Of a DNA stretch of 64,000 nucleotides, positions 1 to 64,000 are shown in pieces. The notes under the pieces are model-generated. The model was not told where the DNA came from. It did no database searches and saw only the letters and a program-made list of their open reading frames with translations. The DNA lies in contig NZ_JOJL01000008.1 in assembly GCF_000721705.1 (NCBI RefSeq), positions 337,704 to 401,703 on the forward strand, given 5' to 3'. A program made the position numbers and the translations under genes. The stretch's first letter is position 1; each line of letters starts with the position of its first letter. The stretch is from Actinoplanes subtropicus. GTDB lineage: Bacteria; Actinomycetota; Actinomycetes; Mycobacteriales; Micromonosporaceae.

Positions 1-3000
1 ACTGGCCGGCACGGTCACGTACTGGCCGGCCGACAGCATGTTGTCGTTGTTGCCGTCGCCGAAGGTCGCCGGCAGCTTGATCGCCGCGCCGTCCACGTTC
101 ACGGTGCCGCCGGGCGTCCAGCCGGCCGACTTGAAGTCGTTCGCCTCGAGGCTGTAGCCCCAGCCGTCGGCGTCGGCCGCCGTGATGGCCGGGGTGGTCC
201 CGCCGGTGTATGTGCTGATGCCCTTGTTGTTGAGGCATCCCTTGGTGTCGTTGATCGAGCAGGTCAGCAGCGGCGAGAGCCGGAGGAGATCGATGCCCGA
301 CTGGTAGCCGGCCGACTTCGCGTTGATGCCGGTCATCGTGAAGGTGAGCGTGTGCACGCCCTGCGCGAGGGTCAGCGGCCCGCCGGTGGCGCTCTTGATC
401 ACCCCGAAGTCCCGGTAGACGGTCCGCATCGGATAGGGCGTGCTGTAGCCGTCGAACCCGGTGAGCAGCGACGTCTCGGTGCTCTTGCCCGAGTCCAGGG
501 TGATGTCCCAGATGCCGTCCGCGGTGCCGACCGACAGGTTCGCGCCGATGTCCCAGTTCCCGGTCGACGGGACGTCGAAGGACATCGTCAGGGTGTCGCC
601 CTTGGCCACCTTGCCGGTGGTACCGGTGTTGGCGAGCACCAGCTGGTAGCCGTCGCCGAAGTACATGCCGGCCGGGTTGCCCTGCTTGATCGCCACGGCG
701 CCGGTGCTGGTCTTCACCGCCGCGGCGGGCACCGTGGTCGTGGTGCCGTCGGTGTTCTTCGCCGTGCCGCCGGCGTACAGGGCGGTACCGTACACGAAGG
801 TCGGCGTGCTCGAACCGGCGTTGAACTCGTACGTCGTCTGCGGTGAGGTGGAGCCGGCCTGGTCGACGGCCTTGACGAAGAGCCGGTGCGGCCCCGGCGT
901 GGCGGGGGCGAAGACGATGCCGGCCGACCCGTTGACCACGACCGTTCCGGTCCCGGTGGCGTTGTCGGCCTTGGCGTAGTAGACGGTGGTCGCCTTGATC
1001 GCGGTGCCGGTGGCCCAGGCCGTGCCCTTGTTCCCGGCGTAGGTGACGTTGGCGAGGTCGCCGTCCATCGAGAACAGATAGCCCACGACGTTGTTGGTCT
1101 TGTCGTTGCTGATCTGGAAGGTGCCCTTGTCGGTGAAGTTGCCGCCCACGATCCTCGACGGGAACTGGGCGGAGTTCACGTTCGGCGCGGTGGGCGCGCT
1201 GGTGTCGACCGTGAACTTCTGGGCCGGGCCCCAGGCCGAGGCCCATAGCCCGTCCTGGTTCTTCGCGGTGACCATCCAGGTGTAGTTGCCGTCGGGGAGC
1301 TTCGGCGTCACCGTCCAGGACGAGCCGTGGATGCTGTACTTGGTCGAACCCGGGCCATAGCCGTACGCGACGAGCTTCCCGTTCTTGTCGAGCACGTGGT
1401 AATCGACCATCAGATTGCGTACGACGCCGTTGGGGAATTTGTTCGACGCGGTCCAGGACAGCGTGGGCGTCCCGGTGGTGGTCAGGGTCCGGCCCTGGTC
1501 GGCGACCGAGGGGAAGACGTGCTGCTTGCCGTTGTCCGGGTCGACGGTCGGCCGGTAGCTGTAGTTGACCGACAGCCGCGCGCCGCCCTTGTAGCCGAGC
1601 TGCTTCCAGTCGTACTTGTCGCCCTCGTCCTTCGCCATGACCAGGAAGTTCGTGCTGCTCGCCTTCGCGCCCGCGGCCGCGTTGACCTGGCCGGTCACGG
1701 TGAACTTGAAGGTCGGCGGGGTGACGTGCACCTTCGAGGTGCCGCAGCTGAGCTCCTCGCTGTTCACCGTGCTCTGCAGCGCGCCCTTGGCCGGCTGCTT
1801 CGACCAGGACAGGTGCGAGGAGTCCCAGCCGGCGATCGAACCGGCCGCGTACACCTGCGCCGCGGTGTTGCTGCAGGAGGCGGCCCACCGGTTGGTGATG
1901 TAGAGGTAGGCGCTCTGCACGATCGCGCCTTTGATGCCCGACGTGTTCATCTGGTAGTACGTGCGGGCGACCTCGCCCGCACCGCCGTACTCCGGCCAGT
2001 TGTCGTAGCCGATCCGGGCGCTGTAGGAGCCGCTGGTCGCGGTGGAGTTGTAGACGTTCCACCCGTTGCTCGAGATCCGCGCCCACTTCATCTGGCTCGG
2101 GTTGCCCGTCCACGCCGACCAGTCGGGGTCCACGTACACCGGGTATCTGGTGGTTTTCGCGGTGAGCAGGCCCTGATCGAGGCTGAGCGTCTGCTTGCCG
2201 GAGCCGATGCCGACCTTCACCTGCGCGCGGTGACCGCCGGGCTGCTCGGCGCCGGCCAGGCTGTGTGGCGTGCCCGCGTTCGCCGCCGGGCTGCTGTCCC
2301 ACATGAGTGCCGGGTTGGCCTGGAACACCTTCCCCCCGCTGAGCGCGTCCGTGGCCTCGGCACCTCCCCCCGGCAACTGGGCGGCCCGCACGTGGGTCCC
2401 GGCCAGCCCGAGGTCGAGCTGCCGTACGTCGGACCGCGCCGCGGCCCGCGCCGTCTTGACCACGAAGATCGACGAGTAGCCGGTCGCACTCGCGGTCACC
2501 CGCAGGTCGACACCGGGCAGGACCTCGGCGTACGTGGCGGTATCGCCCGACACCGTGGGCTTCGGCAGCTTGGTGCGCCAGGTGAAGCGCAGGGCGTCCG
2601 CGCCGTTCTTCAGGGTGACCAGGCTGGTGCTGCCGCCCGCGCCGAACGACACGCTCGCCAGCGCGGCCTTCGGACCGTACGTGCCGTCGGCGTGCTTGAC
2701 CAGGCTGGGGTCGACCGGAACCCACTTGCCGTGCTGCCGCACCCGGTCCGGGCTGGTCGAGTAGGTGGTGGTGAGCGAGCCGTTCGGGTTCGCCACGGTG
2801 GTGGAGTACTCGTCGGTGAGCGCGCCGACCGCGACGGCCGACCCGGTCTTCGCCGCCTTCGCCACGGCCGCCGTGATGTCGGTCTTGTTTGAATTACCGG
2901 GCTTCCCGGCTGGCGCGACGCTCGTGTCCGGTGTGGACACCGGCGGCTGCGCGGGCGGTGGCGTGGCGACGGGGCCGGGGGTCTCCGCGTGGGCGGGCGT

Positions 3001-3096
3001 GCTCAGGCCGAGCGCGCCGGCGGTCGTGAGCGCGGTGAGGGCCGCCGCCCAGACCGGGCCGCGTGGTCGTCCACGCGGCGGCAGATGTGGGGTCAT
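1..3096 (-). CDS. Secreted DNRLRE-domain surface protein (3' end outside window)
   Basis: The minus-strand frame is open from the ATG at 3096 to the window edge (1032 codons), so the C-terminus is missing. The N-terminus is a signal peptide: Arg/Pro-rich start, Ala/Leu core, cleavage near AHA-ET at about residue 33, then a Pro/Thr linker. Residues about 320-510 (ending YSYRPT) look like a DNRLRE beta domain; fibronectin-like and carbohydrate-binding-like beta domains rich in Thr, Gly and Tyr follow. A GGGAAGG Shine-Dalgarno lies just before the start. It diverges from the RHS gene across about 200 bp. Pairs of this kind are common in actinomycetes and suggest a cell-surface or RHS-associated structural role; that role is inference. 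The start is well supported; the domain assignment is from recall of the family, not a search. Confidence 0.8.
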   Translation of the reverse strand, partial: MTPHLPPRGRPRGPVWAAALTALTTAGALGLSTPAHAETPGPVATPPPAQPPVSTPDTSVAPAGKPGNSNKTDITAAVAKAAKTGSAVAVGALTDEYSTTVANPNGSLTTTYSTSPDRVRQHGKWVPVDPSLVKHADGTYGPKAALASVSFGAGGSTSLVTLKNGADALRFTWRTKLPKPTVSGDTATYAEVLPGVDLRVTASATGYSSIFVVKTARAAARSDVRQLDLGLAGTHVRAAQLPGGGAEATDALSGGKVFQANPALMWDSSPAANAGTPHSLAGAEQPGGHRAQVKVGIGSGKQTLSLDQGLLTAKTTRYPVYVDPDWSAWTGNPSQMKWARISSNGWNVYNSTATSGSYSARIGYDNWPEYGGAGEVARTYYQMNTSGIKGAIVQSAYLYITNRWAASCSNTAAQVYAAGSIAGWDSSHLSWSKQPAKGALQSTVNSEELSCGTSKVHVTPPTFKFTVTGQVNAAAGAKASSTNFLVMAKDEGDKYDWKQLGYKGGARLSVNYSYRPTVDPDNGKQHVFPSVADQGRTLTTTGTPTLSWTASNKFPNGVVRNLMVDYHVLDKNGKLVAYGYGPGSTKYSIHGSSWTVTPKLPDGNYTWMVTAKNQDGLWASAWGPAQKFTVDTSAPTAPNVNSAQFPSRIVGGNFTDKGTFQISNDKTNNVVGYLFSMDGDLANVTYAGNKGTAWATGTAIKATTVYYAKADNATGTGTVVVNGSAGIVFAPATPGPHRLFVKAVDQAGSTSPQTTYEFNAGSSTPTFVYGTALYAGGTAKNTDGTTTTVPAAAVKTSTGAVAIKQGNPAGMYFGDGYQLVLANTGTTGKVAKGDTLTMSFDVPSTGNWDIGANLSVGTADGIWDITLDSGKSTETSLLTGFDGYSTPYPMRTVYRDFGVIKSATGGPLTLAQGVHTLTFTMTGINAKSAGYQSGIDLLRLSPLLTCSINDTKGCLNNKGISTYTGGTTPAITAADADGWGYSLEANDFKSAGWTPGGTVNVDGAAIKLPATFGDGNNDNMLSAGQYVTVPAS

Positions 3097-3300
3097 GGTC
3101 ACCTTCCCGTTTGGGATCCTGATCTTCGTCAGGCGACGCCATTGTGGAACCGCCACGGGCTTTTCTCGACCCCGTCCGGGTACAGACAGATCGCGATCGC
3201 TGGCCTATCCTCCGGTCTGGAAGGTCGACGATCTTCCATTCATCACTCACTCGGCGGCCCACCCTCGGCCGCCGGGTGATCACGGGGGAGGGTCCACCTG
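3097..3300. promoter_or_regulatory. Divergent promoter region between DNRLRE and RHS genes
   Basis: This 204-bp gap separates the divergent starts at 3096 and 3301 and must hold both promoters. A GGGGGAGGG ribosome-binding site precedes the RHS ATG. The part near 3185-3250 is AT-richer than its surroundings, as expected for promoters, but I cannot place -10/-35 boxes with confidence. Confidence 0.4.
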
Positions 3301-6300
3301 ATGCTGTCCAAAAACAGGCTGGCGGCAGCGGCGCTCGCCGCGCTGCTCGTCCCGTCGGTCATGAGCGTCACGCCGGCCCAGGCGGCGCCGAAAGACAAGG
3401 GCTTCTCGGACCCGGCCCCGCTGAAGCGGGTCGCCCTCACCGGCGGCAGGACGAAACGAGCCGCGCCGCCACGGAAGTCGTACCCGAAGTTCGACCCGGC
3501 CGGCCACGCGGCTCTGCCGGGCGCGCAGGACGCCACGGTCCGACTGACCGCCAAGACGGCCGCACGCGTCGGCGATTCCCCCATCTCGCTCGCCCGCGCG
3601 GCCGGCGGCGCGAGCCCCGATGCGGTACACGTCACGACGCTGAGCCAGCAGGCGGCCCGTACGGCCGGCGTCCATGGTGTGCTTTTCAGCCTGCGCGGCT
3701 CGGGCGGCGGCGACGTCAGCGTCACGGTCGACGACTCGCGCTTCCGCAACGCCTACGGCGGCGGGTTCGCCTCCCGCCTGCACCTTGTTCGCCTGCCCTC
3801 GTGCGTGTTGTCGAGCCCCCAACTGCCGCAGTGCCAACGGCAGACACCGGTCAGCACCCAGGCGACCGCCCCGCTCTCGGCCCGGGTGGCCCTTGCCGCG
3901 GACAACTCGACGACCGTCCTGGCGGCCACATCGGGCGGCTCCGGGTCGGGCGGCTCCTACTCGGCCACCAGCCTCGCGCCCGGCGGATCGTGGTCGACCG
4001 GCGGCAACACCGGCTCCTTCACCTACAGCTACCCGATCGCGGTGCCGCCGGCCATCGGCGGCGGCGCCCCGACCCTCGACCTCGGCTACGACTCGGCGAC
4101 ACAGGACGCGCGCACCGAGGGGACCAACGACCAGTCGTCCTGGCTGGGTGACGGCTGGGACGTCGCCGACAGCTTCATCGAGCGCACCTACCAGGCCTGC
4201 GACGACGTCAAGGACTCCGGCGAACCGGCCGGCGGCGGCGACACCTGCTGGGCCGGTCAACTGCTGACCATGTCGCTCAACGGGGCGTCGACCTCGATCG
4301 TCTACGACGACGACACCAAGACGTTCCACAGCTCGGCCGACACGTCGACCACCAAGATCGAGAAGCTGTCCGGCGCTACGAACGGGACCGCGAACGGCGA
4401 GTACTTCCGGGTCACCGAGAACGGCGTGCAGTACTACTTCGGCCTGAACCGGCTTCCGGGCTGGTCGACCGGCGCCGCGGAGACCGGCTCCGCGTGGACG
4501 GTGCCGGTCTACCGCGCGCACGCCGGCGTCGGCGATTGCCCGGACGGTGCCTTCGCCGCCACCGCGTGCACCCTGGGCTACCGGTTCAACCTCGACTACG
4601 TCGTCGACACGCACGGCAACGCGACCGCCTACTACTACTCGCCGGAGACGGGTTACTACGGCGCCGACGACAAGAACGACGCGGTCGCGTACACCCGTGG
4701 CGGCACGCTCGACCACATCGACTACGGCATGACGGCGTCGACGGTCTACTCGGCCGCGCCCGAGCAGATCAAGTTCGACGTCACCGAGCGCTGCACCGTC
4801 GGCGAGCCGGCCGGGAACACGTGCACGGATGCCCAGTTCACCAGCGGCCATCCGGAGTACTGGCCGGACGTCCCGGTCGACATGAACTGCACGAAGGGCG
4901 CCGACTGCACCAATCACGGCCCCACCTTCTGGTCCCGCCGAGCGCTCGCGTCGATCACCACGCAGGTCCGGGTCGGCGGCGCCTACCAGCAGGTCGACCG
5001 CTACGACTTCACCCACTCGTTCCCGGACAACGGGGACAGCGCGCCCACGCTCTGGCTCGAGTCGATCAAGCACACCGGTCTGGACCGGCTCGGCGGTGCC
5101 GCGGCCGACGCGTCGACGCCCGCCGTGGTCTTCTACCCGGGGCAGCTGCCGAACCGGGTCGGAACCGTGCCCGGCCTGCCGAGGATGTACCACAACCGGA
5201 TCACGACGGTGGTCTCCGAGACCGGCGCCGAGACCGACGTCGTCTACCGGACGCCCGACTGCGGCGACCTGCCGGCCAGCGACCTGACCGACGCGAGCGA
5301 CGCGAAGGCCCAGGCGTACGCGTCGGACAACAAGACCGCCTGTTTCCCGGTGTACTGGATCCCCGAGGCCCAGCCCCGGCCGCTGATCGACTGGTTCTAC
5401 ACGCACCCGGTCGCCTCGGTCACCACCCTCGACCCGAACAACCACTATCAGGACGGCAGCTCGCCACACCTGATCACCGAGTACGCCTACCAGGGCACGC
5501 CCGGCTGGCACTACGACGACAACGAGACCGTCAAGGCCAAGAACCGCACCTGGGGACAGTTCCGCGGCTACCCCGAGGTCGACATCCGGACCGGCGACCC
5601 GGCGGTCTTCCACTACACCGACGGCACGCAGGTCTTCGACCGCAGGACGCTCACGAAGAACTACTACTTCCTCGGCATGGACGGCGACACGCTGCCGAAC
5701 GGCCAGAAGCGGCCCAACCACCCGCTGACCAGCACCGACGGCACGATCACCGCCGACGACTCGGGAGTGCTGGCCGGGCAGCTCTTCGAATCGGTGACCT
5801 ACACCGGCGACGGCGGCACGATCAACAGCAGCACGGTGACCGTACCGACGATCATCGGGCCCACCGCGTCCCGCGCCCGCACCGGACTGCCCGCCCTCAC
5901 CGCGCAGATGGTCCGTACCGCGCGGACCGTGACCCGCCAGGCCGTATCGACGGGCTGGCGGCGCACCGAGACCGACACCTTCTACAACCGCACCCTCGGG
6001 CAGAGCACCACCGGCATGCCGGTGCAGACGGCCGACCTGGGCGAGTCCGGCGCGGCCGGCAACGCCGCACACTGCACCTTCCACCGCTACCTCGACGGCA
6101 AGACCGCCACCCTGGTCGAGCCCGCCGAGGTGATCACCACCGACCAGAAGTGCGACACCGCCGGCGCCCAGCCCTCCGGCACGCTGCTCTCCGACCTGCG
6201 CACCTCCTACGACGGCAACGCCTTCGCCTACAACAACGACGGGCAGAGCAACCCCGCGCTGCCCACCGTCGGCAACGCGACGCTCGACCAACAGGCGTCG

Positions 6301-9300
6301 GCCGCGAGCGGCACGACGGCCTCGGCCTTCGTCGACCTCACCAGGAAGACGTACGACGGCTACGGCCGGGTCGTCTCGACGATCCGGACGCCCAGCTCGA
6401 CCACGCCGGACGGCAAGGCGAGCATCGCGCAGAGCACCTACACCCGGCTCACGCCGAGCAGCGGTGCGCTGCCCGGTGCGGCCGTGCAGATCACCCAGGT
6501 CACCGCGGGCGTCGACTGCTCCGCCGTCACGACGTCGAGCAAGGACTGCCAACTGAGCTCGACCACCCTGGACGCGGCGCGGCAGAAGCCGATCGCGGAG
6601 ACCAGCGTCTCCGGCGGCCTGACCTCGATGACCTACGACGCGCTCGGCCGGCTCACCGCGGTGTGGCTGCCGAACAAGAGCATGGCCGCCAAGGCGCCGG
6701 CGAACATGACCTACACGTACGCGCCGTCGAACACCGGGCCGTCGATCGTCACCACCAGCACGCTGCGCGACGACGGCGGCTACAACGTCTCCAAGGCGCT
6801 CAGCGACGCCATGCTGCGCGAGCTCGAGAAGCAGGCCGTCGGCGAGAACGGCAGCACCGCGGTCACCGACACCCAGTACGACTCGCACGGCTGGACCGTG
6901 CTCATCAACAACGCCTACGCCGTGTCCGGTGACCCGCGCGACGCGCTGATCTCCGATCACCTGTCGCAGGTGTCGATCCCGTCCACCACGGCGACCGACC
7001 ACGATGCGATGGGCCGCGTCACCCAGTCGACCGATGAGCACAACGGGGCGGCCATCCGGTACACGCGGACCGCCTACACCGGGGACACGACGACGGTCCT
7101 GCCGCCGGCCGGCGGCGTCGCGACCACCACCACCGTCAACGGCCGCGGCCAGACCGTCGGCCTCGCCCAGTACACCTCGCCGCCGACGATGAGCGGCACG
7201 CTCAGCGCCGGCTTCACCGCGAGCGGCGGCGCCCGCCAGACGATCGCGTACACCTACACGGCCGACGGCAAGCAATCGACGGTCACCGGGCCCGACGGCT
7301 CGGTCTGGGGCTACGGCTACGACCTGCTCGGTCGCCAGACGTCACACACCGACCCGGACAGCGGGACGAGCTACACCGGATACGACGACGCCGGCCGCGT
7401 CACCGCGACCAAGGACGCCCGCGGTGTCGAACTCGATTACACCTACGACCTGCTCGGCCGCAAGCTGACCGCCGTCGACAAGGCCAAGAGCAATTTCCAG
7501 TTCGCGTCCTGGACGTACGACACGCTCAAGATCGGCAAACCCACCTCCTCCACCCGGTACGTCTCCGGCGTGACCGGCGGCTACACCGTGGCCGTCACCG
7601 GCTACTCGGCCCTGGGCAACCCGATGGGCTCCACCGTCACCCTGCCGAGCGTCGAGCGCCCGCTGCCGTCGTCCTACTCGACCGGATACGCCTACACGGG
7701 TACCACCGAGGCGCTCGCGCAGCAGAGCGACCCGGCGGCCGGCAACCTGCCCGGCGAGACCATCACCTACACCCATGACGCTCTCGGCGCGGCGACCAGG
7801 ACCTCGGGTGTGGATCTGTACGTGGCCGACACCACGTACACCGACTTCGCCCAGCTCTCCAAGGTCCTGATGGGCGACTCCGCCGACCAGGCCGCGGTGC
7901 TCTACACCTACGACGAGGAGACGCTGCGCCTGACCGGCCGCGAGATCCAGCGCAGCCAGGGCATCGGGCCGACGGTCGACGACACCACCTACAGCTACGA
8001 CCCGGCCGGCAACCCGCTCGCGGTCACCGACAAGCAGTCCGAGACCGGCAACACCGTCACCGACGTCCAGTGCTATCGCTACAACGGCCTCGCCCGGCTC
8101 GCCGAGGCTTGGACGGCCGCGGACTCCTGCCCCGCGGCGGGAACCGGGCCGGCGGCCACGGCGGTCTCCTCGGGCCCAGGGTCTTATTGGCAGTCGTACG
8201 GCTACGACTCCGTCGGCGACCGCACCTCGCTCACCGACCACTCCACCGCGGGCGGGACCGATGTCTCCGCCTCGTACACCAACGGCTGCAGCAGCGGATG
8301 CAACCGTACGGGCGCGCAGCCGCACACTCTCACCGCCACGACGGGCGGCGCCGACCCGGCCAAGTTCGTCTACGACGTGGCCGGCAACCTGCTCACCCGG
8401 ACCGCCACGAGCGGCAACGGGCAGAACCTGAAGTGGGACGACGAGGGCCACCTCGCCCAGGTCGACACCACCGGCAGCACCCCGACGACGACCAAGTACC
8501 TGTACGACGCCGACGGCAACCAGCTGATCCGGCGCGACCCGGGCCGGACCACCCTCTTCGCCGGCGACACCCAAGTGGTGATCAACACCGCCGTGAGCCC
8601 GGCGGTCGTCCTCGGCGCGGTCCGCACCTACCAGCACGGCGGCACCGGCGCGGCCGTCGCCGAGCGGTCCACGCTGCCCGGCGGCGGCACCGACTACCTG
8701 TTCAACGACGCGCGTGGCACCGCCAACCTGGCGATGGACACCACGACCCAGGCGCTGTCCCGTCAGCAGTACAAGCCGTACGGTCAGGTGCGGGCCAGCA
8801 GCAACACCACCGCCTGGCCCGACCTGACGCACGGGTACCTCGGCGTGCCGCAGGACCTGGGCACGGGCTACGCGGACACCGGCGCCCGCAAGTACGACCC
8901 GGCGCTCGGCCGGTTCATCAGCCCCGACCCGGTGCTCGAGACCACCGACCCGAACCAGCTGGGCGGGTACACCTACGCCGGCGACAACCCGATCTCCCAC
9001 TCGGACCCCAGCGGGCTCTGCGATCCCGACATCTGCGCTCCCCAGCTGGACCACACCGGAAGCGGCTCCGGCGGGGATGACGAACACACCACCAAGAACG
9101 GCAAGAAGGTCCCGGTCGTCAACGCGGGCAGCACCGGACACGCACCGCTCACCATGTCGGGACACACCTATGTCGACCAGAACGGCATCCCGCACGTCAC
9201 CATGCAGGCGCCGGGGAAGAACGCCGGTGTCGTCGCGTTCCTCAACCAGCAGCTGACCGCGAGCGGCGAGTACTACGACCCGTCGACCGGGAACGGATCC

Positions 9301-9939
9301 ATGTACCTGGAACAGAACGAGGACAATCCGGCCATGGGGAAGGGACTGGTCCGCCTCGGCGACGGCAAGCTGGTGCCGCGCGGCACCACCGCGGACTCCA
9401 TCAAGGTCTCCTGGGTCAACGGCCGGATGGTCAGCGTGGACAGCGTCGATTTCACCGCGACCGACACCGCCTACAGCGATGCGCGCGGCGCCGCGAACGC
9501 GAACACGATGAAGAACAAGATGGATGTCAACGGCAAGGGCCAGGCCGGGAGCGCCGTCTATGTCGCCAAGTCCGACGCCGAGGCGGCCGACATGTACGAG
9601 CGGGTCAAGGACGTGCCGAACGCGCGGGTCGTCAACCCGACCACCGGGTGGGACTCCGGCGAGGTCTACAGCGACACCCATCTCGCCGCGCTGCGTGGGC
9701 TCGGGCTCAAGGAGACGCCGCCACGGACGGCTACCGGCGAGGTCGAGGGCGGCGGCGGAGGCCGCGCGGCCGGCGCGGCCGGGGCCCTGTCCCTGGTGGG
9801 CGACCTTTACCAGGCGTACAAGTTCGGGCATGCGCTCGGGTCGAAGGATCCGCGCGAGATGGATAGTTTCATGTGCGGCTTCACCGGGCTTCCCGTCTAC
9901 TGCGCTCAGGCGAACGGTGTCGGGGCGGCCGTTGCGTAA
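3301..9939 (+). CDS. Secreted RHS/YD-repeat protein with variable C-terminal tip
   Basis: A 2212-aa RHS-family protein. Residues 1-29 form a Sec signal peptide ending TPAQA-AP. A YD-repeat shell with many YDLLGR- and YDAxGR-type repeats runs from about residue 1100 to 1870, and the RHS core-associated motif (ARKYDPALGRFISPDP, about 1862-1877) ends at DPSGL near 1905. The 306-residue tail after the core is unlike the shell and I do not recognise it; it has a Gly-rich linker (about 2142-2160) and a Cys-containing end. In RHS proteins this position carries a toxin released from the beta-cocoon. The next gene is small and acidic, as immunity genes often are. A strong GGGGGAGGG site decides the start. 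The toxin role is inference; the RHS assignment is firm. Confidence 0.93.
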   Translation: MLSKNRLAAAALAALLVPSVMSVTPAQAAPKDKGFSDPAPLKRVALTGGRTKRAAPPRKSYPKFDPAGHAALPGAQDATVRLTAKTAARVGDSPISLARAAGGASPDAVHVTTLSQQAARTAGVHGVLFSLRGSGGGDVSVTVDDSRFRNAYGGGFASRLHLVRLPSCVLSSPQLPQCQRQTPVSTQATAPLSARVALAADNSTTVLAATSGGSGSGGSYSATSLAPGGSWSTGGNTGSFTYSYPIAVPPAIGGGAPTLDLGYDSATQDARTEGTNDQSSWLGDGWDVADSFIERTYQACDDVKDSGEPAGGGDTCWAGQLLTMSLNGASTSIVYDDDTKTFHSSADTSTTKIEKLSGATNGTANGEYFRVTENGVQYYFGLNRLPGWSTGAAETGSAWTVPVYRAHAGVGDCPDGAFAATACTLGYRFNLDYVVDTHGNATAYYYSPETGYYGADDKNDAVAYTRGGTLDHIDYGMTASTVYSAAPEQIKFDVTERCTVGEPAGNTCTDAQFTSGHPEYWPDVPVDMNCTKGADCTNHGPTFWSRRALASITTQVRVGGAYQQVDRYDFTHSFPDNGDSAPTLWLESIKHTGLDRLGGAAADASTPAVVFYPGQLPNRVGTVPGLPRMYHNRITTVVSETGAETDVVYRTPDCGDLPASDLTDASDAKAQAYASDNKTACFPVYWIPEAQPRPLIDWFYTHPVASVTTLDPNNHYQDGSSPHLITEYAYQGTPGWHYDDNETVKAKNRTWGQFRGYPEVDIRTGDPAVFHYTDGTQVFDRRTLTKNYYFLGMDGDTLPNGQKRPNHPLTSTDGTITADDSGVLAGQLFESVTYTGDGGTINSSTVTVPTIIGPTASRARTGLPALTAQMVRTARTVTRQAVSTGWRRTETDTFYNRTLGQSTTGMPVQTADLGESGAAGNAAHCTFHRYLDGKTATLVEPAEVITTDQKCDTAGAQPSGTLLSDLRTSYDGNAFAYNNDGQSNPALPTVGNATLDQQASAASGTTASAFVDLTRKTYDGYGRVVSTIRTPSSTTPDGKASIAQSTYTRLTPSSGALPGAAVQITQVTAGVDCSAVTTSSKDCQLSSTTLDAARQKPIAETSVSGGLTSMTYDALGRLTAVWLPNKSMAAKAPANMTYTYAPSNTGPSIVTTSTLRDDGGYNVSKALSDAMLRELEKQAVGENGSTAVTDTQYDSHGWTVLINNAYAVSGDPRDALISDHLSQVSIPSTTATDHDAMGRVTQSTDEHNGAAIRYTRTAYTGDTTTVLPPAGGVATTTTVNGRGQTVGLAQYTSPPTMSGTLSAGFTASGGARQTIAYTYTADGKQSTVTGPDGSVWGYGYDLLGRQTSHTDPDSGTSYTGYDDAGRVTATKDARGVELDYTYDLLGRKLTAVDKAKSNFQFASWTYDTLKIGKPTSSTRYVSGVTGGYTVAVTGYSALGNPMGSTVTLPSVERPLPSSYSTGYAYTGTTEALAQQSDPAAGNLPGETITYTHDALGAATRTSGVDLYVADTTYTDFAQLSKVLMGDSADQAAVLYTYDEETLRLTGREIQRSQGIGPTVDDTTYSYDPAGNPLAVTDKQSETGNTVTDVQCYRYNGLARLAEAWTAADSCPAAGTGPAATAVSSGPGSYWQSYGYDSVGDRTSLTDHSTAGGTDVSASYTNGCSSGCNRTGAQPHTLTATTGGADPAKFVYDVAGNLLTRTATSGNGQNLKWDDEGHLAQVDTTGSTPTTTKYLYDADGNQLIRRDPGRTTLFAGDTQVVINTAVSPAVVLGAVRTYQHGGTGAAVAERSTLPGGGTDYLFNDARGTANLAMDTTTQALSRQQYKPYGQVRASSNTTAWPDLTHGYLGVPQDLGTGYADTGARKYDPALGRFISPDPVLETTDPNQLGGYTYAGDNPISHSDPSGLCDPDICAPQLDHTGSGSGGDDEHTTKNGKKVPVVNAGSTGHAPLTMSGHTYVDQNGIPHVTMQAPGKNAGVVAFLNQQLTASGEYYDPSTGNGSMYLEQNEDNPAMGKGLVRLGDGKLVPRGTTADSIKVSWVNGRMVSVDSVDFTATDTAYSDARGAANANTMKNKMDVNGKGQAGSAVYVAKSDAEAADMYERVKDVPNARVVNPTTGWDSGEVYSDTHLAALRGLGLKETPPRTATGEVEGGGGGRAAGAAGALSLVGDLYQAYKFGHALGSKDPREMDSFMCGFTGLPVYCAQANGVGAAVA

Positions 9940-9973
9940 GGTAATTGCTGGATCAACGAGCGGGAACGACACC

Positions 9974-10447
9974 ATGGGACTGGATCTCACCTGGGCCGAC
10001 GCGGCCGCGGTGATGCGCCGACGGGACGAGTGCTGGGAGGCTGGCGGGGAGTGTGACCACCAGCCGAGCTGCCGGGACGACGTCGAACCCTTTCCGGAGG
10101 AAATCGAGTTCCCGTACCGGCAGCTCGACGACGTCGCGAAGATCATGGAGCGGCTCGGGATGGGTTACGAGGGCGCGATCCTGCCCGACGAGGTGTTCTC
10201 CGAGAGCGAGATGCGGGAAGAGGCATGGCGCTGGCAGCGGCTTCCGGGAAAAACCGGGATCGCGCTGTTCAAACTCCGGTCGAACGACCGGTGGCTGGTG
10301 ACCGTGCCGGAGATCGACGAAGCGCTGGCCGCCTACGCCGCGGTGCCGGAGCGCGAGCGGGCCGAGCTCGAGACCGGCAAGAAGTGGGCGGCGTGGATCG
10401 AGTGGCTGCGGCAGTCGCGGCAGCACGGGGGGTTCGAGGTCGAGTGA
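9974..10447 (+). CDS. Small acidic protein, candidate immunity partner of the RHS tip
   Basis: A 157-aa soluble protein with no signal peptide and many Glu/Asp residues (for example PFPEEIEFPYRQLDD and ERERAELETGKKWAAW). It starts 34 bp after the RHS stop on the same strand. I do not recognise the family. Size, acidity and position directly behind the polymorphic RHS tip are what is expected of a cognate immunity protein, but that is inference from context. The frame is open well upstream of the ATG at 9974; that ATG was chosen because it clears the RHS gene, although its ribosome-binding site (GAGCGGG) is weak. Confidence 0.7.
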   Translation: MGLDLTWADAAAVMRRRDECWEAGGECDHQPSCRDDVEPFPEEIEFPYRQLDDVAKIMERLGMGYEGAILPDEVFSESEMREEAWRWQRLPGKTGIALFKLRSNDRWLVTVPEIDEALAAYAAVPERERAELETGKKWAAWIEWLRQSRQHGGFEVE

Positions 10448-10546
10448 CCGGCCCGCCGCCGGTCACACCCGGATGCGGAGCACCGCGGCCATCAGGCACG
10501 GCCACGGAGCCTACGACAGGTTGCCTCGATCGCCGACAATTCCAGT

Positions 10547-11998
10547 GTGAGAGTGCGGATCCTGGGGACGGCGCTGACGCTCGCGCTGGTCTCCGCCGGC
10601 TGTACCACGACGAGCAACGCCACCCCCGGCCCGGCGCGGGTCAACCCGCTGCCCGCCGACGTCCAAGGCCTGGGCCCGGCCGTCTTCGTGACCAACGACG
10701 GGACCGTCGAGAGCCTGATCGCCGTCGCGCGGTTCGGCGACGAGATCGCCGGCGTCGCGCCCCTGCGGCGGCGGGCCGAGGTGGCGCTGGGCGACCCGCG
10801 GCTGCCGACCGTGGTGCACGGGCTCGGCGACGACTCCGGGAAGGACGGGATCCTCGAGGGCGGCCGGCTGACCGATGTGGAACTGCCGCAGAACACCTAT
10901 GTGGACCGGGTATTCCGGCTCGGCCCCAGCCTGTCCGGGACGGGGACGTGGTGCCTGACCATCCGGGCGGACGGGGCTATCGCCCGGCCCGCCGCGGAGT
11001 CGACCTGCGAGACGGCCCGGTACGGCGGTGCGTACTGGTCGGCAGCCCCGGACATGTGGGGCGGGATCAACCTGTCCACCGGCGCCGCCACCAAGGCGAT
11101 CGTCCTGCCCGACTATCCGATGGCCGCCTCGCCCGACGGCCGCTACCTGGCCACGGTCACCGACCGGCTGATCCTCGCCGACCTCACCAAGGGCACGGCG
11201 AAGCCGACCGTCGACCTGCCGGAATGGCGCGACCAGCCCGGCGTCTTCACCAAGGACGGGTACGCCCTGGTGCACGACCAGAAGCTCAGCGTGGTCCACC
11301 CGGACGGCACGCTGCGTAACCTGCTGGCCCCGGTGAGCGAGGCGGCCTTCTCCTCGGACGGCCGGTACGCCCTGGCCGACGACTCGTCCGGGCTGGCCGT
11401 CGTCGACCTGTACAGCGGCGCGGTGCGCCGCATCGCCGGCTCGTCGAGCAAGCACGTGCCGTACCTCGTCGTGGCCGGCCACCAGGCGCTGGTGGTCGAG
11501 ATCGACAATCCCGGCATCGACCACCCCGGCCCGGCGAGCGCCAGCGCCGTCGACCTAACGACGGCGCGCCGCCGGGCGGTCGCCCTGTCCGTGCCGGAGG
11601 AGACGGACGCCCAGGTCATGGACCCCGTGGACGGGCTGGCCAGCCTTCAGTTGCGCGGCAGCGGCGACGTCTTGACGATCACCACGGCCGGCACGGTGAC
11701 GCTCGCCCCGAGGGGCGCGCTGCCGTACCTGCCGCTGCCGGGCGGGCGGGTGCTCTACCGGCTGGACAAGCGCGAGGACGCCCTGCTGGTCGCCGACGAC
11801 CGCGGCGGGCATGCCGAGATCCGTACGGGCGCCGGCGCCGGCGAAGACGTCGGCGACGTGGTGGTGGCCGGCGACCATCTCATCCTGGCGCTGAGCGGCA
11901 GGCAGCCGCCGAGCGCCGAGACGACGCTGGTCAGGCTGGACGGGACCGGCAAACCGCTGGTGCTCTACCGCGGCGCGGTCCTCGCCAGCCTGGGGTAG
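10547..11998 (+). CDS. Beta-propeller lipoprotein
   Basis: A 483-aa protein with a lipoprotein signal (LVSAG-C, Cys at about residue 19) after a short Leu/Ala core. The mature part carries propeller-like blades (PMAASPDGRYLATVTD and EAAFSSDGRYALADD), as in TolB/WD40-like sensor lipoproteins. The start is a GTG at 10547 with no clear Shine-Dalgarno. It lies 99 bp after the candidate immunity gene and may belong to the same transcription unit. A second lipoprotein with an APDGRRI repeat follows a toxin remnant at 54.8 kb, so the association may not be chance. The specific function is unknown. Confidence 0.8.
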   Translation: MRVRILGTALTLALVSAGCTTTSNATPGPARVNPLPADVQGLGPAVFVTNDGTVESLIAVARFGDEIAGVAPLRRRAEVALGDPRLPTVVHGLGDDSGKDGILEGGRLTDVELPQNTYVDRVFRLGPSLSGTGTWCLTIRADGAIARPAAESTCETARYGGAYWSAAPDMWGGINLSTGAATKAIVLPDYPMAASPDGRYLATVTDRLILADLTKGTAKPTVDLPEWRDQPGVFTKDGYALVHDQKLSVVHPDGTLRNLLAPVSEAAFSSDGRYALADDSSGLAVVDLYSGAVRRIAGSSSKHVPYLVVAGHQALVVEIDNPGIDHPGPASASAVDLTTARRRAVALSVPEETDAQVMDPVDGLASLQLRGSGDVLTITTAGTVTLAPRGALPYLPLPGGRVLYRLDKREDALLVADDRGGHAEIRTGAGAGEDVGDVVVAGDHLILALSGRQPPSAETTLVRLDGTGKPLVLYRGAVLASLG

Positions 11999-12005
11999 GC
12001 AGGAG

Positions 12006-12782
12006 TTACGCCTTCCGGCCGACGGCGGCGAACTGGGCGATGTCCGGAGCGGCCAGCGCCTCCTCGTCCGGCCGCCAGCGGGTCACCGAGACCACGCCGG
12101 GCTCGATGAGCTCCAGACCGTCGAAGAGCGCCGCTATCCGGGCGGGGCTGCGCAGGTGGTATTTGGGCTCGGCCGAGATGTTCCAGATGCGCGCGGCCTC
12201 CACGACGGCTTCCTCGGTGTCGCCGCCGTCGTACATCGCGAGGTAACTGCCCGCGGGGAGGCCGGCCATCAGCCGGTCGATGATCGACTTGGCCTCCTCG
12301 TCGCTCTCCACGTGGCCGAGGATGCCCATCAGCATGAGCGCGACCGGCTGGGTGAGGTCGAGCGTCTTGCCGGCCTCGCCGAGGATCAACCCGGGATCGC
12401 GGAGATCGGCGTCGACGTAGGCCGTGGCGCCCTCGGGGCTGCTGGTCAGCAGGGCGCGCGCGTGCGCGAGCACCAGCGGGTCGTTGTCGACATACACGAT
12501 CCGCGAGTCGGGCGCGGCCTGCTGCGCCACCTCGTGCGTGTTGTCGGCCGTGGGCAGGCCGGTGCCGATGTCGAGGAACTGCCGGATGCCGGCCTCGGCG
12601 GCAAGGTACCGCACGGCCCGGGCCAGGTATTTCCGGGACAACCGGGCGTACGTGCCCAGATGCGGCATGGCCGCGATGATCTGGTCGCCGACGGCGCGGT
12701 CGGCCTCGAAGTTGTCCTTGCCGCCGAGAAGGTAGTTCCAGATCCGGGCCGTCTGGGGGATGTTCGTGTCGAGGTCCGTCAT
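12006..12782 (-). CDS. SAM-dependent methyltransferase, DUF574 family
   Basis: A 258-aa protein with the family's N-terminal signature (ARIWNYLLGGKDNFEADR, from about residue 12), the SAM loop FLDIGTGLPT and the later acidic strand VYVDNDP. The family is abundant in actinomycetes and its substrates are largely unknown. The ATG at 12782 gives the usual family length; a GTG six bases upstream (12788) has a better-spaced GGGTAAG site, so the protein may start VDM. The longer open frame to 12956 adds sequence unlike the family and overlaps an inverted repeat. It converges with the upstream lipoprotein gene (7 bp between stops). Confidence 0.9.
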   Translation of the reverse strand: MTDLDTNIPQTARIWNYLLGGKDNFEADRAVGDQIIAAMPHLGTYARLSRKYLARAVRYLAAEAGIRQFLDIGTGLPTADNTHEVAQQAAPDSRIVYVDNDPLVLAHARALLTSSPEGATAYVDADLRDPGLILGEAGKTLDLTQPVALMLMGILGHVESDEEAKSIIDRLMAGLPAGSYLAMYDGGDTEEAVVEAARIWNISAEPKYHLRSPARIAALFDGLELIEPGVVSVTRWRPDEEALAAPDIAQFAAVGRKA

Positions 12783-12868
12783 GTCCACATTCTTACCCGG
12801 GAACGGACCACGGCGTCCACAGTGGAGAGGCGTCGATCTTGGCGGCAAAATTGCCTGATCACGCCAGT

Positions 12869-12947
12869 GAGGAATATTCAGGGCGGTGGAGGCCAAGCCG
12901 CTGACCTGCGGCGAGGTGCAGCTCAAGGTGGGCCCTGAATATCCCTC
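12869..12947. repeat. Inverted repeat in divergent promoter region
   Basis: Arms at 12869-12884 and 12932-12947 (GAGGAATATTCAGGGC and its near-perfect complement, one mismatch) are separated by 47 bp, between the DUF574 gene and the PBP gene. A TTGACA box follows at 12950-12955. The arms are AT-richer than their surroundings, which suits a protein-binding site such as paired operators; this is inference. Confidence 0.6.
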
Positions 12948-13004
12948 GCTTGACATCGTGCGCTGTTATTGACTCCGCTCACTCTAGTCGCGGATGGTGG
13001 TGCG

Positions 13005-15425
13005 GTGACGTCCTGGATGCGCCGACATGATCACAACATCTTCCTGAATACGGCGAATCTGCTGGTTTGCGGAGCGCTGGCGGGTGTTGTCGTGGCGGCC
13101 GGAATTTTTCCGGCCGCCGCCATGTCCGGGCTGGCGGCCAAGGCCGGCGGCGAGACGTTCGCGAATCTGCCGAGCGAGCTGAAGGCGTTCAGCTCGCCGC
13201 AGATCAGCCGGATCTACGCGTCCGACAACAAGACGCAGATCTCCCAGTTCTACGACGAGTTCCGCAGCGACGTACCGCTCAAGGACATCTCGCCGCACAT
13301 GCGGGACGCCATTGTCGCCGCCGAGGACAGGGAGTTCTACCACCACCGCGGCGTCGACTTCAAAGGCGTCGCGCGCGCCCTGGTGAACAACAACAAGGGC
13401 AAGGCCAAGCAGGGCGCCTCGACCATCACCATGCAGTGGGTACGGATGTCGCTGGCGTACTCGGCGACCAACCCGCAGGAGGTGGTCGACGCGACGGTGG
13501 ACACGCCGAAGCGCAAAGTCGTCGAGATGAAGTACGCGCTGCAGGTGGAGAAGGAACTGACCAAGGACCAGATCCTCGAGCGCTACCTGAACATCGCGCC
13601 CTTCGGCAACCAGGCGTACGGCATCTTCGCGGCCAGCCAGGTTTACTTCAACAAGAAGCCGAAGGACCTCACGATCGGCCAGGCCGCCATGCTGGCCAGC
13701 ATCGTGAAGGCGCCGACCAGCTACAACCCGGAGACCGCCCAGGGCAACAAGGAGCTGCTCGAGCGGCGCAACAACTACGTGATCCCGGGCATGGTCCAAG
13801 CCGGGATGATCACGCAGGCGGAGGCGGACAAGGCGTTCAAGGAGCCCATCCCCAAGCAGGTCAGGCCGGTCGCCAACGGCTGCGTGTCGGTGGCGAAGAA
13901 CGCGTGGGGCTTCTTCTGCGACTATTTCTACCGCTGGTGGATGGGCCGGGAGGAATTCGGAGCCACCGCGTACGACCGGGAGCGTCGCCTGAAGAGCGGC
14001 GGCTACCGCATCGTCACCACGCTGGACGTGGACGCGCAGGCGGACGCCCGGGACGACATCTCGGCCGAGATCAAGGACACCAACCGGAACGCGCTGCTGA
14101 TCGCCGCGGTCGAGCCCGGTGACGGCAAGGTGCGGGCGCTCGCCGCGAACCGGCATTACAAACTCGACGACAAGGCGCATCCGCAGAACTACCTCTCGTC
14201 CGATCCGGGCAAGGCGAGCCGGGGCATCCGGGGCACCTATCCGAACACCACGAATCCGCTGGTGACCGGGGGCGGCGACATCACCGGGTACCAGGCCGGG
14301 TCGGTGATGAAGATGTTCACGATGGTCGCCGCGTTGGAACACGGCTATCCCCTCGCGTACAGCATAAAAGCCGAGAAACAGTATAAATCCGGCTACATCA
14401 TTAGCAGTAGCAGCGATTCGGCCTGCCCGGGGACGCATTTCTGGTGCCCGGAGAATTCCGGCGGCGGCGAGGAGGGCGTCTACAACCTGTGGACCGGGTT
14501 CGGCAAGTCGATCAACACGTTCTTCGTGCCGCTCGAGGAGCGGGTCGGCGCCGAGAACGTCGTCGCGGTGGCCAAGCGGTTCGGCATCCAGTTCCGGGCG
14601 GCGAGCGACGCGAAGCTGGCCGAACCGGGCAACTCGCACCAGTGGGGCGCGTTCACCCTCGGCGTCTCGGCCACGACGCCGCTGGACATGGCGAACGCGT
14701 ACGCGACGCTCGCCGGCGACGGCATGTACTGCGAGCCGACCCCGATCGAGCAGATCACCACCAAGGCCGGCGAGAAACTGGACGTCGGCAAGTCCCACTG
14801 CACCCGCGCGACGAGCGCGAACGTGGCCCGCGCGGCGCTCGACGCGGCCCGCTGCCCGGTCGGTGACTCGTCCCAGCTGGGCTCCTGTCACGGCGCCACC
14901 GCTCCCGACACCCGCGGCGTCGTGAAGCACCCGGTCTTCGGCAAGACCGGCACCACCGACCACGACAAGACCGCGGCGCTGATCGCCGGCACCACGTCGC
15001 TGGTCGTGGCCGGTTATCTGGTGAATCCGGACTATCAGGAGCATTCCGACCGGATGTCGCACCACATCGTGAACCCGGCGGTCTGGAACACGCTGGCCGA
15101 CTTCATGCGGGGCAAACCCAAGGTCCAATTCAAAACGCCGGACAACAACAAGATTGCGTACGGGGATCAGCGCCGGATTCCGGATGTGGAGTGCGACCCG
15201 ATTCCCAGCGCGAAGAGCAGCATCGACGCGGCCGGCTTCGACGTCTCGGTCGGCCAGACCGTCGACTCGGCCTGCCCCGCGGGCACGGCGGCCGGCACCA
15301 ACCCGCCCAACCGGACGATCAAGGGCGGCCCGGTGGAGATCGAGGTCAGCAACGGCAAGGGCGCCGGAGGGCCGCCGGTCCCCGGCCAGGCCGGCACCGC
15401 GACCCGGTCGCCACGACCTAGATAA
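13005..15425 (+). CDS. Class A penicillin-binding protein (transglycosylase-transpeptidase) with PASTA domain
   Basis: A bifunctional peptidoglycan synthase of about 806 aa. One N-terminal membrane segment lies at about residues 18-40. The GT51 motifs are EDREFYHHRGVD (about 106) and GASTITMQW (about 136). The transpeptidase triad is complete: SVMK (Ser433), SIN (502) and KTG (647). A PASTA domain (about 722-790) and a Pro/Arg tail end the protein. This is the architecture of actinobacterial PonA-type enzymes acting outside the membrane in wall synthesis. The GTG at 13005 was preferred over a TTG at 12969; the ATG at 13017 is also possible. No ribosome-binding site is decisive (GGATGGTGG overlaps the region). 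Confidence 0.95.
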   Translation: MTSWMRRHDHNIFLNTANLLVCGALAGVVVAAGIFPAAAMSGLAAKAGGETFANLPSELKAFSSPQISRIYASDNKTQISQFYDEFRSDVPLKDISPHMRDAIVAAEDREFYHHRGVDFKGVARALVNNNKGKAKQGASTITMQWVRMSLAYSATNPQEVVDATVDTPKRKVVEMKYALQVEKELTKDQILERYLNIAPFGNQAYGIFAASQVYFNKKPKDLTIGQAAMLASIVKAPTSYNPETAQGNKELLERRNNYVIPGMVQAGMITQAEADKAFKEPIPKQVRPVANGCVSVAKNAWGFFCDYFYRWWMGREEFGATAYDRERRLKSGGYRIVTTLDVDAQADARDDISAEIKDTNRNALLIAAVEPGDGKVRALAANRHYKLDDKAHPQNYLSSDPGKASRGIRGTYPNTTNPLVTGGGDITGYQAGSVMKMFTMVAALEHGYPLAYSIKAEKQYKSGYIISSSSDSACPGTHFWCPENSGGGEEGVYNLWTGFGKSINTFFVPLEERVGAENVVAVAKRFGIQFRAASDAKLAEPGNSHQWGAFTLGVSATTPLDMANAYATLAGDGMYCEPTPIEQITTKAGEKLDVGKSHCTRATSANVARAALDAARCPVGDSSQLGSCHGATAPDTRGVVKHPVFGKTGTTDHDKTAALIAGTTSLVVAGYLVNPDYQEHSDRMSHHIVNPAVWNTLADFMRGKPKVQFKTPDNNKIAYGDQRRIPDVECDPIPSAKSSIDAAGFDVSVGQTVDSACPAGTAAGTNPPNRTIKGGPVEIEVSNGKGAGGPPVPGQAGTATRSPRPR

Positions 15426-15534
15426 GTGTCTTCTCAGCCTGCTCACAGCCGCCGACCAAGCCAACCCGGGTAGGTACCCACTACCCTGGTAGGGCAGCAC
15501 ATGACGTGCTTCAACCTCAGGGAGGCTGGACACC

Positions 15535-16326
15535 GTGAAATCTTCGAACCCGGTACTGTCGCGGCTCGGCCAGGCCGCCGAGCGGCAGCGGACCGCCGGG
15601 TACGGATATGGCGAGCCGTACCCGACCACTCCGGGCTATGCGGCCCCGCCGGTCGCGCAGGCCATGTCGATCGACGACGTGGTCGTCAAGACCGTGATCC
15701 TGCTCGGCCTCACCGGCATCTCCGCGGTCGCCGCGTGGAATCTCATTCCCGACGCCTACCTGGGCGCCGCGTGGATCGGCGCCGCGATCGTCGGCCTGGT
15801 CCTGGGCCTCGTCATCTCGTTCTCGCGGATGGCCAACCCGGCCCTGGTGGTGACGTATGCGGTCGTCGAGGGCGTCTTCGTCGGCATGGTCAGCAAATTC
15901 TTCGAGTCGTTCTACCACGGCATCGTCCTGCAGGCCGTGGTCGCGACCTTCGGCGTCTTCCTGCTGATGGCGGTGCTCTACACCCAGCGGGTGATCCGCT
16001 CGTCCCCGCGCTTCCGCAAGATCATGATCGCCACGATCGGCGGCCTGTTCATGATCATGCTGCTCAACTTCGTGCTCGCCCTGTTCGGCGTGCACACCGG
16101 CCTGCGCGACAACGGCGCGATCGGCATCATCTTCAGCCTGGTCTGCATCGTCGTCGCGTCGCTGAGCTTCGTGCTCGACTTCGACCAGATCGAGCAGGGC
16201 GTCCGCATGGGCCTGCCCCAGCGCTACTCCTGGACCTGCGCCTTCGGCATCCTGGTCGGCCTGATCTGGCTGTACCTCGAGATTCTCCGCCTCCTGAGCT
16301 ACCTCCAGGGCGGCAGCCGAAACTAA
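15535..16326 (+). CDS. Bax inhibitor-1/YccA-family membrane protein
   Basis: A 263-aa integral membrane protein with about seven hydrophobic segments from residue 48 onward after a soluble, Tyr/Pro-rich N-terminus. The C-terminal LVGLIWLYLEILRLL segment is typical of the actinobacterial BI-1 branch. The family is linked to ion (calcium/proton) leak and stress, but the bacterial role is not settled. Start: GTG with an AGGGAGGC site 9 bp upstream. It stands alone, about 110 bp after the PBP gene. Confidence 0.9.
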   Translation: MKSSNPVLSRLGQAAERQRTAGYGYGEPYPTTPGYAAPPVAQAMSIDDVVVKTVILLGLTGISAVAAWNLIPDAYLGAAWIGAAIVGLVLGLVISFSRMANPALVVTYAVVEGVFVGMVSKFFESFYHGIVLQAVVATFGVFLLMAVLYTQRVIRSSPRFRKIMIATIGGLFMIMLLNFVLALFGVHTGLRDNGAIGIIFSLVCIVVASLSFVLDFDQIEQGVRMGLPQRYSWTCAFGILVGLIWLYLEILRLLSYLQGGSRN

Positions 16327-16406
16327 CCGCCACCCGAACCCCAAGGCATCACCCAGGCGGCGCCCGGATCGTCCTCCCACGGTCCGGGCGCCGCCGCATG
16401 CCCGGC

Positions 16407-16412
16407 TACGCT
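16407..16412 (+). promoter_or_regulatory. Putative -10 box of leaderless gene at 16420
   Basis: TACGCT ends 7 nt before the GTG start, and no Shine-Dalgarno lies between them. This spacing puts the transcription start at or next to the start codon. Confidence 0.5.
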
Positions 16413-16419
16413 CGCTCCC

Positions 16420-16722
16420 GTGACCGACTTCGCCGCTGCGATCGACCGCCTGCTCAACCAGGTGCGGCACTGGGAGCAACCACGCTGGCGCAACGGCAAA
16501 GCGGACCAGGTCTACGCGCTGGTCCAGCACCTCGCCGACCTGGCGGCCGACGCCGAGTCCCGCCCCCACCGCCCGGTCCCCCGCGAGCCCGACGTCATCC
16601 TCCCCGACCAACTCCGCGTCATGGCCGACGACCTCATCGCCGCCGCCCCCGCCGCAGCCGCCCCCAACGCAGTCCTAGCCGAGGCCGCCGAAGCAGTCGA
16701 CCTCCTACGCAAAAACCTATAA
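16420..16722 (+). CDS. Small conserved-looking protein of unknown function
   Basis: A 100-aa soluble, helix-rich protein (start MTDFAAAIDRLLNQV) with alternating charged and Ala-rich stretches. It is not recognised. Codon use (strong third-position GC) fits a real gene, and a TACGCT box 7 nt before the GTG suggests a leaderless message. It is followed by a long repeat-filled gap. Confidence 0.65.
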   Translation: MTDFAAAIDRLLNQVRHWEQPRWRNGKADQVYALVQHLADLAADAESRPHRPVPREPDVILPDQLRVMADDLIAAAPAAAAPNAVLAEAAEAVDLLRKNL

Positions 16723-16824
16723 AAACCGCCGAGCCCGGCCGCTCCAAGCAGACCGAACCCGGCGGAACCCCTACCCCGCCACTTCCGTGAACCCCTCACC
16801 ACAGAACGGCGATCGACTCCCGGG

Positions 16825-16969
16825 GCCCCGTGCCGTGTAACGGCCCGGCCCGCGGTCACTCCCGGGCCTCCCGGTGCCCCGTGCCGTGTAACGGCCCGCG
16901 GTCACTCCCGGGCCTCCCGGTGCCCCGTACCGTGTAACGGCCCGCGGTCACTTCCAGGCCTCCCGGGGT
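16825..16969. repeat. Three tandem copies of a 46-51 bp unit
   Basis: Units begin at 16825, 16876 and 16922 with GCCCCGTGCCGTGTAACGG (or a one-base variant) and end in CCTCCCGG. A fourth copy of the first half begins at 16970 and forms the left flank of the palindromic element. The array is therefore an amplified flank of that element rather than an independent repeat. Confidence 0.9.
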
Positions 16970-17128
16970 GCCCCGTATCACGTAACGGCCCGCGATCGCC
17001 CCGCTGATGAGGAGACAGTCGATTTTCGAGACCGTGGGGTTTGCGGTCTCGAAAATCGGCTGGCTCCTCATCAGCCCCGAAGGGGCGATCGCCCGCGGCG
17101 CCGAAGGCGACGCCAGCCAGCTCAGCCG
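16970..17128. repeat. Palindromic dispersed element, copy A
   Basis: A perfectly centred hairpin has arms at 17004-17034 and 17044-17074 (31 bp each, two mismatches) and a 9-base loop. The outer flanks are GCGATCGCCCC (left) and, on the right, GGGGCGATCGCC followed by a run of GGCGCCGAAGGCGACG type to about 17128. Flanks match copy C at 40.0 kb (opposite orientation) almost base for base, while the inner stem differs but stays paired. Copy B at 37.9 kb lacks the stem. No transposase is encoded. It resembles REP/MITE-type non-autonomous elements. Confidence 0.9.
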
Positions 17129-17160
17129 CACGGGACGGCCAACTCAGTCAACTCAACTCA

Positions 17161-17268
17161 GCTCAACCGCTCGACCCAGCTCAACCGCTCGACCCAGCTC
17201 AACCGCTCGACCCAGCTCAACCGCTCGACCCAGCTCAACCGCTCGACTCAACTCAACCGCTCGACAAC
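17161..17268. repeat. Six 18-bp tandem repeats at thiolase 3' end
   Basis: The unit GCTCAACCGCTCGACCCA starts at 17161, 17179, 17197, 17215 and 17233, with a diverged sixth copy at 17251 inside the gene. The sixth unit encodes the last residues of the thiolase (VVERLS, read on the minus strand), so the array is a serial duplication of the gene's own end, beyond its stop codon. Confidence 0.92.
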
Positions 17269-18492
17269 CATCGCCATGCCCTGGCCGCCGCCGACGCACA
17301 TCGTCTCCAGGCCGATGGTCTTGTCCTGCCAGTCGAGGGAGTTCAGCAGCGTGCCGGTGATCCGGGCGCCGGTCATGCCGAACGGGTGGCCGACCGCGAT
17401 CGCGCCGCCGTTCACGTTCAGCTTCTCGATCGGGATGCCCAGGTCCTGGTACGACGGGATGACCTGGGCCGCGAACGCCTCGTTGATCTCGACCAGGTCG
17501 ACGTCGTCGATGGTCATGCCGGCCCGCTTCAGCGCCTGCTTCGACGCCTCGACCGGGCCGAGGCCCATGATCTCGGGGGAGAGGGCGGTCACGCCGGTCG
17601 ACACGATCCGGGCCAGCGGGGTGATGCCCAGCTCGCGTGCCTTGGTGTCGGTCATGATGACCACCGCGGCCGCGCCGTCGTTCAGCGGGCAGCAGTTGCC
17701 GGCGGTGACCCGGCCGTCGGGGCGGAACACCGGCTTGAGCCCGGCCACGCCCTCGACCGTCACGCCCGGCCGGGGGCCGTCGTCCTTCGAGACCACCGTG
17801 CCGTCCGGCAGCGTCACGGGAGTGATCTCGCGCTCCCAGAAGCCGTCCGCGATCGCCTTCTCGGCGAGGTTCTGCGACCGTACGCCGAACTCGTCCATCT
17901 CCTGGCGGGAGATGCCCTTGATCTGCGCCAGGTTTTCGGCGGTCTGTCCCATCGCGATGTAGATGTCCGGAACCTTGCCGTCCTCGCGCGGGTCGTGCCA
18001 GACCGTGCCGCCCTTGGCGGACGCGGCGGTGCGCGCCACCGCCTCGGCGAAGTACGGGTTCTGCCAGCTGCCGCCGACCAGGGCCGCAGCCTCCGGCGGG
18101 AGACCGTCCGAGCTGCCCCGGGCGTACCGGGAAACGGTTTCGACGCCGGCCGAGACGAAGATGTCGCCCTCGCCGGCCTTGATGGCGTGGAACGCCATCC
18201 GGGAGGTCTGCAGCGAGGACGAGCAGTAGCGGGTGATGGTCGCGCCGGGCAGGCCGTCCAGCCCGAGCTTGGTGGCGACCACCCGGGCCATGTTGAAGCC
18301 CTGCTCGCCGCCGGGCAGGCCGCAGCCCAGGTAGAGGTCTTCGATGAGAGTGCGGTCGAGCTGGGGCACCTTGTTCAGCGCGGCATCGACGATGGTGGTG
18401 GCGAGATCGTCGGGGCGCAGGTCTTTGAGCGATCCCTTGACGGCCCGGCCGATCGGGGAGCGCGCGGTGGCGACGATGACAGCTTCCGGCAT
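17248..18492 (-). CDS. Acetyl-CoA C-acyltransferase (thiolase)
   Basis: A 414-aa thiolase that condenses or cleaves acyl-CoA with CoA (acetoacetyl-CoA or beta-oxidation type). The catalytic set is complete: nucleophilic Cys90 in RYCSSSLQT, His369 in GHPFG and Cys399 in CVGGGQG. Length matches the family. The ATG at 18492 (MPEAVIVATARSPIG) is the usual start; a GTG nine bases earlier is less likely. No other beta-oxidation genes are adjacent, so substrate chain length cannot be inferred. Its 3' end has been amplified into an 18-bp array. Confidence 0.95.
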   Translation of the reverse strand: MPEAVIVATARSPIGRAVKGSLKDLRPDDLATTIVDAALNKVPQLDRTLIEDLYLGCGLPGGEQGFNMARVVATKLGLDGLPGATITRYCSSSLQTSRMAFHAIKAGEGDIFVSAGVETVSRYARGSSDGLPPEAAALVGGSWQNPYFAEAVARTAASAKGGTVWHDPREDGKVPDIYIAMGQTAENLAQIKGISRQEMDEFGVRSQNLAEKAIADGFWEREITPVTLPDGTVVSKDDGPRPGVTVEGVAGLKPVFRPDGRVTAGNCCPLNDGAAAVVIMTDTKARELGITPLARIVSTGVTALSPEIMGLGPVEASKQALKRAGMTIDDVDLVEINEAFAAQVIPSYQDLGIPIEKLNVNGGAIAVGHPFGMTGARITGTLLNSLDWQDKTIGLETMCVGGGQGMAMVVERLS

Positions 18493-18540
18493 GAGCACCA
18501 CGTTAACTGGTCAGTAACAACGTCTGCGAGTGCGGATTTG

Positions 18541-19329
18541 TCACACGCCGGACATGCTCGCCTTCGCGACCGCCGGATACAACGCGTGGGCCCACACTCG
18601 ATACCCATCGGCGGACGGGTGGAACCCGTCGTAACAGAACGTACCCGCATCGGCCCGGAAGACGGCGCCGGTTTCGCCGGCCAGGTCGACGACCGCGCCG
18701 CCGGCCGCCTCCACCGCCCGGGCCTGCGCTTTTGCCATCCGGCGGCCCAGCATGCCGGCCACCTGGCGCAGCGGCGGCGCGATCGCCCGCAGCGCGCCCA
18801 GGTCGGGACAGGTGCCGACGACCACGCGTACGCCCGACTCGCGCAACCGCCGCACGGCCTGGCCGAGCAGTTCGGCGGCCTCGTCGGGGCTGCGCAGGCT
18901 GGTCGCGTCGTGCGCGCCGATCAGTACGACGGCCACGTCCGGCCGGTCGCCGAGCAGCGCCCGGGCCACCTGGGTGGCCAGGTCGGCCGAGCGGGACCCG
19001 GCCACGCCCACGCTGGACAGCAGCACGTGCCGCTCGCCGGTCTCCGCGCTACCCTCGGCGAGCAGCCGGGCCAGCTGGCCGCCGACCGTCTCGGAGAGCC
19101 ACTCGACGCCCACGCCGATCGCGGCCGAGTCGCCCAGCAGGACCAGGCGCAGGGTCGGGGCGGAGAGCTTGCCCATCGACGTACGCAGGGCCAGGCCCAT
19201 GGTCGGTTTCGCGTAGCGCCGGGCCTTGGCGGCGAGCACCTCGCCGGCGAGCAGGGCGACGCCGCCTACCGCTCCGGCGAACAGACCGGTGGCCGCCGCC
19301 CTGCCGATCCGTGCGTTCAGCCCCGCCAT
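18541..19329 (-). CDS. SGNH/GDSL-family hydrolase (membrane-anchored)
   Basis: A 262-aa protein with an N-terminal hydrophobic segment (about residues 10-33), then block I GDSAAIG (about 66), block III-like GAHD and block V DGFHPSADGY carrying the catalytic Asp and His. These serine esterases act on acyl esters of lipids or polysaccharides. It lies just downstream of a paralogue on the same strand (33 bp), so the pair looks like an operon from a tandem duplication. Substrate unknown. Confidence 0.88.
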   Translation of the reverse strand: MAGLNARIGRAAATGLFAGAVGGVALLAGEVLAAKARRYAKPTMGLALRTSMGKLSAPTLRLVLLGDSAAIGVGVEWLSETVGGQLARLLAEGSAETGERHVLLSSVGVAGSRSADLATQVARALLGDRPDVAVVLIGAHDATSLRSPDEAAELLGQAVRRLRESGVRVVVGTCPDLGALRAIAPPLRQVAGMLGRRMAKAQARAVEAAGGAVVDLAGETGAVFRADAGTFCYDGFHPSADGYRVWAHALYPAVAKASMSGV

Positions 19330-19362
19330 CTCTCGCCTCCCTGCCTCGGCCCCCGCGAATCG

Positions 19363-20511
19363 TTAATGATCCGCTGGGGTCCACCCTACGGCCCCAGCAC
19401 CGGAGGGGCCCAGATTCTCCAAGCCGCCCCCGGAAGCGCCGTCCCCGGAAGCGCCGTCCCCGGAAGCGCCGCCCGCCAAGGTGCCGCCCTCCGGGGCGCC
19501 GGCCCCTGCACCAGCCGCCGGTGACAGGGCGGCCGCCTTCTGTCCGAACCAGTTGCGCGGCTCGCCGAACCACGGATGCCGCCGCAGCAGCACCCGCCGG
19601 CCGCCGGGCTTGGCCGGGCTCACCTCGGTGCCGGCCGCGCGGACCGCCTCCTGTGCCGCGTCCTCGAGGCTGCTCACGCCCACCCCGGCGGTCGGCCGGT
19701 CGTCCTCGCCGAGCGCGGCCAGCAGGGTGGGCAGCACCACCGAGGCGGCCCGGGCGTAGCCCTCCGCCGACGGGTGGAAGTGGTCCGAGCTGAACATCCG
19801 CACCGGGTCGGCCTCGAACATCGGGCCCAGCAGGTTGCCCAGCGACACCGTACGCCCGCCGGCCGCCACCACCGCGACCGTTTGCGCGGCGGCCAGGTCG
19901 CGGCTCCACTTGCGGGCCAGCCAGCGCAGCGGCGGCTTGATCGGCTGGATCGCGCCGATGTCCGGGCAGGTGCCGACGACCACCCGGCAGCCGGTCGCGC
20001 GCAGCCGGCGCACCGCGTCGCCCAGGTAGCGGACCGCCTGGTCGCGGGCCGAGATGTGGGTGACGTCGTTGCCGCCGATGAGGATCACCGCGATGTCCGG
20101 CTCGTACTCGAGGGCGGCGTCCACCTGGTACGGCAATCCGGACGACATCGCGCCGACCACGGCCACCCGGTAGAGGCGGACCGGCCGGTTCAGCCGCCGG
20201 GAGACGCTGGTGGCCAGCAGCGCGCCGGGTGTCTCGCGGGGACGGTGCACGCCGTACCCGGCGGCCGAGGAGTCGCCGAGGATCACCATGGTGATCGGCT
20301 TACCGCCGAACTTCGCGCCGTACAGCCCGTCGCCGCGGGGCGGTGGTGCCTCGGCCAGCGGAATGATCCGCCGGGCGTCGGCCGCCTGCCGCAGCAGCAC
20401 GCCGGCCGAACCGGCGGTCACCACGGCCAGCGCACCCGTCACCCCGCCGAGAACCTGGCCGGCGACCTTGATCCGCCGCCAGTCCTGTGCGGTGAACTCG
20501 AAGCCGCTCAC
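19363..20511 (-). CDS. SGNH/GDSL-family hydrolase with repetitive C-terminal tail
   Basis: A 382-aa paralogue of the next gene: hydrophobic segment at about 15-40, block I GDSSAAGYG, block III GGNDVTH, and DHFHPSAEGY with the catalytic Asp and His. Its roughly 100-residue C-terminal extension ends in a low-complexity tail made of three 15-bp coding repeats (GDGAS type, 19431-19475). The GTG at 20511 follows a strong GGGGAGGGGG site; an ATG at 20574 would add an unrelated Ser/Lys-rich stretch. Secreted or anchored esterase, substrate unknown. Confidence 0.88.
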   Translation of the reverse strand: MSGFEFTAQDWRRIKVAGQVLGGVTGALAVVTAGSAGVLLRQAADARRIIPLAEAPPPRGDGLYGAKFGGKPITMVILGDSSAAGYGVHRPRETPGALLATSVSRRLNRPVRLYRVAVVGAMSSGLPYQVDAALEYEPDIAVILIGGNDVTHISARDQAVRYLGDAVRRLRATGCRVVVGTCPDIGAIQPIKPPLRWLARKWSRDLAAAQTVAVVAAGGRTVSLGNLLGPMFEADPVRMFSSDHFHPSAEGYARAASVVLPTLLAALGEDDRPTAGVGVSSLEDAAQEAVRAAGTEVSPAKPGGRRVLLRRHPWFGEPRNWFGQKAAALSPAAGAGAGAPEGGTLAGGASGDGASGDGASGGGLENLGPSGAGAVGWTPADH

Positions 20512-20612
20512 GGGTCCCCCTCCCCATCCGGGCTTGGATTTCGAGGCTAACTCGTTCCGGCGAGAGGCAATCATGGCGCGCTCAAGTCATGCTGGAGTGG
20601 CGGAGAGGGGAA

Positions 20613-20960
20613 ATGATGGCGAAAACGCTGAAACGAACGGCGGCGTTCACCGCGCTGGCCAGGGCACTCACTGCGGGCGTACGCGGTGGCCCGTCGCTGA
20701 GCAAGCGCATGGCGGCCCTGCCCCGCATGCTCAAAGCGACGGCAAAAGGACAGTACGACGGTGGTCTGCGGGTGGCGCTGATGGCCGGCGCCGCCGCGTA
20801 CATCATCTCGCCGATCGACCTCATCCCGGAGGCGTTCCTGTTCGTCTTCGGCCTGGCCGACGACGCTGTGATGATCACCTGGCTGGCCGGCGCCGTGCTG
20901 GCCGAGACGGAGCGCTTCCTGGAGTGGGAGAAGCAGCGGGACCGGGTCGTCGTAATCTAG
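20613..20960 (+). CDS. DUF1232 (YkvA-like) membrane protein
   Basis: A 115-aa protein with the DUF1232 core, in which the segment AAYIISPIDLIPEAF precedes a hydrophobic helix and an acidic Glu/Asp patch (DDAVMITWL). Family function is unknown; members are small membrane-associated proteins. Start chosen at the ATG at 20613 behind GAGAGGGGAA. The next ATG (20616) and a far ATG (20589) are alternatives. It ends 3 bp before the cystathionine beta-synthase start, so the -10 box of that gene lies inside this coding region. Confidence 0.85.
   Translation: MMAKTLKRTAAFTALARALTAGVRGGPSLSKRMAALPRMLKATAKGQYDGGLRVALMAGAAAYIISPIDLIPEAFLFVFGLADDAVMITWLAGAVLAETERFLEWEKQRDRVVVI
20953..20958 (+). promoter_or_regulatory. 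Putative -10 box of cbs
   Basis: TAATCT lies 5 nt before the GTG of the cystathionine beta-synthase gene, inside the end of the DUF1232 gene. It suggests a leaderless cbs transcript in addition to any read-through. Confidence 0.5.
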
Positions 20961-20963
20961 GGC

Positions 20964-22322
20964 GTGCGTTACTACGACAACGTCGTCGAGATCATCGGTG
21001 ACACACCTCTGGTGAAGCTCAACCGCGTCACCGAGGGCATCGAAGCCACGGTGCTGGCCAAGGTCGAGTATTTCAATCCCGGCGGGTCCGTGAAGGACCG
21101 GATCGCGCTGCGGATGGTGCTCGACGCCGAGAAGGCCGGCGTGCTCCGGCCGGGCGGCACCATCGTCGAGCCGACCAGCGGAAACACCGGTGTCGGCCTG
21201 GCCATGGTCGCGCAGCAGCGCGGCTACAAGTGCATCTTCGTCTGCCCCGACAAGGTCAGCGAGGACAAGCAGAACGTCCTGCGGGCGTACGGTGCGGAGG
21301 TCGTGGTCTGCCCGACCGCGGTCGCCCCCGAGGACCCGCGTTCCTACTACAACGTCTCCGACCGGCTGGCCCGCGAGGTGCCCGGCGCCTGGAAGCCGGA
21401 CCAGTACAGCAACCCGGCCAACCCGCGCTCGCACTACGAGGACACCGGCCCCGAGCTGTGGAAACAGACCGGGGGGCGGCTTACCCACTTCGTCGCCGGG
21501 GTGGGCACCGGCGGCACCATCACCGGCGTCGGGCGCTACCTCAAGGAGCAGGGCCCGGTCCGGGTGATCGGCGCCGACCCGGAGGGCTCCGTCTATTCCG
21601 GCGGTACGGGTCGGCCGTACCTGGTCGAGGGGGTCGGCGAGGACTTCTGGCCGGCCAACTACGACCGGGAGGTCTGCGACGAGGTCATCGAGGTCTCCGA
21701 CTCCGACTCGTTCGAGATGACCCGGCGGCTGGCCCGCGAGGAGGGCCTGCTGGTCGGCGGCTCGTGCGGGATGGCCGTGGTGGCCGCGCTCGAGGTGGCC
21801 CGCCGGGCCGCCCCCGAGGACGTGGTCGTGGTGCTGCTGCCGGACGGCGGCCGCGGCTACCTGTCCAAGATCTTCAACGACGACTGGATGGCCCGGTACG
21901 GCTTCCTGCGTACCGGCGGCGACCAGCCCACCGTGGCCGACGCCCTGGCCGGCAAGGACGGCCGGACGCCGCCGCTGATCCACGTGCACCCGACCGAGAC
22001 GGTGCGCGACGCGATCGACTACATGCGGGAGTACGGCGTGAGCCAGCTCCCGGTGCTCAAGGCCGAGCCGCCGGTGGTGACCGGCGAGGTGGCCGGCTCG
22101 ATAGCGGAGAAGGCCCTGCTGGACGCCCTCTTCACCGGCCAGGCCCACCTCTACGACACCATCGAGCGCCACATGGGCGACCCGTTGCCGTTGATAGGGG
22201 GCGGCCAGCCGGTGAGCGAGGCAGTGGCCCTGCTGGAGAAAGCCGACGCCGCGATGGTCCTGATCGACGGCAAGCCGGCCGGCGTGCTGACGAGACAGGA
22301 CCTCCTAGCCCACCTGGTCTGA
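20964..22322 (+). CDS. cbs: Cystathionine beta-synthase
   Basis: A 452-aa PLP enzyme joining serine and homocysteine to cystathionine in the cytoplasm (forward transsulfuration). PLP lysine is K44 in GGSVKDR; the substrate loop TSGNTG and phosphate loop GVGTGGT are present. Two CBS domains follow (about 335-450: HVHPTETVRDAIDYMREYGV and GQPVSEAVALL), as in actinobacterial full-length forms. A metB-type gene lies 12 kb away, so both transsulfuration steps are represented in the window. GTG start, no Shine-Dalgarno, TAATCT box just upstream. It is followed by a 22-bp palindromic array. Confidence 0.95.
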   Translation: MRYYDNVVEIIGDTPLVKLNRVTEGIEATVLAKVEYFNPGGSVKDRIALRMVLDAEKAGVLRPGGTIVEPTSGNTGVGLAMVAQQRGYKCIFVCPDKVSEDKQNVLRAYGAEVVVCPTAVAPEDPRSYYNVSDRLAREVPGAWKPDQYSNPANPRSHYEDTGPELWKQTGGRLTHFVAGVGTGGTITGVGRYLKEQGPVRVIGADPEGSVYSGGTGRPYLVEGVGEDFWPANYDREVCDEVIEVSDSDSFEMTRRLAREEGLLVGGSCGMAVVAALEVARRAAPEDVVVVLLPDGGRGYLSKIFNDDWMARYGFLRTGGDQPTVADALAGKDGRTPPLIHVHPTETVRDAIDYMREYGVSQLPVLKAEPPVVTGEVAGSIAEKALLDALFTGQAHLYDTIERHMGDPLPLIGGGQPVSEAVALLEKADAAMVLIDGKPAGVLTRQDLLAHLV

Positions 22323-22336
22323 CCACCACCGCGCCG

Positions 22337-22556
22337 CCCTTTGCTCTGCGCACCATGACGCGCTGCTCTGCGCACCATGACGCGCTGCTCTGCGCACCAT
22401 GACGCGCTGCTCTGCGCACCATGACGCGCTGCTCTGCGCACCAAGACGCGCTGCTCTGCGCACCAAGACGCGCTGCTCTGCGCACCAAGACGCGCTGCTC
22501 TGCGCACCTACGTCATGGTGCGCAGAGCAGCGCGTATAGGTGCGCAGAGCAAAGGG
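22337..22556. repeat. Palindromically capped 22-bp tandem array in convergent gap
   Basis: Eight direct 22-bp units (CTCTGCGCACCATGACGCGCTG and A/T variants) begin at 22344, 22366, 22388, 22410, 22432, 22454, 22476 and 22498, followed by two inverted units. The outermost 18 bp (22337-22354, CCCTTTGCTCTGCGCACC) recur as a perfect inverted copy at 22539-22556. It fills the whole gap between the convergent cbs and protease genes, so it can fold into long hairpins and may act as a two-way terminator. Confidence 0.92.
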
Positions 22557-22564
22557 CCGCCGGC

Positions 22565-23509
22565 TCAGCTCAGCTCGGCGGGGACGGCCACCACGTCCAC
22601 CAGCGCGTTCTTGCGGAGAAGGGTGATCGGGAGGTTCTGCCCGATCGCCGGCCCCAGCATGAGGCGCTGGAGGGCTTGGACCGTGCCCAGGGGCTGGCCG
22701 CCGGCCGAGATGAGGATGTCGCCCAGGTAGATTCCGGCTGTTCCGGCCGGGCTGCCTGGGACGACCTCGACGACCCGCAGGCCGATCTTCTGGTCGAGCC
22801 GGGACGCCAGTTGCGGGGGGAGTGGTGCGGGGACGCCGGCCACGCCCAGCCAGGCGCGGCGGACCCGGCCCGAGGCGACCAGCTCGCCGATGATCGTGCG
22901 GGTGGTGGAGTTGATCGGGACGGCCAGGCCGAGGCCGTAGCCGGCGACCGCCGTGTTGATGCCGACCACCGTGCCGGTGGAGTCGGCCAGCGCCCCGCCC
23001 GAATTGCCGGGGTTGAGCGCCGCGTCGGTTTGGATGACGCTGTCGATGATCCGGACCCGCCGGCCGTCCCGGGCGGGCAGCGACCGGCCCAGCCCGGAGA
23101 CCACCCCGGCGGTGACCGAGCCGGCCAGGCCCATCGGGTTGCCGACGGCCACCACCAGCTGGCCGATCTTGAGATTGTCGGCGTTGCCGAGCGGCGCGGC
23201 CGGCGCGCCCGGGTGGTGCACCCGGACCACGGCGAGGTCGGAGAGCGGGTCCGCCCCGACCACGTCGAACTTCGTCTCGGTGCCGTCCGCGAACGACGCG
23301 GTGCCGCCGCTCGCCCCGTTGACGACATGGGCATTGGTCAGGAGGAAGCCGTCGTCGGTGAAGGTGACCGCCGAACCGGCGCCGGCCCCGCGGCTGGTCC
23401 GCACCGCGAGGGCGGCGACCGAGGGAAGCAGGCTTGTGGCGACACCGGTCACGATGCGGCTGTACGCGTCGAGCGCCGCGGATTCGACACCCGTGTGTTC
23501 GGTATCCAT
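22565..23509 (-). CDS. HtrA/DegP-like serine protease with PDZ domain
   Basis: A 314-aa trypsin-like protease with catalytic triad His61 (TNAHVV), Asp91 (DPLSDLAVV) and Ser170 (NPGNSGGAL), then one PDZ domain (about 215-310) with SPAGTAGIYLGDIL. Such enzymes degrade or refold damaged proteins, usually outside the membrane. Here I see no signal peptide or membrane segment at any plausible start, which is odd for the family. Start placed at the ATG at 23509; in-frame alternatives lie at 23530 and 23563. Confidence 0.92.
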   Translation of the reverse strand: MDTEHTGVESAALDAYSRIVTGVATSLLPSVAALAVRTSRGAGAGSAVTFTDDGFLLTNAHVVNGASGGTASFADGTETKFDVVGADPLSDLAVVRVHHPGAPAAPLGNADNLKIGQLVVAVGNPMGLAGSVTAGVVSGLGRSLPARDGRRVRIIDSVIQTDAALNPGNSGGALADSTGTVVGINTAVAGYGLGLAVPINSTTRTIIGELVASGRVRRAWLGVAGVPAPLPPQLASRLDQKIGLRVVEVVPGSPAGTAGIYLGDILISAGGQPLGTVQALQRLMLGPAIGQNLPITLLRKNALVDVVAVPAELS

Positions 23510-23685
23510 GACCACCGCAACAACCCGCATGACCAGGTCGATGCCGCCGAGGCGTACGCCCACGGCGAACAGCGGCGGTGACGGTCAGCAACGGCAATCG
23601 CACAGAAAGTCCGACCGGCGAGCGGGGCGGTGCGGTTGTATGAGTCGTACCGGAGGTTGCAGCACGTCCCGACGGAGAGTGACGG

Positions 23686-23970
23686 ATGGTCATCGCCGAC
23701 CAAGCGCCGGCCGACATCGTGGACCGCATGCTCTGGCGCGACGCCCAGCAGATGCTCGGGCGGCACGCCGAGGCGGGCCCCGACGGCACCTGTGTCTGGT
23801 GTGGATGGCGGTGGCCGTGCGCGCCTCGCCGTCTGGCCGAGCGGGCCGACGCCGCATCCCGCCGCCCCTGGCGGGAGGCGTGGACCGTGCGGCACGACCT
23901 GAACAGCATCCGGGCCATGCCCGGCCTGCGAGAGGACTACACCGACCGCAACCAGGGCCGCTACACCTGA
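23686..23970 (+). CDS. Small Cys-motif protein, unknown
   Basis: A 94-aa protein with a compact CVWCGWRWPCAP motif (Cys-x2-Cys plus a third Cys), which may bind a metal, and an Arg-rich C-terminal half. It diverges from the HtrA-like gene. The ATG at 23686 follows GGAGAGTGACGG. I do not recognise a named family. Confidence 0.65.
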   Translation: MVIADQAPADIVDRMLWRDAQQMLGRHAEAGPDGTCVWCGWRWPCAPRRLAERADAASRRPWREAWTVRHDLNSIRAMPGLREDYTDRNQGRYT

Positions 23971-24210
23971 CAACTCCACCGAGCCTGACAACTCCAGAGA
24001 AGCTCCGACGTCGGCCGAACGCTTGACCTCCCCCGGCAGGCCCCGGCTCATCAGCCCGGCCGACGTCTCCCGGCGGTGACACCGTGGCGCCCCGCCAGCG
24101 CTGCGGCATCCCGCACCAGGAACCCGCCCTTGAACTGGTACAGGACCGGCACGCCTCCGCTGGTCCAGCGCCTCCGGCCAGGCGCGACCCCCGGTTTGGG
24201 CGGGGCGGTT

Positions 24211-24266
24211 GGCGGGAGCGCGCGACCACAGGTTCCCCCGCAGTATCTCGGTCGCGCGCTCCCGCC
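24211..24266. repeat. Perfect 17-bp inverted repeat upstream of STAND ATPase gene
   Basis: GGCGGGAGCGCGCGACC (24211-24227) and its exact complement (24250-24266) flank 22 bp, about 45 bp before the gene at 24311. In the 340-bp gap 23971-24310 it is the only clear structure. It may be an operator, a terminator for the upstream gene or an RNA hairpin. Confidence 0.8.
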
Positions 24267-24310
24267 CTCCTGTAGTTGGGGCGGATCCACAGTGGAGGTG
24301 CCGCCACCGC

Positions 24311-25360
24311 ATGTCCGTCCCGGCTCAGCTGCCACCCCCGGCGGCCGGTTTCGTCGGCCGCAAGGCCGAGCTGGCCCTTCTCGATGCGCCGTCGCCGCAG
24401 GTCACCCTGCTGTTCGGCCCGCCCGGCGTGGGCAAGAGCGCGCTCGCCGTGCACTGGGCGCGGGCGGCCGGCGACCTGTTCCCGGACGGCCGGCTGCATG
24501 TCGACCTGCGTGGTTTCGCCGACGCCGAGCCGCGTGACCCGGCCGACGCGCTGCGGTTGCTGCTCGAGTCGCTCGGCGTCGAGCCCGGCCGGATGCCCGC
24601 CGACCTGGACGGCCGGCGGGCGCTCTACCGCGGGCGTACGTCGTCGCTGCGCCTGCTGGTGGTCCTCGACAACGCCCGGGACGACGACCAGGTGCTCCCC
24701 CTGCTCCCGGCCGGTGACCGGAGCCGGGCGGTGGTGACCAGCCGCCGCCGGCTCACCGGCCTGATCGCCGCCACCGGCGCCCGCCCGATCGACCTCGACG
24801 TGCTGGCCGAGGACGAGGCGGTCGAGCTCTTCCACGACCGGGTCGGTGGGGCCGGGCCGGGCGCGGCCGACGTCGTCCGGGCGTGCGGCCGGCTCCCGCT
24901 CGCCGTCACGCTGGCGGCGGCCCGGGTGCGCACCTCCGGGCACCCGCTCGCCACCCTCGCCGCGCTGCACGCCGAGTTGCGTCGCCCGGCGAACCGGCTC
25001 GAGGCGCTCGACGATCTGCGGGCCGTCCTCTCCTGGTCGTACCAGGGGCTGACCCCGCCCGCCGCCCGCCTGTTCCGGCTGCTCGGCCTCGTCGCCGAGC
25101 CGGAGATCGCGCTCCCCGCCGCCTCGGCGTTGCTCGGCCGGCCCGCCTCGGCCGCCCGTCGACTGCTGCGCGAGCTGACCGAGGCCGCCCTGCTCACCGA
25201 ACCGGTCCCCGGCCGTTTCGCGATGATGGACGTGATTCGGGCGTACGCCGGGGAACTGGCCCGGGCCACCGACCCGGCCGCCGACCGGCGCGCGGCGCTG
25301 ACCCGGCTGAAGGACCACTACAGGCCGGCCGCGCCCGTCCGCCCCGGGCTATCCGAGTGA
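24311..25360 (+). CDS. Stand-alone STAND (NB-ARC-type) ATPase
   Basis: A 349-aa protein resembling the central ATPase module of AfsR/SARP-type regulators: FVGRKAELALL entry motif, Walker A GPPGVGKSAL (Lys42), Walker B LRLLVVLDNA, and the winged-helix extension ending GRFAMMDVIRAYAGELA. It has neither the N-terminal DNA-binding domain nor the C-terminal TPR of full-length regulators. It may be a degraded regulator or a subunit that works with partners in trans. The ATG at 24311 follows GTGGAGGTGCC. Its 3' end overlaps the convergent acetyltransferase gene by 12 bp. Confidence 0.85.
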   Translation: MSVPAQLPPPAAGFVGRKAELALLDAPSPQVTLLFGPPGVGKSALAVHWARAAGDLFPDGRLHVDLRGFADAEPRDPADALRLLLESLGVEPGRMPADLDGRRALYRGRTSSLRLLVVLDNARDDDQVLPLLPAGDRSRAVVTSRRRLTGLIAATGARPIDLDVLAEDEAVELFHDRVGGAGPGAADVVRACGRLPLAVTLAAARVRTSGHPLATLAALHAELRRPANRLEALDDLRAVLSWSYQGLTPPAARLFRLLGLVAEPEIALPAASALLGRPASAARRLLRELTEAALLTEPVPGRFAMMDVIRAYAGELARATDPAADRRAALTRLKDHYRPAAPVRPGLSE

Positions 25361-25855
25361 CCGACTGTAACGCAGCTGCTTGACCGGCTCGCCGCCGATC
25401 GCCTCGACCCGCGTCTCCCCGTCGGCCACCCACCCGCCGCGGTCGTAGAAGCGGCGGGCCCGCTCGTTGCCCTCCAGCACCCAGAGCACCGCCCGCTCAC
25501 CGCCGAGCTCGGCGAGCTGCTCGAGGGCGTTCCCCATCAGCAGCCGCCCGACACCGGTGCCCACCACGGCCGGGTCGACGTGAATCGCATAGAGCTCGGC
25601 CGCGCCCTCGGTCTCGCTGGGCCCGACATAGCTGAACCCGACAATCCGCTCGAAATCCTCGGCCACGGTCAGCCCATGGGTGCCCTGCTCCCACTTCCAG
25701 CGCTCCCCCCACCAGGCCGCCAACGCAGCCGCCCCCGGCGACGCCAGGGCATTGGGGGAGAGGATGTGCGCGTAGGCGGCCGCCCGCGAACGGAAGTGCA
25801 GAGCCCCCACCAGCAAGAGATCCACATCATTTCCGGTACGCAGAGTGGCCGCCAT
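25349..25855 (-). CDS. GNAT-family N-acetyltransferase
   Basis: A 168-aa acetyltransferase. Acetyl-CoA loop: IHVDPAVVGTGVGRLLM (motif A); a later ARRFYDRGGWVADGE segment is motif B. N-terminal RSRAAAYAHILSP is typical of the family. Acceptor unknown. ATG at 25855. It lies 27 bp downstream of the dihydrofolate-reductase-like gene on the same strand, so the two may be co-transcribed. Confidence 0.9.
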   Translation of the reverse strand: MAATLRTGNDVDLLLVGALHFRSRAAAYAHILSPNALASPGAAALAAWWGERWKWEQGTHGLTVAEDFERIVGFSYVGPSETEGAAELYAIHVDPAVVGTGVGRLLMGNALEQLAELGGERAVLWVLEGNERARRFYDRGGWVADGETRVEAIGGEPVKQLRYSRSLG

Positions 25856-25881
25856 CGCCCGACCGTATCCGACCCGGCAAA

Positions 25882-26451
25882 CTACACCGGGCGGTAGGCG
25901 AGGTGGAGCAGGTTCTCGCCGATCGTGCGGTTGCTGACCAGGCGCAGCGGGCGCAGCCCGCCCACGCTCGCGAAGAGGCCCGCGCCCGTGCCGGCCAGCA
26001 CGGGGAGGACCAGGAAGCGCAGCTCGTCGACCAGGTTGTGCCGGATCAGCTCCGGCACCAGGCGGCTGCTCGCGTACACCACGAGGTCGCCCTCGACCTC
26101 CTGCTTCAGCCTGGCCACCAGCTCCGGCACCGCGCCGCTCACCGCCGTGCAGTTGTTCCAGGTGAGCTCGCCGGGGGTGGTGGTCAGCACGTACTTGGGC
26201 ATGCCGTTGAAGCGGTCCGCCCACGCGCCGGGGCGGTCGGCCCAGCGCGGCGCGAAATACTCGTAGCTGCGCCGGCCGATCAGCACCGCGTCGCTGCTCA
26301 GCGCCTCGTCGTATTCGGCCTCGGCCCACGCCTCGCGATCCCGGTCGGTCATCCTGGTGAACCAGCCGCCGTGCCCGGTGCCCTCCTCGCCGGTCGGGTC
26401 GGTGGCCACCCCGTCCAGGGTGATGTTCTCGCTGACCACGATCCTTGCCAT
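25882..26451 (-). CDS. Dihydrofolate reductase/RibD-C-family protein
   Basis: A 189-aa NADPH-binding reductase-like protein beginning MARIVVSENITLDGVATDP, with the family's LIGRRSYEYFAPRW and VYASSRLVPELI segments. The family includes DHFR-like and riboflavin-pathway RibD C-terminal reductases, but most actinobacterial members of this size have no assigned substrate. It diverges from a sigma factor gene across 120 bp holding a perfect 20-bp palindrome, which suggests shared regulation. Confidence 0.9.
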   Translation of the reverse strand: MARIVVSENITLDGVATDPTGEEGTGHGGWFTRMTDRDREAWAEAEYDEALSSDAVLIGRRSYEYFAPRWADRPGAWADRFNGMPKYVLTTTPGELTWNNCTAVSGAVPELVARLKQEVEGDLVVYASSRLVPELIRHNLVDELRFLVLPVLAGTGAGLFASVGGLRPLRLVSNRTIGENLLHLAYRPV

Positions 26452-26510
26452 CGCCGTACTCCCTTCGTTGTGCTTGTCAGTGCCGCCGATACCGACACCG
26501 CGCCTCCGGT

Positions 26511-26530
26511 AAAGGGGTCGCGACCCCTTT
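26511..26530. promoter_or_regulatory. Perfect 20-bp palindrome, probable operator
   Basis: AAAGGGGTCGCGACCCCTTT reads identically on both strands and sits in the middle of the 120-bp divergent region between the DHFR-like gene and the sigma factor gene. It is symmetric enough for a dimeric regulator. Looser inverted homology (CCGACACCG / CGGTGTCGAC) flanks it, extending the dyad to about 26491-26552. Confidence 0.7.
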
Positions 26531-26571
26531 GCCGCCCGGCCGGTGTCGACATCGGGGAGCGAGGAGGAACC

Positions 26572-27558
26572 TTGACGATCGATGGGGACGCGTTCCGCGA
26601 GCTGACCGAGCCGCACCGGGCCGAGTTGCGGGTGCACTGCTACCGGATGCTGGGCTCGCTGCAGGACGCCGAGGACGCGCTGCAGGACACCATGCTCGCC
26701 GCGTGGCAGGGCTTCGACGGGTACGAGGGCCGGGCCTCCGTACGCACCTGGCTCTACCGCATCGCGACCAACCGGTGCCTCAACGCCCGGCGGTCGGCGG
26801 CCCGGCGGCGGGCCAAGGAGTGGGACGTGCCGGGTGTCGAGCCGCCCGAGCCGACCCGGTTGGGCGAGGTGGTCTGGCTCGAGCCGTTCCCGGACGCGCT
26901 GCTGCCCGGCCCGGAGGCGAGCTACGAGCGCACCGAGTCCGTCTCGCTGGCCTTCGTCACCGCCCTGCAGACGCTGCCGCCGCGGCAGGTCGCCGTGCTG
27001 CTGCTGCGTGACGTGCTCGGCTTCCACGCCGACGAGGTGGCCGGGATGCTCGGCACCTCCGTCGACGCGATCAAGAGCGCCCTCAAGCGGGCCCGGGCCA
27101 CCTTTCCGCGGCCGCCGGAGACCGCGCCCGCCGACGACGCGATCGTCGCCCGGTTCGTCCGGGCCTGGGAGGCCGCGGACGTCCGCGCGCTGGTCGAGCT
27201 GTTGACCGACGACGTGTTCATGTCGATGCCGCCGATCCCGTTCGAGTACGAGGGCCGGGATCTCGTGGCCCGCTTCTGCGAGGGCATCTTCGCGGCCGGT
27301 CGCAGGTTCCGGCTGGTGCCGACCCGAGCCAACGGCCAGCCGGCGTTCGGCGCGTATCTGCTCCTGCCGAACGGCGCCGGCCGCGCGGCCGGGCTCTACG
27401 TGCTCGGCCTCCGCGGCGACCGGATCGCGGCGCTGAGCCGCTTCGAATCCGGCGTTCTCGGTTCTTTCGGGCTGCCGCCGATGAGTCCGGCGGCGCCCGG
27501 CGGTCTACTAAGGCATGAGCGAACCACGAGAGACGACGAACCTCGACCGCTACGGTGA
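26572..27558 (+). CDS. ECF-type sigma factor with C-terminal SnoaL-like domain
   Basis: A 328-aa sigma-70 family factor. Region 2 (YRMLGSLQDAEDALQDTMLAAW) and region 4 (LPPRQVAVLLLRDVLGFHADEVAGML) are present, then a SnoaL-like domain (about 200-300) as in the SigG/SigJ-like subgroup, where the extra domain is thought to tune activity without a classical anti-sigma factor. TTG start with a textbook GAGGAGG site. Its last 44 bases overlap the PPOX gene in another frame. The family size and the divergent palindrome support a small stress-response unit with its neighbours. Confidence 0.92.
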   Translation: MTIDGDAFRELTEPHRAELRVHCYRMLGSLQDAEDALQDTMLAAWQGFDGYEGRASVRTWLYRIATNRCLNARRSAARRRAKEWDVPGVEPPEPTRLGEVVWLEPFPDALLPGPEASYERTESVSLAFVTALQTLPPRQVAVLLLRDVLGFHADEVAGMLGTSVDAIKSALKRARATFPRPPETAPADDAIVARFVRAWEAADVRALVELLTDDVFMSMPPIPFEYEGRDLVARFCEGIFAAGRRFRLVPTRANGQPAFGAYLLLPNGAGRAAGLYVLGLRGDRIAALSRFESGVLGSFGLPPMSPAAPGGLLRHERTTRDDEPRPLR

Positions 27559-28024
27559 CGCCGAGCTGCCGTGGAGCCGCGCCGAGGCCGCGCTGTCCAC
27601 CCCGCCCAGCCCGGAGATCACGCACTTCCTCGGCACCTGCCGCCCGGACGGCACCCCGCACGCCGCCGGCATCGGCGCCCAGTGGCTGGCCGGCAATTTC
27701 TACTTCACCAGCAACCCGACCACCCGCAAGGCCCGTGACCTGGCCGTCAACCCGCGCTGCACGATCTCGGCGCGGCTGGACGGCATCGACCTCGTCCTCG
27801 AGGGCACCGCGGCCAAGGTCACCGACGTCGAGACGCTGGAGCGGGTCGCCGCCGGCTACCGAGACGGCGGCTGGCCGTGCCAGGTCGAGGGCGAGGCGCT
27901 CACCGCGCCGTTCAGCGCGCCCAGCGCCGGTCCGCCGCCGTGGGAGGTCTACCGCCTCACCGCGCACACCGTGGTGGGCGTCGCGACGCGCGAGCCCTAC
28001 GGCGCTACCCGCTGGACGTTCTAG
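27515..28024 (+). CDS. Pyridoxamine 5'-phosphate oxidase-family flavoprotein
   Basis: A 169-aa protein of the FMN/F420-binding split-barrel family ([23 protein letters not shown], then [14 protein letters not shown] and a conserved ARLDG strand). Members reduce or oxidise small molecules, often with F420 in actinobacteria; the substrate here is unknown. It begins inside the end of the sigma factor gene, so the two are translationally linked. It overlaps the convergent RNase Z gene by 20 bp. Confidence 0.9.
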
Positions 28025-28913
28025 CCGGGAACGGCACCCGCATCAGGTCCTCGGCCAGCACGATCTCGCCGGCGAACTCCGGGCGGGCTTCGTCGAGGAA
28101 CCGCGAGGCGTCCTGGTAACGCTGGGAGAAATGCGACAAAACCAGCTTGCGTACGCCGGACTCGCGCGCCACCGCGGCGGCCTGAGCGGCGGTCAGGTGA
28201 CCCACCATCTCGGCCATCGACTTGTCCTCGTTCAGGAAGGTCGACTCGATCACCAGCAGATCCACCCCCTCGGCCAGGGCGTAGACGTTGTCGCAGAGCC
28301 CGGTGTCCATCACGAACGCGAAGCTCTGGCCCGGGCGGACCACGCTGACCTGGTCGAGCGTGACGTCGCCGAGGCGGCCCGCGCGCTGCAACTCGCCGAC
28401 CGCCGGGCCGCTGATGTCGTGCCGGGCCAGCAGCGCCGGGACCATCCGGCGGCCGTCCGGTTCGGTGAGGCGATACCCGTAGGTGGGCAGGGAATGCCAT
28501 AGCGGCAGTGCGGTGAGGCGCCCCGCCGGGGTCTCCGCCGCGAAGGCCGCGCCCGCCACCGGCGCGGGCACGATGTCGGCGTTGTCCCAGTAGCTGGTGG
28601 CGTGCCGCAGGCGGTCGTAGTACTCCTGGCCCTGCGCCGGGTAGTGGACCGTGACCGGGTGCGGCACCTTGTCCAGCGAGATGCGCTGCAGGACGCCGGG
28701 CAGGCCGAGGCTGTGGTCGCCGTGGAAGTGCGTGATGCAGATCCGGGTGATCGGGGAGACCGCGAGGCCGGCCATCAGCATCTGGCGCTGGGTGCCCTCG
28801 CCCGGGTCGAAGAGGATCACCTCGTCGTCGAAGCGCAGCAGATAGCCGTTGTGGTTGCGATGCCTCGTGGGCACCTGGCTCGCGGTACCGAGCACGGCCA
28901 ACTCGCGCGTCAC
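28005..28913 (-). CDS. rnz: Ribonuclease Z (tRNA 3' endonuclease)
   Basis: A 302-aa metallo-beta-lactamase-fold enzyme that removes tRNA 3' trailers. The zinc motif [13 protein letters not shown] (His62, His64, Asp66, His67) and the later FVMDTG and VLSHFSQRY motifs are all present. N-terminus [16 protein letters not shown] is the family start. The GTG at 28913 (GGAG about 12 nt upstream) was chosen because the longer frame to 29072 adds unrelated sequence. Its 3' end overlaps the PPOX gene. Confidence 0.94.
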
Positions 28914-29212
28914 AACTGAGCTTCTCCAGAAATGGGCTCCAGGTACGGGTCGACCCCCGGGGTCTTCCACGCACACGCGTGGTCCGGTCGGACAAGGCCG
29001 GATCCCCGGGGGTCGGGTGGCTGCCTGAGTTTCGCCGGACCGCTGCCACACGGTCTCGACGCTTTTCGTCAAACAGAACGAAGCTGTCGAGGACAGCGGC
29101 TAGCGGACAGCCACCTCACGAGTCCCGTTGGTATACAACTTCGGACCACCTCCCTTCACGTGTACGGCCACGTTATCGAGAGCGCCCCGAGCGCGCCAAC
29201 GTTTTTAAATCA
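28914..29212. other. Intergenic region, no gene seen
   Basis: About 300 bp between the start of RNase Z and the 3' end of the PPK2 gene on the same strand. It carries an AT-rich patch near 29205-29220 (TTTTTAAATCAC) and TATACAAC near 29132 that could belong to the RNase Z promoter. I see no coding frame with good evidence. Confidence 0.5.
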
Positions 29213-30133
29213 CTACAGGCGCGGGAATACGCGCGGTGACATTTCGGTGCCCTCGACGGCGAGCGACGCCGGGCCGACGATCAGCGGGTCGGGGCGGCCG
29301 ACCACCTCGTCGTCCTTGTTCTCGTAGTCGAAGCGGCTCAGCACGTGCCGCATCGCCTCCAGCCGGGCCCGCTTCTTGTCGTTGCTCTTCACGACCGTCC
29401 ACGGCGCGTCCGCGGTGTCGGTGTAGAAGAACATCGCCTCCTTGGCCTCGGTGTAGTCGCCCCATTTGTCCAGCGAGGCCAGGTCCATCGGGGAGAGCTT
29501 CCACTGTCGGACCGGGTCGACCTGCCGGATCGCGAAGCGGGTGCGCTGCTCACCCTGGGTCACCGAGAACCAGAACTTGACCAGGTGTACGCCGGAGCGG
29601 ACCAGCATCCGCTCGAGCTCCGGGGTCTGCCGCATGAACTCGAGATACTCCGCGCGGGTGCAGAAGCCCATCACCCGCTCGACGCCGGCCCGGTTGTACC
29701 AGGACCGGTCGAACAGCACGATCTCGCCGGCCGCCGGCAGGTGCGCGATGTAGCGCTGGTAGTACCACTGGGTGCTCTCGCGCTCGCTCGGCTTCTCCAG
29801 CGCCACCACCGAGGCGCCGCGCGGGTTCAGGTGCTCCATGAACCGCTTGATCGTGCCGCCCTTGCCGGCCGCGTCCCGCCCCTCGAAGAGCACGACCATG
29901 CGCTCGCCGGTGCTCTTGCACCAGTTCTGCAGCTTCAGCAGCTCGATCTGGAGCAGGCGTTTGTCGTGGTCGTACTGCTGGCGGGTCATCCGCTCGTCGT
30001 ACGGGTAATCCTCGCGCCACGTATCGACGGGGGTGCCGTCCGCGTTGAGCAGCACCGGGTCGTCATCGTCGTCGTCGGCGACCCGATAGCCGCCCAGCGC
30101 CGTGATCGGCCCGGTGTAGGGCTCGGTCGTCAT
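29213..30133 (-). CDS. ppk2: Polyphosphate kinase 2
   Basis: A 306-aa PPK2-family kinase transferring phosphate between polyphosphate and nucleotides. Walker A FEGRDAAGKGGT (Lys91), the lid/Walker B segment LFDRSWYNRAGVE, and the family tail FFYTDTADAPWTVVKSNDKK are intact. An acidic DDDDDD stretch lies near residue 20. The ATG at 30133 follows GAGAAGGAC; an ATG at 30163 lacks a site (the AGGAGG next to it lies on the other strand). Confidence 0.95.
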   Translation of the reverse strand: MTTEPYTGPITALGGYRVADDDDDDPVLLNADGTPVDTWREDYPYDERMTRQQYDHDKRLLQIELLKLQNWCKSTGERMVVLFEGRDAAGKGGTIKRFMEHLNPRGASVVALEKPSERESTQWYYQRYIAHLPAAGEIVLFDRSWYNRAGVERVMGFCTRAEYLEFMRQTPELERMLVRSGVHLVKFWFSVTQGEQRTRFAIRQVDPVRQWKLSPMDLASLDKWGDYTEAKEAMFFYTDTADAPWTVVKSNDKKRARLEAMRHVLSRFDYENKDDEVVGRPDPLIVGPASLAVEGTEMSPRVFPRL

Positions 30134-30192
30134 GTCCTTCTCGTACTCCGCCTCCGCCTGCATAGGAGGTTTCTACCCCGTGCAGATGAACC

Positions 30193-31617
30193 TCAGCCCA
30201 GCCAGCGGCGAAGCTTCTTCTTTCGCGAAGCTTCCACCACAACGGGCAGCCCGGCGTACGTGTCCTTGCCGACCTGCTCCTGCCGCGCCCAGAGCACGCC
30301 GAACCAGAAGCTGTCCGGCCCGAGCTCGTGCAGCAGCTCCCGGGCGACCACCGAATCCTGGTGCGCGCCGAGCACGTCCTGCAGGTCGGTCAGAGCGTTG
30401 ACCAGGGCCTTCCCGCTCTTGCCCGCGCCCGGGGCGAAAACTTCAACGGCATAACGAGCCTTCTTGTACGCCTTCCGCGCGTCATGCAGCTCCGCGTCGA
30501 CCCCGTCGGCGAACGCGGTGTCGAGCAGCGCGTCGGCCTTGTGGAGGCTCTTGCGGGCCCGGCCCCGGGCGTCCGGCTCGCCCTTGCCCGGCAGCGCGGC
30601 CAGCTTGTCGACCCGGTCGAGCAGCTTCAGGTAGCGCTCGCTCTCCAGCGCCTTGCCGAGCGCGGCCTGGCCCTCCCGGATCTGGTAGTCGAGGTGCTCG
30701 CGGACCCGGCCGGCGGCGTCGGCGAACTCGGGGCCGGCCTGCTCCACCTCGGCGAGCAGCTTGCCCTTCTGCACCTGGCCGTCGCGCACCTGGCCGAGCA
30801 GGTCGGCGAGCCACTTCAGCTCGTCGCCGACCTCCTCGAAGCCGGGGAACGAGCGCTTGAAGGTCTTCAGGGTGCTGCGCAGCCGCCGGGTGGCCACGCG
30901 CATCTTGTGTACGGCCTCCGGATCGCTCTGGCGAACACCGGGGTCGAATGCGGTGAGGGCGTCACGCTGTTCTCGCGCGTACACAAAGACGGGGTTTTTG
31001 GTCGGTTTTTCCCGGGGGAGGGCGGAGAGGCGGCCGTTGAGGGCGCGGGCGACCTTGGAGGGGCCGGCGGCCGGGACAGCGCCGGCGCTGAGCAGGCGGC
31101 GCTCGACCGCCTCCAGCAGGCCCGGGTCGCCGTCGACCAGCTCGACCTCGACCTCCTGCCAGCGCTGCGTCTGGCCGCCCGACTCGGCGATCACCGAATC
31201 CTGCGCGACCAGCGCGAGCGTGTGCCCCTTCGCGTCCCGCAGCGGCGTCTCCACCCGGTGCGTGCGCAGGCGGGCGACCGGCTTGAGCGCCCGGCGCCGG
31301 ATGATCGCCCGAACCTGCCCCGTCAGCTCGGCCGGCACCTTGTCGCCGGCACCGTTCAGCGGAAGGCGGTGCTCGGTGCGGCTGCCACCGCTGGCCGGGG
31401 TCTTCAGATGCCAGCCGGCGTCGTCACCGCCCGAGCGCCGGCGCAGCGTCCGGCGGTTCCGCATCAGGGTCAGCTCGTCGGTGTCGAAGTACGTGGCATC
31501 CAGGTCATGGGTCTTGGCCTCGGCGGCGGCACGGATGCCCGCCGTGCCCGCCAGCGCGGGCAGCACGAAGCCCTCCGGGACGTCGTATTTACGCTCGGTT
31601 TCGCTGGCGATCTCCAT
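30193..31617 (-). CDS. CYTH and CHAD domain protein
   Basis: A 474-aa protein with an N-terminal CYTH domain (about 1-200; starts MEIASETERKYDV, then basic and acidic strands such as RRRSGGDDAGWHLK and EVEVELVDGDP) and a C-terminal CHAD domain (about 215-470; VHKMRVATRRLRSTLKTF and a second HDARKAYKKARYAVEVF). CYTH domains bind triphosphates and CHAD domains bind polyphosphate. The PPK2 gene just downstream on the same strand fits a polyphosphate theme. Start ATG at 31617, no good ribosome-binding site. Confidence 0.93.
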   Translation of the reverse strand: MEIASETERKYDVPEGFVLPALAGTAGIRAAAEAKTHDLDATYFDTDELTLMRNRRTLRRRSGGDDAGWHLKTPASGGSRTEHRLPLNGAGDKVPAELTGQVRAIIRRRALKPVARLRTHRVETPLRDAKGHTLALVAQDSVIAESGGQTQRWQEVEVELVDGDPGLLEAVERRLLSAGAVPAAGPSKVARALNGRLSALPREKPTKNPVFVYAREQRDALTAFDPGVRQSDPEAVHKMRVATRRLRSTLKTFKRSFPGFEEVGDELKWLADLLGQVRDGQVQKGKLLAEVEQAGPEFADAAGRVREHLDYQIREGQAALGKALESERYLKLLDRVDKLAALPGKGEPDARGRARKSLHKADALLDTAFADGVDAELHDARKAYKKARYAVEVFAPGAGKSGKALVNALTDLQDVLGAHQDSVVARELLHELGPDSFWFGVLWARQEQVGKDTYAGLPVVVEASRKKKLRRWLG

Positions 31618-31736
31618 CTGTTCATGTTGCCCGATCGGAGGCCGCCGACACAGGCCAAACGATTGGCAGGTTGTGCACAGCCCAGTCTCAGCTTCTCCTG
31701 GCACCGTTGAGGGCCGGTCTCGCAGGAGGTGTTTCC

Positions 31737-31901
31737 ATGGAGAAGCCCGAAACGAAGCGGGTCTCGCTCGCCGGGCTTGGCCTGCTCAGCGCGGGAGCGG
31801 TGCTCGGCATCGCGCTCGCGACCCCGGCCTCGGCCGCCTCGGCGGACAGCCCGCGCCCGCCGAAACCCCCCGCCTCGCCGGTCGTCGGGAAAGACGCCTA
31901 G
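31737..31901 (+). CDS. Small secreted or membrane peptide
   Basis: A 54-aa protein with a hydrophobic segment (about 10-30: SLAGLGLLSAGAVLGIALA), a possible signal peptidase site after PASAA, and a Pro-rich tail (PRPPKPPASP). GCAGGAGG precedes the ATG at the right spacing, the best evidence that it is real. Function unknown. Confidence 0.6.
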   Translation: MEKPETKRVSLAGLGLLSAGAVLGIALATPASAASADSPRPPKPPASPVVGKDA

Positions 31902-31913
31902 CGACAGGTCCGG

Positions 31914-32234
31914 CTAGCGGTAGGTTCCGCGGCTGCGCAGGTAGAGCGCCCGCGAGTAGTTGGCGGTGGCCGCGCCGAAATACATGGTCGCCAGCCCGAC
32001 GTGGAAGCTGTTGTCGGTCAGCGCGTTCTTCGAATTGGCCGACTCCGCCCACCGGATCTCCGCATCCGAGGCACTGATCCCGCGGCGCTCACAGCGCAGC
32101 CGGTTCATCTCCTTGCCGAGCTTCCAGGTCTCGAGCGCGGCCTCGGCCTGGCGCATCATCGTGCGCGCCTGATCGGAGAGCGACTCGGCGAGAGCCCAGG
32201 CGGCCCGCTCCTCCTCGCTGTTGAAGGCTGACAT
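31914..32234 (-). CDS. Small helical protein, unknown
   Basis: A 106-aa protein starting MSAFNSEEERAAWALAES behind a strong GGGAGGTG site. It looks largely alpha-helical, with a Tyr/Gly/Ala patch (LATMYFGAATANYSRALYL) near the C-terminus. No family recognised. Codon use is typical of the region. Confidence 0.65.
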   Translation of the reverse strand: MSAFNSEEERAAWALAESLSDQARTMMRQAEAALETWKLGKEMNRLRCERRGISASDAEIRWAESANSKNALTDNSFHVGLATMYFGAATANYSRALYLRSRGTYR

Positions 32235-32326
32235 GCTGCACCTCCCGGCTGGCATCGCGTCAATCCCAGTGTGCGGATCATGTCGGCCCATGTCGATCTT
32301 TTTCCACCCCAGGCGTGAAATACGGC

Positions 32327-32536
32327 CTATTCCACCGCTAACTGTTTGCGCCTGTCGTCGAACCGTCCGCGCATCGCCGCCAGGTCGGCCAGCGACCGGT
32401 CGTAGAGGTCGAAATCGGCGTCTGTAATGCGCCGGATGCCGTGGGCGCTCACGGCATAGCCGCCCGCGAGTGCGAAGCCGTAGACGCCGGCCGCTTGGAG
32501 CGCTACTCGGGCGATCTCGGCGTGGCGCGGTTCCAT
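32327..32536 (-). pseudogene. AbiEii/AbiGii-like nucleotidyltransferase remnant with internal deletion
   Basis: A 69-residue frame that keeps only the two ends of an AbiEii-like protein: the N-terminus through GFALAGGYAVSAHGI (the nucleotide-binding entry), then directly the C-terminal segment ITDADFDLYDRSLADLAAMR. The catalytic Asp pair and middle domains (roughly 140 residues in full-length relatives, from recall) are missing. Its ATG overlaps the stop of the upstream gene (TGATG), so the original operon order is preserved. It cannot be active as a nucleotidyltransferase. Confidence 0.75.
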
Positions 32537-32883
32537 CAAGCCGCCGAGTGGCTGCGGCGAGCGGCCAGTTCGGGGAAGCGGTCCTCCCATTGCTCGCGAA
32601 CGGCGAGCGGAAGCCACATATCGGCCCAGAGTTCGACCAGCGTGGCGCGGTCGAGGTAGGCGGTTAGATCGGTGGGCGCCGCCGCCTCGTTGATCACCGA
32701 GCGGTACATGTCCACGATGCGGCCGGGCTGATCCAGGTCATATCGCGGGTTACCGGACCGCTTGAGGTGTCCCGGCAGAGTGACGACGCCCGACACGGGG
32801 CCCGACAGAAGATCGAGGCGGTCGGGCACGACGACGGGTTTCGCATAGCCACGTCGCCGCGGCGGCGTCCGATCCGTGGTCAT
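32536..32883 (-). CDS. Partner gene of AbiEii-like remnant (antitoxin-like)
   Basis: A 115-aa protein (MTTDRTPPRRRGYAKPVVV, then VSGVVTLPGHLKRSGNPRYDL and a conserved-looking VNEAAAPTDLTAYLDRATL-type helix). I recall this type directly upstream of AbiEii-like genes in actinomycetes, so it may be an antitoxin-like partner, but that is inference. The ATG at 32883 follows GAAAGGGC. Stop and next start overlap as TGATG. Its downstream partner is deleted, so it is now an orphan. Confidence 0.65.
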   Translation of the reverse strand: MTTDRTPPRRRGYAKPVVVPDRLDLLSGPVSGVVTLPGHLKRSGNPRYDLDQPGRIVDMYRSVINEAAAPTDLTAYLDRATLVELWADMWLPLAVREQWEDRFPELAARRSHSAA

Positions 32884-32907
32884 CGTGCCCTTTCACCGCC
32901 GCTGACC

Positions 32908-33570
32908 TTACTCGGCGACGCGGGCGACGCCGACCGGACAGGTCAGGCCGTTCGGGCCGTGGTTGCAGTAGCCGTACGGGTTCTTCGAGTCCGACAGGTA
33001 CTGCTGGTGGTAGTCCTCCGCGTAGAAGAACTGGGTCAGGGGCTTGATCTCGGTGGTGATCTCGCCGTGGCGGGCCTTGGTGACCACCGGCTGGAAGGCC
33101 TCGCGGGACGCGTTGGCGATGCTCAGCTGCTCGTCGGTGGTGGTGTAGATCGCCGAGCGGTACTGGGTGCCCACATCGTTGCCCTGGCGCATGCCCTGGG
33201 TCGGGTCGTGGTTCTCCCAGAAGGCCTTCAGCAGGTCCGCGTACGCGATCTTCTTGGGGTCGTACACGACCTGGACCACCTCGGCGTGCCCGGTCGAGCC
33301 GGAGCAGGCCTCCTCGTACGTCGGGTTCCTGGTGAATCCGCCGGCGTAACCGGCGGCGGTCGAGTACACGCCCGGGAGGCGCCAGAAGATGCGCTCCGCT
33401 CCCCAGAAACAGCCCATGCCGAAGACCGCGACCTCGAGCCCGTCGGGCCACGGGCCCCTCATCGGGGTGCCGAGGACGACGTGCTTGTCGGCGACCGGCA
33501 TCTCCAGCGGGCGGCCGGGCAGAGCCTGGTCGGGGGTGGGCAGTTCGAGCTTCTTGTGCCGCAGGAACAC
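32908..33570 (-). CDS. msrA: Peptide methionine sulfoxide reductase A
   Basis: A 220-aa enzyme reducing the S-epimer of methionine sulfoxide in proteins. The GCFWG motif carries catalytic Cys54. C-terminal Cys residues ([10 protein letters not shown] and LTCPVG) can serve as resolving cysteines. Other family signatures: [18 protein letters not shown] and DYHQQYL. The GTG at 33570 ([11 protein letters not shown]) is the family-typical start; an ATG five codons earlier is possible. It runs in the same direction as the HIT gene, 48 bp away. Confidence 0.95.
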
Positions 33571-33618
33571 GGTCACTCCCTTCATCCGGTTTCTGCAACG
33601 CCGGAGGTAAGGTCGCCC

Positions 33619-34032
33619 TTACCCGAGTTCGGAGGCGATTTTCGCGGCGTAGTCGGCGGCCTCGTCGTCGCTCGCATACCGGGTTCGCGGCCAGAAGAAG
33701 CCCTTCAGGCCATCCCCTTTTGTCCGCGGCACGACATGCGTATGCAAATGCGGCACCGATTGCGAAACGATATTGTTTATCGCGACAAAGGTGCCGGTTG
33801 ATCCCAGCGCCGCCGGCACCGCCGCGGCGACCCGCTGCACAAGTCCGAAATATCCTGGCAGATCGGCGGAGGGTAAATCGGGCAACGTCACCACGTGCTG
33901 CCGCGGAACGACCAGCACGTGCCCCTTGAACACCGGCCGCGTGTCGAGGAAGCCGACACCCGAAGGAACGTCGACGACCTTGAACGCGGGCACCGACCCC
34001 GCCACGATCGCACAGAACACGCAGTCCGCCAC
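33619..34032 (-). CDS. HIT-family protein (nucleotide hydrolase/transferase)
   Basis: A 137-aa protein with the histidine triad HLHTHVV (His95, 97, 99), the zinc-like CVFCAIV motif near the N-terminus and DTRPVFKGHVLVVPRQH. Members hydrolyse AMP-linked conjugates. The GTG at 34032 lies only 23 bp from the divergent metB ATG, and neither gene shows a ribosome-binding site, which points to leaderless mRNAs from one compact promoter. Confidence 0.92.
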   Translation of the reverse strand: MADCVFCAIVAGSVPAFKVVDVPSGVGFLDTRPVFKGHVLVVPRQHVVTLPDLPSADLPGYFGLVQRVAAAVPAALGSTGTFVAINNIVSQSVPHLHTHVVPRTKGDGLKGFFWPRTRYASDDEAADYAAKIASELG

Positions 34033-34042
34033 CAGCTGAGAC

Positions 34043-34048
34043 TAGCCT
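34043..34048 (+). promoter_or_regulatory. Putative -10 box of metB in the 23-bp divergent gap
   Basis: TAGCCT ends 7 nt before the metB ATG, inside the 23-bp gap to the divergent HIT GTG. The -35 of metB must then lie within the HIT coding sequence. Confidence 0.5.
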
Positions 34049-34055
34049 TGCGCGC

Positions 34056-35207
34056 ATGACGGCTAACAGCTACGGCTTCGACACCCTCGCCATCCACGCC
34101 GGTCAGGAACCGGACCCGCGGACCGGCGCGGTGGTGCCGCCGATCTACCAGACCAGCACCTACGCCCAGGATGCCGTCGGCGCGCCCCGGCTCGGTTACG
34201 AATACTCCCGCTCCGGCAACCCGACCCGCGACGCGCTGCAGGAGTGCCTGGCGGCGATCGAGGGTGGCCGCCGCGGCCTGGCCTTCGCGAGCGGCCTCGC
34301 GGCCGAGGACACGCTGCTGCGGGCCGTCTGCCGGCCCGGCGATCACGTGGTCATCCCGGGCGACGCGTACGGTGGCACCTTCCGTCTTTTCTCGAAGGTG
34401 GCCGAGAACTGGGGTCTGGACTGGACGGCCGTCCCGCTCGACGACCCGGACGAGGTGCGGGCCGCGTTCCGCCCCGGGCACACCCGGCTGATCTGGGCGG
34501 AGACCCCGACGAACCCGCTGCTCAACATCGCCGACATCGGGGCGCTGGGCGCGCTCGCCCACGAGTACGACGCGATGCTGGTCGTCGACAACACCTTCGC
34601 CTCGCCGTACCTGCAGCAGCCGATCGCGCTGGGCGCCGACGTCGTCGTGCACTCGACCACCAAGTACCTGGGTGGACATTCGGACGTGGTGGGCGGCGCG
34701 CTGGTCACCGCCACCGACGACCTGGGCGACATGCTGGCGTTCCACCAGAACGCGATGGGCGCGGTCAACGGGCCGTTCGACGCGTGGCTGACGCTGCGGG
34801 GCATCAAGACCCTCGGCGTACGCATGGATCGGCATTGCGACAACGCGGAGCGAATCGTCGGATATCTGAGCGAGCACCCCGCCGTGGCGAGCGTCCTCTA
34901 TCCGGGGCTGGAGTCGCACCCGGGACACGAGACGGCCGCCAAGCAGATGCGCCGGTTCGGTGGCATGGTCTCGTTCCGCGCGGCCGGCGGTCCCGACGCG
35001 GCGATCGAGATCTGCAACCGGGCGAAACTGTTCGTGCTGGCCGAGTCGCTCGGCGGAGTCGAATCGCTGATCGAGCACCCGGGACAGATGACACACCTGT
35101 CGGCTGCGGGCTCACCGCTTGAAGTCCCCGCCGATCTCGTGCGACTGTCTGTCGGCATCGAAAGCGTTGACGATCTGCTCGCCGACCTCGAGCAGGCACT
35201 CGGCTGA
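34056..35207 (+). CDS. metB: Cystathionine gamma-synthase/lyase family enzyme
   Basis: A 383-aa PLP enzyme of the Cys/Met metabolism family. Schiff-base Lys203 in VVHSTTKYLGGHSD, the PLP aspartate in LVVDNTFASPYLQQPI, SRSGNPT substrate motif and the C-terminal QMTHLSAAG. It makes cystathionine from O-acylhomoserine or cleaves it; sequence alone does not decide synthase from lyase. With cbs at 21 kb, both directions of transsulfuration may be covered. ATG at 34056, apparently leaderless. An amidase gene follows 24 bp downstream. Confidence 0.93.
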   Translation: MTANSYGFDTLAIHAGQEPDPRTGAVVPPIYQTSTYAQDAVGAPRLGYEYSRSGNPTRDALQECLAAIEGGRRGLAFASGLAAEDTLLRAVCRPGDHVVIPGDAYGGTFRLFSKVAENWGLDWTAVPLDDPDEVRAAFRPGHTRLIWAETPTNPLLNIADIGALGALAHEYDAMLVVDNTFASPYLQQPIALGADVVVHSTTKYLGGHSDVVGGALVTATDDLGDMLAFHQNAMGAVNGPFDAWLTLRGIKTLGVRMDRHCDNAERIVGYLSEHPAVASVLYPGLESHPGHETAAKQMRRFGGMVSFRAAGGPDAAIEICNRAKLFVLAESLGGVESLIEHPGQMTHLSAAGSPLEVPADLVRLSVGIESVDDLLADLEQALG

Positions 35208-35231
35208 CCCTTCACATACACGGAGCTTGGG

Positions 35232-36590
35232 ATGTCGGACGGCACTAGCTGGGTGGGCGCCACCGCGAAGCAGATCTCCCGGGCGGTACGGCGCGGGGAC
35301 GTGTCGGCCACCCAGGTCGTCGCCGACACGCTCGAGCAGATCGCGATCTCCGACCCGTCGCTGGACGCGTTCCGGGTGATCCGCGGCGGCGAGGCGATCA
35401 CCGAGGCGGAGAAGGTCGACGACCAGGAGGACCTGGCCAACCTTCCGCTCGCCGGGGTGCCGGTCGCGGTGAAGGAGAACACCGCCGTGGCCGGCCTGCC
35501 CACCTGGAACGGCTCGGCCGGGGCCCGCCTGCCGGTCGCCGAGGAGGACCACGAGGTGGTCCGCCGGCTGCGCGGGGCGGGCGCGATCGTGGTCGGGGTG
35601 ACCCGGATGCCCGAGATGGGGCTCTGGGGGGTCACCGACGACGAGGACGCGCCGACCCGCAACCCTTGGGACCGCGACCGTACGCCGGGCGGCTCCTCCG
35701 GCGGCTCGGCCGCGGCGGTGGCGGCCGGCCTGGTGCCGATCGCCCAGGGCAACGACGGTCTCGGCTCGATCCGCATCCCGGCGGCCTGCTGCGGGCTGGT
35801 CGGCCTGAAGCCGGGCCGCGGCGTGATCCCGGCCGAGCTGGGCACCAACGACTGGTTCGGCTTCGCCGAGAACGGGGTGCTCACCACCACGGTGGCCGAC
35901 GCGGCGCTGGGCTTCGCGGTGCTGGCCGGCCGCGATCCGGTGAAGCTGGTCGAACCCGGCAAGCTGCGGATCGGCGTCTCGACCAGGTCGCCGGTGGCGG
36001 GCGTACGCCTGGACGAGCCGAACCGCGGTGCGGTGGCCACGGCCGCGAAGCTGCTGACCCAGGCCGGCCACGACACGCTCAAGGCCGAGCCGCGCTATCC
36101 GACCGTGCTCGGCCTGCGGGTGCTGGCCACCTGGTTCGCCGCCGCCTACCGGGAGTCGCAGGGCCTGGACGTCAGCCGGCTCCAGCCGCGCACCCGGCAG
36201 CACATCCGGCTCGGCAAGTGGACCTCGCGGACCGGCCTGGTCAAGCAGGAGCACCGGGACGCCTGGCGGGAGATGTCGATCAAGTTCTTCGCCGACCGGA
36301 AGGTGGACGTGCTGCTCACCCCGGCACTGGCCGCCGCGCCGCCGCCGGCCGACCAGTACTCGCAGGGCTCGTGGCGGCACAACATGGCGGTGAGCATGCG
36401 GTACGCGCCGTACGCCGCGCCGTGGAACGTGGCCGGGCTGCCGGCGATCGTGGTGCCGGTCGGGTTGCGCCCGGACGGGCTGCCGCTGGCCGTGCAGATC
36501 GTCGGGCCGCCCGACTCCGAGCTGCTGCTTCTCTCGATCGCCGGGCAGCTGGAAGTGGCCAACCCCTGGCAGCGTCACGCCTTCGGGTGA
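35232..36590 (+). CDS. Amidase, amidase-signature family
   Basis: A 452-aa amidase. The Ser-cisSer-Lys triad reads as Lys81 (VAVKENT), Ser155 (GGSSGGSA) and Ser179 (GNDGLGSIRIPAACCG), spaced as in the family. It hydrolyses a carboxamide; the substrate is not evident. It lies 24 bp after metB and 21 bp before ilvA, so it is probably in one operon with them. Family length is typical; the ATG at 35232 follows GGAGCTTGGG. Confidence 0.93.
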   Translation: MSDGTSWVGATAKQISRAVRRGDVSATQVVADTLEQIAISDPSLDAFRVIRGGEAITEAEKVDDQEDLANLPLAGVPVAVKENTAVAGLPTWNGSAGARLPVAEEDHEVVRRLRGAGAIVVGVTRMPEMGLWGVTDDEDAPTRNPWDRDRTPGGSSGGSAAAVAAGLVPIAQGNDGLGSIRIPAACCGLVGLKPGRGVIPAELGTNDWFGFAENGVLTTTVADAALGFAVLAGRDPVKLVEPGKLRIGVSTRSPVAGVRLDEPNRGAVATAAKLLTQAGHDTLKAEPRYPTVLGLRVLATWFAAAYRESQGLDVSRLQPRTRQHIRLGKWTSRTGLVKQEHRDAWREMSIKFFADRKVDVLLTPALAAAPPPADQYSQGSWRHNMAVSMRYAPYAAPWNVAGLPAIVVPVGLRPDGLPLAVQIVGPPDSELLLLSIAGQLEVANPWQRHAFG

Positions 36591-36611
36591 TCAAGTGGCA
36601 CGATTTGACGC

Positions 36612-37856
36612 ATGAGTGGCGTACCGCTGGATCTGTTGTCCCTCAGCGACGTGGAGGCGGCGCGCGAGCTGCTGACCGGGGTCGTCGAGACCACCCCGGT
36701 GCTGCAGTCACGGCCGTTGTCCGAGGTCACCGGGGTGCCGACCTGGCTCAAGTGCGAAAACCAGCAGCGGGCCGGCTCGTACAAGGTGCGCGGGGCGTAC
36801 ACCCGGATCGCTCGTCTCTCCGCCGATGAGCGCAAGCGCGGCGTCGTGGCCGCCAGCGCCGGGAACCACGCGCAGGGCGTAGCCTTGGCGGCCGAACTGC
36901 TCGGCGCGAGCGCGACGGTCTTCATGCCGGAGGGCGCGCCGCTGCCGAAGGTGACCGCGACCAGGGGATACGGCGCGGCGATCGAGTATGCGGGGACCAG
37001 CGTCGACGATGCGCTGGAGGCGGCGAAGCACTTCGCGGCCGAGACCGGCGCGGTCTTCATCCACCCCTTCGACCACCCGGACATCATCGCCGGGCAGGGC
37101 ACCGTCGGCCTGGAGATCCTCGAGCAGCTACCGGCGGCGGCCACGATCGTGACGGCGGTGGGTGGCGGTGGGCTGATCTCCGGCCTGGCGGTCGCGGTCA
37201 AAGCTCTTCGACCGGACGTACGGGTGGTAGGTGTCCAAGCGCAGGGTGCGGCGGCGTTTCCGCCCTCGCTGGCGGCCGGCGCGCCGCGCAAGCTCGCCCG
37301 GGCCGCCACGATCGCCGACGGCATCGCCGTGCTGCGGCCCGGCGACCTGACCTTCGCGCACGTCAGCAAGCTGGTCGACGACGTGGTGACGGTGACCGAC
37401 GAGGACCTGTCGGCGGCGCTGCTGGTGCTGCTGGAGCGGCACAAGATGGTGGTCGAACCGGCCGGCGGTGCGGCGGTGGCGGCGCTGCTGACCGGCGCCT
37501 GCGTGCCGGCGACGGGCGGCCCGGCGGTGGCGATCCTCTCCGGCGGCAACATCGACCCGATGCTGCTGCTCCGGGTCATCGAGCACGGGCTCACCTCGGC
37601 CGGCCGCTTCCTGCGGCTCGCGGTGCGCTGCGACGACCGGCCGGGGGAGCTGGCCCGGCTGCTCGGGGAGATCGCGGAGCAGCGGGCGAACGTGGTGGAT
37701 GTGGCGCATTCGCGACAGAGCCCACGGCTGGGCTTCGGCGAGGCGGAGGTGGCGCTGTCGGTCGAGACCCGCGGCCCCGACCACTCGGCGGCCCTGATCA
37801 GCGCCCTGCGAGCCGCCGGCTACCGGGTGGCGCCCCTGGCCGACGCCACCCCCTAA
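36612..37856 (+). CDS. ilvA: Threonine dehydratase with ACT domain
   Basis: A 414-aa PLP enzyme deaminating threonine to 2-oxobutanoate for isoleucine synthesis. PLP Lys58 in AGSYKVRGAY, the phosphate loop VGGGGLISG, and a C-terminal ACT domain (about 335-410: LAVRCDDRPGELARLL) for amino-acid feedback. It follows the amidase by 21 bp. No ribosome-binding site is strong; CACGATT-type sequence upstream could be a weak -10. Downstream lies a degraded copy of the palindromic element. Confidence 0.95.
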   Translation: MSGVPLDLLSLSDVEAARELLTGVVETTPVLQSRPLSEVTGVPTWLKCENQQRAGSYKVRGAYTRIARLSADERKRGVVAASAGNHAQGVALAAELLGASATVFMPEGAPLPKVTATRGYGAAIEYAGTSVDDALEAAKHFAAETGAVFIHPFDHPDIIAGQGTVGLEILEQLPAAATIVTAVGGGGLISGLAVAVKALRPDVRVVGVQAQGAAAFPPSLAAGAPRKLARAATIADGIAVLRPGDLTFAHVSKLVDDVVTVTDEDLSAALLVLLERHKMVVEPAGGAAVAALLTGACVPATGGPAVAILSGGNIDPMLLLRVIEHGLTSAGRFLRLAVRCDDRPGELARLLGEIAEQRANVVDVAHSRQSPRLGFGEAEVALSVETRGPDHSAALISALRAAGYRVAPLADATP

Positions 37857-37892
37857 CCGCTGCGATCACCCCCGCAAACACCCCCGATCCTG

Positions 37893-37983
37893 CAGGGTGC
37901 CCCGCAGCCGGGTTCGGCCCGCGCTCCCCAGGGGCGATCGCCCGCGGCGCCGGAGGCGACGCCAGCCAGCTCAGCCAGCCAGC
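37893..37983. repeat. Dispersed element, copy B (stem deleted)
   Basis: It keeps the outer parts of the element (GGTGCCCCG, CGGCCCGCG and the GGGGCGATCGCCCGCGGCGC run with GGAGGCGACGCCAGCC), but where copies A and C have a 70-bp hairpin there is only CTCCCCA. A short CCAGCTCAG tandem follows. It is a deletion derivative lying at the 3' end of greA, as copy A lies next to a gene 3' end. Confidence 0.85.
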
Positions 37984-38478
37984 TCAGCCCTCGAAGGGAC
38001 CGAACTCGACGACGGTGACCTTGATGTCGGCGCCGCTGGGGGCCGTGTAGGTGACCGTCTGGCCGGTGCCGACGCCGAGGATCGCCTTGCCGAGCGCCGA
38101 CTCCGGGCTGTACACGGTGAGGTCGGTGGTCGACGCGATCTCGCGGGACCCGAGCAGGAACGTCTCGGTGTCGGTCTTGTCGTCGTCGAAGTAGATCGTC
38201 ACGACCGAGCCCGGCTGCACCGAATCGGCCGTCGAGGCCTCGCCGACCTCGGCGTTCCGCAGGAACTCCTTCAGATACTGAATGCGGCCTTCCTGTTTGC
38301 CCTGCTCCTCCCGGGCAGCGTGATAGCCACCGTTCTCCCGCAAGTCGCCCTCCTCGCGGCGAGCGTTGATCTCCGCAGCGACGGCGGGCCGCGCGGCGAT
38401 CAGCTCGTCAAGCTCGGCCTGCAGCCGGTCGTAAGCGTCCTGAGAAAGCCAAGTCTTGGGCGCCTCTGAACTGGACAC
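37984..38478 (-). CDS. greA: Transcription elongation factor GreA
   Basis: A 164-aa protein with the GreA coiled-coil (ARREEGDLRENGGYHAAREEQG, carrying the acidic tip residues) and the C-terminal domain with SPESALGKAILG. It stimulates transcript cleavage in backtracked RNA polymerase. GTG at 38478 behind AAGGAG. Its stop abuts copy B of the palindromic element. It begins the greA-DUF4307-mca cluster. Confidence 0.96.
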   Translation of the reverse strand: MSSSEAPKTWLSQDAYDRLQAELDELIAARPAVAAEINARREEGDLRENGGYHAAREEQGKQEGRIQYLKEFLRNAEVGEASTADSVQPGSVVTIYFDDDKTDTETFLLGSREIASTTDLTVYSPESALGKAILGVGTGQTVTYTAPSGADIKVTVVEFGPFEG

Positions 38479-38617
38479 GGTCGATCTCCTTGCTGGAACG
38501 GGGAACGCTCAGCATCGTCGTTGCCTGCTGAACGGAGCGAATCACCAAGCTTACCAGCGGTACGCACAACGGCCGGATTGCTCGATCTTGCACCATTCAA
38601 ACCCGGAACCGAGGGGG

Positions 38618-39037
38618 TCAACCGGCGGGTTGACAACCCACGACGTCGCCCACCGAACCACGTTTCGAGGTGGGCACCGGCTCGTCGGCCGAGATCGAGG
38701 TGGCGCTGGCGTCAGCGGGCTTCACGACGACCGTACGCCGGCCGACCTCGTTACCGCCGTAGTCGCGGGCGCGCAGCACGCACTCGGCCGACTTCCCGGC
38801 CGGCACCTTGACGGTGAACTTGATCGTCATGGCGGTGTCGGTCGGCTGCCAGCCGACGATCTGCGCCTGGTAGTCGGTCTGCCCGTACCGCTGATAGAGC
38901 TTCACCGACACCAGCACCGACGCCGCCAGCACGACCACCAGGATGATGACGGGCACCACCGGGCGGCGCCGGCCCTCGCGCCGGTGCCCGTAGCGGCCCG
39001 GCGGGAACACCGGATTTGTGGTGCGCGTCTCGCTCAC
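38618..39037 (-). CDS. DUF4307 membrane protein
   Basis: A 139-aa protein with one transmembrane helix (about 27-48: VVPVIILVVVLAASVLVSV) after an Arg-rich cytoplasmic N-terminus, and an extracellular beta domain with two Cys residues. The position between greA and mca matches the order known from mycobacteria (Rv1080c-Rv1081c-Rv1082), which supports the DUF4307 label. GTG at 39037 behind AGAGGT; the longer frame to 39094 would overlap the mca promoter region. Confidence 0.9.
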   Translation of the reverse strand: MSETRTTNPVFPPGRYGHRREGRRRPVVPVIILVVVLAASVLVSVKLYQRYGQTDYQAQIVGWQPTDTAMTIKFTVKVPAGKSAECVLRARDYGGNEVGRRTVVVKPADASATSISADEPVPTSKRGSVGDVVGCQPAG

Positions 39038-39126
39038 CTGAAGACCTCTCGTGCGTTTCTTGTCGGTGGCATCAGCCAGAATGGCAGAGTCCATCTTCGC
39101 ACTCCGCCTACTAGAGGAGTTCTTCG

Positions 39127-40008
39127 GTGACCGAGCAGCTGCGCCTCATGGCGGTGCACGCCCACCCCGACGACGAGTCGAGCAAGGGCGCGGCGACCAT
39201 GGCGAAATACGTCGCCGAGGGCGCGAGTGTGCTGGTCGCCACGTGTACCGGCGGCGAGCGCGGCAGCGTGCTCAACCCGAAGATGGACCGGCCCGAGGTG
39301 CTCGCCGACATCGCCAACATCCGCCGCGCCGAGATGACCAAGGCGCGCGAGATCCTCGGCGTCGACCAGGCATGGCTCGGCTTCGTCGACTCGGGCCTGC
39401 CCGAGGGCGACCCGCTGCCGCCGCTGCCCGAGGGCTGCTTCGGCCTGCAAGACCCGGAGGAGGCGGCGAAACCGCTGATCAAGCTGATCCGCGAGTTCCG
39501 GCCGCACGTCATGACGACGTACGACGAGAACGGCGGCTATCCGCACCCCGACCACATCATGTGTCACAAGGTGTCGGTGGTCGCCTTCGACGCGGCCGGC
39601 GATCCGGAGAAATACCCCGAGCTCGGCGAGCCGTGGCAGCCGATGAAGCTGTACTACAACTCCGGCTGGACCAAGGCGCGGATGCTCGCGCTGCACGAGG
39701 GCATGCTGGCGGCGGGCCTGGAATCGCCGTACACGGAGTGGCTGGAGAAGTGGTCCGACCGCGACGACCGCGGTGACAAAATCACCACCCGCGTCGAGTG
39801 CGGGGAGTACTTCCACGTCCGGGACGACGCGCTGCGAGCGCATGCGACCCAGGTCGACCCGGAGGGGTTCTGGTTCCGGATCCCCCTCGACCTGCAGCAG
39901 AAGGTGTGGCCGACCGAGGACTTCGAGTTGGCGCGCTCGCTGGTCGACAGCCCGGTGCCGGAGTCCGATCTGTTCGCGGGGATCCACGATCGGGTCGAGG
40001 CCTGCTGA
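39127..40008 (+). CDS. mca: Mycothiol S-conjugate amidase
   Basis: A 293-aa zinc amidase that cleaves mycothiol S-conjugates to release mercapturic acids for export. The HAHPDDE motif (His13, Asp15-Asp16, Glu17) and the later [10 protein letters not shown] zinc site are intact. Length and start ([17 protein letters not shown]) fit the family. GTG at 39127 behind TAGAGGAG. A marker of mycothiol-producing Actinobacteria. It is immediately followed by copy C of the palindromic element. Confidence 0.96.
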
Positions 40009-40172
40009 GCTTGCTGGCGTCGCCTCCGGCGCCGCGGGTGATCGCCCCTTCGGGGCTGATGAGGAGGCAGCCGGTTTGCGACGCCGCAATCCCCGCGGCG
40101 GCGCAAACCGGCTGCCTCCTCATCAGCGGGGCGATCGCGGGCCGTTCCCGGATACGGGGCACCCCGCAGATA
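40006..40172. repeat. Palindromic dispersed element, copy C
   Basis: Inverted relative to copy A. Hairpin arms at 40056-40087 and 40095-40126 (32 bp each, one mismatch) enclose a 7-base loop. The flanks (GGCGTCGCCTCCGGCGCCGC on one side, GGGGCGATCGCGGGCCGTT on the other) match copy A with few changes, but the stem sequence differs at many positions with both arms changed together. It begins at the mca stop codon, so the hairpin may form at the end of the mca transcript. Confidence 0.9.
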
Positions 40173-40545
40173 CGGAGTCGTCGTGCGTCGCGACATGCCG
40201 GGCACCGGACGGGCCTGCACAAGACTGCGGCGGCGGATCGGGCGGGGCTCCCACGCTGAGCGAAGGCACTCGTCTCGCTCGGTGGGTCAGCTGTTCCGGC
40301 TAGTGGGCTGCGTCCGCACGCTGACCGGCCCGCCCCACCGCGACCAACACGCAAGCCCCTGATGTTCGCAGCGATGGCCGGGTCTGGGCAGAGCCCAGGG
40401 TCTACCCCCGAAAGCAGAGAACCCGACAAATGCGACGCGCGGCAAGGAGAACTCGCTCCGCGGGCGATCGCAAGCCGTCCCGTGATACATACAGAGTCCA
40501 CGGCGATGACCGGGGTCGGCGGGGTTCGGGTGACAGGGGCGGGCG
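40173..40545. other. Intergenic region upstream of small membrane gene
   Basis: About 370 bp between the palindromic element and the promoter box at 40546. Apart from a few short inverted stretches (GTCTGGGCAGAGCCCAG-like near 40382-40400) I see no gene, no repeat and no clear regulatory motif. Confidence 0.4.
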
Positions 40546-40551
40546 TACCCT
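40546..40551 (+). promoter_or_regulatory. Putative -10 box of small membrane gene
   Basis: TACCCT lies 6 nt before the GTG at 40558. A GTGACA element about 12 nt further upstream is closer than the usual -35 spacing. No ribosome-binding site is present, consistent with a leaderless transcript. Confidence 0.5.
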
Positions 40552-40557
40552 CACCTT

Positions 40558-40914
40558 GTGGACGTCATTTCTGCGGTCAACAACTTCGGCGACACCCGGT
40601 CGGGTGGCCTGGCCGGCCCGATGGGGCTGTTCGTGATCGTGTTGCTGTCCATAGCGACTGTTTTGCTGATTCGCAATATGAACAAGCGCTTGCGTCGGCT
40701 TCCCGACAGTTTCCCTGACGCACAGCAGACACAGCGTGAGGCCGAGATCGCGCGGCTCAATGCCGACCTCGAGCGCCCCGGTGTCGAACCGCTTCGTCCC
40801 GACAGCGATCAGAATCGATCGTCGGGAGATCAGGTCGCTGCGGAATCCGAGGTCAACGCCGATACTACTGACAGTGACAAAGCCGTCGCAGATGGCGACC
40901 AGGGCCGCGTTTGA
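40558..40914 (+). CDS. Small single-pass membrane protein (Rv1083-like position)
   Basis: A 118-aa protein with one transmembrane helix (about 22-40: MGLFVIVLLSIATVLLIR) followed by a basic patch (NKRLRRLP) and an acidic tail. In mycobacteria a small membrane protein (Rv1083) sits right after mca and before the YyaL-like Rv1084; here the YyaL-like gene is 15 kb further on. The start is the GTG at 40558. Function unknown. Confidence 0.75.
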   Translation: MDVISAVNNFGDTRSGGLAGPMGLFVIVLLSIATVLLIRNMNKRLRRLPDSFPDAQQTQREAEIARLNADLERPGVEPLRPDSDQNRSSGDQVAAESEVNADTTDSDKAVADGDQGRV

Positions 40915-41083
40915 CCACGTGAACGGCGGTTCGGCCGCCGAAACGGCCAATACTCTGCGTATCGGTCAGACAAAAGCCGAACACGGGTCGTGCGTCAACC
41001 CTTGTTGTGTTCATCGGGATTGATTTAGCCTTCCGCCGGGGGTCTCAACGACCCCGGACCCTGCGCGGAAGGGGGCGCCGAAA

Positions 41084-41167
41084 ATGACCATTCCCCGCCC
41101 CCGGCTTTCGCGACTGCAGATGCACGTGCATCCGCGAGTGCCGCTCGTGAACTGGGACAACTCATGA
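41084..41167 (+). CDS. 27-aa leader ORF coupled to the GGDEF-EAL gene
   Basis: ATG at 41084, preceded by GGAAGGGGG at good spacing, opens 27 codons (MTIPRPRLSRLQMHVHPRVP, then LVNWDNS). Its TGA overlaps the next gene's ATG as ATGA (41164-41167). A 14-bp palindrome GATGCACGTGCATC (41119-41132) lies inside it, encoding MHVH. Translation of the short peptide could set that of the downstream gene. No family recognised; it may be a leader rather than a functional peptide. Confidence 0.5.
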   Translation: MTIPRPRLSRLQMHVHPRVPLVNWDNS

Positions 41168-43782
41168 CAGCGCCCCCCGTCGCCGGGACGGGCGTCCGTC
41201 GATCGTGGACAGCCGCGACCGGCTTGGCCGGACGGTCCCGCGGCGTCCGCGCGCTCACCGCCGTCGTGGTCTGCGTGGCCGTTCTGGCGGCCGTCGGCGG
41301 CGTGCTCCTGCCCGCCGATCGCCCCCTCGGAAGTCCACTCTCGGTAGTGGCCGGAGTGGGCCTGGCGGCGGTGCTGGTGACCGCCGGACAGCTGGCCCGG
41401 CTGCGGTTCCGGCTCGGCCGCGGCGTCGTCTCCATCTCGTGGGGCGAGGCCGCGTTCATCATCGGGTACGTGGTGGCCCCGCCCGGCTGGCTGCCCCTGG
41501 CCACGCTGGCCGGCGCAACCTTCGCCTGGACCCTGCTGTCCTGGCTGGACGAGCGCCGCAACATCGCCGAGGTCGCGCACCTGGCCGCCTGCCTGTCGCT
41601 CGGCGCGGCCGGCGCCGCCGGGGTGGCCCGGCTGATCGGCGGCGACGCGTCGCTGCTCAGCGTGCGGGCCCAGGGCGCCCTCGTGGCCGGCGCGCTCACC
41701 TACTTGCTGATCACGTTCGGCCTGGCCGCGCTCACGCTGACCGTGCATCGCGACGCGGCGACCGCACAGATCTTCGCGCGGATCCCGTACGCCAAGATCC
41801 CGATGTTCGTCGGCAACGTCCTGGTGGGGCTCGGCGCCGTCTTCGCCCTGCTGCGCGGCCCGGCCTGGCTGCTCGCCTTCGTCCCGGCGCTGTGGCTGCT
41901 GCAGCGCACCTACCGCTTCCACCTGCGCGCCGAGCAGGAGCGCCGGATGTGGGAGGCGTTCGCCGCCGCCACCGCCGCGATGCCCGGCCGGACCCTGTCC
42001 GAGGTGGCCGCCGCCGGCCTGCGCGGCGCGCTCGACGTCTTCGGCGCCCGGCGGGTGGAGATCGAGGTGCAAGGCGTGGAGGGCGAGCGGCGGTACGCCC
42101 AGGAGGCCCCCGGCCAGGACAACGCCGTCGCCGGGTTGCCCGGTCCGGCGATCACCCGGTCGATGGCGGTCGCCGGCGATGTGGTCGGCGAGCTGACCGT
42201 CTGGCTGGCCGAGCCGACCCTGCCCGCGCCCCGCGACGAGGCCGCGATCTCCGCGTACGGCGACGCACTCGCCGCGGCGCTGCATGATGCCTCGGCCCGC
42301 GAGCAGGTCGCCGAGCTGCGCGAACGCGTCGACCACGACAACGCCCACGACCGTCTGACCGGCCTGCGCAACCGGGGCAGCCTGCTCGCCGACGGCGACC
42401 GGGTGCTGCGCGAGGAGGTCGGGCGCGACCGGCATGTCGCCCTGCTGCTGCTCGACATCAAGGGCTTCCGCGAGGTCAACGGCACGCTCGGCCACCGCTG
42501 CGGCGACGAGGTGCTCAAGGTGATCGCCGAGCGCCTGACCGACCTGTCCCGGGAGAACGACCTGATCGCCCGGGTCGGCGACGACGAGTTCGCGCTGCTC
42601 ATCCCGACGGTCACCGCGCTGGCCGACTCCACCCGCCTGCGCGAGAACCGGCTGCACGAGAACCGGCTGCACGAGAACCGGCTGCACGAGAACCAGCCGC
42701 ATGAGACTCCGCAGCACGACACGGCCAGTCCGCTGCCGATGGCGGTGCGCCGGGCCCGCGAGCTGGTGGAGAACCTCGCGCTGCCGATGGAGGTGGCACG
42801 CGTACGCCTGGCGGTGGAGATCGCGGTCGGCGTGGTGGTGGCCCGAGCCGGCGGCGTCGAGGTGGCCGAGCTGGTCCGCCGGGCCGCGCTCGCCCTCGGC
42901 CAGGCGAAGGGCCAGGAGCTGGCGGTCGCCACCTACGACGCGAGCCAGGACGCGGTGACCACCGACGAGCTGGCGCTGCTGGCCGAGCTGCAGGACGCGC
43001 TGGCCGCCGAGGACCAGATCGTGCTGCACCTGCAGCCCGCGGTCGACCTGGTCACCGCGGCGCCGACCGGGGTCGAGGCGCTGGTCCGCTGGCGGCACCC
43101 GCGGCGCGGCCAACTGTCGCCGAACGACTTCATCCGCACGGTCGAGCACACCGAGTTGCTGACCCCGTTCACCCGGCGCGTGCTCGATCTGGCGCTGCAG
43201 TCCGCGGCCGGCTGGCACCGGGTGGGTGTCGACGTTCCGGTGTCGGTGAACGTGTCGGCCCGCAGCCTGCTCGACCCGGCGTTCCCGGCCCAGGTCACCG
43301 AGGCGCTGCGGCGCCACCGCGCGGCCGCCTCGAGCCTGGTCCTGGAGATCACCGAGTCGGTGGCGGTCAGCGACCTGCCAATCGTCGACGACGTCCTGGC
43401 CAAGCTGCGCGACGCCGGCGTCCAGCTCTCCCTGGACGACTTCGGCACGGGCTACTCGTCGCTGGCGATCGTCACCCGCGCCCCGGTCGACGAGATCAAG
43501 ATCGACCGCTCCTTCGTGGACGACATGATCGACTCCTCGGCGGCCGAGGCGGTCGTCCGCGGCGCGGTCGAGTTGGGCGCGCGGCTGGGCGTCCGGGTGG
43601 TCGCCGAGGGCGTCGAGACGACCGAGCAGCGGGCCGCGCTGATCGAGCTGGGGTGCCCGAACGCCCAGGGCTACCACTTCTGCAAGCCGATGCCGGCCGA
43701 CCGGATCGTGCAGGCGCTGACCCAGCTGAGCGACGCCGCCCCGGACAACATCCGCCCCCTGCGGGCCGACGACGCCTCCTGA
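41164..43782 (+). CDS. Membrane GGDEF-EAL protein with degenerate GGDEF
   Basis: An 872-aa protein. About six hydrophobic segments occupy residues 28-260; a GAF-like region follows; then GGDEF and EAL domains. The GGDEF motif is changed to GDDEF (Gly472-Phe476), so diguanylate cyclase activity is doubtful. The EAL domain looks complete: EAL at 638-640, NVSARSLLD, EITES, DDFGTGYSS (758-767) and KIDRSF, so c-di-GMP phosphodiesterase is the likely activity. Five in-frame 15-bp repeats (ENRLH) interrupt the GGDEF domain just after the motif. ATG at 41164 overlaps the leader ORF stop. Confidence 0.93.
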   Translation: MTAPPVAGTGVRRSWTAATGLAGRSRGVRALTAVVVCVAVLAAVGGVLLPADRPLGSPLSVVAGVGLAAVLVTAGQLARLRFRLGRGVVSISWGEAAFIIGYVVAPPGWLPLATLAGATFAWTLLSWLDERRNIAEVAHLAACLSLGAAGAAGVARLIGGDASLLSVRAQGALVAGALTYLLITFGLAALTLTVHRDAATAQIFARIPYAKIPMFVGNVLVGLGAVFALLRGPAWLLAFVPALWLLQRTYRFHLRAEQERRMWEAFAAATAAMPGRTLSEVAAAGLRGALDVFGARRVEIEVQGVEGERRYAQEAPGQDNAVAGLPGPAITRSMAVAGDVVGELTVWLAEPTLPAPRDEAAISAYGDALAAALHDASAREQVAELRERVDHDNAHDRLTGLRNRGSLLADGDRVLREEVGRDRHVALLLLDIKGFREVNGTLGHRCGDEVLKVIAERLTDLSRENDLIARVGDDEFALLIPTVTALADSTRLRENRLHENRLHENRLHENQPHETPQHDTASPLPMAVRRARELVENLALPMEVARVRLAVEIAVGVVVARAGGVEVAELVRRAALALGQAKGQELAVATYDASQDAVTTDELALLAELQDALAAEDQIVLHLQPAVDLVTAAPTGVEALVRWRHPRRGQLSPNDFIRTVEHTELLTPFTRRVLDLALQSAAGWHRVGVDVPVSVNVSARSLLDPAFPAQVTEALRRHRAAASSLVLEITESVAVSDLPIVDDVLAKLRDAGVQLSLDDFGTGYSSLAIVTRAPVDEIKIDRSFVDDMIDSSAAEAVVRGAVELGARLGVRVVAEGVETTEQRAALIELGCPNAQGYHFCKPMPADRIVQALTQLSDAAPDNIRPLRADDAS
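42643..42717 (+). repeat. Five 15-bp in-frame repeats inside GGDEF domain
   Basis: Units GAGAACCGGCTGCAC begin at 42643, 42658 and 42673, with diverged units at 42688 and 42703, encoding ENRLH three times, then ENQPH and ETPQH. They add a charged loop of about 25 residues after the degenerate GGDEF signature. Copy number could vary in frame. Confidence 0.92.
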
Positions 43783-43797
43783 CGGCGTGCCGCGCGG

Positions 43798-43865
43798 CCC
43801 GGCGCCGATCCCGGCCCGGCGCCGATCCCGGCCCGGCGCCGATCCCGGTTCCGCGCCGATCCCGG
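43798..43865. repeat. Four 17-bp tandem repeats downstream of GGDEF-EAL gene
   Basis: CCCGGCGCCGATCCCGG occurs at 43798, 43815 and 43832, with a variant at 43849. The array starts 15 bp after the stop codon. Each unit contains GGCGCC, so units can pair with one another. Confidence 0.9.
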
Positions 43866-44084
43866 CGCGGTGCTCAGCGCCGGCCGAGGGCTCGTTGCGG
43901 CGGGCGCCTCTCGCATTGAAGGCGCTGCGCGGGCGTCAGCGGGGGGATGGCGGTGGGCGTGTGGGCCCGACGGCGCGAGGCGTTACCGTTCGGGGCGTGT
44001 CACTCACGTCGATCAGCCGATCTTGTCGCCATCTGAGCGTGGTGGGTGCGGTGCGTTACTTGTCCGTCCCGGCGCTCGTTAAAA

Positions 44085-44150
44085 GCCGGGAGCCGGGAGC
44101 CGGGAGCCGGGAGCCGGGAGCCGGGAGCCGGGAGCCGGGAGCCGGGAGCC
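44085..44150 (+). repeat. Nine 7-bp repeats next to the start of the gene at 44168
   Basis: Nine GCCGGGA units run from 44085, with a partial tenth at 44148, and end 17 nt before the GTG start. CGTTAA occurs on both sides of the array. A change in unit number would alter spacing between upstream promoter elements and the start, as in phase-variable promoters; that is a suggestion only. The array is the main content of the 385-bp gap with the 17-bp array. Confidence 0.88.
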
Positions 44151-44167
44151 GTTAAGTTCGGTGTCTC

Positions 44168-45799
44168 GTGGTCGGTGACCGCCGGGTTCGGGTGCCGGTC
44201 GGTGCGGGGTCCGAGCGCTGGGTGACGGTCGCGGCGGAGCGGACGGTGCTCGCCGTCGCCCGTACGATGACCTCGACGTTGCGGGTCCTCGATGCGGTGG
44301 CTTCGCTGTCCGGCGACCCGCGGGTACAGGTGGTCTTCGCGATCAACGGCTCCTCCCCGTTCGCGGGCGGCGTGCAGCGGCTGCTCGACGCCGTGGGCGC
44401 ACCGGTCATCCCCTGGCCGGAGGCGGCGAGGCTGTCGTTCGACCTGGTGCTGACGGCGAGCGAGAACACCGAGCTGGACGGCTTGGACGCGCCGGTGCTG
44501 GTTCTGCCGCACGGGGTGGGTTTCCAGAAGTTCCTGCCGGACTCGCGGGACGCCGGCCGCCGGTTGTCCGGTTCGCTGCGTCGCGAAGACGTGCGGGATC
44601 GCCGGGTGGTGGTGGCGGTGTCGCATCCGGATCAGGCGGCCCAGCTCGTGGCGCATTCCCCGTACCTGGCCGGGATGACGGAGGTGATCCTCGATCCCGT
44701 CTTCGAGCGGCTGCCGGCGAGCGCCTGGTTCCGCGACCGATACCGTACGGCGTTGGGGCTGGGCGATCGCCGGCTGGTCGTGCTCAGCTCGACGTGGGGC
44801 CGGGAGTCGCTGCTGGGCCGGTGGCCGGATCTCCCGGTGCGGCTGCTCGCCGAGCTGAGCATCGATGAGCACGTGGCCGGTGCGATCCTTCACCCGAACA
44901 TCTGGTCGGGCCATGGCGCCTGGCAGGTGCGCTCCTGGCTGGCCCGCGCGAGGGACGCCGGCCTGCTGGTGATGCCGCCGGAGGGCAGCTGGCCGGCGCT
45001 TCTCGTCGCCGCCGACTGCGTCATCGCCGACCACGGGTCGGTGAGCCTGTACGCCGCGGCGGTCGATCGTCCCGTCCTGCTGGCGCCGCCCGCGGCGGAG
45101 ACCGTGCCGGGGACCGCGATCTCGATGCTGAGCGCGGTCGCCGTACGGCTGGATGTTCGACGTTCCCTCCGTGACCAGGTGATTCAGGCGGTGAACGGGC
45201 ACCACGCCGGTCGCTACGAAGAGGTGACCGCCAAGTCTTTCGCCGGGCCGCCGGCGGCGCGGCCGGTGCGCAGCCTCGTCTACGAGCTGCTCGCGCTCGC
45301 CGAGCCGCCGTACGAGCCGCCGCTGAGGGGCTATCCAGCACCGGAGCCGGAGCAAACCTTGCCCACTGCGTACGCGATCTATACGCAGTTGTTCGATGGC
45401 GGTGTCGCGGTGCGGCGCGTTCCCGCGAGCGCCGATGCCGCGGCCACCGCGCCGATCGGCTGGGAGCGGCATCTGGCCGTCGACAAGCAGGAATGGGACC
45501 TGCGCCTGCTGCAGAGTGCCGCGATCCTGGTGTCGCGGGAGCCCTCCGACGAGAAGCGGGATCGCGAGTTGCTGGCGCGCCTGCCCGGCGCGGACCTGAC
45601 GGTCGCCCCGGCCGAGGACGGGGCCGTGGTCACGATGCGCAGTGGCGGCCAGATCGAGCTGCGCGACCCGGACCGGCGGTGGGACCCGATGCTGCTGGGC
45701 GCGGTGGCTAGGGCCGTGCCGTACGCGGAAGCCGCGACGACACTCGTCGTCCGAACCGGCACCCGCGAGTCGCGCATCTCGCTTCGCCGATGGGGGTGA
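44168..45799 (+). CDS. GT-B-like protein resembling CDP-glycerol glycerophosphotransferases
   Basis: A 543-aa soluble protein. It has two Rossmann-like halves: VQVVFAINGSSPFAGGVQRLL early on, then LVVLSSTWGRESLLG and AGAILHPNIWSGHG, and a nucleotide-site-like GSWPALLVAADCVIADHGSVSLYAAAVDRPV. This layout recalls TagF/WecB-type GT-B enzymes, and related uncharacterised proteins are common in actinomycetes. The C-terminal 150 residues look like a separate alpha/beta domain. GTG at 44168. The gene converges with a large STAND protein (6 bp between stops). Confidence 0.75.
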   Translation: MVGDRRVRVPVGAGSERWVTVAAERTVLAVARTMTSTLRVLDAVASLSGDPRVQVVFAINGSSPFAGGVQRLLDAVGAPVIPWPEAARLSFDLVLTASENTELDGLDAPVLVLPHGVGFQKFLPDSRDAGRRLSGSLRREDVRDRRVVVAVSHPDQAAQLVAHSPYLAGMTEVILDPVFERLPASAWFRDRYRTALGLGDRRLVVLSSTWGRESLLGRWPDLPVRLLAELSIDEHVAGAILHPNIWSGHGAWQVRSWLARARDAGLLVMPPEGSWPALLVAADCVIADHGSVSLYAAAVDRPVLLAPPAAETVPGTAISMLSAVAVRLDVRRSLRDQVIQAVNGHHAGRYEEVTAKSFAGPPAARPVRSLVYELLALAEPPYEPPLRGYPAPEPEQTLPTAYAIYTQLFDGGVAVRRVPASADAAATAPIGWERHLAVDKQEWDLRLLQSAAILVSREPSDEKRDRELLARLPGADLTVAPAEDGAVVTMRSGGQIELRDPDRRWDPMLLGAVARAVPYAEAATTLVVRTGTRESRISLRRWG

Positions 45800-45805
45800 T
45801 CGTGC

Positions 45806-48202
45806 TCAGCGAAGCCGATCGAGCCGCCCGCGCAGCCGCTCGACGCGCAGGCCGCCCGCAGCCTGCTCGACCTCCAGCGCGCGGTGCACTTCACGCCGTT
45901 CCCCGTCCCGGTCCCCGAGCCGCTCGGCCAGATCGGCCAGCGCCTCGCGAGCGGGGACCTCGTAGTGCCACAGCCCTTGGCCGGCGAAGTAGTCGGCGGC
46001 GGCGCGCAGGTCACGACTGGCCTGGGCGAGATCGCCATCGTGCAGCCGGGCGAGCCCGAGGCTGTACCGGCAGCGGGCGGCCATCCGGTCGTCGCGGTCG
46101 TGCAACCAGTCGTACGCCTCGGTAAGCAGCGCCAGAGCGTCCCCGCGGCGCCCCATCGCGTCGAGGCACACGCCGAGGAAGTACCGCACCAGCGCCGCAC
46201 CTCGCCACTGCCCCGCCTCGATGTTGAGCGCGAGCGCCTTGCGGTACGCGGCCTCGGCTTCGACCCGGTCGACGTTTTCGAGGTAGCGGCCGTACATCTC
46301 GAACACCGAGGCGACCAGTTCGGGATGATCGACGTGGGTCACCGCCTCCAGCGCGGCCTCGATCTGCACCCGGGCGGCCGGCAGATCACCCAGGTCCTGG
46401 TACGCCCGCGACGCCATGCTGGTCAGCCGTGCCACCACGTCGTACCGGCCATGACGCCGGGCGGCCCGCACGGCGAGCCGAGTCGTCTCGATCCAATCCG
46501 GGTGATGCCGGTGGTTGAGGTACAGGGCGGTCAGGGCGAGCGCCAACTGCCAGGTCGGCTCGTCCATGCCCGCGTCCGCGGCCGTACGGACCACGGCCAG
46601 CAGATTCGCCCGCTCGGCCGCCAGCGCGGCCAGCGCGGATCGCCGGCGATCCGCCCCCGCGAAGGGATCGGGCCCGAGCGGCTCGGCGTGGCCCACCCGC
46701 AGCCGGTCGTCGCCCATGATCGCCCGGTCGGCCCAGCCCGCGAACGACAGGCAGGACTCCACCACCCGGCGCAGAACGGCGGCTCGGCCGTCGGGCTCCT
46801 CCACCGCCGCCTGCCGCGCGGCATGCAAGCGGACCAGCGGATGCATCCGGTACCGGCCCCGGCCGGAGCGCTCCAGCAGACTGGCATTGGCCAGCGTCTC
46901 CAACGCCCTGGTCGCCGCCGGCCCGTCCGTCCCGGTCACCGCGGCCGCGAGAGCACCGGTGCAATCGTCCAGCTCGACCGCGCCCACGCCCCGGTACAAC
47001 TGCCGGGCCTCGCCGGGCAGCCGGCCGTAGCTGACCGCGAACGCGGCGGCGACGCCGTCGGCCACCCCGGTCGCTGCCCACCCGGGCACCGACAGCGTGT
47101 CCAGCCGGCGCCCCTCGTCCGCCAGCTCCTCGGCCAGGTCGGCGACGGTCAACGTGGAGTCGAGTGCCAGCCGCGACCCCGCCACCCGCAGCGCCTCCGC
47201 CAGCCCGCCGCACCGGCGCACGACCTCCTCGGCCGACGCCGGATCCCCGGAGACCCGATCGTCTCCGCACATCTCGGCGAGCAGGGCGACCGCTTCCCGG
47301 TCCGGCAGGGCCTTGACCTCGATCACTCTGGCGCCCTCCTTGACCAGGTCGGCGAGGCGATACTCGGTCGTCACGACCACCGCACTGCCCGCGGCGCTGG
47401 GGATCAGGGCGCGCACCTGCGCCGGGTCCGTCACCCCGTCCAACACGATCAACATCGGCTTGCGCCCGGCCGTACGACCGCGGAACAGCTCCACCTGGTC
47501 GACCAGGCTGGCCGGCAGGAACCGCTCGTCCACGCCGACCGCGCGCAACGCCTTCGCCGTACCCTCGGAAACCGCGGCGCCCCCGGACCGCCCCGCCAGC
47601 GTCGCGAAGTCGACGTGGACATGGCCGCCCGGGAACCGATCACCGAGAAGTGCGACCGCGCGTGCGACCAGCGCTCGTTTGCCCGCCCCCGGCATCCCGA
47701 TCAGCATCACCATCGTCACGCCGGCCGACCGGTCACCGGTCAGAAACCGCCGCAGGGCCGCCAGCTCGGTCACTCGGTTGAAGAAGGAGCCGACGAACGC
47801 CCGGAGCTGCCACGGCACCGCCTCCTCGGCCGGCAGGGGCGGATAGTTGTTGACAGTCATGTCCCCGTCGACCCGGATCAGCCCGGCGATGCCGCCCTCG
47901 GCGTGAATCTCGACCCGCGCCCGCTGCCACAGGTTCCGGAACTGCTCCGCGAAAACCGGGTCCTCTGTGGCCAGCCGTAGCAGCGCCGTCACGAGCGTCG
48001 TGCGGGCGTCCTGGTCCGGTGTTCCCTGTTCGAGGACGGCCAGCGCGTTCGAGGCGTCGGGATCCGCTCCCAGACGGTGCCGGACGGAACGCACCAGAGA
48101 CGACCATGCGTTCGCCGTCGCGGCGGCCACACCCTCGCCCGCCCGTGTCGCCAGACCGCCGGACAGCGCGGCGACGAAGGCCTCGACCATCTCCGAATAC
48201 AT
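45806..48202 (-). CDS. Large STAND (NB-ARC) ATPase with TPR repeats
   Basis: A 798-aa protein. The N-terminal helical region (1-100) has no recognised effector; a short beta segment (IAGLIRVDGDMTVNNYPPL) links it to an NB-ARC domain (about 140-400) with Walker A GMPGAGKR (Lys175 but Arg instead of Ser/Thr at 176) and Walker B PMLIVLDGVTD. A winged-helix region (GRYRMHPLVRLHA) and about six TPR-like helical pairs (550-790) follow. Such proteins act as nucleotide-driven switches in signalling and in some antiphage systems. ATG at 48202 behind GGGGGTC. The role here is inference. Confidence 0.85.
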   Translation of the reverse strand: MYSEMVEAFVAALSGGLATRAGEGVAAATANAWSSLVRSVRHRLGADPDASNALAVLEQGTPDQDARTTLVTALLRLATEDPVFAEQFRNLWQRARVEIHAEGGIAGLIRVDGDMTVNNYPPLPAEEAVPWQLRAFVGSFFNRVTELAALRRFLTGDRSAGVTMVMLIGMPGAGKRALVARAVALLGDRFPGGHVHVDFATLAGRSGGAAVSEGTAKALRAVGVDERFLPASLVDQVELFRGRTAGRKPMLIVLDGVTDPAQVRALIPSAAGSAVVVTTEYRLADLVKEGARVIEVKALPDREAVALLAEMCGDDRVSGDPASAEEVVRRCGGLAEALRVAGSRLALDSTLTVADLAEELADEGRRLDTLSVPGWAATGVADGVAAAFAVSYGRLPGEARQLYRGVGAVELDDCTGALAAAVTGTDGPAATRALETLANASLLERSGRGRYRMHPLVRLHAARQAAVEEPDGRAAVLRRVVESCLSFAGWADRAIMGDDRLRVGHAEPLGPDPFAGADRRRSALAALAAERANLLAVVRTAADAGMDEPTWQLALALTALYLNHRHHPDWIETTRLAVRAARRHGRYDVVARLTSMASRAYQDLGDLPAARVQIEAALEAVTHVDHPELVASVFEMYGRYLENVDRVEAEAAYRKALALNIEAGQWRGAALVRYFLGVCLDAMGRRGDALALLTEAYDWLHDRDDRMAARCRYSLGLARLHDGDLAQASRDLRAAADYFAGQGLWHYEVPAREALADLAERLGDRDGERREVHRALEVEQAAGGLRVERLRGRLDRLR

Positions 48203-48266
48203 CCGACCCCCAGGCACGAAACGGTCAACCGGCGTAGCTCAGGGTATAGAACCACGTACACCCCGA

Positions 48267-49187
48267 TCAGCCCTTGGACGACCCGAGCGCCAGGCCAGCG
48301 ATGAATTGTTTCTGCAGCAGGACGTAGACCACGAGGGTGGGGACGGCGGCGATGAGTGCGGCCGCGGCGATCATGTTGTGGTTGGCGACGAACTGGCCCT
48401 GGAGGTTGGCCAGCGCCGAGGTGATCGGCCGCTTGTTGCCGGTGGAGATCAGCGTGATGGCCCAGAAGAAGTCGTTGTAGATCCAGGTGGTGAGCAGGGT
48501 CGCCAGGGCGGCCAGGGCCGGCCGGCACAGTGGCAGGGTGAGCCGCCAGTAGCGGCTCCACAGCGACGCGCCGTCCAGCAGTGCGGCTTCGTCGATCTCG
48601 GTCGGCAGCGTCTTCATGTAGTTGGCCAGCACGAAGACGCAGAAGCCGAGCTGGAAGGAGATGTTGATGACGATCAGACCGGCGTACGAGTTGTAGAGCA
48701 GTCCGTTGCCGCTGATCCAGTCGGGCAGGTGGACGGCGAGGTAGATCCGGTAGAGCGGGGTGATGATGACCTGCTGCGGAAGCAGGTTGCCGGCCGTGAA
48801 CAGGATCAGCAGGGGGATGGTGAACCGCAGCCGGAGCCGGGACACGACGAAGGCGACCATCGAGGCCAGCAGGAGGGTGATCAGGACGGCGGGCACGGTG
48901 ATGTAGACGGAGTTGAGGAAGAACCGCCACATGTCCGACTGGGTCCAGGCGTTGGCGAAGTTGGCGAGCGTCAGGTGCCGGGGCAGCGAGACGTACCCCA
49001 GCTTGTTGGTCTCCTCCACCGGCCGGAGGGCCACGTAGAGGGCGAAGACGATCGGGGTCACCCACAGCACCGACATGACCAGCATGAACATCTGCGCGGC
49101 GACGCTGCCGACCCGCCGCGGCCGGCGGGCCGGGGTGGCCGGAGGATGGCTGGTGCGCGCCGGGGTGGTGGCGGCCGTGGTGGTCAT
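48267..49187 (-). CDS. Sugar ABC importer permease (MalG-like)
   Basis: A 306-aa inner-membrane permease with about six transmembrane segments and the cytoplasmic EAA loop EIDEAALLDGASLWSRYWRLTLPLCRPAL. It pairs with the upstream permease to form the channel of a sugar importer. The ATG at 49187 overlaps the upstream stop as ATGA, so translation is coupled. No ATPase gene follows; many actinomycetes share a single MsiK-type ATPase across importers, and one may be encoded elsewhere. Confidence 0.94.
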   Translation of the reverse strand: MTTTAATTPARTSHPPATPARRPRRVGSVAAQMFMLVMSVLWVTPIVFALYVALRPVEETNKLGYVSLPRHLTLANFANAWTQSDMWRFFLNSVYITVPAVLITLLLASMVAFVVSRLRLRFTIPLLILFTAGNLLPQQVIITPLYRIYLAVHLPDWISGNGLLYNSYAGLIVINISFQLGFCVFVLANYMKTLPTEIDEAALLDGASLWSRYWRLTLPLCRPALAALATLLTTWIYNDFFWAITLISTGNKRPITSALANLQGQFVANHNMIAAAALIAAVPTLVVYVLLQKQFIAGLALGSSKG

Positions 49188-50179
49188 CGTTGCTCCTCCC
49201 GGCGGAACGCCTGCCACAGGAAGATCGAGATCGGGACGAGGGAGATCACCAGGAGTACGACGCCGAGAGTGGAGCCGAACCCGATCCGCTGCGTCTCGCC
49301 CACGATGTTCTGGGTGACGGCGACGGAGAGCAGTTCGAGGCCGCGCAGCGGGTTGCCGTTGCTGGTGATGTAGACCAGGTCGAAGGCCCGCAGCGACTCG
49401 ATCACCGTGACCACCAGGATGACGATGTTGATCGGCCGCAACGCCGGGAACACCACCCGCCAGAAGGTCTGCCAGGGGTTGGCGCCGTCGACGACGGCAG
49501 CCTCCCGCAGCGCCGGGTCGAATGCCTTCAGACCCGCCAGATACAACACCATCACGTACGGCGCCTGCCGCCAACTCGCCTCGACGAGCAGCGCCCACAG
49601 ATTGAGCCGCGGATTGCCGAGCCAGTCGATGAGGTTGTCGTTGTGGTTGTGCCCGATCAGGGTGTTGATCAGCCCGTAGTTGGGCGAGTAGATCAGTTCC
49701 CAGATGATGCCGATCAGCGCGAGCGACAGCATGACCGGTAGGAAGAGGGTGCTCTGGTAGATCCGGCTGCCCCTGATGCCGCGGTCCAGGATGACCGCGA
49801 ACAACATCCCCAGCGGGGTGGCCAGGAGGAGGAAGACGGCCAGCCACAGTGCGTTGTGCCGGACGGCGGGCCAGAAGTCGGGATAGTTGGTGAAGGCCTG
49901 GTGGTAGTTCTGCACCCCGTAGAGGCAACCGGGTTGCGGAATGCCGGGCGCGGAGGGCAGATCCGCGCAGGACTTCATGGTGATGCTGCCGACGCCGGTC
50001 CACTTGGTGAAGGACAGGAACACCGAGGCGAGCGCCGGCACCCAGATGAAGGCGAGGTCGAGCAGCAGCGGCACGCCGAGCATGAGGGTGGCCACGACGA
50101 CGTCGCGGCGGCTGAGGGTACGCAGGCGGCGCCTCCGGCGGCGGGTGGCCGCCGGAGGCGCGGAGACGGTCTGACTCAT
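49184..50179 (-). CDS. Sugar ABC importer permease (MalF-like)
   Basis: A 331-aa permease with about six transmembrane segments and an EAA loop (PALREAAVVDGANPWQTFWRVVFPAL). After the first segment a periplasmic loop holds Cys-containing SCADLPSAPGIPQPGC. It overlaps the upstream binding-protein stop by one base (TGATG) and the downstream permease by four bases. N-terminus is Arg-rich (ATRRRRRRLRTLSRRD) and cytoplasmic. Confidence 0.94.
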   Translation of the reverse strand: MSQTVSAPPAATRRRRRRLRTLSRRDVVVATLMLGVPLLLDLAFIWVPALASVFLSFTKWTGVGSITMKSCADLPSAPGIPQPGCLYGVQNYHQAFTNYPDFWPAVRHNALWLAVFLLLATPLGMLFAVILDRGIRGSRIYQSTLFLPVMLSLALIGIIWELIYSPNYGLINTLIGHNHNDNLIDWLGNPRLNLWALLVEASWRQAPYVMVLYLAGLKAFDPALREAAVVDGANPWQTFWRVVFPALRPINIVILVVTVIESLRAFDLVYITSNGNPLRGLELLSVAVTQNIVGETQRIGFGSTLGVVLLVISLVPISIFLWQAFRREEQR

Positions 50180-51501
50180 CACTTCGTGAAGATCGTCTTG
50201 GCCTGGTCCTCAGCGCTCTTCTGGATGGTGGCGATGGTGGCCGGGGTGGGCGAGTCGACGAACTGCTGGATGAGTTTGATCATCGCGTTCGCCATGTCCG
50301 GAACGGTGTCGCGGTCCATGAACTGGGCGACGTTCTTGCACTTGGCGATCTCGGCGACCGACTTCTTCTGGATGTCGTTGTAGCTCGGCGCGACCAGGCC
50401 GGTGGCCAGGCCGACATCCCAGTGGTCGGTGGCCAGGAACGTGGTCTCCGCCTGCGCGGTGCCGATGTATTCGAGCACCTTCTTCGCGGCGTCCTGGTTC
50501 TTGCCGTTCTTGGGCAGGATGAACCCGTCGGTGGGTGCGTCCATGTAGTCGGTGCCCCATTGCGGGTCGATCGCGGGGAACGGGAAGAAGTCGAGGTCGC
50601 CCAGGTTCTTCGGGTCATAGTTGGCGGCGACCTGGTTGGAGCCCTGGAACATCATCCCGGCCTGCTTGTTCTCCAGTGCCTTGGCGGCATCCTGCCAGAT
50701 CCGGCCGTTGGCACCCTTCTGCTGGTACGCGGTCAGCTCGCGCCACTGGTCGAAGACCTTGGTGACGCCGGGATCGGTCCACGGCACCTCGTGCTTCATC
50801 AGCTTGATGTGGTAGTCGTAGCCGTTGATGCGCAGGTTGAGGATGTCGAAGGTGCCCAGCGCCGGCCAGCCGTCCTTCTCGGCGAAGGCCAGCGGGATGA
50901 GCTTGTCGGCCTCCATCTTCTTGCACAGCGTGATGAAGTCGTCCCAGGTGGCCGGGACCTGGTAGCCCTTGGCCTTGAAGACGCTCTTGTTGTAGAACAC
51001 GACCCAGGGGTAGTTGTAGATCGGCACGAGGTAGTACTTGCCGTCCAGCCCCTTGGACAGGTTCTTGGCGGCATCGCCGAAGGTGCCGCCGATCTTGTCC
51101 CACACGTCGTCGATCGGGGTCAGCAGGCCTTGGGCCGCGAAGAACTGCAGCCGGTACCCGGCGAACCAGGTGGCGAGGGAGTCCGGCGTGCCTTGCAGAT
51201 AGTTGCTGATGTTGTTCTGGAACGTGTTGTGGTCGGTCGTGTTGACCGTGATCTGCACTCCCGAGGAGCTAGTGGCGCTCTTCACGAGCGAGGCGAACGC
51301 GTCCTTCGGGGCCGGGTCGGAGTAGTTCGACCCGAACGTGATTCCGCCGCTGCCGGCGGAACCGCCGCCGCTGGGCGACGACTTGTTGTCACCGCAGGCG
51401 GCCAGGAACGCGCCGGCCACGGTGAGACCGGCGAAGCTCTTCAGAGCCGAACGGCGGCTCAATCCGGACGAAGTGAGCGAAATTGGGGAGTTGGTCGGCA
51501 T
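50179..51501 (-). CDS. Sugar ABC importer substrate-binding lipoprotein
   Basis: A 440-aa extracytoplasmic solute-binding protein. Signal: twin-arginine-like SRRSALKSF, hydrophobic core, lipobox LAAC (Cys36). The mature part has the family's VVFYNKSVFKAKGYQVPATWDDF segment and clustered Trp/Tyr residues for sugar stacking. It begins the three-gene operon. The ATG at 51501 was chosen; upstream in-frame codons lack a site. No LacI-type regulator is adjacent, so control is unclear. Confidence 0.94.
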   Translation of the reverse strand: MPTNSPISLTSSGLSRRSALKSFAGLTVAGAFLAACGDNKSSPSGGGSAGSGGITFGSNYSDPAPKDAFASLVKSATSSSGVQITVNTTDHNTFQNNISNYLQGTPDSLATWFAGYRLQFFAAQGLLTPIDDVWDKIGGTFGDAAKNLSKGLDGKYYLVPIYNYPWVVFYNKSVFKAKGYQVPATWDDFITLCKKMEADKLIPLAFAEKDGWPALGTFDILNLRINGYDYHIKLMKHEVPWTDPGVTKVFDQWRELTAYQQKGANGRIWQDAAKALENKQAGMMFQGSNQVAANYDPKNLGDLDFFPFPAIDPQWGTDYMDAPTDGFILPKNGKNQDAAKKVLEYIGTAQAETTFLATDHWDVGLATGLVAPSYNDIQKKSVAEIAKCKNVAQFMDRDTVPDMANAMIKLIQQFVDSPTPATIATIQKSAEDQAKTIFTK

Positions 51502-51845
51502 GGTCGCCTCCGGCGTCCTGTTGACTTGGGTTCGAGTCGTGGACGCGAACGTCCGACTCACCAGATTTCTCCAGGAAAAACGAACATCAATCAACGCAGA
51601 GCACCATGAGCAAACTACCGGTTACCGACTGATGTCAAGAGGCCTCCTTTCTGTTTCGACAATCTTCGAAGCGCTGTCGTAGCGGCCCGGCCGTGTCGTT
51701 GGTTCGAACCTGGTTCCTGAATGGTCGCCGGAGTGGTAACCACGGGTACCGGCCTGGTTCGCTCACCAGCACGGGTGAGCCGGCGGTACCCGATGAAGTC
51801 CTCAGGGGACGGCGGACCGGCTCCGCGAGATTCGAGGAGGAATGT
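51502..51845. other. Divergent promoter region, sugar operon and M23 gene
   Basis: About 344 bp. It carries an AT-richer stretch near 51595-51665 (CTGATGTCAAGAGGCC, TTTCTGTTTCGACAATC) that probably holds promoters for both directions, and a short inverted repeat GGTTCGCTCACC / GGGTGAGCCGG near 51757-51783. I see no recognised riboswitch. Confidence 0.5.
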
Positions 51846-52865
51846 ATGCATCTTCGACGAGCTGCCGCCGCGGCGGCGCTGCTCCTGACCACGACGGGGC
51901 TGGCCGTCCTGACGGCAACTCAAGCCGCTCTCGCCAGTCAGGGAGGATGCACCAATTACACCGGAATCCATGGATACGACGTGGGCGTCTGCGTCAACGA
52001 CCATGGCACCGGCCTTTCGGCGTACCCGGACATCTACGTCAACCGCTCCGCCGGCGCCGGCAGCTGCACCATCACCATTCAGCTCTGGAACGACCTCAAC
52101 CAGCGTTTCGGCAATGACGCCACCGTCGATTGCGGAAGCGGTCACAAGGTCGGCAACGCGACCTCGCTCAACTCGCCGCAGACCGTCCATGCCTTCGCCC
52201 GGCTCAATCTGGGCGGAACGCAGTACGCAATGGGGGACAGCCCGTCCATCCGGATCGGAACCGTCACCTACCCCAACAACCAGACCGGCTGTGTGGACTG
52301 GCCGGTCACGAAGTTCCTCCAGACGCCGTGGACCCACCAGGTCAACGGGGGAGCCGGCACCGTGACCCAGATGCCGGACGGGTACTACAACAACAACGGT
52401 GGCTCCGGGTACCACAAGGGTTGCGACAGCACGAGCAACATGAATCAGTACTACGCCCTGGACGTCACGATGAATCCTGGCGGTCCGGTTCTTGCCGAGG
52501 GCGGCGCCGGAACGGTGGTGATGGCGGGAGACACGCAGGCCGGCTGGGCCAGCTGCGGCAAGACCGTCGTGGTGGATTACGGCGGCGGCTGGTGGAGCGC
52601 AGTCTGCCATCTCCAGTCCGTGTCCGTGCATGCGGGCCAGTCCGTCACCGCCGATACCGTCATCGGTTATTCCGGGATTACCGGCGACTACGGAGGCACT
52701 GCCCACCTGCATTTCTCGCTCATGCAGGGCGCTCAGCTCTACTCGGTCAACGGCGTGCCCTACGGCGTTTACGGCGGGCATAGCGCCAAGCCCCACCACA
52801 TGTTCCACCTGGGCAACAAGGGCTACTACGAGAACATCACGCCGGGCATGACGATGAGCTACTGA
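51846..52865 (+). CDS. Secreted M23-family metallopeptidase
   Basis: A 339-aa secreted zinc endopeptidase-like protein. Signal peptide to about residue 35 (LASQG). The C-terminal domain has AHLHFSL with the HxH pair and a preceding GKTVVVDYGGG segment as in LasA/lysostaphin-type enzymes that cut peptidoglycan cross-links. The usual first zinc His before the Asp (HxxxD) is replaced by YYALDV, with a more distant His in GYHKGCD that may substitute. Three to five Cys pairs suggest disulphides. ATG at 51846 behind GAGGAGG. Confidence 0.88.
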   Translation: MHLRRAAAAAALLLTTTGLAVLTATQAALASQGGCTNYTGIHGYDVGVCVNDHGTGLSAYPDIYVNRSAGAGSCTITIQLWNDLNQRFGNDATVDCGSGHKVGNATSLNSPQTVHAFARLNLGGTQYAMGDSPSIRIGTVTYPNNQTGCVDWPVTKFLQTPWTHQVNGGAGTVTQMPDGYYNNNGGSGYHKGCDSTSNMNQYYALDVTMNPGGPVLAEGGAGTVVMAGDTQAGWASCGKTVVVDYGGGWWSAVCHLQSVSVHAGQSVTADTVIGYSGITGDYGGTAHLHFSLMQGAQLYSVNGVPYGVYGGHSAKPHHMFHLGNKGYYENITPGMTMSY

Positions 52866-52938
52866 CAGGCCGGCCGCGAGATCGACGCCGCGCCGTTCCG
52901 CGATCGTCGATTCGCCGCCGGTTCATCGAAAGGTGCCG

Positions 52939-53922
52939 ATGGTAGGATCGGCCGTCCAAAGGTTTGACGTCAGAACGGTGGTGTGGGTGGACCACGAACC
53001 GGCGAGCGAGGGTGCCCGCGGTGACAATGCCACCAGATCGGGCGAAGCCTGCGCAGTGCAACGAGAACTCGGCGCCGCACTGCGGAGGCTTCGCCATGAT
53101 CGGGGATTGTCGCAACGGGCGCTGGCCCGCGAGCTGAGATACGGGTCGCACAGCACCATTGCTCAGCTCGAGGCCGGTCGCCGCATACCGTCAGCGGAAA
53201 TCATCGAGGCCTATCAGCGACACTTCGCAGTCTCGGACGACAGTCTGCGCCGGCTACGCGGCCGGCTCCTGGCCGAGCTGTCCCTGGCCGCACACGACCA
53301 GGCGTTGCGCCTCGCCCAAGCGTCCAGCGTGGCTGTGGTCGACACGTCCCGTTCCGATGTGGTCGGCAACGGGAAGCCGGTCGACGGTGGCGATCCGGTT
53401 CCGGCGACGGACGCGGCAAGTGATCCGCCGTCCGGGGCTTTTCCCGGACGACTCCGGAGGCGGTGGCGGCTCCTGACGGTCATGTCGTCGGTCGTTCTCC
53501 TCGTCGTGGCGGTGGTGCCCTGGTACGCGCGCCGGACGGAGGCGATCCACGACGGGTGGGATCCGTACGTGCACGGATGCCGGGGTGACGAGACGGAACT
53601 CGAACGCCGCCCCATCCTCTGGCCCGACGGTCAGCCGTACGGCCAGGTGGTCTTGTTCTACTCCCATGCCTGCCAGGGAGTGTGGGGCTATGTGTACGGA
53701 CCCAACTCGCCCAGCTGGCGCGTCTATATCGTGGCCTACCGGGCCGACGGAACCGGGCGCGACGAGTCGAGCTTCCGGGGTGCGGCACGACCCAACTCCT
53801 GGGGCAACGCCATGTCGACGCGTCAGGGGTGCGTGGCGATCCAGGCGTGGGTACGCACCCGGGAGGCGCCGGATCCGCTGGACGGCCCGGTCGCTACGAC
53901 CAGCTGCTGGAATCCCACCTGA
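52939..53922 (+). CDS. HTH-TM-DUF2690 membrane regulator
   Basis: A 327-aa protein: an XRE-type helix-turn-helix (about 40-95: LGAALRRLRHDRGLSQRAL, then HSTIAQLEAGRRIPS), a Pro/Asp-rich linker, one transmembrane helix (about 177-195: LLTVMSSVVLLVVAVVPWY) and an extracellular domain with three Cys residues (HGCRGDETEL, SHACQG and TRQGC), like DUF2690. It could sense the outside and regulate DNA directly. Start at the ATG at 52939 behind AAAGGTG; a GTG at 52933 is possible. Function unknown. Confidence 0.82.
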   Translation: MVGSAVQRFDVRTVVWVDHEPASEGARGDNATRSGEACAVQRELGAALRRLRHDRGLSQRALARELRYGSHSTIAQLEAGRRIPSAEIIEAYQRHFAVSDDSLRRLRGRLLAELSLAAHDQALRLAQASSVAVVDTSRSDVVGNGKPVDGGDPVPATDAASDPPSGAFPGRLRRRWRLLTVMSSVVLLVVAVVPWYARRTEAIHDGWDPYVHGCRGDETELERRPILWPDGQPYGQVVLFYSHACQGVWGYVYGPNSPSWRVYIVAYRADGTGRDESSFRGAARPNSWGNAMSTRQGCVAIQAWVRTREAPDPLDGPVATTSCWNPT

Positions 53923-53985
53923 CCCGGGCGCCCGATGTGGCTTGAACGCGCAAAGGAAGTCACGCCGACGAGTGTGTCGTAGCAC

Positions 53986-54480
53986 TCAACCGGTCACTTT
54001 GTGTGCCCACAAGCTGGCGATCGGGACGGCGACCACCTGTTCGGCCAGCCGGAAGATGCGAGGGCCGGTGCGCAGGACGAGGCCGGCTGCGAAGGCTGAC
54101 CCGATGCGTTCGGCGAACCATTCCAGGTGCCGAGCGTTGGCGGCTGAGGGGGCGGCGGTGGCTTTGACTTCGACAGCGATCATTTGGCCGTCTCTGGCTT
54201 CGATGAGCAGGTCGACCTCGTGCCGACCGTGCGCATCGCGATAGTGGAACAGATCAGCGCCGACAACGCTGGCGGCGCATGCCGCTCTCGGCCTACGAGC
54301 GGGTGCATCGTCAGCCGAGGATCCAACCGGTGGCGTGCCAGCCCGCGGTGGTCAGGTCGGTCTCTGAGGAGCCGGTCAGAATGAACCGGCCGGGGCGCGG
54401 ATCGTCATCGACAGCCCGCTTGACCGCGCCGAGGACTTCGGGGACAAGCTGCCACTCGTCTACGAGATCGGCTCGGGTAT
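53986..54480 (-). pseudogene. Broken AAA/DUF4143-type ATPase
   Basis: Two separate fragments of one family. At 54311-54480 the minus strand reads ...LVDEWQLVPEVLGAVKRAV... PRPGRFILTGS, the Walker B and sensor part of AAA-14/DUF4143 ATPases. At 53986-54260 a different frame gives the C-terminal RDAHGRHEVDLLIEARDGQM, then IAVEVKATAAPSAANARHLEW, the DUF4143 nuclease-like end. The Walker A region and most of the middle are missing. The protein cannot be made as a working enzyme. Confidence 0.8.
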
Positions 54481-54834
54481 CTGAACGCACTGCGCCACTC
54501 GTACTGGATGGCGACGGCCGTCTATATGGGGGTGGACCCGTACCTCGCCACCGGCTTCGGCGTCCTGCACGAGATGGACGGGGCCGAAACCAAGTCAAGG
54601 GGCGGAGACGGCAAAACGTACGATGCGACGTGGAATAGCCAGGACTCGAACGTCGACCTCAACAACAATCAGGTCGGCGCCCAGGTGGGCCTCGACGTGG
54701 TCAAACAGAACGGCGACGGGATCGGCGCGATGAAACAGAACGCTCAGCAGGCGTACGACCAGATCGCGACCATGATTCGAACGAATGGCTGCAACTCCGC
54801 CGGGTGCATCGATGTCTCCAGCCCGCTTCCCTGA
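54481..54834 (+). pseudogene. Toxin-like C-terminal domain remnant
   Basis: An open frame without a plausible own start encodes LNALRHSYWMATAVYM, then FGVLHEMDG, and DSNVDLNNNQVGAQVG: a NAxRHxYW...HE...VDxxNNxxG pattern like DUF6973-type polymorphic toxin domains found at RHS C-termini (recall, not a search). The upstream part is cut off at a junction with the ATPase remnant near 54460. The last 23 bases overlap the following lipoprotein gene, as in toxin-neighbour layouts. A downstream ATG at 54508 would drop the NAxRHxYW motif. Confidence 0.6.
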
Positions 54835-55765
54835 GTGGGCACGCGCCCGGCTGCTCCTGCTGACAGTGCTGCTGTCGGCTGGGCTGGCCGGGTGCTCACC
54901 GGGCGGCGGGACGAGCATCCTGCTGCCGGTCTGGCTTCCCGGGGGCGACATTGTCTACCAGCACGAGACGTTCGACGGCAACCGTGGCTGGACCCTACGG
55001 GCGCCGTCCGGCGAGACCCGCGAGATCGACCTGACCCAGGCGTATGTGGCCCTGAACGCCCGCAAGACCGGGTGCGGCACGGGGTTCCTGACGTTCGTGG
55101 CACGGGACGGCGGCCTCGGGCTGTCGTACGACTGTGCCAGCTCGACCGAGCTGATGGAACGGACTGCCTCCGGTGCGTACCAGTACCTCGGTTCACTGCC
55201 ATCCGGCTGGCACGTTGGATGGCTGCGGGCCGGCACCGCGCTGACCGGCGTGGCCGCCGGATCCACCACTGCCCAGTCCGGGGACGGGCGCTGCGAGGGA
55301 ATCGCTCCCCTCGAGGCGGCCCGCATCGGCGGCCCGTACGACGACGTCTCCGTCGACGGCCGGACGTATCCGTTGTCGCCGCCGCAGAAGGACGCCTGTA
55401 CCGCACCGGACGGCGGGTTCACCGGCGCGTCCCAGCCCGCGGCTCGCCGCGATGGCACGTACCCGGTGTTTCTGATGACCGGCGACAACGGTGCCGAACG
55501 TGTCTGGTGGTGGCCGCCGGGCGCATCACAACCACGACCGACCGGCCCGGAGTTACGGGGCGTCGACAAGCTCTCGATCGACCCAGCGCAGGCGCGGGTG
55601 GCGGTGAGCACCGGCCTGGCCGATGGCGGCGTGACGCTTGTCGACCTGGCCACGGGTGCGACTCGCAAGGTGGCGGGCGCCGGCTCGTCCGGCGCCGCCT
55701 TCGCCCCCGATGGCCGCCGCATTCTGTATATCCGGGATGACAAACTCAGGTTCGCCACGCCGTGA
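54812..55765 (+). CDS. Lipoprotein with propeller-like repeats, possible toxin partner
   Basis: A 317-aa protein with lipobox LSAGLAGC and a Cys-anchored mature domain rich in Gly/Asp/Thr, ending in an APDGRRILYIRDDKL blade, as in the 10.5-kb lipoprotein. It starts inside the 3' end of the toxin-like remnant and is coupled by GTGA to a small frame. The parallel with the RHS locus (toxin end, then a lipoprotein) suggests that it was acquired with its toxin, but the role is unknown. Confidence 0.75.
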   Translation: MSPARFPEWARARLLLLTVLLSAGLAGCSPGGGTSILLPVWLPGGDIVYQHETFDGNRGWTLRAPSGETREIDLTQAYVALNARKTGCGTGFLTFVARDGGLGLSYDCASSTELMERTASGAYQYLGSLPSGWHVGWLRAGTALTGVAAGSTTAQSGDGRCEGIAPLEAARIGGPYDDVSVDGRTYPLSPPQKDACTAPDGGFTGASQPAARRDGTYPVFLMTGDNGAERVWWWPPGASQPRPTGPELRGVDKLSIDPAQARVAVSTGLADGGVTLVDLATGATRKVAGAGSSGAAFAPDGRRILYIRDDKLRFATP

Positions 55766-56012
55766 CCCGTGTTGTGACTTGGGCGCGGTGGTCCGTCGAC
55801 CTGCGGGCCGCCTTGACCCCGGCCGGGTTCCTCGACGTCGCCGTCGACGAGCGGCCGGGCCGGCGTGCGGTCGAAGATGCCTTCGTGCGGTCGAAGATGC
55901 CTTGTGGCGCGAGGTGGCGGCACTGGGCTCCCGCACTGTTCCAGCGCTGAAGTCGGCCACCGGATCCGACGGGGTGTCGGCGCTTCCTGATGTGGGAGGC
56001 TGTTCTGTGTGA
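55762..56012 (+). pseudogene. Small coupled gene disrupted by a 20-bp duplication
   Basis: GTG at 55762 overlaps the lipoprotein stop (GTGA). The frame reads MTRVVTWARWSVDLRAALTP, later GRRAVEDA, then shifts. After removing one copy of the 20-bp duplication at 55864-55903, it continues LWREVAALGSRTVPALKSA and ends DVGGCSV, giving 76 aa. Its stop then overlaps the next gene's GTG (56009-56012) as GTGA. So both ends are coupled as in a real gene and only the duplication breaks it. Confidence 0.7.
55864..55903 (+). repeat. 20-bp exact tandem duplication (frameshift)
   Basis: CGTGCGGTCGAAGATGCCTT occurs at 55864-55883 and again at 55884-55903 with no change. Twenty bases shift the frame by two; loss of one copy restores a continuous reading frame between the two GTGA overlaps. 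Confidence 0.95.
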
Positions 56013-58006
56013 ATCGATTGGGCGCTGCGACCTCGCCATACCTGCTCCAGCACGCCGAGAATCCGGTGGATTGGTGGCCGTGGTGCGACGAAGCGTTCGA
56101 GGAAGCGCGGCGGCGGGATGTCCCGGTTTTGATCTCGGTCGGCTATGCGGCCTGCCACTGGTGTCATGTCATGGCGCACGAGTCGTTCGAGGACGACGCG
56201 GTCGCCCGGCTGATGAATGACGGGTTCGTATCGATCAAGGTGGATCGGGAGGAGCGGCCCGACGTCGACGCCGTCTACATGACGGCCACGCAGGCGATGA
56301 CGGGGCAGGGCGGGTGGCCGATGACCGTGTTCGCCACGCCGGAGGGTGAGCCGTTCTTCTGCGGCACCTACTTCCCGAAGCCGAACTTCGCCCAGCTGCT
56401 CACGGCCGTCGCCGAGGCGTGGCGGGACAAGCGGGCCGAGGTCGTCGAGCAGGGGGCGAAGGTGGTGCAGGCGATCGGCGGGGCTCAGCTGGTGGGCGGG
56501 CCGACGGCGCCGATCTCCGCGGAACTGCTTGCGGCCGCGGTTGCCGGCCTTCTCAAGGAGCAGGACCGGACGTACGGGGGGTTCGGCGGTGCCCCGAAGT
56601 TCCCGCCACACATGACCATGCTTTTCCTGTTGCGGCACCATCAGCGGACCGGGTCGGGGGAGGCGCTCGAGGCGGTGCGGGAGGTGGCCGAGCGGATGGG
56701 CCGGGGCGGCATCTACGACCAGCTCGCGGGCGGGTTCGCGCGGTACTCGGTGGACGCCCGCTGGACGGTGCCGCATTTCGAGAAGATGTTGTACGACAAC
56801 GCGCTGCTGCTCCGGGCGTACACGCAGTTGTGGCGGCTCACCGGCGACCCGTTCGCGCGCCGGATCGCCGACGAGACGGCCGCGTTCCTGCTGCGTGACC
56901 TGGGCACCCCGGCCGGTGGGCTGGCGTCGGCGCTGGACGCGGATGCCGCGGGGGTCGAGGGGCTGACCTACGCCTGGACGCCGGCGCAGCTGGCCGAGGT
57001 GCTCGGCGAGGCGGACGGCGCCTGGGCGGCCGATCTCTTCCGGGTCACCGAGGGCGGGACCTTCGAGCACGGCAGCAGCGTGCTGGTGCTCGCCCGGGAC
57101 ATCGATGCCGCCGAGCCGTCGTTGGTCGCGCGCTGGTCGGGCGTACGGGAAAAGCTGTTGGTTTCTCGTGCCCGGCGCCCGCAGCCGGCCCGGGACGACA
57201 AGGTCGTCGCGTCCTGGAACGGGCTCGCGGTGACCGCCCTGGCCGAGCACGGCGTGCTGACCGGCTCCCGGGCGAGTGCCGATGCGGCGATCGCGCTCGC
57301 CGAGGTGCTGGCGACGCGGCACCTGGTCGACGGGCGGCTGCGGCGGGTCTCGCGGGACGGTGCGGTCGGCGAGCCGGCCGGCGTTCTGGAGGACTACGGT
57401 TGCGTGGCCGAGGCGTTCCTCGCCGTGCATCAGGTGACCGCCGACGGGCGCTGGCTCGACCTGGCGCGGGAGTTGCTCGATGTGGCGCTCGCGCACTTCG
57501 GCACCGGGGACGGCGGCTTCTTCGACACGGCGGACGACGCCGAGCGGCTGATCACGCGGCCGGCCGATCCGACCGACAACGCGACGCCGTCCGGGCTCTC
57601 GTCGATCTGCGCGGCGCTGGTCGGCTACACGGCGCTGGCCGGCGACCCGAGCTACCGGGAGGCGGCCGATGCGGCGCTGGAGCGGGTCGCGCCGCTGATC
57701 GAGGGGCATCCGCGGTTCGCCGGCTACTCGGCGGCGGTGGCCGAGGCGGCGCTCTCCGGCCCGTACGAGATCGCCGTGGTCACCCACGAGGAGCACGACG
57801 AGTTGCTCAGCGTGGCCCATCGACACGCGCCGCCCGGTGCGGTGGTCGTCTCGGGGGCGCCGGACCGGCCGGGTGTCCCGCTGCTCGCCGACCGGCCACT
57901 GCTCGGCGGCTTGCCCACGGCGTACGTCTGCCGCGGTTTTGTCTGTGATCGCCCGGTCACCGATTCGCGCGAGTTGGTCGCGCGGCTGGGGTCGCAGGAG
58001 GGTTGA
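56009..58006 (+). CDS. YyaL-like DUF255 thioredoxin-domain protein
   Basis: A 665-aa protein with an N-terminal DUF255/thioredoxin-like domain ([20 protein letters not shown], then CHWCHVM, Cys49/Cys52) and a C-terminal (alpha/alpha)6-barrel-like region, as in YyaL and mycobacterial Rv1084. Family function is unclear. GTG at 56009 overlaps the preceding stop. In mycobacteria it follows mca and the small membrane gene directly; here it is separated from them by about 15 kb. Family length is full. Confidence 0.93.
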
Positions 58007-58019
58007 GCTGGGGTGTCGA

Positions 58020-58025
58020 TAGGCT
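58020..58025 (+). promoter_or_regulatory. Putative -10 box of purK
   Basis: TAGGCT lies 9 nt before the purK ATG and no clear Shine-Dalgarno separates them. It is in the 28-bp gap after the YyaL-like gene. Confidence 0.45.
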
Positions 58026-58034
58026 GACGGTACG

Positions 58035-59177
58035 ATGGATACCCGAACCGGTCTGCCCGTAGTCGGCATGGTGGGCGGCGGCCAGCTGGCCCGGATGACC
58101 CACCAGGCCGCGATCTCCCTCGGTCAGTCACTGCGCGTGCTCAGCGTGTCGCCCGACGACAGCGCCGCCCTGGTGGCCGCCGATGTGCGCCTCGGCACGC
58201 ACACCGATCTCGCCGCGCTGCGTGACTTCGCGAAGGGCTGCGACGCGGTCACCTTCGATCACGAGCACGTGCCGACCGAGCACATCGAGGCGCTCGAGGC
58301 CGAGGGCGTCAAGATCTTCCCGGGGTCGGCGGCGCTGGTCTTCGCCCAGGACAAGGGGCTGATGCGGGAGCGGCTGACCACGCTCGGCGCGCCGGTGCCG
58401 CGCTGGCGGAGGGTCGAGACGGCGGCCGACATCGCGCGGTTCGCGGCGGGCGTCTGGCCCGTCGTGGCCAAGGCGGTCCGCGGCGGTTACGACGGCAAGG
58501 GCGTCTGGATGCTGTCGTCGGCGGCCGATGCTGCCGAGCTCGTGGCCACCGGCACGCCGCTGCTGGTCGAGGAGCGGGTGCCGCTGCGGCGGGAGCTGGC
58601 GGCGCTGGTGGCGCGATCGCCGTTCGGGCAGGTCGCGGCCTATCCGGTGGTCGAGACCGTGCAGCGGGACGGCATCTGCGTCGAGGTCCTCGCGCCCGCG
58701 CCGGGCCTTGCCGAGTCGCGGGCCGTGGCGGCACAGCAGCTCGCCATCGACCTGGCCACCTCGCTCGGCGTGGTCGGGCTGCTGGCCGTCGAGCTGTTCG
58801 AGACCGGGGACGGCATCGTCGTCAACGAATTGGCGATGCGCCCGCACAACTCCGGCCACTGGACGATCGAGGGCGCCCGCACCTCGCAGTTCGAGCAGCA
58901 CCTGCGGGCCGTGCTCGACTACCCGATGGGCGCGACCACGCTGACCGCGCCGGCCGTGGTGATGGCCAACGTGCTCGGCGGCGCGCCGGGCGGCATCTCG
59001 ATCGACGAGCGGCTGCATCACCTGTTCGCGACCGATCCCGGCGCTCGCGTGCACCTCTACGGCAAGCAGGTCCGCCCCGGCCGCAAGATCGGCCACGTGA
59101 CGGTCCTCGGCGACGACATGACTTCGGTGCGGGCCCGCGCGGCCCGCGCCGCCCGATGGCTGCAGGAGGGCGCGTAA
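58035..59177 (+). CDS. purK: N5-carboxyaminoimidazole ribonucleotide synthase
   Basis: A 380-aa ATP-grasp enzyme (N-terminal [22 protein letters not shown] lid, [15 protein letters not shown]) converting AIR, bicarbonate and ATP to N5-CAIR in purine synthesis. Family length. Its TAA overlaps the purE ATG by one base (TAATG), so the two steps are translationally coupled. Confidence 0.96.
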
Positions 59178-59674
59178 TGGCACCGGTGGTCGGCATCATC
59201 ATGGGCAGCGACTCGGACTGGTCCACGATGGAGGCCGCGGCGGAGGCGCTCGCCGAGTTCGAGGTGCCGTTCGAGGTCGGCGTCGTCTCGGCGCACCGCA
59301 CCGTACGCAAGATGGTCGACTACGCCGAGTCGGCGGCCGACCGCGGCATCAAGGCCATCATCGCCGGCGCCGGCGGCGCGGCCCACCTGCCCGGCATGGT
59401 CGCCGCGCTCACCCCGCTGCCGGTGATCGGCGTGCCGGTGCCGCTCAAGTACCTGGACGGCATGGATTCGCTGCTGTCGATCGTCCAGATGCCGGCCGGC
59501 GTCCCGGTCGCCACGGTCTCCATCGGCGGCGCCCGAAATGCCGGCCTGCTGGCGGTGCGCATCCTCGGCGCCGCCGACCCGGTGTTGCGCGCGAGGATGG
59601 CGGCGTTCCAGGCGAGTCTCGAGAAGCTCGTCGCCGAGAAGGACGCCGCGCTGCGCGACCGCCTGCTGGGGTAG
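59177..59674 (+). CDS. purE: N5-CAIR mutase
   Basis: A 165-aa enzyme with GSDSDW (about 10-15), the SAHRT motif (about 41-45) and [11 protein letters not shown], converting N5-CAIR to CAIR. It pairs with purK as expected for bacterial class I PurE. The ATG overlaps the purK stop. A further ATG upstream (59156) would extend it without support. Confidence 0.96.
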
Positions 59675-59677
59675 CGT
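59672..59677 (+). promoter_or_regulatory. Putative -10 box of glutaredoxin-like gene
   Basis: TAGCGT, which includes the purE stop, ends 6 nt before the ATG at 59684. No Shine-Dalgarno is visible, so a leaderless transcript is likely. Confidence 0.45.
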
Positions 59678-59683
59678 CGGCGC

Positions 59684-60112
59684 ATGGCGCGACGGTGGGG
59701 ACTGTCGATCGGATCGTTCGTCCTGGCGGTGTTCTTCGGCGGCACGTCGCTGTCCGCCGGAAATGTCGGCTCGGGTGTGGCGCTGTTCCTCTTCTTCGCC
59801 GTGCTCGCGATGCTCGTCTCGCCGCGTGCCTTTCCGAGATCGGTGACCGACGCGGAGGCGCGGGCCCGGAGCGCCGAGGACGGCCGGGCGATCGTCTACT
59901 GGCGACCCGGGTGCCCGTTCTGCGTGCGGTTGCGGGCCTCGCTCGGGCGCCGCGCCGACCGTCTCCATTGGGTGGACATCTGGGCCGATCCGGCGGGCGC
60001 GGCGTCGGTCCGCGCGGTGGCCGACGGCAACGAGACGGTCCCGACCGTGATCACCGCCGGCGCCGCGATGGTCAATCCCCAACCCGAGGTCGTTCGGGCG
60101 TTGGCCGCTTAA
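59684..60112 (+). CDS. Membrane-anchored glutaredoxin-like protein
   Basis: A 142-aa protein: two hydrophobic segments (about 7-47) then a glutaredoxin/thioredoxin fold with CPFC (Cys77, Cys80) and TVPTV (the cis-Pro loop). It probably reduces disulphides; in this group mycothiol is the usual thiol cofactor (mycoredoxin type), which fits mca in the window. ATG at 59684. Confidence 0.88.
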   Translation: MARRWGLSIGSFVLAVFFGGTSLSAGNVGSGVALFLFFAVLAMLVSPRAFPRSVTDAEARARSAEDGRAIVYWRPGCPFCVRLRASLGRRADRLHWVDIWADPAGAASVRAVADGNETVPTVITAGAAMVNPQPEVVRALAA

Positions 60113-60119
60113 GCGCTGT

Positions 60120-60195
60120 GTGGGCGCCGCTGTCTGGGTGCCGCCGTTTTGGTGCCGCCGTCTGGGCGACGTCAAAGCGCCGTCTGGGCGCCGTC
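60120..60195. repeat. Imperfect repeats derived from TetR 3' end
   Basis: Irregular copies of GCCGTCTGGGC with one- to two-base changes lie between the glutaredoxin-like gene and the TetR gene and run into the TetR stop (60172-60174). The TetR C-terminus (DGAQTAL) is encoded by the same sequence, so this looks like another 3'-end amplification, older and more diverged than the thiolase array. Confidence 0.65.
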
Positions 60196-60825
60196 TGAGG
60201 CGAGCAGGGCGGCGGCCACGGTGTCGACGTACCACCGCTGGTATTGCTCGGTGGTCCAGCCCCGCTGGCGGACCAGCCAGTCGTAATTGCGGACGTCCAT
60301 CGCGAGCCAGAGCACGTCGGCAGCGGTCTCGACGTCGTGGTCGGCGCGGAGCCGTCCGGTAGCGGCGAGATCGGCGGCCAGGCCGGTCATGCCGCGTCGC
60401 CGGTCGTCGAGGTTGCGACGCCAGATCGCGGCGGCGTCCGGGTCGGCGCTCGCCGCCCCGGCCAGCGCGATCATCACGGCGGCCTGGCGGGCGTTGACCT
60501 CGGCGAGGTGCCGGGCGAACCGCACCAGCTTGGCCCGCGGGTCGGCCAGCGCCCGGATCTCGGCCACGAACGGCCGGTCGGGGAGGGCCACCGGCTCTTC
60601 GTCGCCGGCGATCGTGATGTCGACCAGCTCGGAGAGCAGCTGGCGCTTGCTGCCGAAAACCGCGTAGACCGTCTGGATCGCGACCCCGGCCCGGGCGGCG
60701 ATCGCGGTGAGCGGGGTGGCGGCGTAGCCGGGCTCGACGAACAGCTCGGCCGCCGCGGCCAGGATCGCGCGCCGTGTCTGCTGGGCCTGCCGCTGTCGCT
60801 GGGCCGACTCGTACTTCCGCTTGAC
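60172..60825 (-). CDS. TetR-family transcriptional regulator
   Basis: A 217-aa repressor-like protein. N-terminal helix-turn-helix TPLTAIAARAGVAIQTVYAVFGSKRQLL; the rest is a ligand-binding helical domain. It diverges from a monooxygenase-like gene, with a palindromic CTCTAT site between them, the usual target arrangement. The start is placed at a GTG (60825); an upstream GTG at 60864 would put the operator inside the coding sequence. C-terminal end merges with imperfect repeats. Confidence 0.9.
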   Translation of the reverse strand, partial: VKRKYESAQRQRQAQQTRRAILAAAAELFVEPGYAATPLTAIAARAGVAIQTVYAVFGSKRQLLSELVDITIAGDEEPVALPDRPFVAEIRALADPRAKLVRFARHLAEVNARQAAVMIALAGAASADPDAAAIWRRNLDDRRRGMTGLAADLAATGRLRADHDVETAADVLWLAMDVRNYDWLVRQRGWTTEQYQRWYVDTVAAALLASDGAQTAL

Positions 60826-60843
60826 CACGGCCGCAGTGTAGTG

Positions 60844-60869
60844 CTCTATTGGATAGAGTCTCACTCTAT
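60844..60869. promoter_or_regulatory. Probable TetR operator
   Basis: CTCTAT TGG ATAGAG (60844-60858) is a 6-bp-arm dyad, and a third half-site CTCTAT lies at 60864-60869. It sits between the TetR start and the divergent gene at 60885 and is distinctly AT-richer than its surroundings. Confidence 0.7.
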
Positions 60870-60884
60870 TGAAGGTGCGTGATC

Positions 60885-61178
60885 ATGATGTACGGAGTAC
60901 TGCAGGACATGCCCGGGGTCACCGAGGCGGAGTATCGGCTGGTCGAGAAGCACCTGGGCCCCGATCGGCCGGCCGGCCTGCTCGCACACGTCTCCGGCCC
61001 GACCGACGAGGGTTGGCGGGTCATCAACGTCTGGCAGAGCGAGGAGGCGTTCCGCAGATTCCAATCCGAGCGGTTGGTACGGGCGGCCGGGCTCGCCGCG
61101 CAGTCGGAGGGGTTCGACCCGGCGAAGGCGGCCGGCTTCCGGGCGCTGACCGTCGCCGGCGACGAGTTGCCGTTCTGA
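60885..61178 (+). CDS. Antibiotic biosynthesis monooxygenase-like protein
   Basis: A 97-aa protein of the ABM/dimeric alpha-beta barrel type (YGVLQDMPGVTEAEYRLVEK, then GWRVINVWQSEEAFRRFQSERL). Members are small oxygenases or binding proteins. ATG at 60885 behind AAGGTG. It diverges from the TetR gene, so it is the likely regulated target. It is coupled (TGATG) to the next gene. Confidence 0.85.
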   Translation: MMYGVLQDMPGVTEAEYRLVEKHLGPDRPAGLLAHVSGPTDEGWRVINVWQSEEAFRRFQSERLVRAAGLAAQSEGFDPAKAAGFRALTVAGDELPF

Positions 61179-62140
61179 TGGCCGACGTCGCCGCGCTGCG
61201 GGCCCGCAACGCCGAGTATTGGCAGCACTCCGCGCCCGGGTGGATCCGGCACGCCGAGCGGCAGGACGCGCTCGGCCGCCCGCTGGGCGCGGCGGCGATC
61301 GACCGGCTGGCGCCTCGGCCGGGGGAGCGGATCGTCGACGTGGGCTGCGGCTGCGGCGGCACGACCGCCGAACTGGCGGCGGCGGTCGCACCGGGCGAAA
61401 TCGGGGCCGGCCCTCGAGACGGCGGCTCGTCTGGTGGCGGCTCGTTGGGTGGCGGCTCGTTGGGTGGCGGCTCGTTGGGTGGCGGCTGGTCGGTCGGCCG
61501 CGCGTCAGGTGGGGAGGTGGTCGGCGTTGACATCTCCGAGGCCATGGTGGCCGCGGCCGCCCGGCGGTTCCCGGGCGTGCGTTTCGTCGCCGCCGATGTG
61601 GAGGCGGTCGGCCTTCTGCCGGGCGCGCCCTTCGACGCGGCTTTCTCCCGCATGGCGGTGATGCTCTTCGCCGACCCGGTGGCCGGGTGCTCGGCCATCC
61701 GACGGTCGTTGCGGCCCGGAGGCAGGTTCGCCGCGACCGTGTTCCGAGACGCGGCCGCCAACCCATGGCTGGCCGCGGCGCTGCTCGGGGCGGCCCCGCA
61801 CCTCGGGCCGGTCGCCCCGCTGCCGCTCGGCGACGAGCCCGGCCCGTTCGCATTCGCCGACGCGGCGCGGATCCGGCGGGTACTCACCGAGGCCGGCTTC
61901 GACCCGGTCACGGTCGAAGCGCACGACGTCACGGTGGAGGCGCCCGACGATCCCGACACCGTGGCCGAGTGGCTGGTCGAGGTCGGCCCGGCTGGCCCCG
62001 CCTACCGAGCCGCCGCGCAGCCGGCCCGGTCCGCCGCCCGCGCCGGCGCGGCCCGGCTGCTCGACAGGTTCCGCCGCCCGGGCGACGGCTACCGGCTGCC
62101 CACCGGCATCTGGGTAATCGCCGCGGCGGTGGAACAATAG
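61178..62140 (+). CDS. SAM-dependent methyltransferase with Gly-rich insertion
   Basis: A 320-aa class I methyltransferase: motif I VDVGCGCGGTT (about 53-63), the acidic loop VVGVDISEAMVAAA, then AAFSRMAVMLF and a C-terminal substrate region. Between motif I and the acidic strand, about 25 residues of GGGSL repeats (82-106) are inserted, encoded by 15-bp tandem repeats. The insertion is in a loop and may be tolerated. Its ATG overlaps the monooxygenase-like gene's TGA. Confidence 0.9.
   Translation: MADVAALRARNAEYWQHSAPGWIRHAERQDALGRPLGAAAIDRLAPRPGERIVDVGCGCGGTTAELAAAVAPGEIGAGPRDGGSSGGGSLGGGSLGGGSLGGGWSVGRASGGEVVGVDISEAMVAAAARRFPGVRFVAADVEAVGLLPGAPFDAAFSRMAVMLFADPVAGCSAIRRSLRPGGRFAATVFRDAAANPWLAAALLGAAPHLGPVAPLPLGDEPGPFAFADAARIRRVLTEAGFDPVTVEAHDVTVEAPDDPDTVAEWLVEVGPAGPAYRAAAQPARSAARAGAARLLDRFRRPGDGYRLPTGIWVIAAAVEQ
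61421..61495 (+). repeat. Five 15-bp in-frame repeats inside methyltransferase
   Basis: GGCGGCTCGTTGGGT units at 61436, 61451 and 61466, with variants at 61421 and 61481, encode a GGSLG ladder in a loop of the Rossmann fold. The unit has a multiple-of-three length, so copy number can change without loss of frame. Confidence 0.92.
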
Positions 62141-62298
62141 CCTTCGGCGCGAAATGGCGCGCCCCGATCTTGGATCCGTGCGGTATCCGACCTCGGCGCA
62201 TCGATCGTGCCGATGGCGCTACCATGCTAGGCGTATGTATGGGTTCCGCCGCCTTGACGATCACCAAGCATGAGTGATCAAGCCTGATGCGGGAGAGT
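62141..62298. other. Short gap upstream of methyltransferase-like gene
   Basis: This gap holds the promoter region of the gene that begins near 62299. I see no other gene; a GGGAGAG site precedes the ATG at 62299. Confidence 0.4.
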
Positions 62299-63297
62299 AT
62301 GGTGGATTAACGGTCGATTTACGACCTCCGTTACGCTGGCGACGGATATGACGAGCGATCTGTTGTTCGCGTGCTGACGGCCGAAACCGTCAGCCTGCGG
62401 CGGGCGGCCTTCCGCGCTCTGAAGTCCCTGCCCGGGCCGCGTGCGCTCGTGCTCTTCGACTTCGGGTACGGAACCGGTCGCGTCACGAACGAGTTCGCTC
62501 TCGACTTTCCCCGGTGTTTCGGTGACTTCGGTCGCGATCTGCATGTCGTCGCGTATGACGTGTCCGCTGTCGGGCTGGACAAGGCGGCGCGTAAATTCAT
62601 CAAGGAATACGATTTCGACGAGCTGGATCCGCTTTCTTTCGACATGACCGCCGAGGCGGGTTACGTGGCTGGGTCGGTCAGGCGCATATTCGACTCCGCC
62701 ACGGTTACGGTCACCTTTGTGCATGGCAGCGAAGGCGACGATAGTGGCTTTGTCGGAGGCCTCGTCCGGAGCGTCAATGGCGGCGGAACGGTGTCCATGA
62801 CGACCTCCTGGTACAGCGCTCTCGCGCATATCCCGGGACAATCGAGGCGGGCTGCCTTCTTCGAAATGCTGGCCGCGGTCACCGATCCGGGCGGCGAGCT
62901 GATGGTGGCACCCTCGGTGCTCGGTGATCTCGTCGACCTGCAGAAACAATGGCGGGAAAGGCGCCTCGAGGACGACGTCGCCGGCCTTCCGATCGAGGTC
63001 GGCGGCGACGTCATCTACGAGACCGAGTTGGCGCAGAGCAACTTCTGGCATGTCTTCGGCCCCGATTTGTGGCAGCTGCTGCAGGAGAACGCCAACCTCG
63101 GTCAGACCGCATGGCTCGAGGCCATCCGGCTGCCCGACGAGGAGTTCCGGTCGCGGGCGGAGGAGCAGGCCAACTTCCGGCGGACCAGGGCGTTCAACCG
63201 CCGGATTGGCCGTCGCCCGTGGCGGGAAGACGACTTCCGAGAGGTTCATACGGCCGTCGCGATCCGGAGCGGCTCGCCCGACGCCGCAGTGAGCTGA
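62299..63297 (+). CDS. SAM methyltransferase-like protein with early in-frame stop
   Basis: The frame reads ATG GTG GAT TAA at 62299-62310, then continues RSIYDLRYAGDGYDERSVV and from 62371 VLTAETVSLRRAAFRALKSL, with motif I LVLFDFGYGTGRVT and acidic VVAYDVSAVG. The residues before 62371 look like coding sequence of the same protein, and the ATG has a GGGAGAG site. So either the TAA at codon 4 is a nonsense mutation or readthrough site, or translation starts at the GTG at 62371 and the N-terminus is shortened. Substrate unknown. Confidence 0.65.
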
Positions 63298-64000
63298 GCC
63301 CCGAACTCGGCGCGGGGACGCTCGGCAGAGCGCGAAGAACGAGTATGTCCGTCTTCAGGGGCTGCCGCTGGTGCACCTGAACCCGGAACAGGCACTCGAA
63401 ACTGTCGAATCCGCGAATCTCCCGAAGAAAGTCCTTGTCGAAGGGAAGTCGCGCGCCGGCCCAGGTGCCGAATCCATATACGCCGCAGATGAGTACCAGT
63501 CCCCTTTTCGGGGCGACGGGACTGCGGCTCCGGATCATGATCCCGTAATCGGTTCGGAACCGACGGGCGACCCGCGTGCCTTCGGCGTCGGTGGAAATGA
63601 ACCAGCTGTGATCGAAATCGCGTTGCGATGAGCCGTCGAGCGAGTCGATGTCCCATTCCGTCCCGTAAGTTACTGGCGAACGGGTGTCGGTGAGCGTCAT
63701 TGCATCGTTATCGATGAAGAACGTCGATCCAGTCTTGTCAAGAATCGTCGAGGTCAGGCTGTTCACCTCGGTGCCGCCCAGCATGATCATGTTTTCTCGG
63801 TACTGGCCATCGGATGCCTGTGATGCGTAGGCGACCTCGAACGACGAATTGAGCGCGGCCAGCCCGTCGGTCATCTCGTGGACCGCGTGGAAGTCGCCGA
63901 GGCACGGGCACGGCAAAGTCGGAGAGTACGCGACTGAGGGCTCTGTGTTGATGTCCAGAGTGGATTTGACGGGGCGGGCACGGCTCCGGTGATCTTGAGG
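63194..64000 (-). CDS. Unknown protein, 5' end outside window
   Basis: The minus-strand frame is open from 63194 through the right edge (269 codons), so the start is beyond the window. The region from 63300 onward contains coherent segments (SFEVAYASQASDGQYRENM, GTEWDIDSLDGSSQRDFDHS, GLVLICGVYGFGTWAGARL), not recognised as a named family. Its last 104 bases overlap the 3' end of the convergent methyltransferase-like gene, and the tail there (RRRASRSGSRRPYEP) may be unreal, so the true stop is uncertain. Confidence 0.6.
   Translation of the reverse strand, partial: PQDHRSRARPVKSTLDINTEPSVAYSPTLPCPCLGDFHAVHEMTDGLAALNSSFEVAYASQASDGQYRENMIMLGGTEVNSLTSTILDKTGSTFFIDNDAMTLTDTRSPVTYGTEWDIDSLDGSSQRDFDHSWFISTDAEGTRVARRFRTDYGIMIRSRSPVAPKRGLVLICGVYGFGTWAGARLPFDKDFLREIRGFDSFECLFRVQVHQRQPLKTDILVLRALPSVPAPSSGLSSLRRRASRSGSRRPYEPLGSRLPATGDGQSGG

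Follow-up and report, generated by a model that had tools for sequence, protein, structure and literature searches.

The window, that is, the whole 64,000-nucleotide stretch of the Actinoplanes subtropicus genome analysed here, contains two related hairpin elements, copies A and C, which lie in inverted orientation and share 88% identity across 163 nt. The arms of copy A (17003–17034 and 17044–17075) are 32 nt long with 94% complementarity, and those of copy C (minus strand, 40055–40087 and 40095–40127) are 33 nt long with 97% complementarity. RNA folding gave z-scores of −8.5 for copy A and −10.0 for copy C, with 0 of 200 shuffles folding equally well. The first-pass annotation had described A and C as inverted copies of one hairpin, and this description held. 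Three features were missing from it: an outer helix (16992–17002 paired with 17082–17092), the 3′ tail, which is conserved, and copy B, a third copy at about 37890–37990 that has no hairpin. The fold spans 16992 to 17092 in copy A and, on the minus strand, 40138 to 40038 in copy C. The features are as follows:

16817..16994, plus strand, 5′ domain of copy A, a 46-bp tandem array of 3.7 units whose last unit enters the outer helix (tandem-repeat and repeat search)
16992..17002, plus strand, 5′ arm of the copy A outer helix P1 (GCGATCGCCCC), a covarying helix
17003..17014, plus strand, 5′ arm of the copy A lower stem P2a (GCTGATGAGGAG)
17015..17063, plus strand, copy A upper stem P2b, which bears the mismatches conserved across the family, with its loop GGGGTTT
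17064..17075, plus strand, 3′ arm of the copy A lower stem P2a
17076..17081, plus strand, one-sided bulge CCCGAA of copy A between P2a and P1, on the same side in the other copies inspected
17082..17092, plus strand, 3′ arm of the copy A outer helix P1 (GGGGCGATCGC)
17099..17109, plus strand, tail mini-hairpin P3 of copy A (CGCC-GAA-GGCG, a GNA triloop)
17110..17125, plus strand, 3′ tail of copy A, with CTCAG as the element's 3′ end
17248..18501, minus strand, thiolase gene, convergent on copy A
37890..37990, plus strand, copy B, hairpin-less, its 5′ domain joined to AGGGGCGATCGCCCGCGG... and its tail partly duplicated
40005..40037, minus strand, tail of copy C, whose TCA is the stop codon (TGA, 40006–40008, plus strand) of a PIG-L family gene (39127–40008, plus strand)
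40038..40048, minus strand, 3′ arm of the copy C outer helix P1
40049..40054, minus strand, one-sided bulge CCCGAA of copy C
40055..40127, minus strand, copy C stem P2 and loop
40128..40138, minus strand, 5′ arm of the copy C outer helix P1

Copies A and C are built alike: an 11-bp outer helix P1 (GCGATCGCCCC/GGGGCGATCGC or a close variant), a 12-bp lower stem P2a (GCTGATGAGGAG/CTCCTCATCAGC) with the upper stem P2b above it, a GGGG-rich loop, a six-base bulge on the 3′ side, and then the tail with its CTCAG end. Copy B sits between predicted convergent ORFs at 36612–37856 (plus strand) and 37984–38478 (minus strand). Hairpin-deleted copies were also seen elsewhere (L019, L025, L029, and genome G040 at the rpsD junction described below), and such copies are consistent with deletion of the palindrome. 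The flanks are non-coding, as the first-pass annotation required, apart from the tail of copy C, which provides a gene's stop codon. No transposase had been noticed nearby, and as far as tested this stood, Pfam finding none among the 14 window ORFs scanned.

Between copy A and the thiolase stop codon lies an 18-bp tandem repeat (17159–17265, 5.9 units, CAGCTCAACCGCTCGACC), through which one minus-strand frame reads as repeated RAVELG. Another tandem repeat (22342–22508; 22 bp, 7.6 units, 99% match) is followed by a complementary inverted segment at 22511–22560. At the element itself, Rfam 15 gave no family at the gathering cut-off, and 11 of its 18 sub-threshold matches were to miRNA families. 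The sole window match at cut-off, to the actinobacterial sRNA family Ms_IGR-5 (28945–29163, minus strand, 103 bits), is a feature distinct from the element. CTGATGA...GAA is the hammerhead core motif and its occurrence was suggestive, but a hammerhead ribozyme was rejected because in the fold CTGATGAGGAG pairs along its whole length with CTCCTCATCAG.

Family, fold and folding strand

In the window's genome, BLAST with copy A returned 84 rows, full and partial, with palindromes counted on both strands, and the exact outer-stem pattern occurred at 13 places. Five of 24 copies in this genome carry an identical 69-nt hairpin (two loop directions pooled). Hairpins are mostly 69–73 nt, inside an element of about 130–190 nt; ERIC/IRU-type repeats of different bacteria, by their general description, are likewise structured, long palindromic intergenic sequences of roughly 130 nt. 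Searched for over 84,980 species (one genome each), the outer-stem pattern was found in 17 stretches. Of these, 16 belong to Actinoplanes or Paractinoplanes and one to a Nitrospirae contig, the last with flanks that by eye are unlike those of the Actinoplanes copies. The Nitrospirae hairpin (L052, 1445–1531) has the same 11-nt outer stem, with GGTCGCTTCGCTCC flanking it and a GCTTCGC motif that resembles the Actinoplanes tail; it is probably a product of chance.

A first covariance model, R1, matched 50 of the 67 genomes of the genus at E ≤ 0.01, and a second, R2 (41 copies), matched 54 of them at E ≤ 1e-6. A listing for the window's genome has 51 matches, many of them palindromic copies counted on both strands. 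With no more than 10 candidates scored per genome, so that its copy numbers are lower bounds, R2 matched 0 of 283 other genomes of the family at E ≤ 1e-6, and absence outside the genus holds at that sensitivity. Plasmid and phage collections had no match to copy A (blastn, E ≤ 1e-5), and an origin from either was rejected on that ground. In the open-licence literature we found no description of a repeat of this kind in Actinoplanes. Judged from sequence, the family would be a genus-specific, non-autonomous mobile element of about 130–190 nt. The dispersal claimed in the first-pass annotation extends to a multi-copy family, also mobile in that shared junctions hold it in opposite orientations. 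Within genome G020, contig C1 has 42 tail matches, 35 at 0.2–4.0 Mb, one at 5.2 Mb and six at 9.4–9.9 Mb, with none from 5.2 to 9.4 Mb; copies seem limited to part of the chromosome.

Comparisons were made on 178 oriented copies, the best-scoring matches rather than every copy, from 172 distinct places. Six rows are places duplicated with shifted ends (L130, L134, L136, L137, L143 and L146); they are included in 178-row counts (such as loop inversion, tail, REP tag and T-run), in the looser site grouping, the close-pair comparison and the 24 copies of the window's genome, and dropped from 172-copy counts. Loci L044–L060 belong to alignment A1 and model R1 and stand outside the 178 rows, and some may repeat genomes with G handles. 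R2 retained just two outer P1 pairs, so P1 was judged by arm alignment, which rewards Watson–Crick pairs only and weights all mismatches alike, and by RNAalifold of A1.

The arms had been said to change together, and the wider sample bore this out, first in 27 copies, where 13 of 44 predicted pairs had a two-sided change that kept pairing, and then in 172, where 34 of 43 stem pairs occurred as at least two Watson–Crick types, 22 as at least three and 10 as all four. P2a was Watson–Crick in 1,872 of 1,892 cells (172 copies). The first-pass annotation had weighed the prospect that further stems might vary without pairing; the further copies kept it. At orthologous positions, 31 same-orientation groups (93 copies, both gene flanks homologous) yielded 126 usable pairs, which are related copies and not independent events. 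Double changes that kept pairing outnumbered single changes in P2a (293 versus 46) and in P1 (173 versus 59, plus three other double changes). In P2b, one-sided changes were the more frequent (348, against 257 double changes that kept pairing), with a further 92 double changes involving at least one non-Watson–Crick form. Mismatches in P2b are conserved by position, one pair being A-G in 60 and T-C in 16 of 118 representatives. The 20 closest independent copy pairs (<8% divergence) had 10 double and 16 single changes. Maintenance of the folded form is strongly supported.

Because shared ancestry makes pair counts non-independent, wobble pairs were compared in 118 representatives at 88% identity. 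With columns omitted where a mismatch type exceeded 8%, there were 75 G-T and 21 A-C pairs (p = 2.7e-8), and G-T led in 20 of 26 informative columns. By helix, the ratio was 22:6 in P1 and 42:10 in P2b, and the 11:5 of P2a fell short of significance. Were only double-stranded DNA relevant, G-T and A-C would be expected to be equal, since each is the other read from the opposite strand. The excess of G-T therefore points to the plus strand of copy A as the strand whose folding is constrained, whether in the form of RNA or of single-stranded DNA. By setting, G-T:A-C was 45:4 at convergent sites, 14:10 at (−,−), 11:7 at (+,+) and 5:0 at divergent sites; the bias did not track the direction in which neighbours are transcribed, and a simple cis-RNA from the sense strand of a flanking gene was rejected.

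Of 178 rows, six have a loop that runs opposite to its flanks, implying that arm-to-arm template switching or recombination occurs in DNA and could itself transfer changes between arms. Template switching has been proposed (PMC8794818) as a route to multi-site compensatory change in RNA hairpins. The strand-asymmetric wobble and the position-specific conserved mismatches argue that selection acts too. Since the wobble bias coexists with loop inversion and with double changes in close pairs, we infer that selection holds the pairing and that correction of one arm by the other during replication contributes as well. The first-pass reading of pairing-preserving changes as selection on the folded form was upheld as regards maintenance of the fold and qualified by the inverted loops, which reveal a DNA-level route that could copy changes from arm to arm.

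The 3′ tail typically consists of GCGGAGCGAAGCGGAGCC followed by a variable stretch to CTCAG, and its GC-GNA-GC motifs overlap. In 169 of 178 rows the tail had a triloop motif of the GNA or AAA type, a count made without a chance control, and nine rows had no recognisable tail mini-hairpin motif. Perfect tail hairpins of 7–8 bp with GAA or GGA loops occur in L131, L132 and L192; the GCGAAGC DNA mini-hairpin is exceptionally stable. The tail end could be placed by pattern in 151 of 178 rows, and in some of these the pattern halted at an inner CCAG. After 19 of the 151 placed tails (17 distinct places) there were extra 3′ tail units, and of 29 unit matches 22 ended exactly at the element 3′ end, two ended one base short and five ended seven to nine bases short, with starts varying from 17 to 81 nt upstream of that end. 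Copies truncated at the 3′ end are also present (L109, L122, L124). The extra units look like 3′-anchored, 5′-truncated copying, a pattern that tandem duplication could mimic.

Gene junctions and candidate movers

The junction between rpsD and a convergent ABC-transporter gene was compared in 30 genomes. The element lies one way in five of them (G068, G077, G011, G066, G003) and the opposite way in two (G074, G041), G002 has the 3′ half only (5′-truncated), and in G040 the hairpin is gone. No element was recognisable in 21 of the 30: eight have stop codons 0–10 nt apart, and the other 13 show, by eye, a longer spacer, a hairpin of another kind or a neighbour that differs. More widely, 10 of 100 junctions carried the element in opposite orientations in different species, both flanks being homologous. 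Judged by comparison of homologous junctions, these arrangements showed that the element is mobile and has reached the same gene junctions repeatedly, facing either way.

Gene calls were made with a codon-bias heuristic. When sites were collapsed by same orientation, 58 of 108 were convergent, 29 (−,−), 14 (+,+) and seven divergent, and the same gene caller set the convergent baseline at 8 of 46 for adjacent gene pairs of the window and at 19 of 259 for the other gene pairs of the fetched loci. At codirectional sites, the stop codon lay beside the tail rather than beside the other end by 29 to 14 (p = 0.03); under a looser grouping of sites the convergent share was 51 of 98 and the codirectional split 29 to 11 (p = 0.006). 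Of 143 right-hand stop codons, 75 lay between −30 and +35 nt relative to the core end. Part of this gene-end bias can be put down to selection against damage to genes; that very narrow junctions have been used again and again suggests targeting or benefit.

No gene family recurred at more than three sites among the predicted ORFs beside copies, and at these loci no autonomous partner of the kind a MITE has came to light. The Y1 transposase domain (Y1_Tnp) had 0 candidates in the window's genome, and of the 67 genomes of the genus 21 had any. Reverse transcriptase (RVT_1) was found in 45 of the 67, including 11 of the 13 without an R2 match, and several copy-rich genomes, among them G018, G019, G010 and G063, lacked it; a reverse transcriptase was rejected as the mover, its presence not being tied to copy-rich genomes. 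Within 8 nt of the plus-strand foot, 2 of 178 rows had the REP tag GT[AG]G, where the random control had 6.2, and 3 had CGTC (control 8.2), with none of either on the minus strand. The tail matches of G020 divided 18 and 24 by strand (arrays counted per unit), without strong strand bias. A T-run (four or more T in the next 8 nt) followed none of the 178 rows on the plus strand and 15 of them on the minus strand, and a scan of 16700–17400 for intrinsic terminators found none. The element is not a textbook intrinsic terminator and has no U-tract.

Explanations for the element

We favour, with a probability of roughly 0.55, a non-autonomous mobile hairpin that is kept at gene 3′ ends, probably as a transcription stop, and in which selection and arm-to-arm correction together keep the pairing. 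One strand (plus of copy A) would fold into P1, a long P2 that bulges on one side and has mismatches conserved in the family, and a tail hairpin with a GNA triloop. An enzyme acting in trans may recognise this folded strand, copies would land, or be retained, beside stop codons, and the settled hairpin may help to end or protect the transcripts of flanking genes.

Alternatively, the element could be a host-serving bidirectional terminator, or a 3′-end RNA structure, spread by recombination, with mobility incidental and the stem selected via the transcripts of both flanking genes. Sites between convergent stop codons and a nearly mismatch-free P2a, as expected if both strands fold, agree with this, as do GC-rich hairpins seen by eye downstream of rpsD in several genomes without the element at that junction (for example, G010, G044, G046 and G048). 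In PMC5381666, terminators of convergent genes evolve by compensatory switches, and bidirectional intrinsic terminators share with the element a GC-rich hairpin between convergent genes, Watson–Crick switches and a G-U off state in excess of A-C. The element differs from them in being far longer and without a U-tract, in its conserved tail and bulge, and in forming a dispersed homologous family that jumps. Asymmetric wobble and fixed upper-stem mismatches are ill-suited to a symmetric role, the family was found in one genus only at the sensitivity used, with the same junction lacking it in many species, and opposite orientations at 10 junctions mean insertion of the whole element; we regard a bidirectional terminator as possible but unlikely. 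The covariation might also be mainly a mutational artefact, template switching or recombination copying mutations from arm to arm with selection on the fold unneeded. The inverted loops and the double changes already common in the closest pairs point that way, and arm correction also predicts pairing at orthologous junctions. The mechanism has been proposed for RNA hairpins (PMC8794818); the template-switch-maintained hairpins of that work have the same multi-site compensatory signature, and loop inversion here fits the same process, although that work concerns RNA genes and ours a dispersed mobile repeat. Neither the excess of G-T over A-C (75:21) nor position-specific P2b mismatches adjoining a near-perfect P2a is predicted by arm copying, which makes a mainly mutational origin rather improbable.

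By genomic habit the element resembles the REP/REPIN palindromes associated with RAYTs, which PMC3733652 describes as dispersed, multi-copy extragenic palindromes near stop codons with convergent enrichment. According to the same paper, the repeats of REP-rich genomes are found chiefly between ORFs that are unidirectional or convergent, and for two species most of those between convergent ORFs come within 20 bp of both 3′ ends; our element, too, lies near 3′ ends and is enriched between convergent genes, and its hairpin has internal mismatches. REPs as described there measure 20–40 bp and have a GTAG/CGTC foot, whereas here a hairpin of about 70 nt sits in an element of 130–190 nt with no such foot and the tags fall below the random control. 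The element further departs from REPs in its stem, free in sequence while paired, in its 3′ tail with a GNA-triloop motif, and in the absence of a Y1 transposase from the window's genome; the G020 tail matches, in a genome with the replication origin unmapped, were without strong strand bias. We rejected a REP/RAYT identity on tag, size and transposase, and movement by any Y1 (RAYT/IS200-like) transposase is very unlikely. The slightest chance goes to a bacterial SINE-like element, whose RNA would be copied by a reverse transcriptase to give 5′-truncated copies with a common 3′ end. The extra tail units that end exactly at the element 3′ end (22 of 29) from varied starts, and the lone 5′-truncated copy at the rpsD junction of G002, are what such copying would leave; against it are the distribution of RVT_1, lacking in copy-rich genomes and present in most R2-negative ones, the existence of 3′-truncated copies, and tandem duplication as a possible mimic.

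The favoured mobile hairpin kept at gene 3′ ends might, more tentatively, represent an undescribed class of mobile element whose identity resides in the way one strand folds (P1, P2 and its fixed mismatches, bulge and GNA-triloop tail) and not in a sequence, inserted in a 3′-anchored manner beside stop codons by an enzyme that is neither RAYT nor reverse transcriptase, and supplying 3′ ends to convergent genes. We consider this proposal doubtful as a whole.

Bacterial dispersed palindromes are as a rule identified by their sequence. The present family combines wide sequence drift with pairing kept, including at orthologous positions across a genus, and offers a natural test bed for an old question, compensatory change by selection through G-U intermediates versus template switching between arms. 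It is also a case of mobile DNA repeatedly filling stop-to-stop junctions, some only a few bases wide, and so bears on the origin of bacterial 3′ UTRs and terminators.
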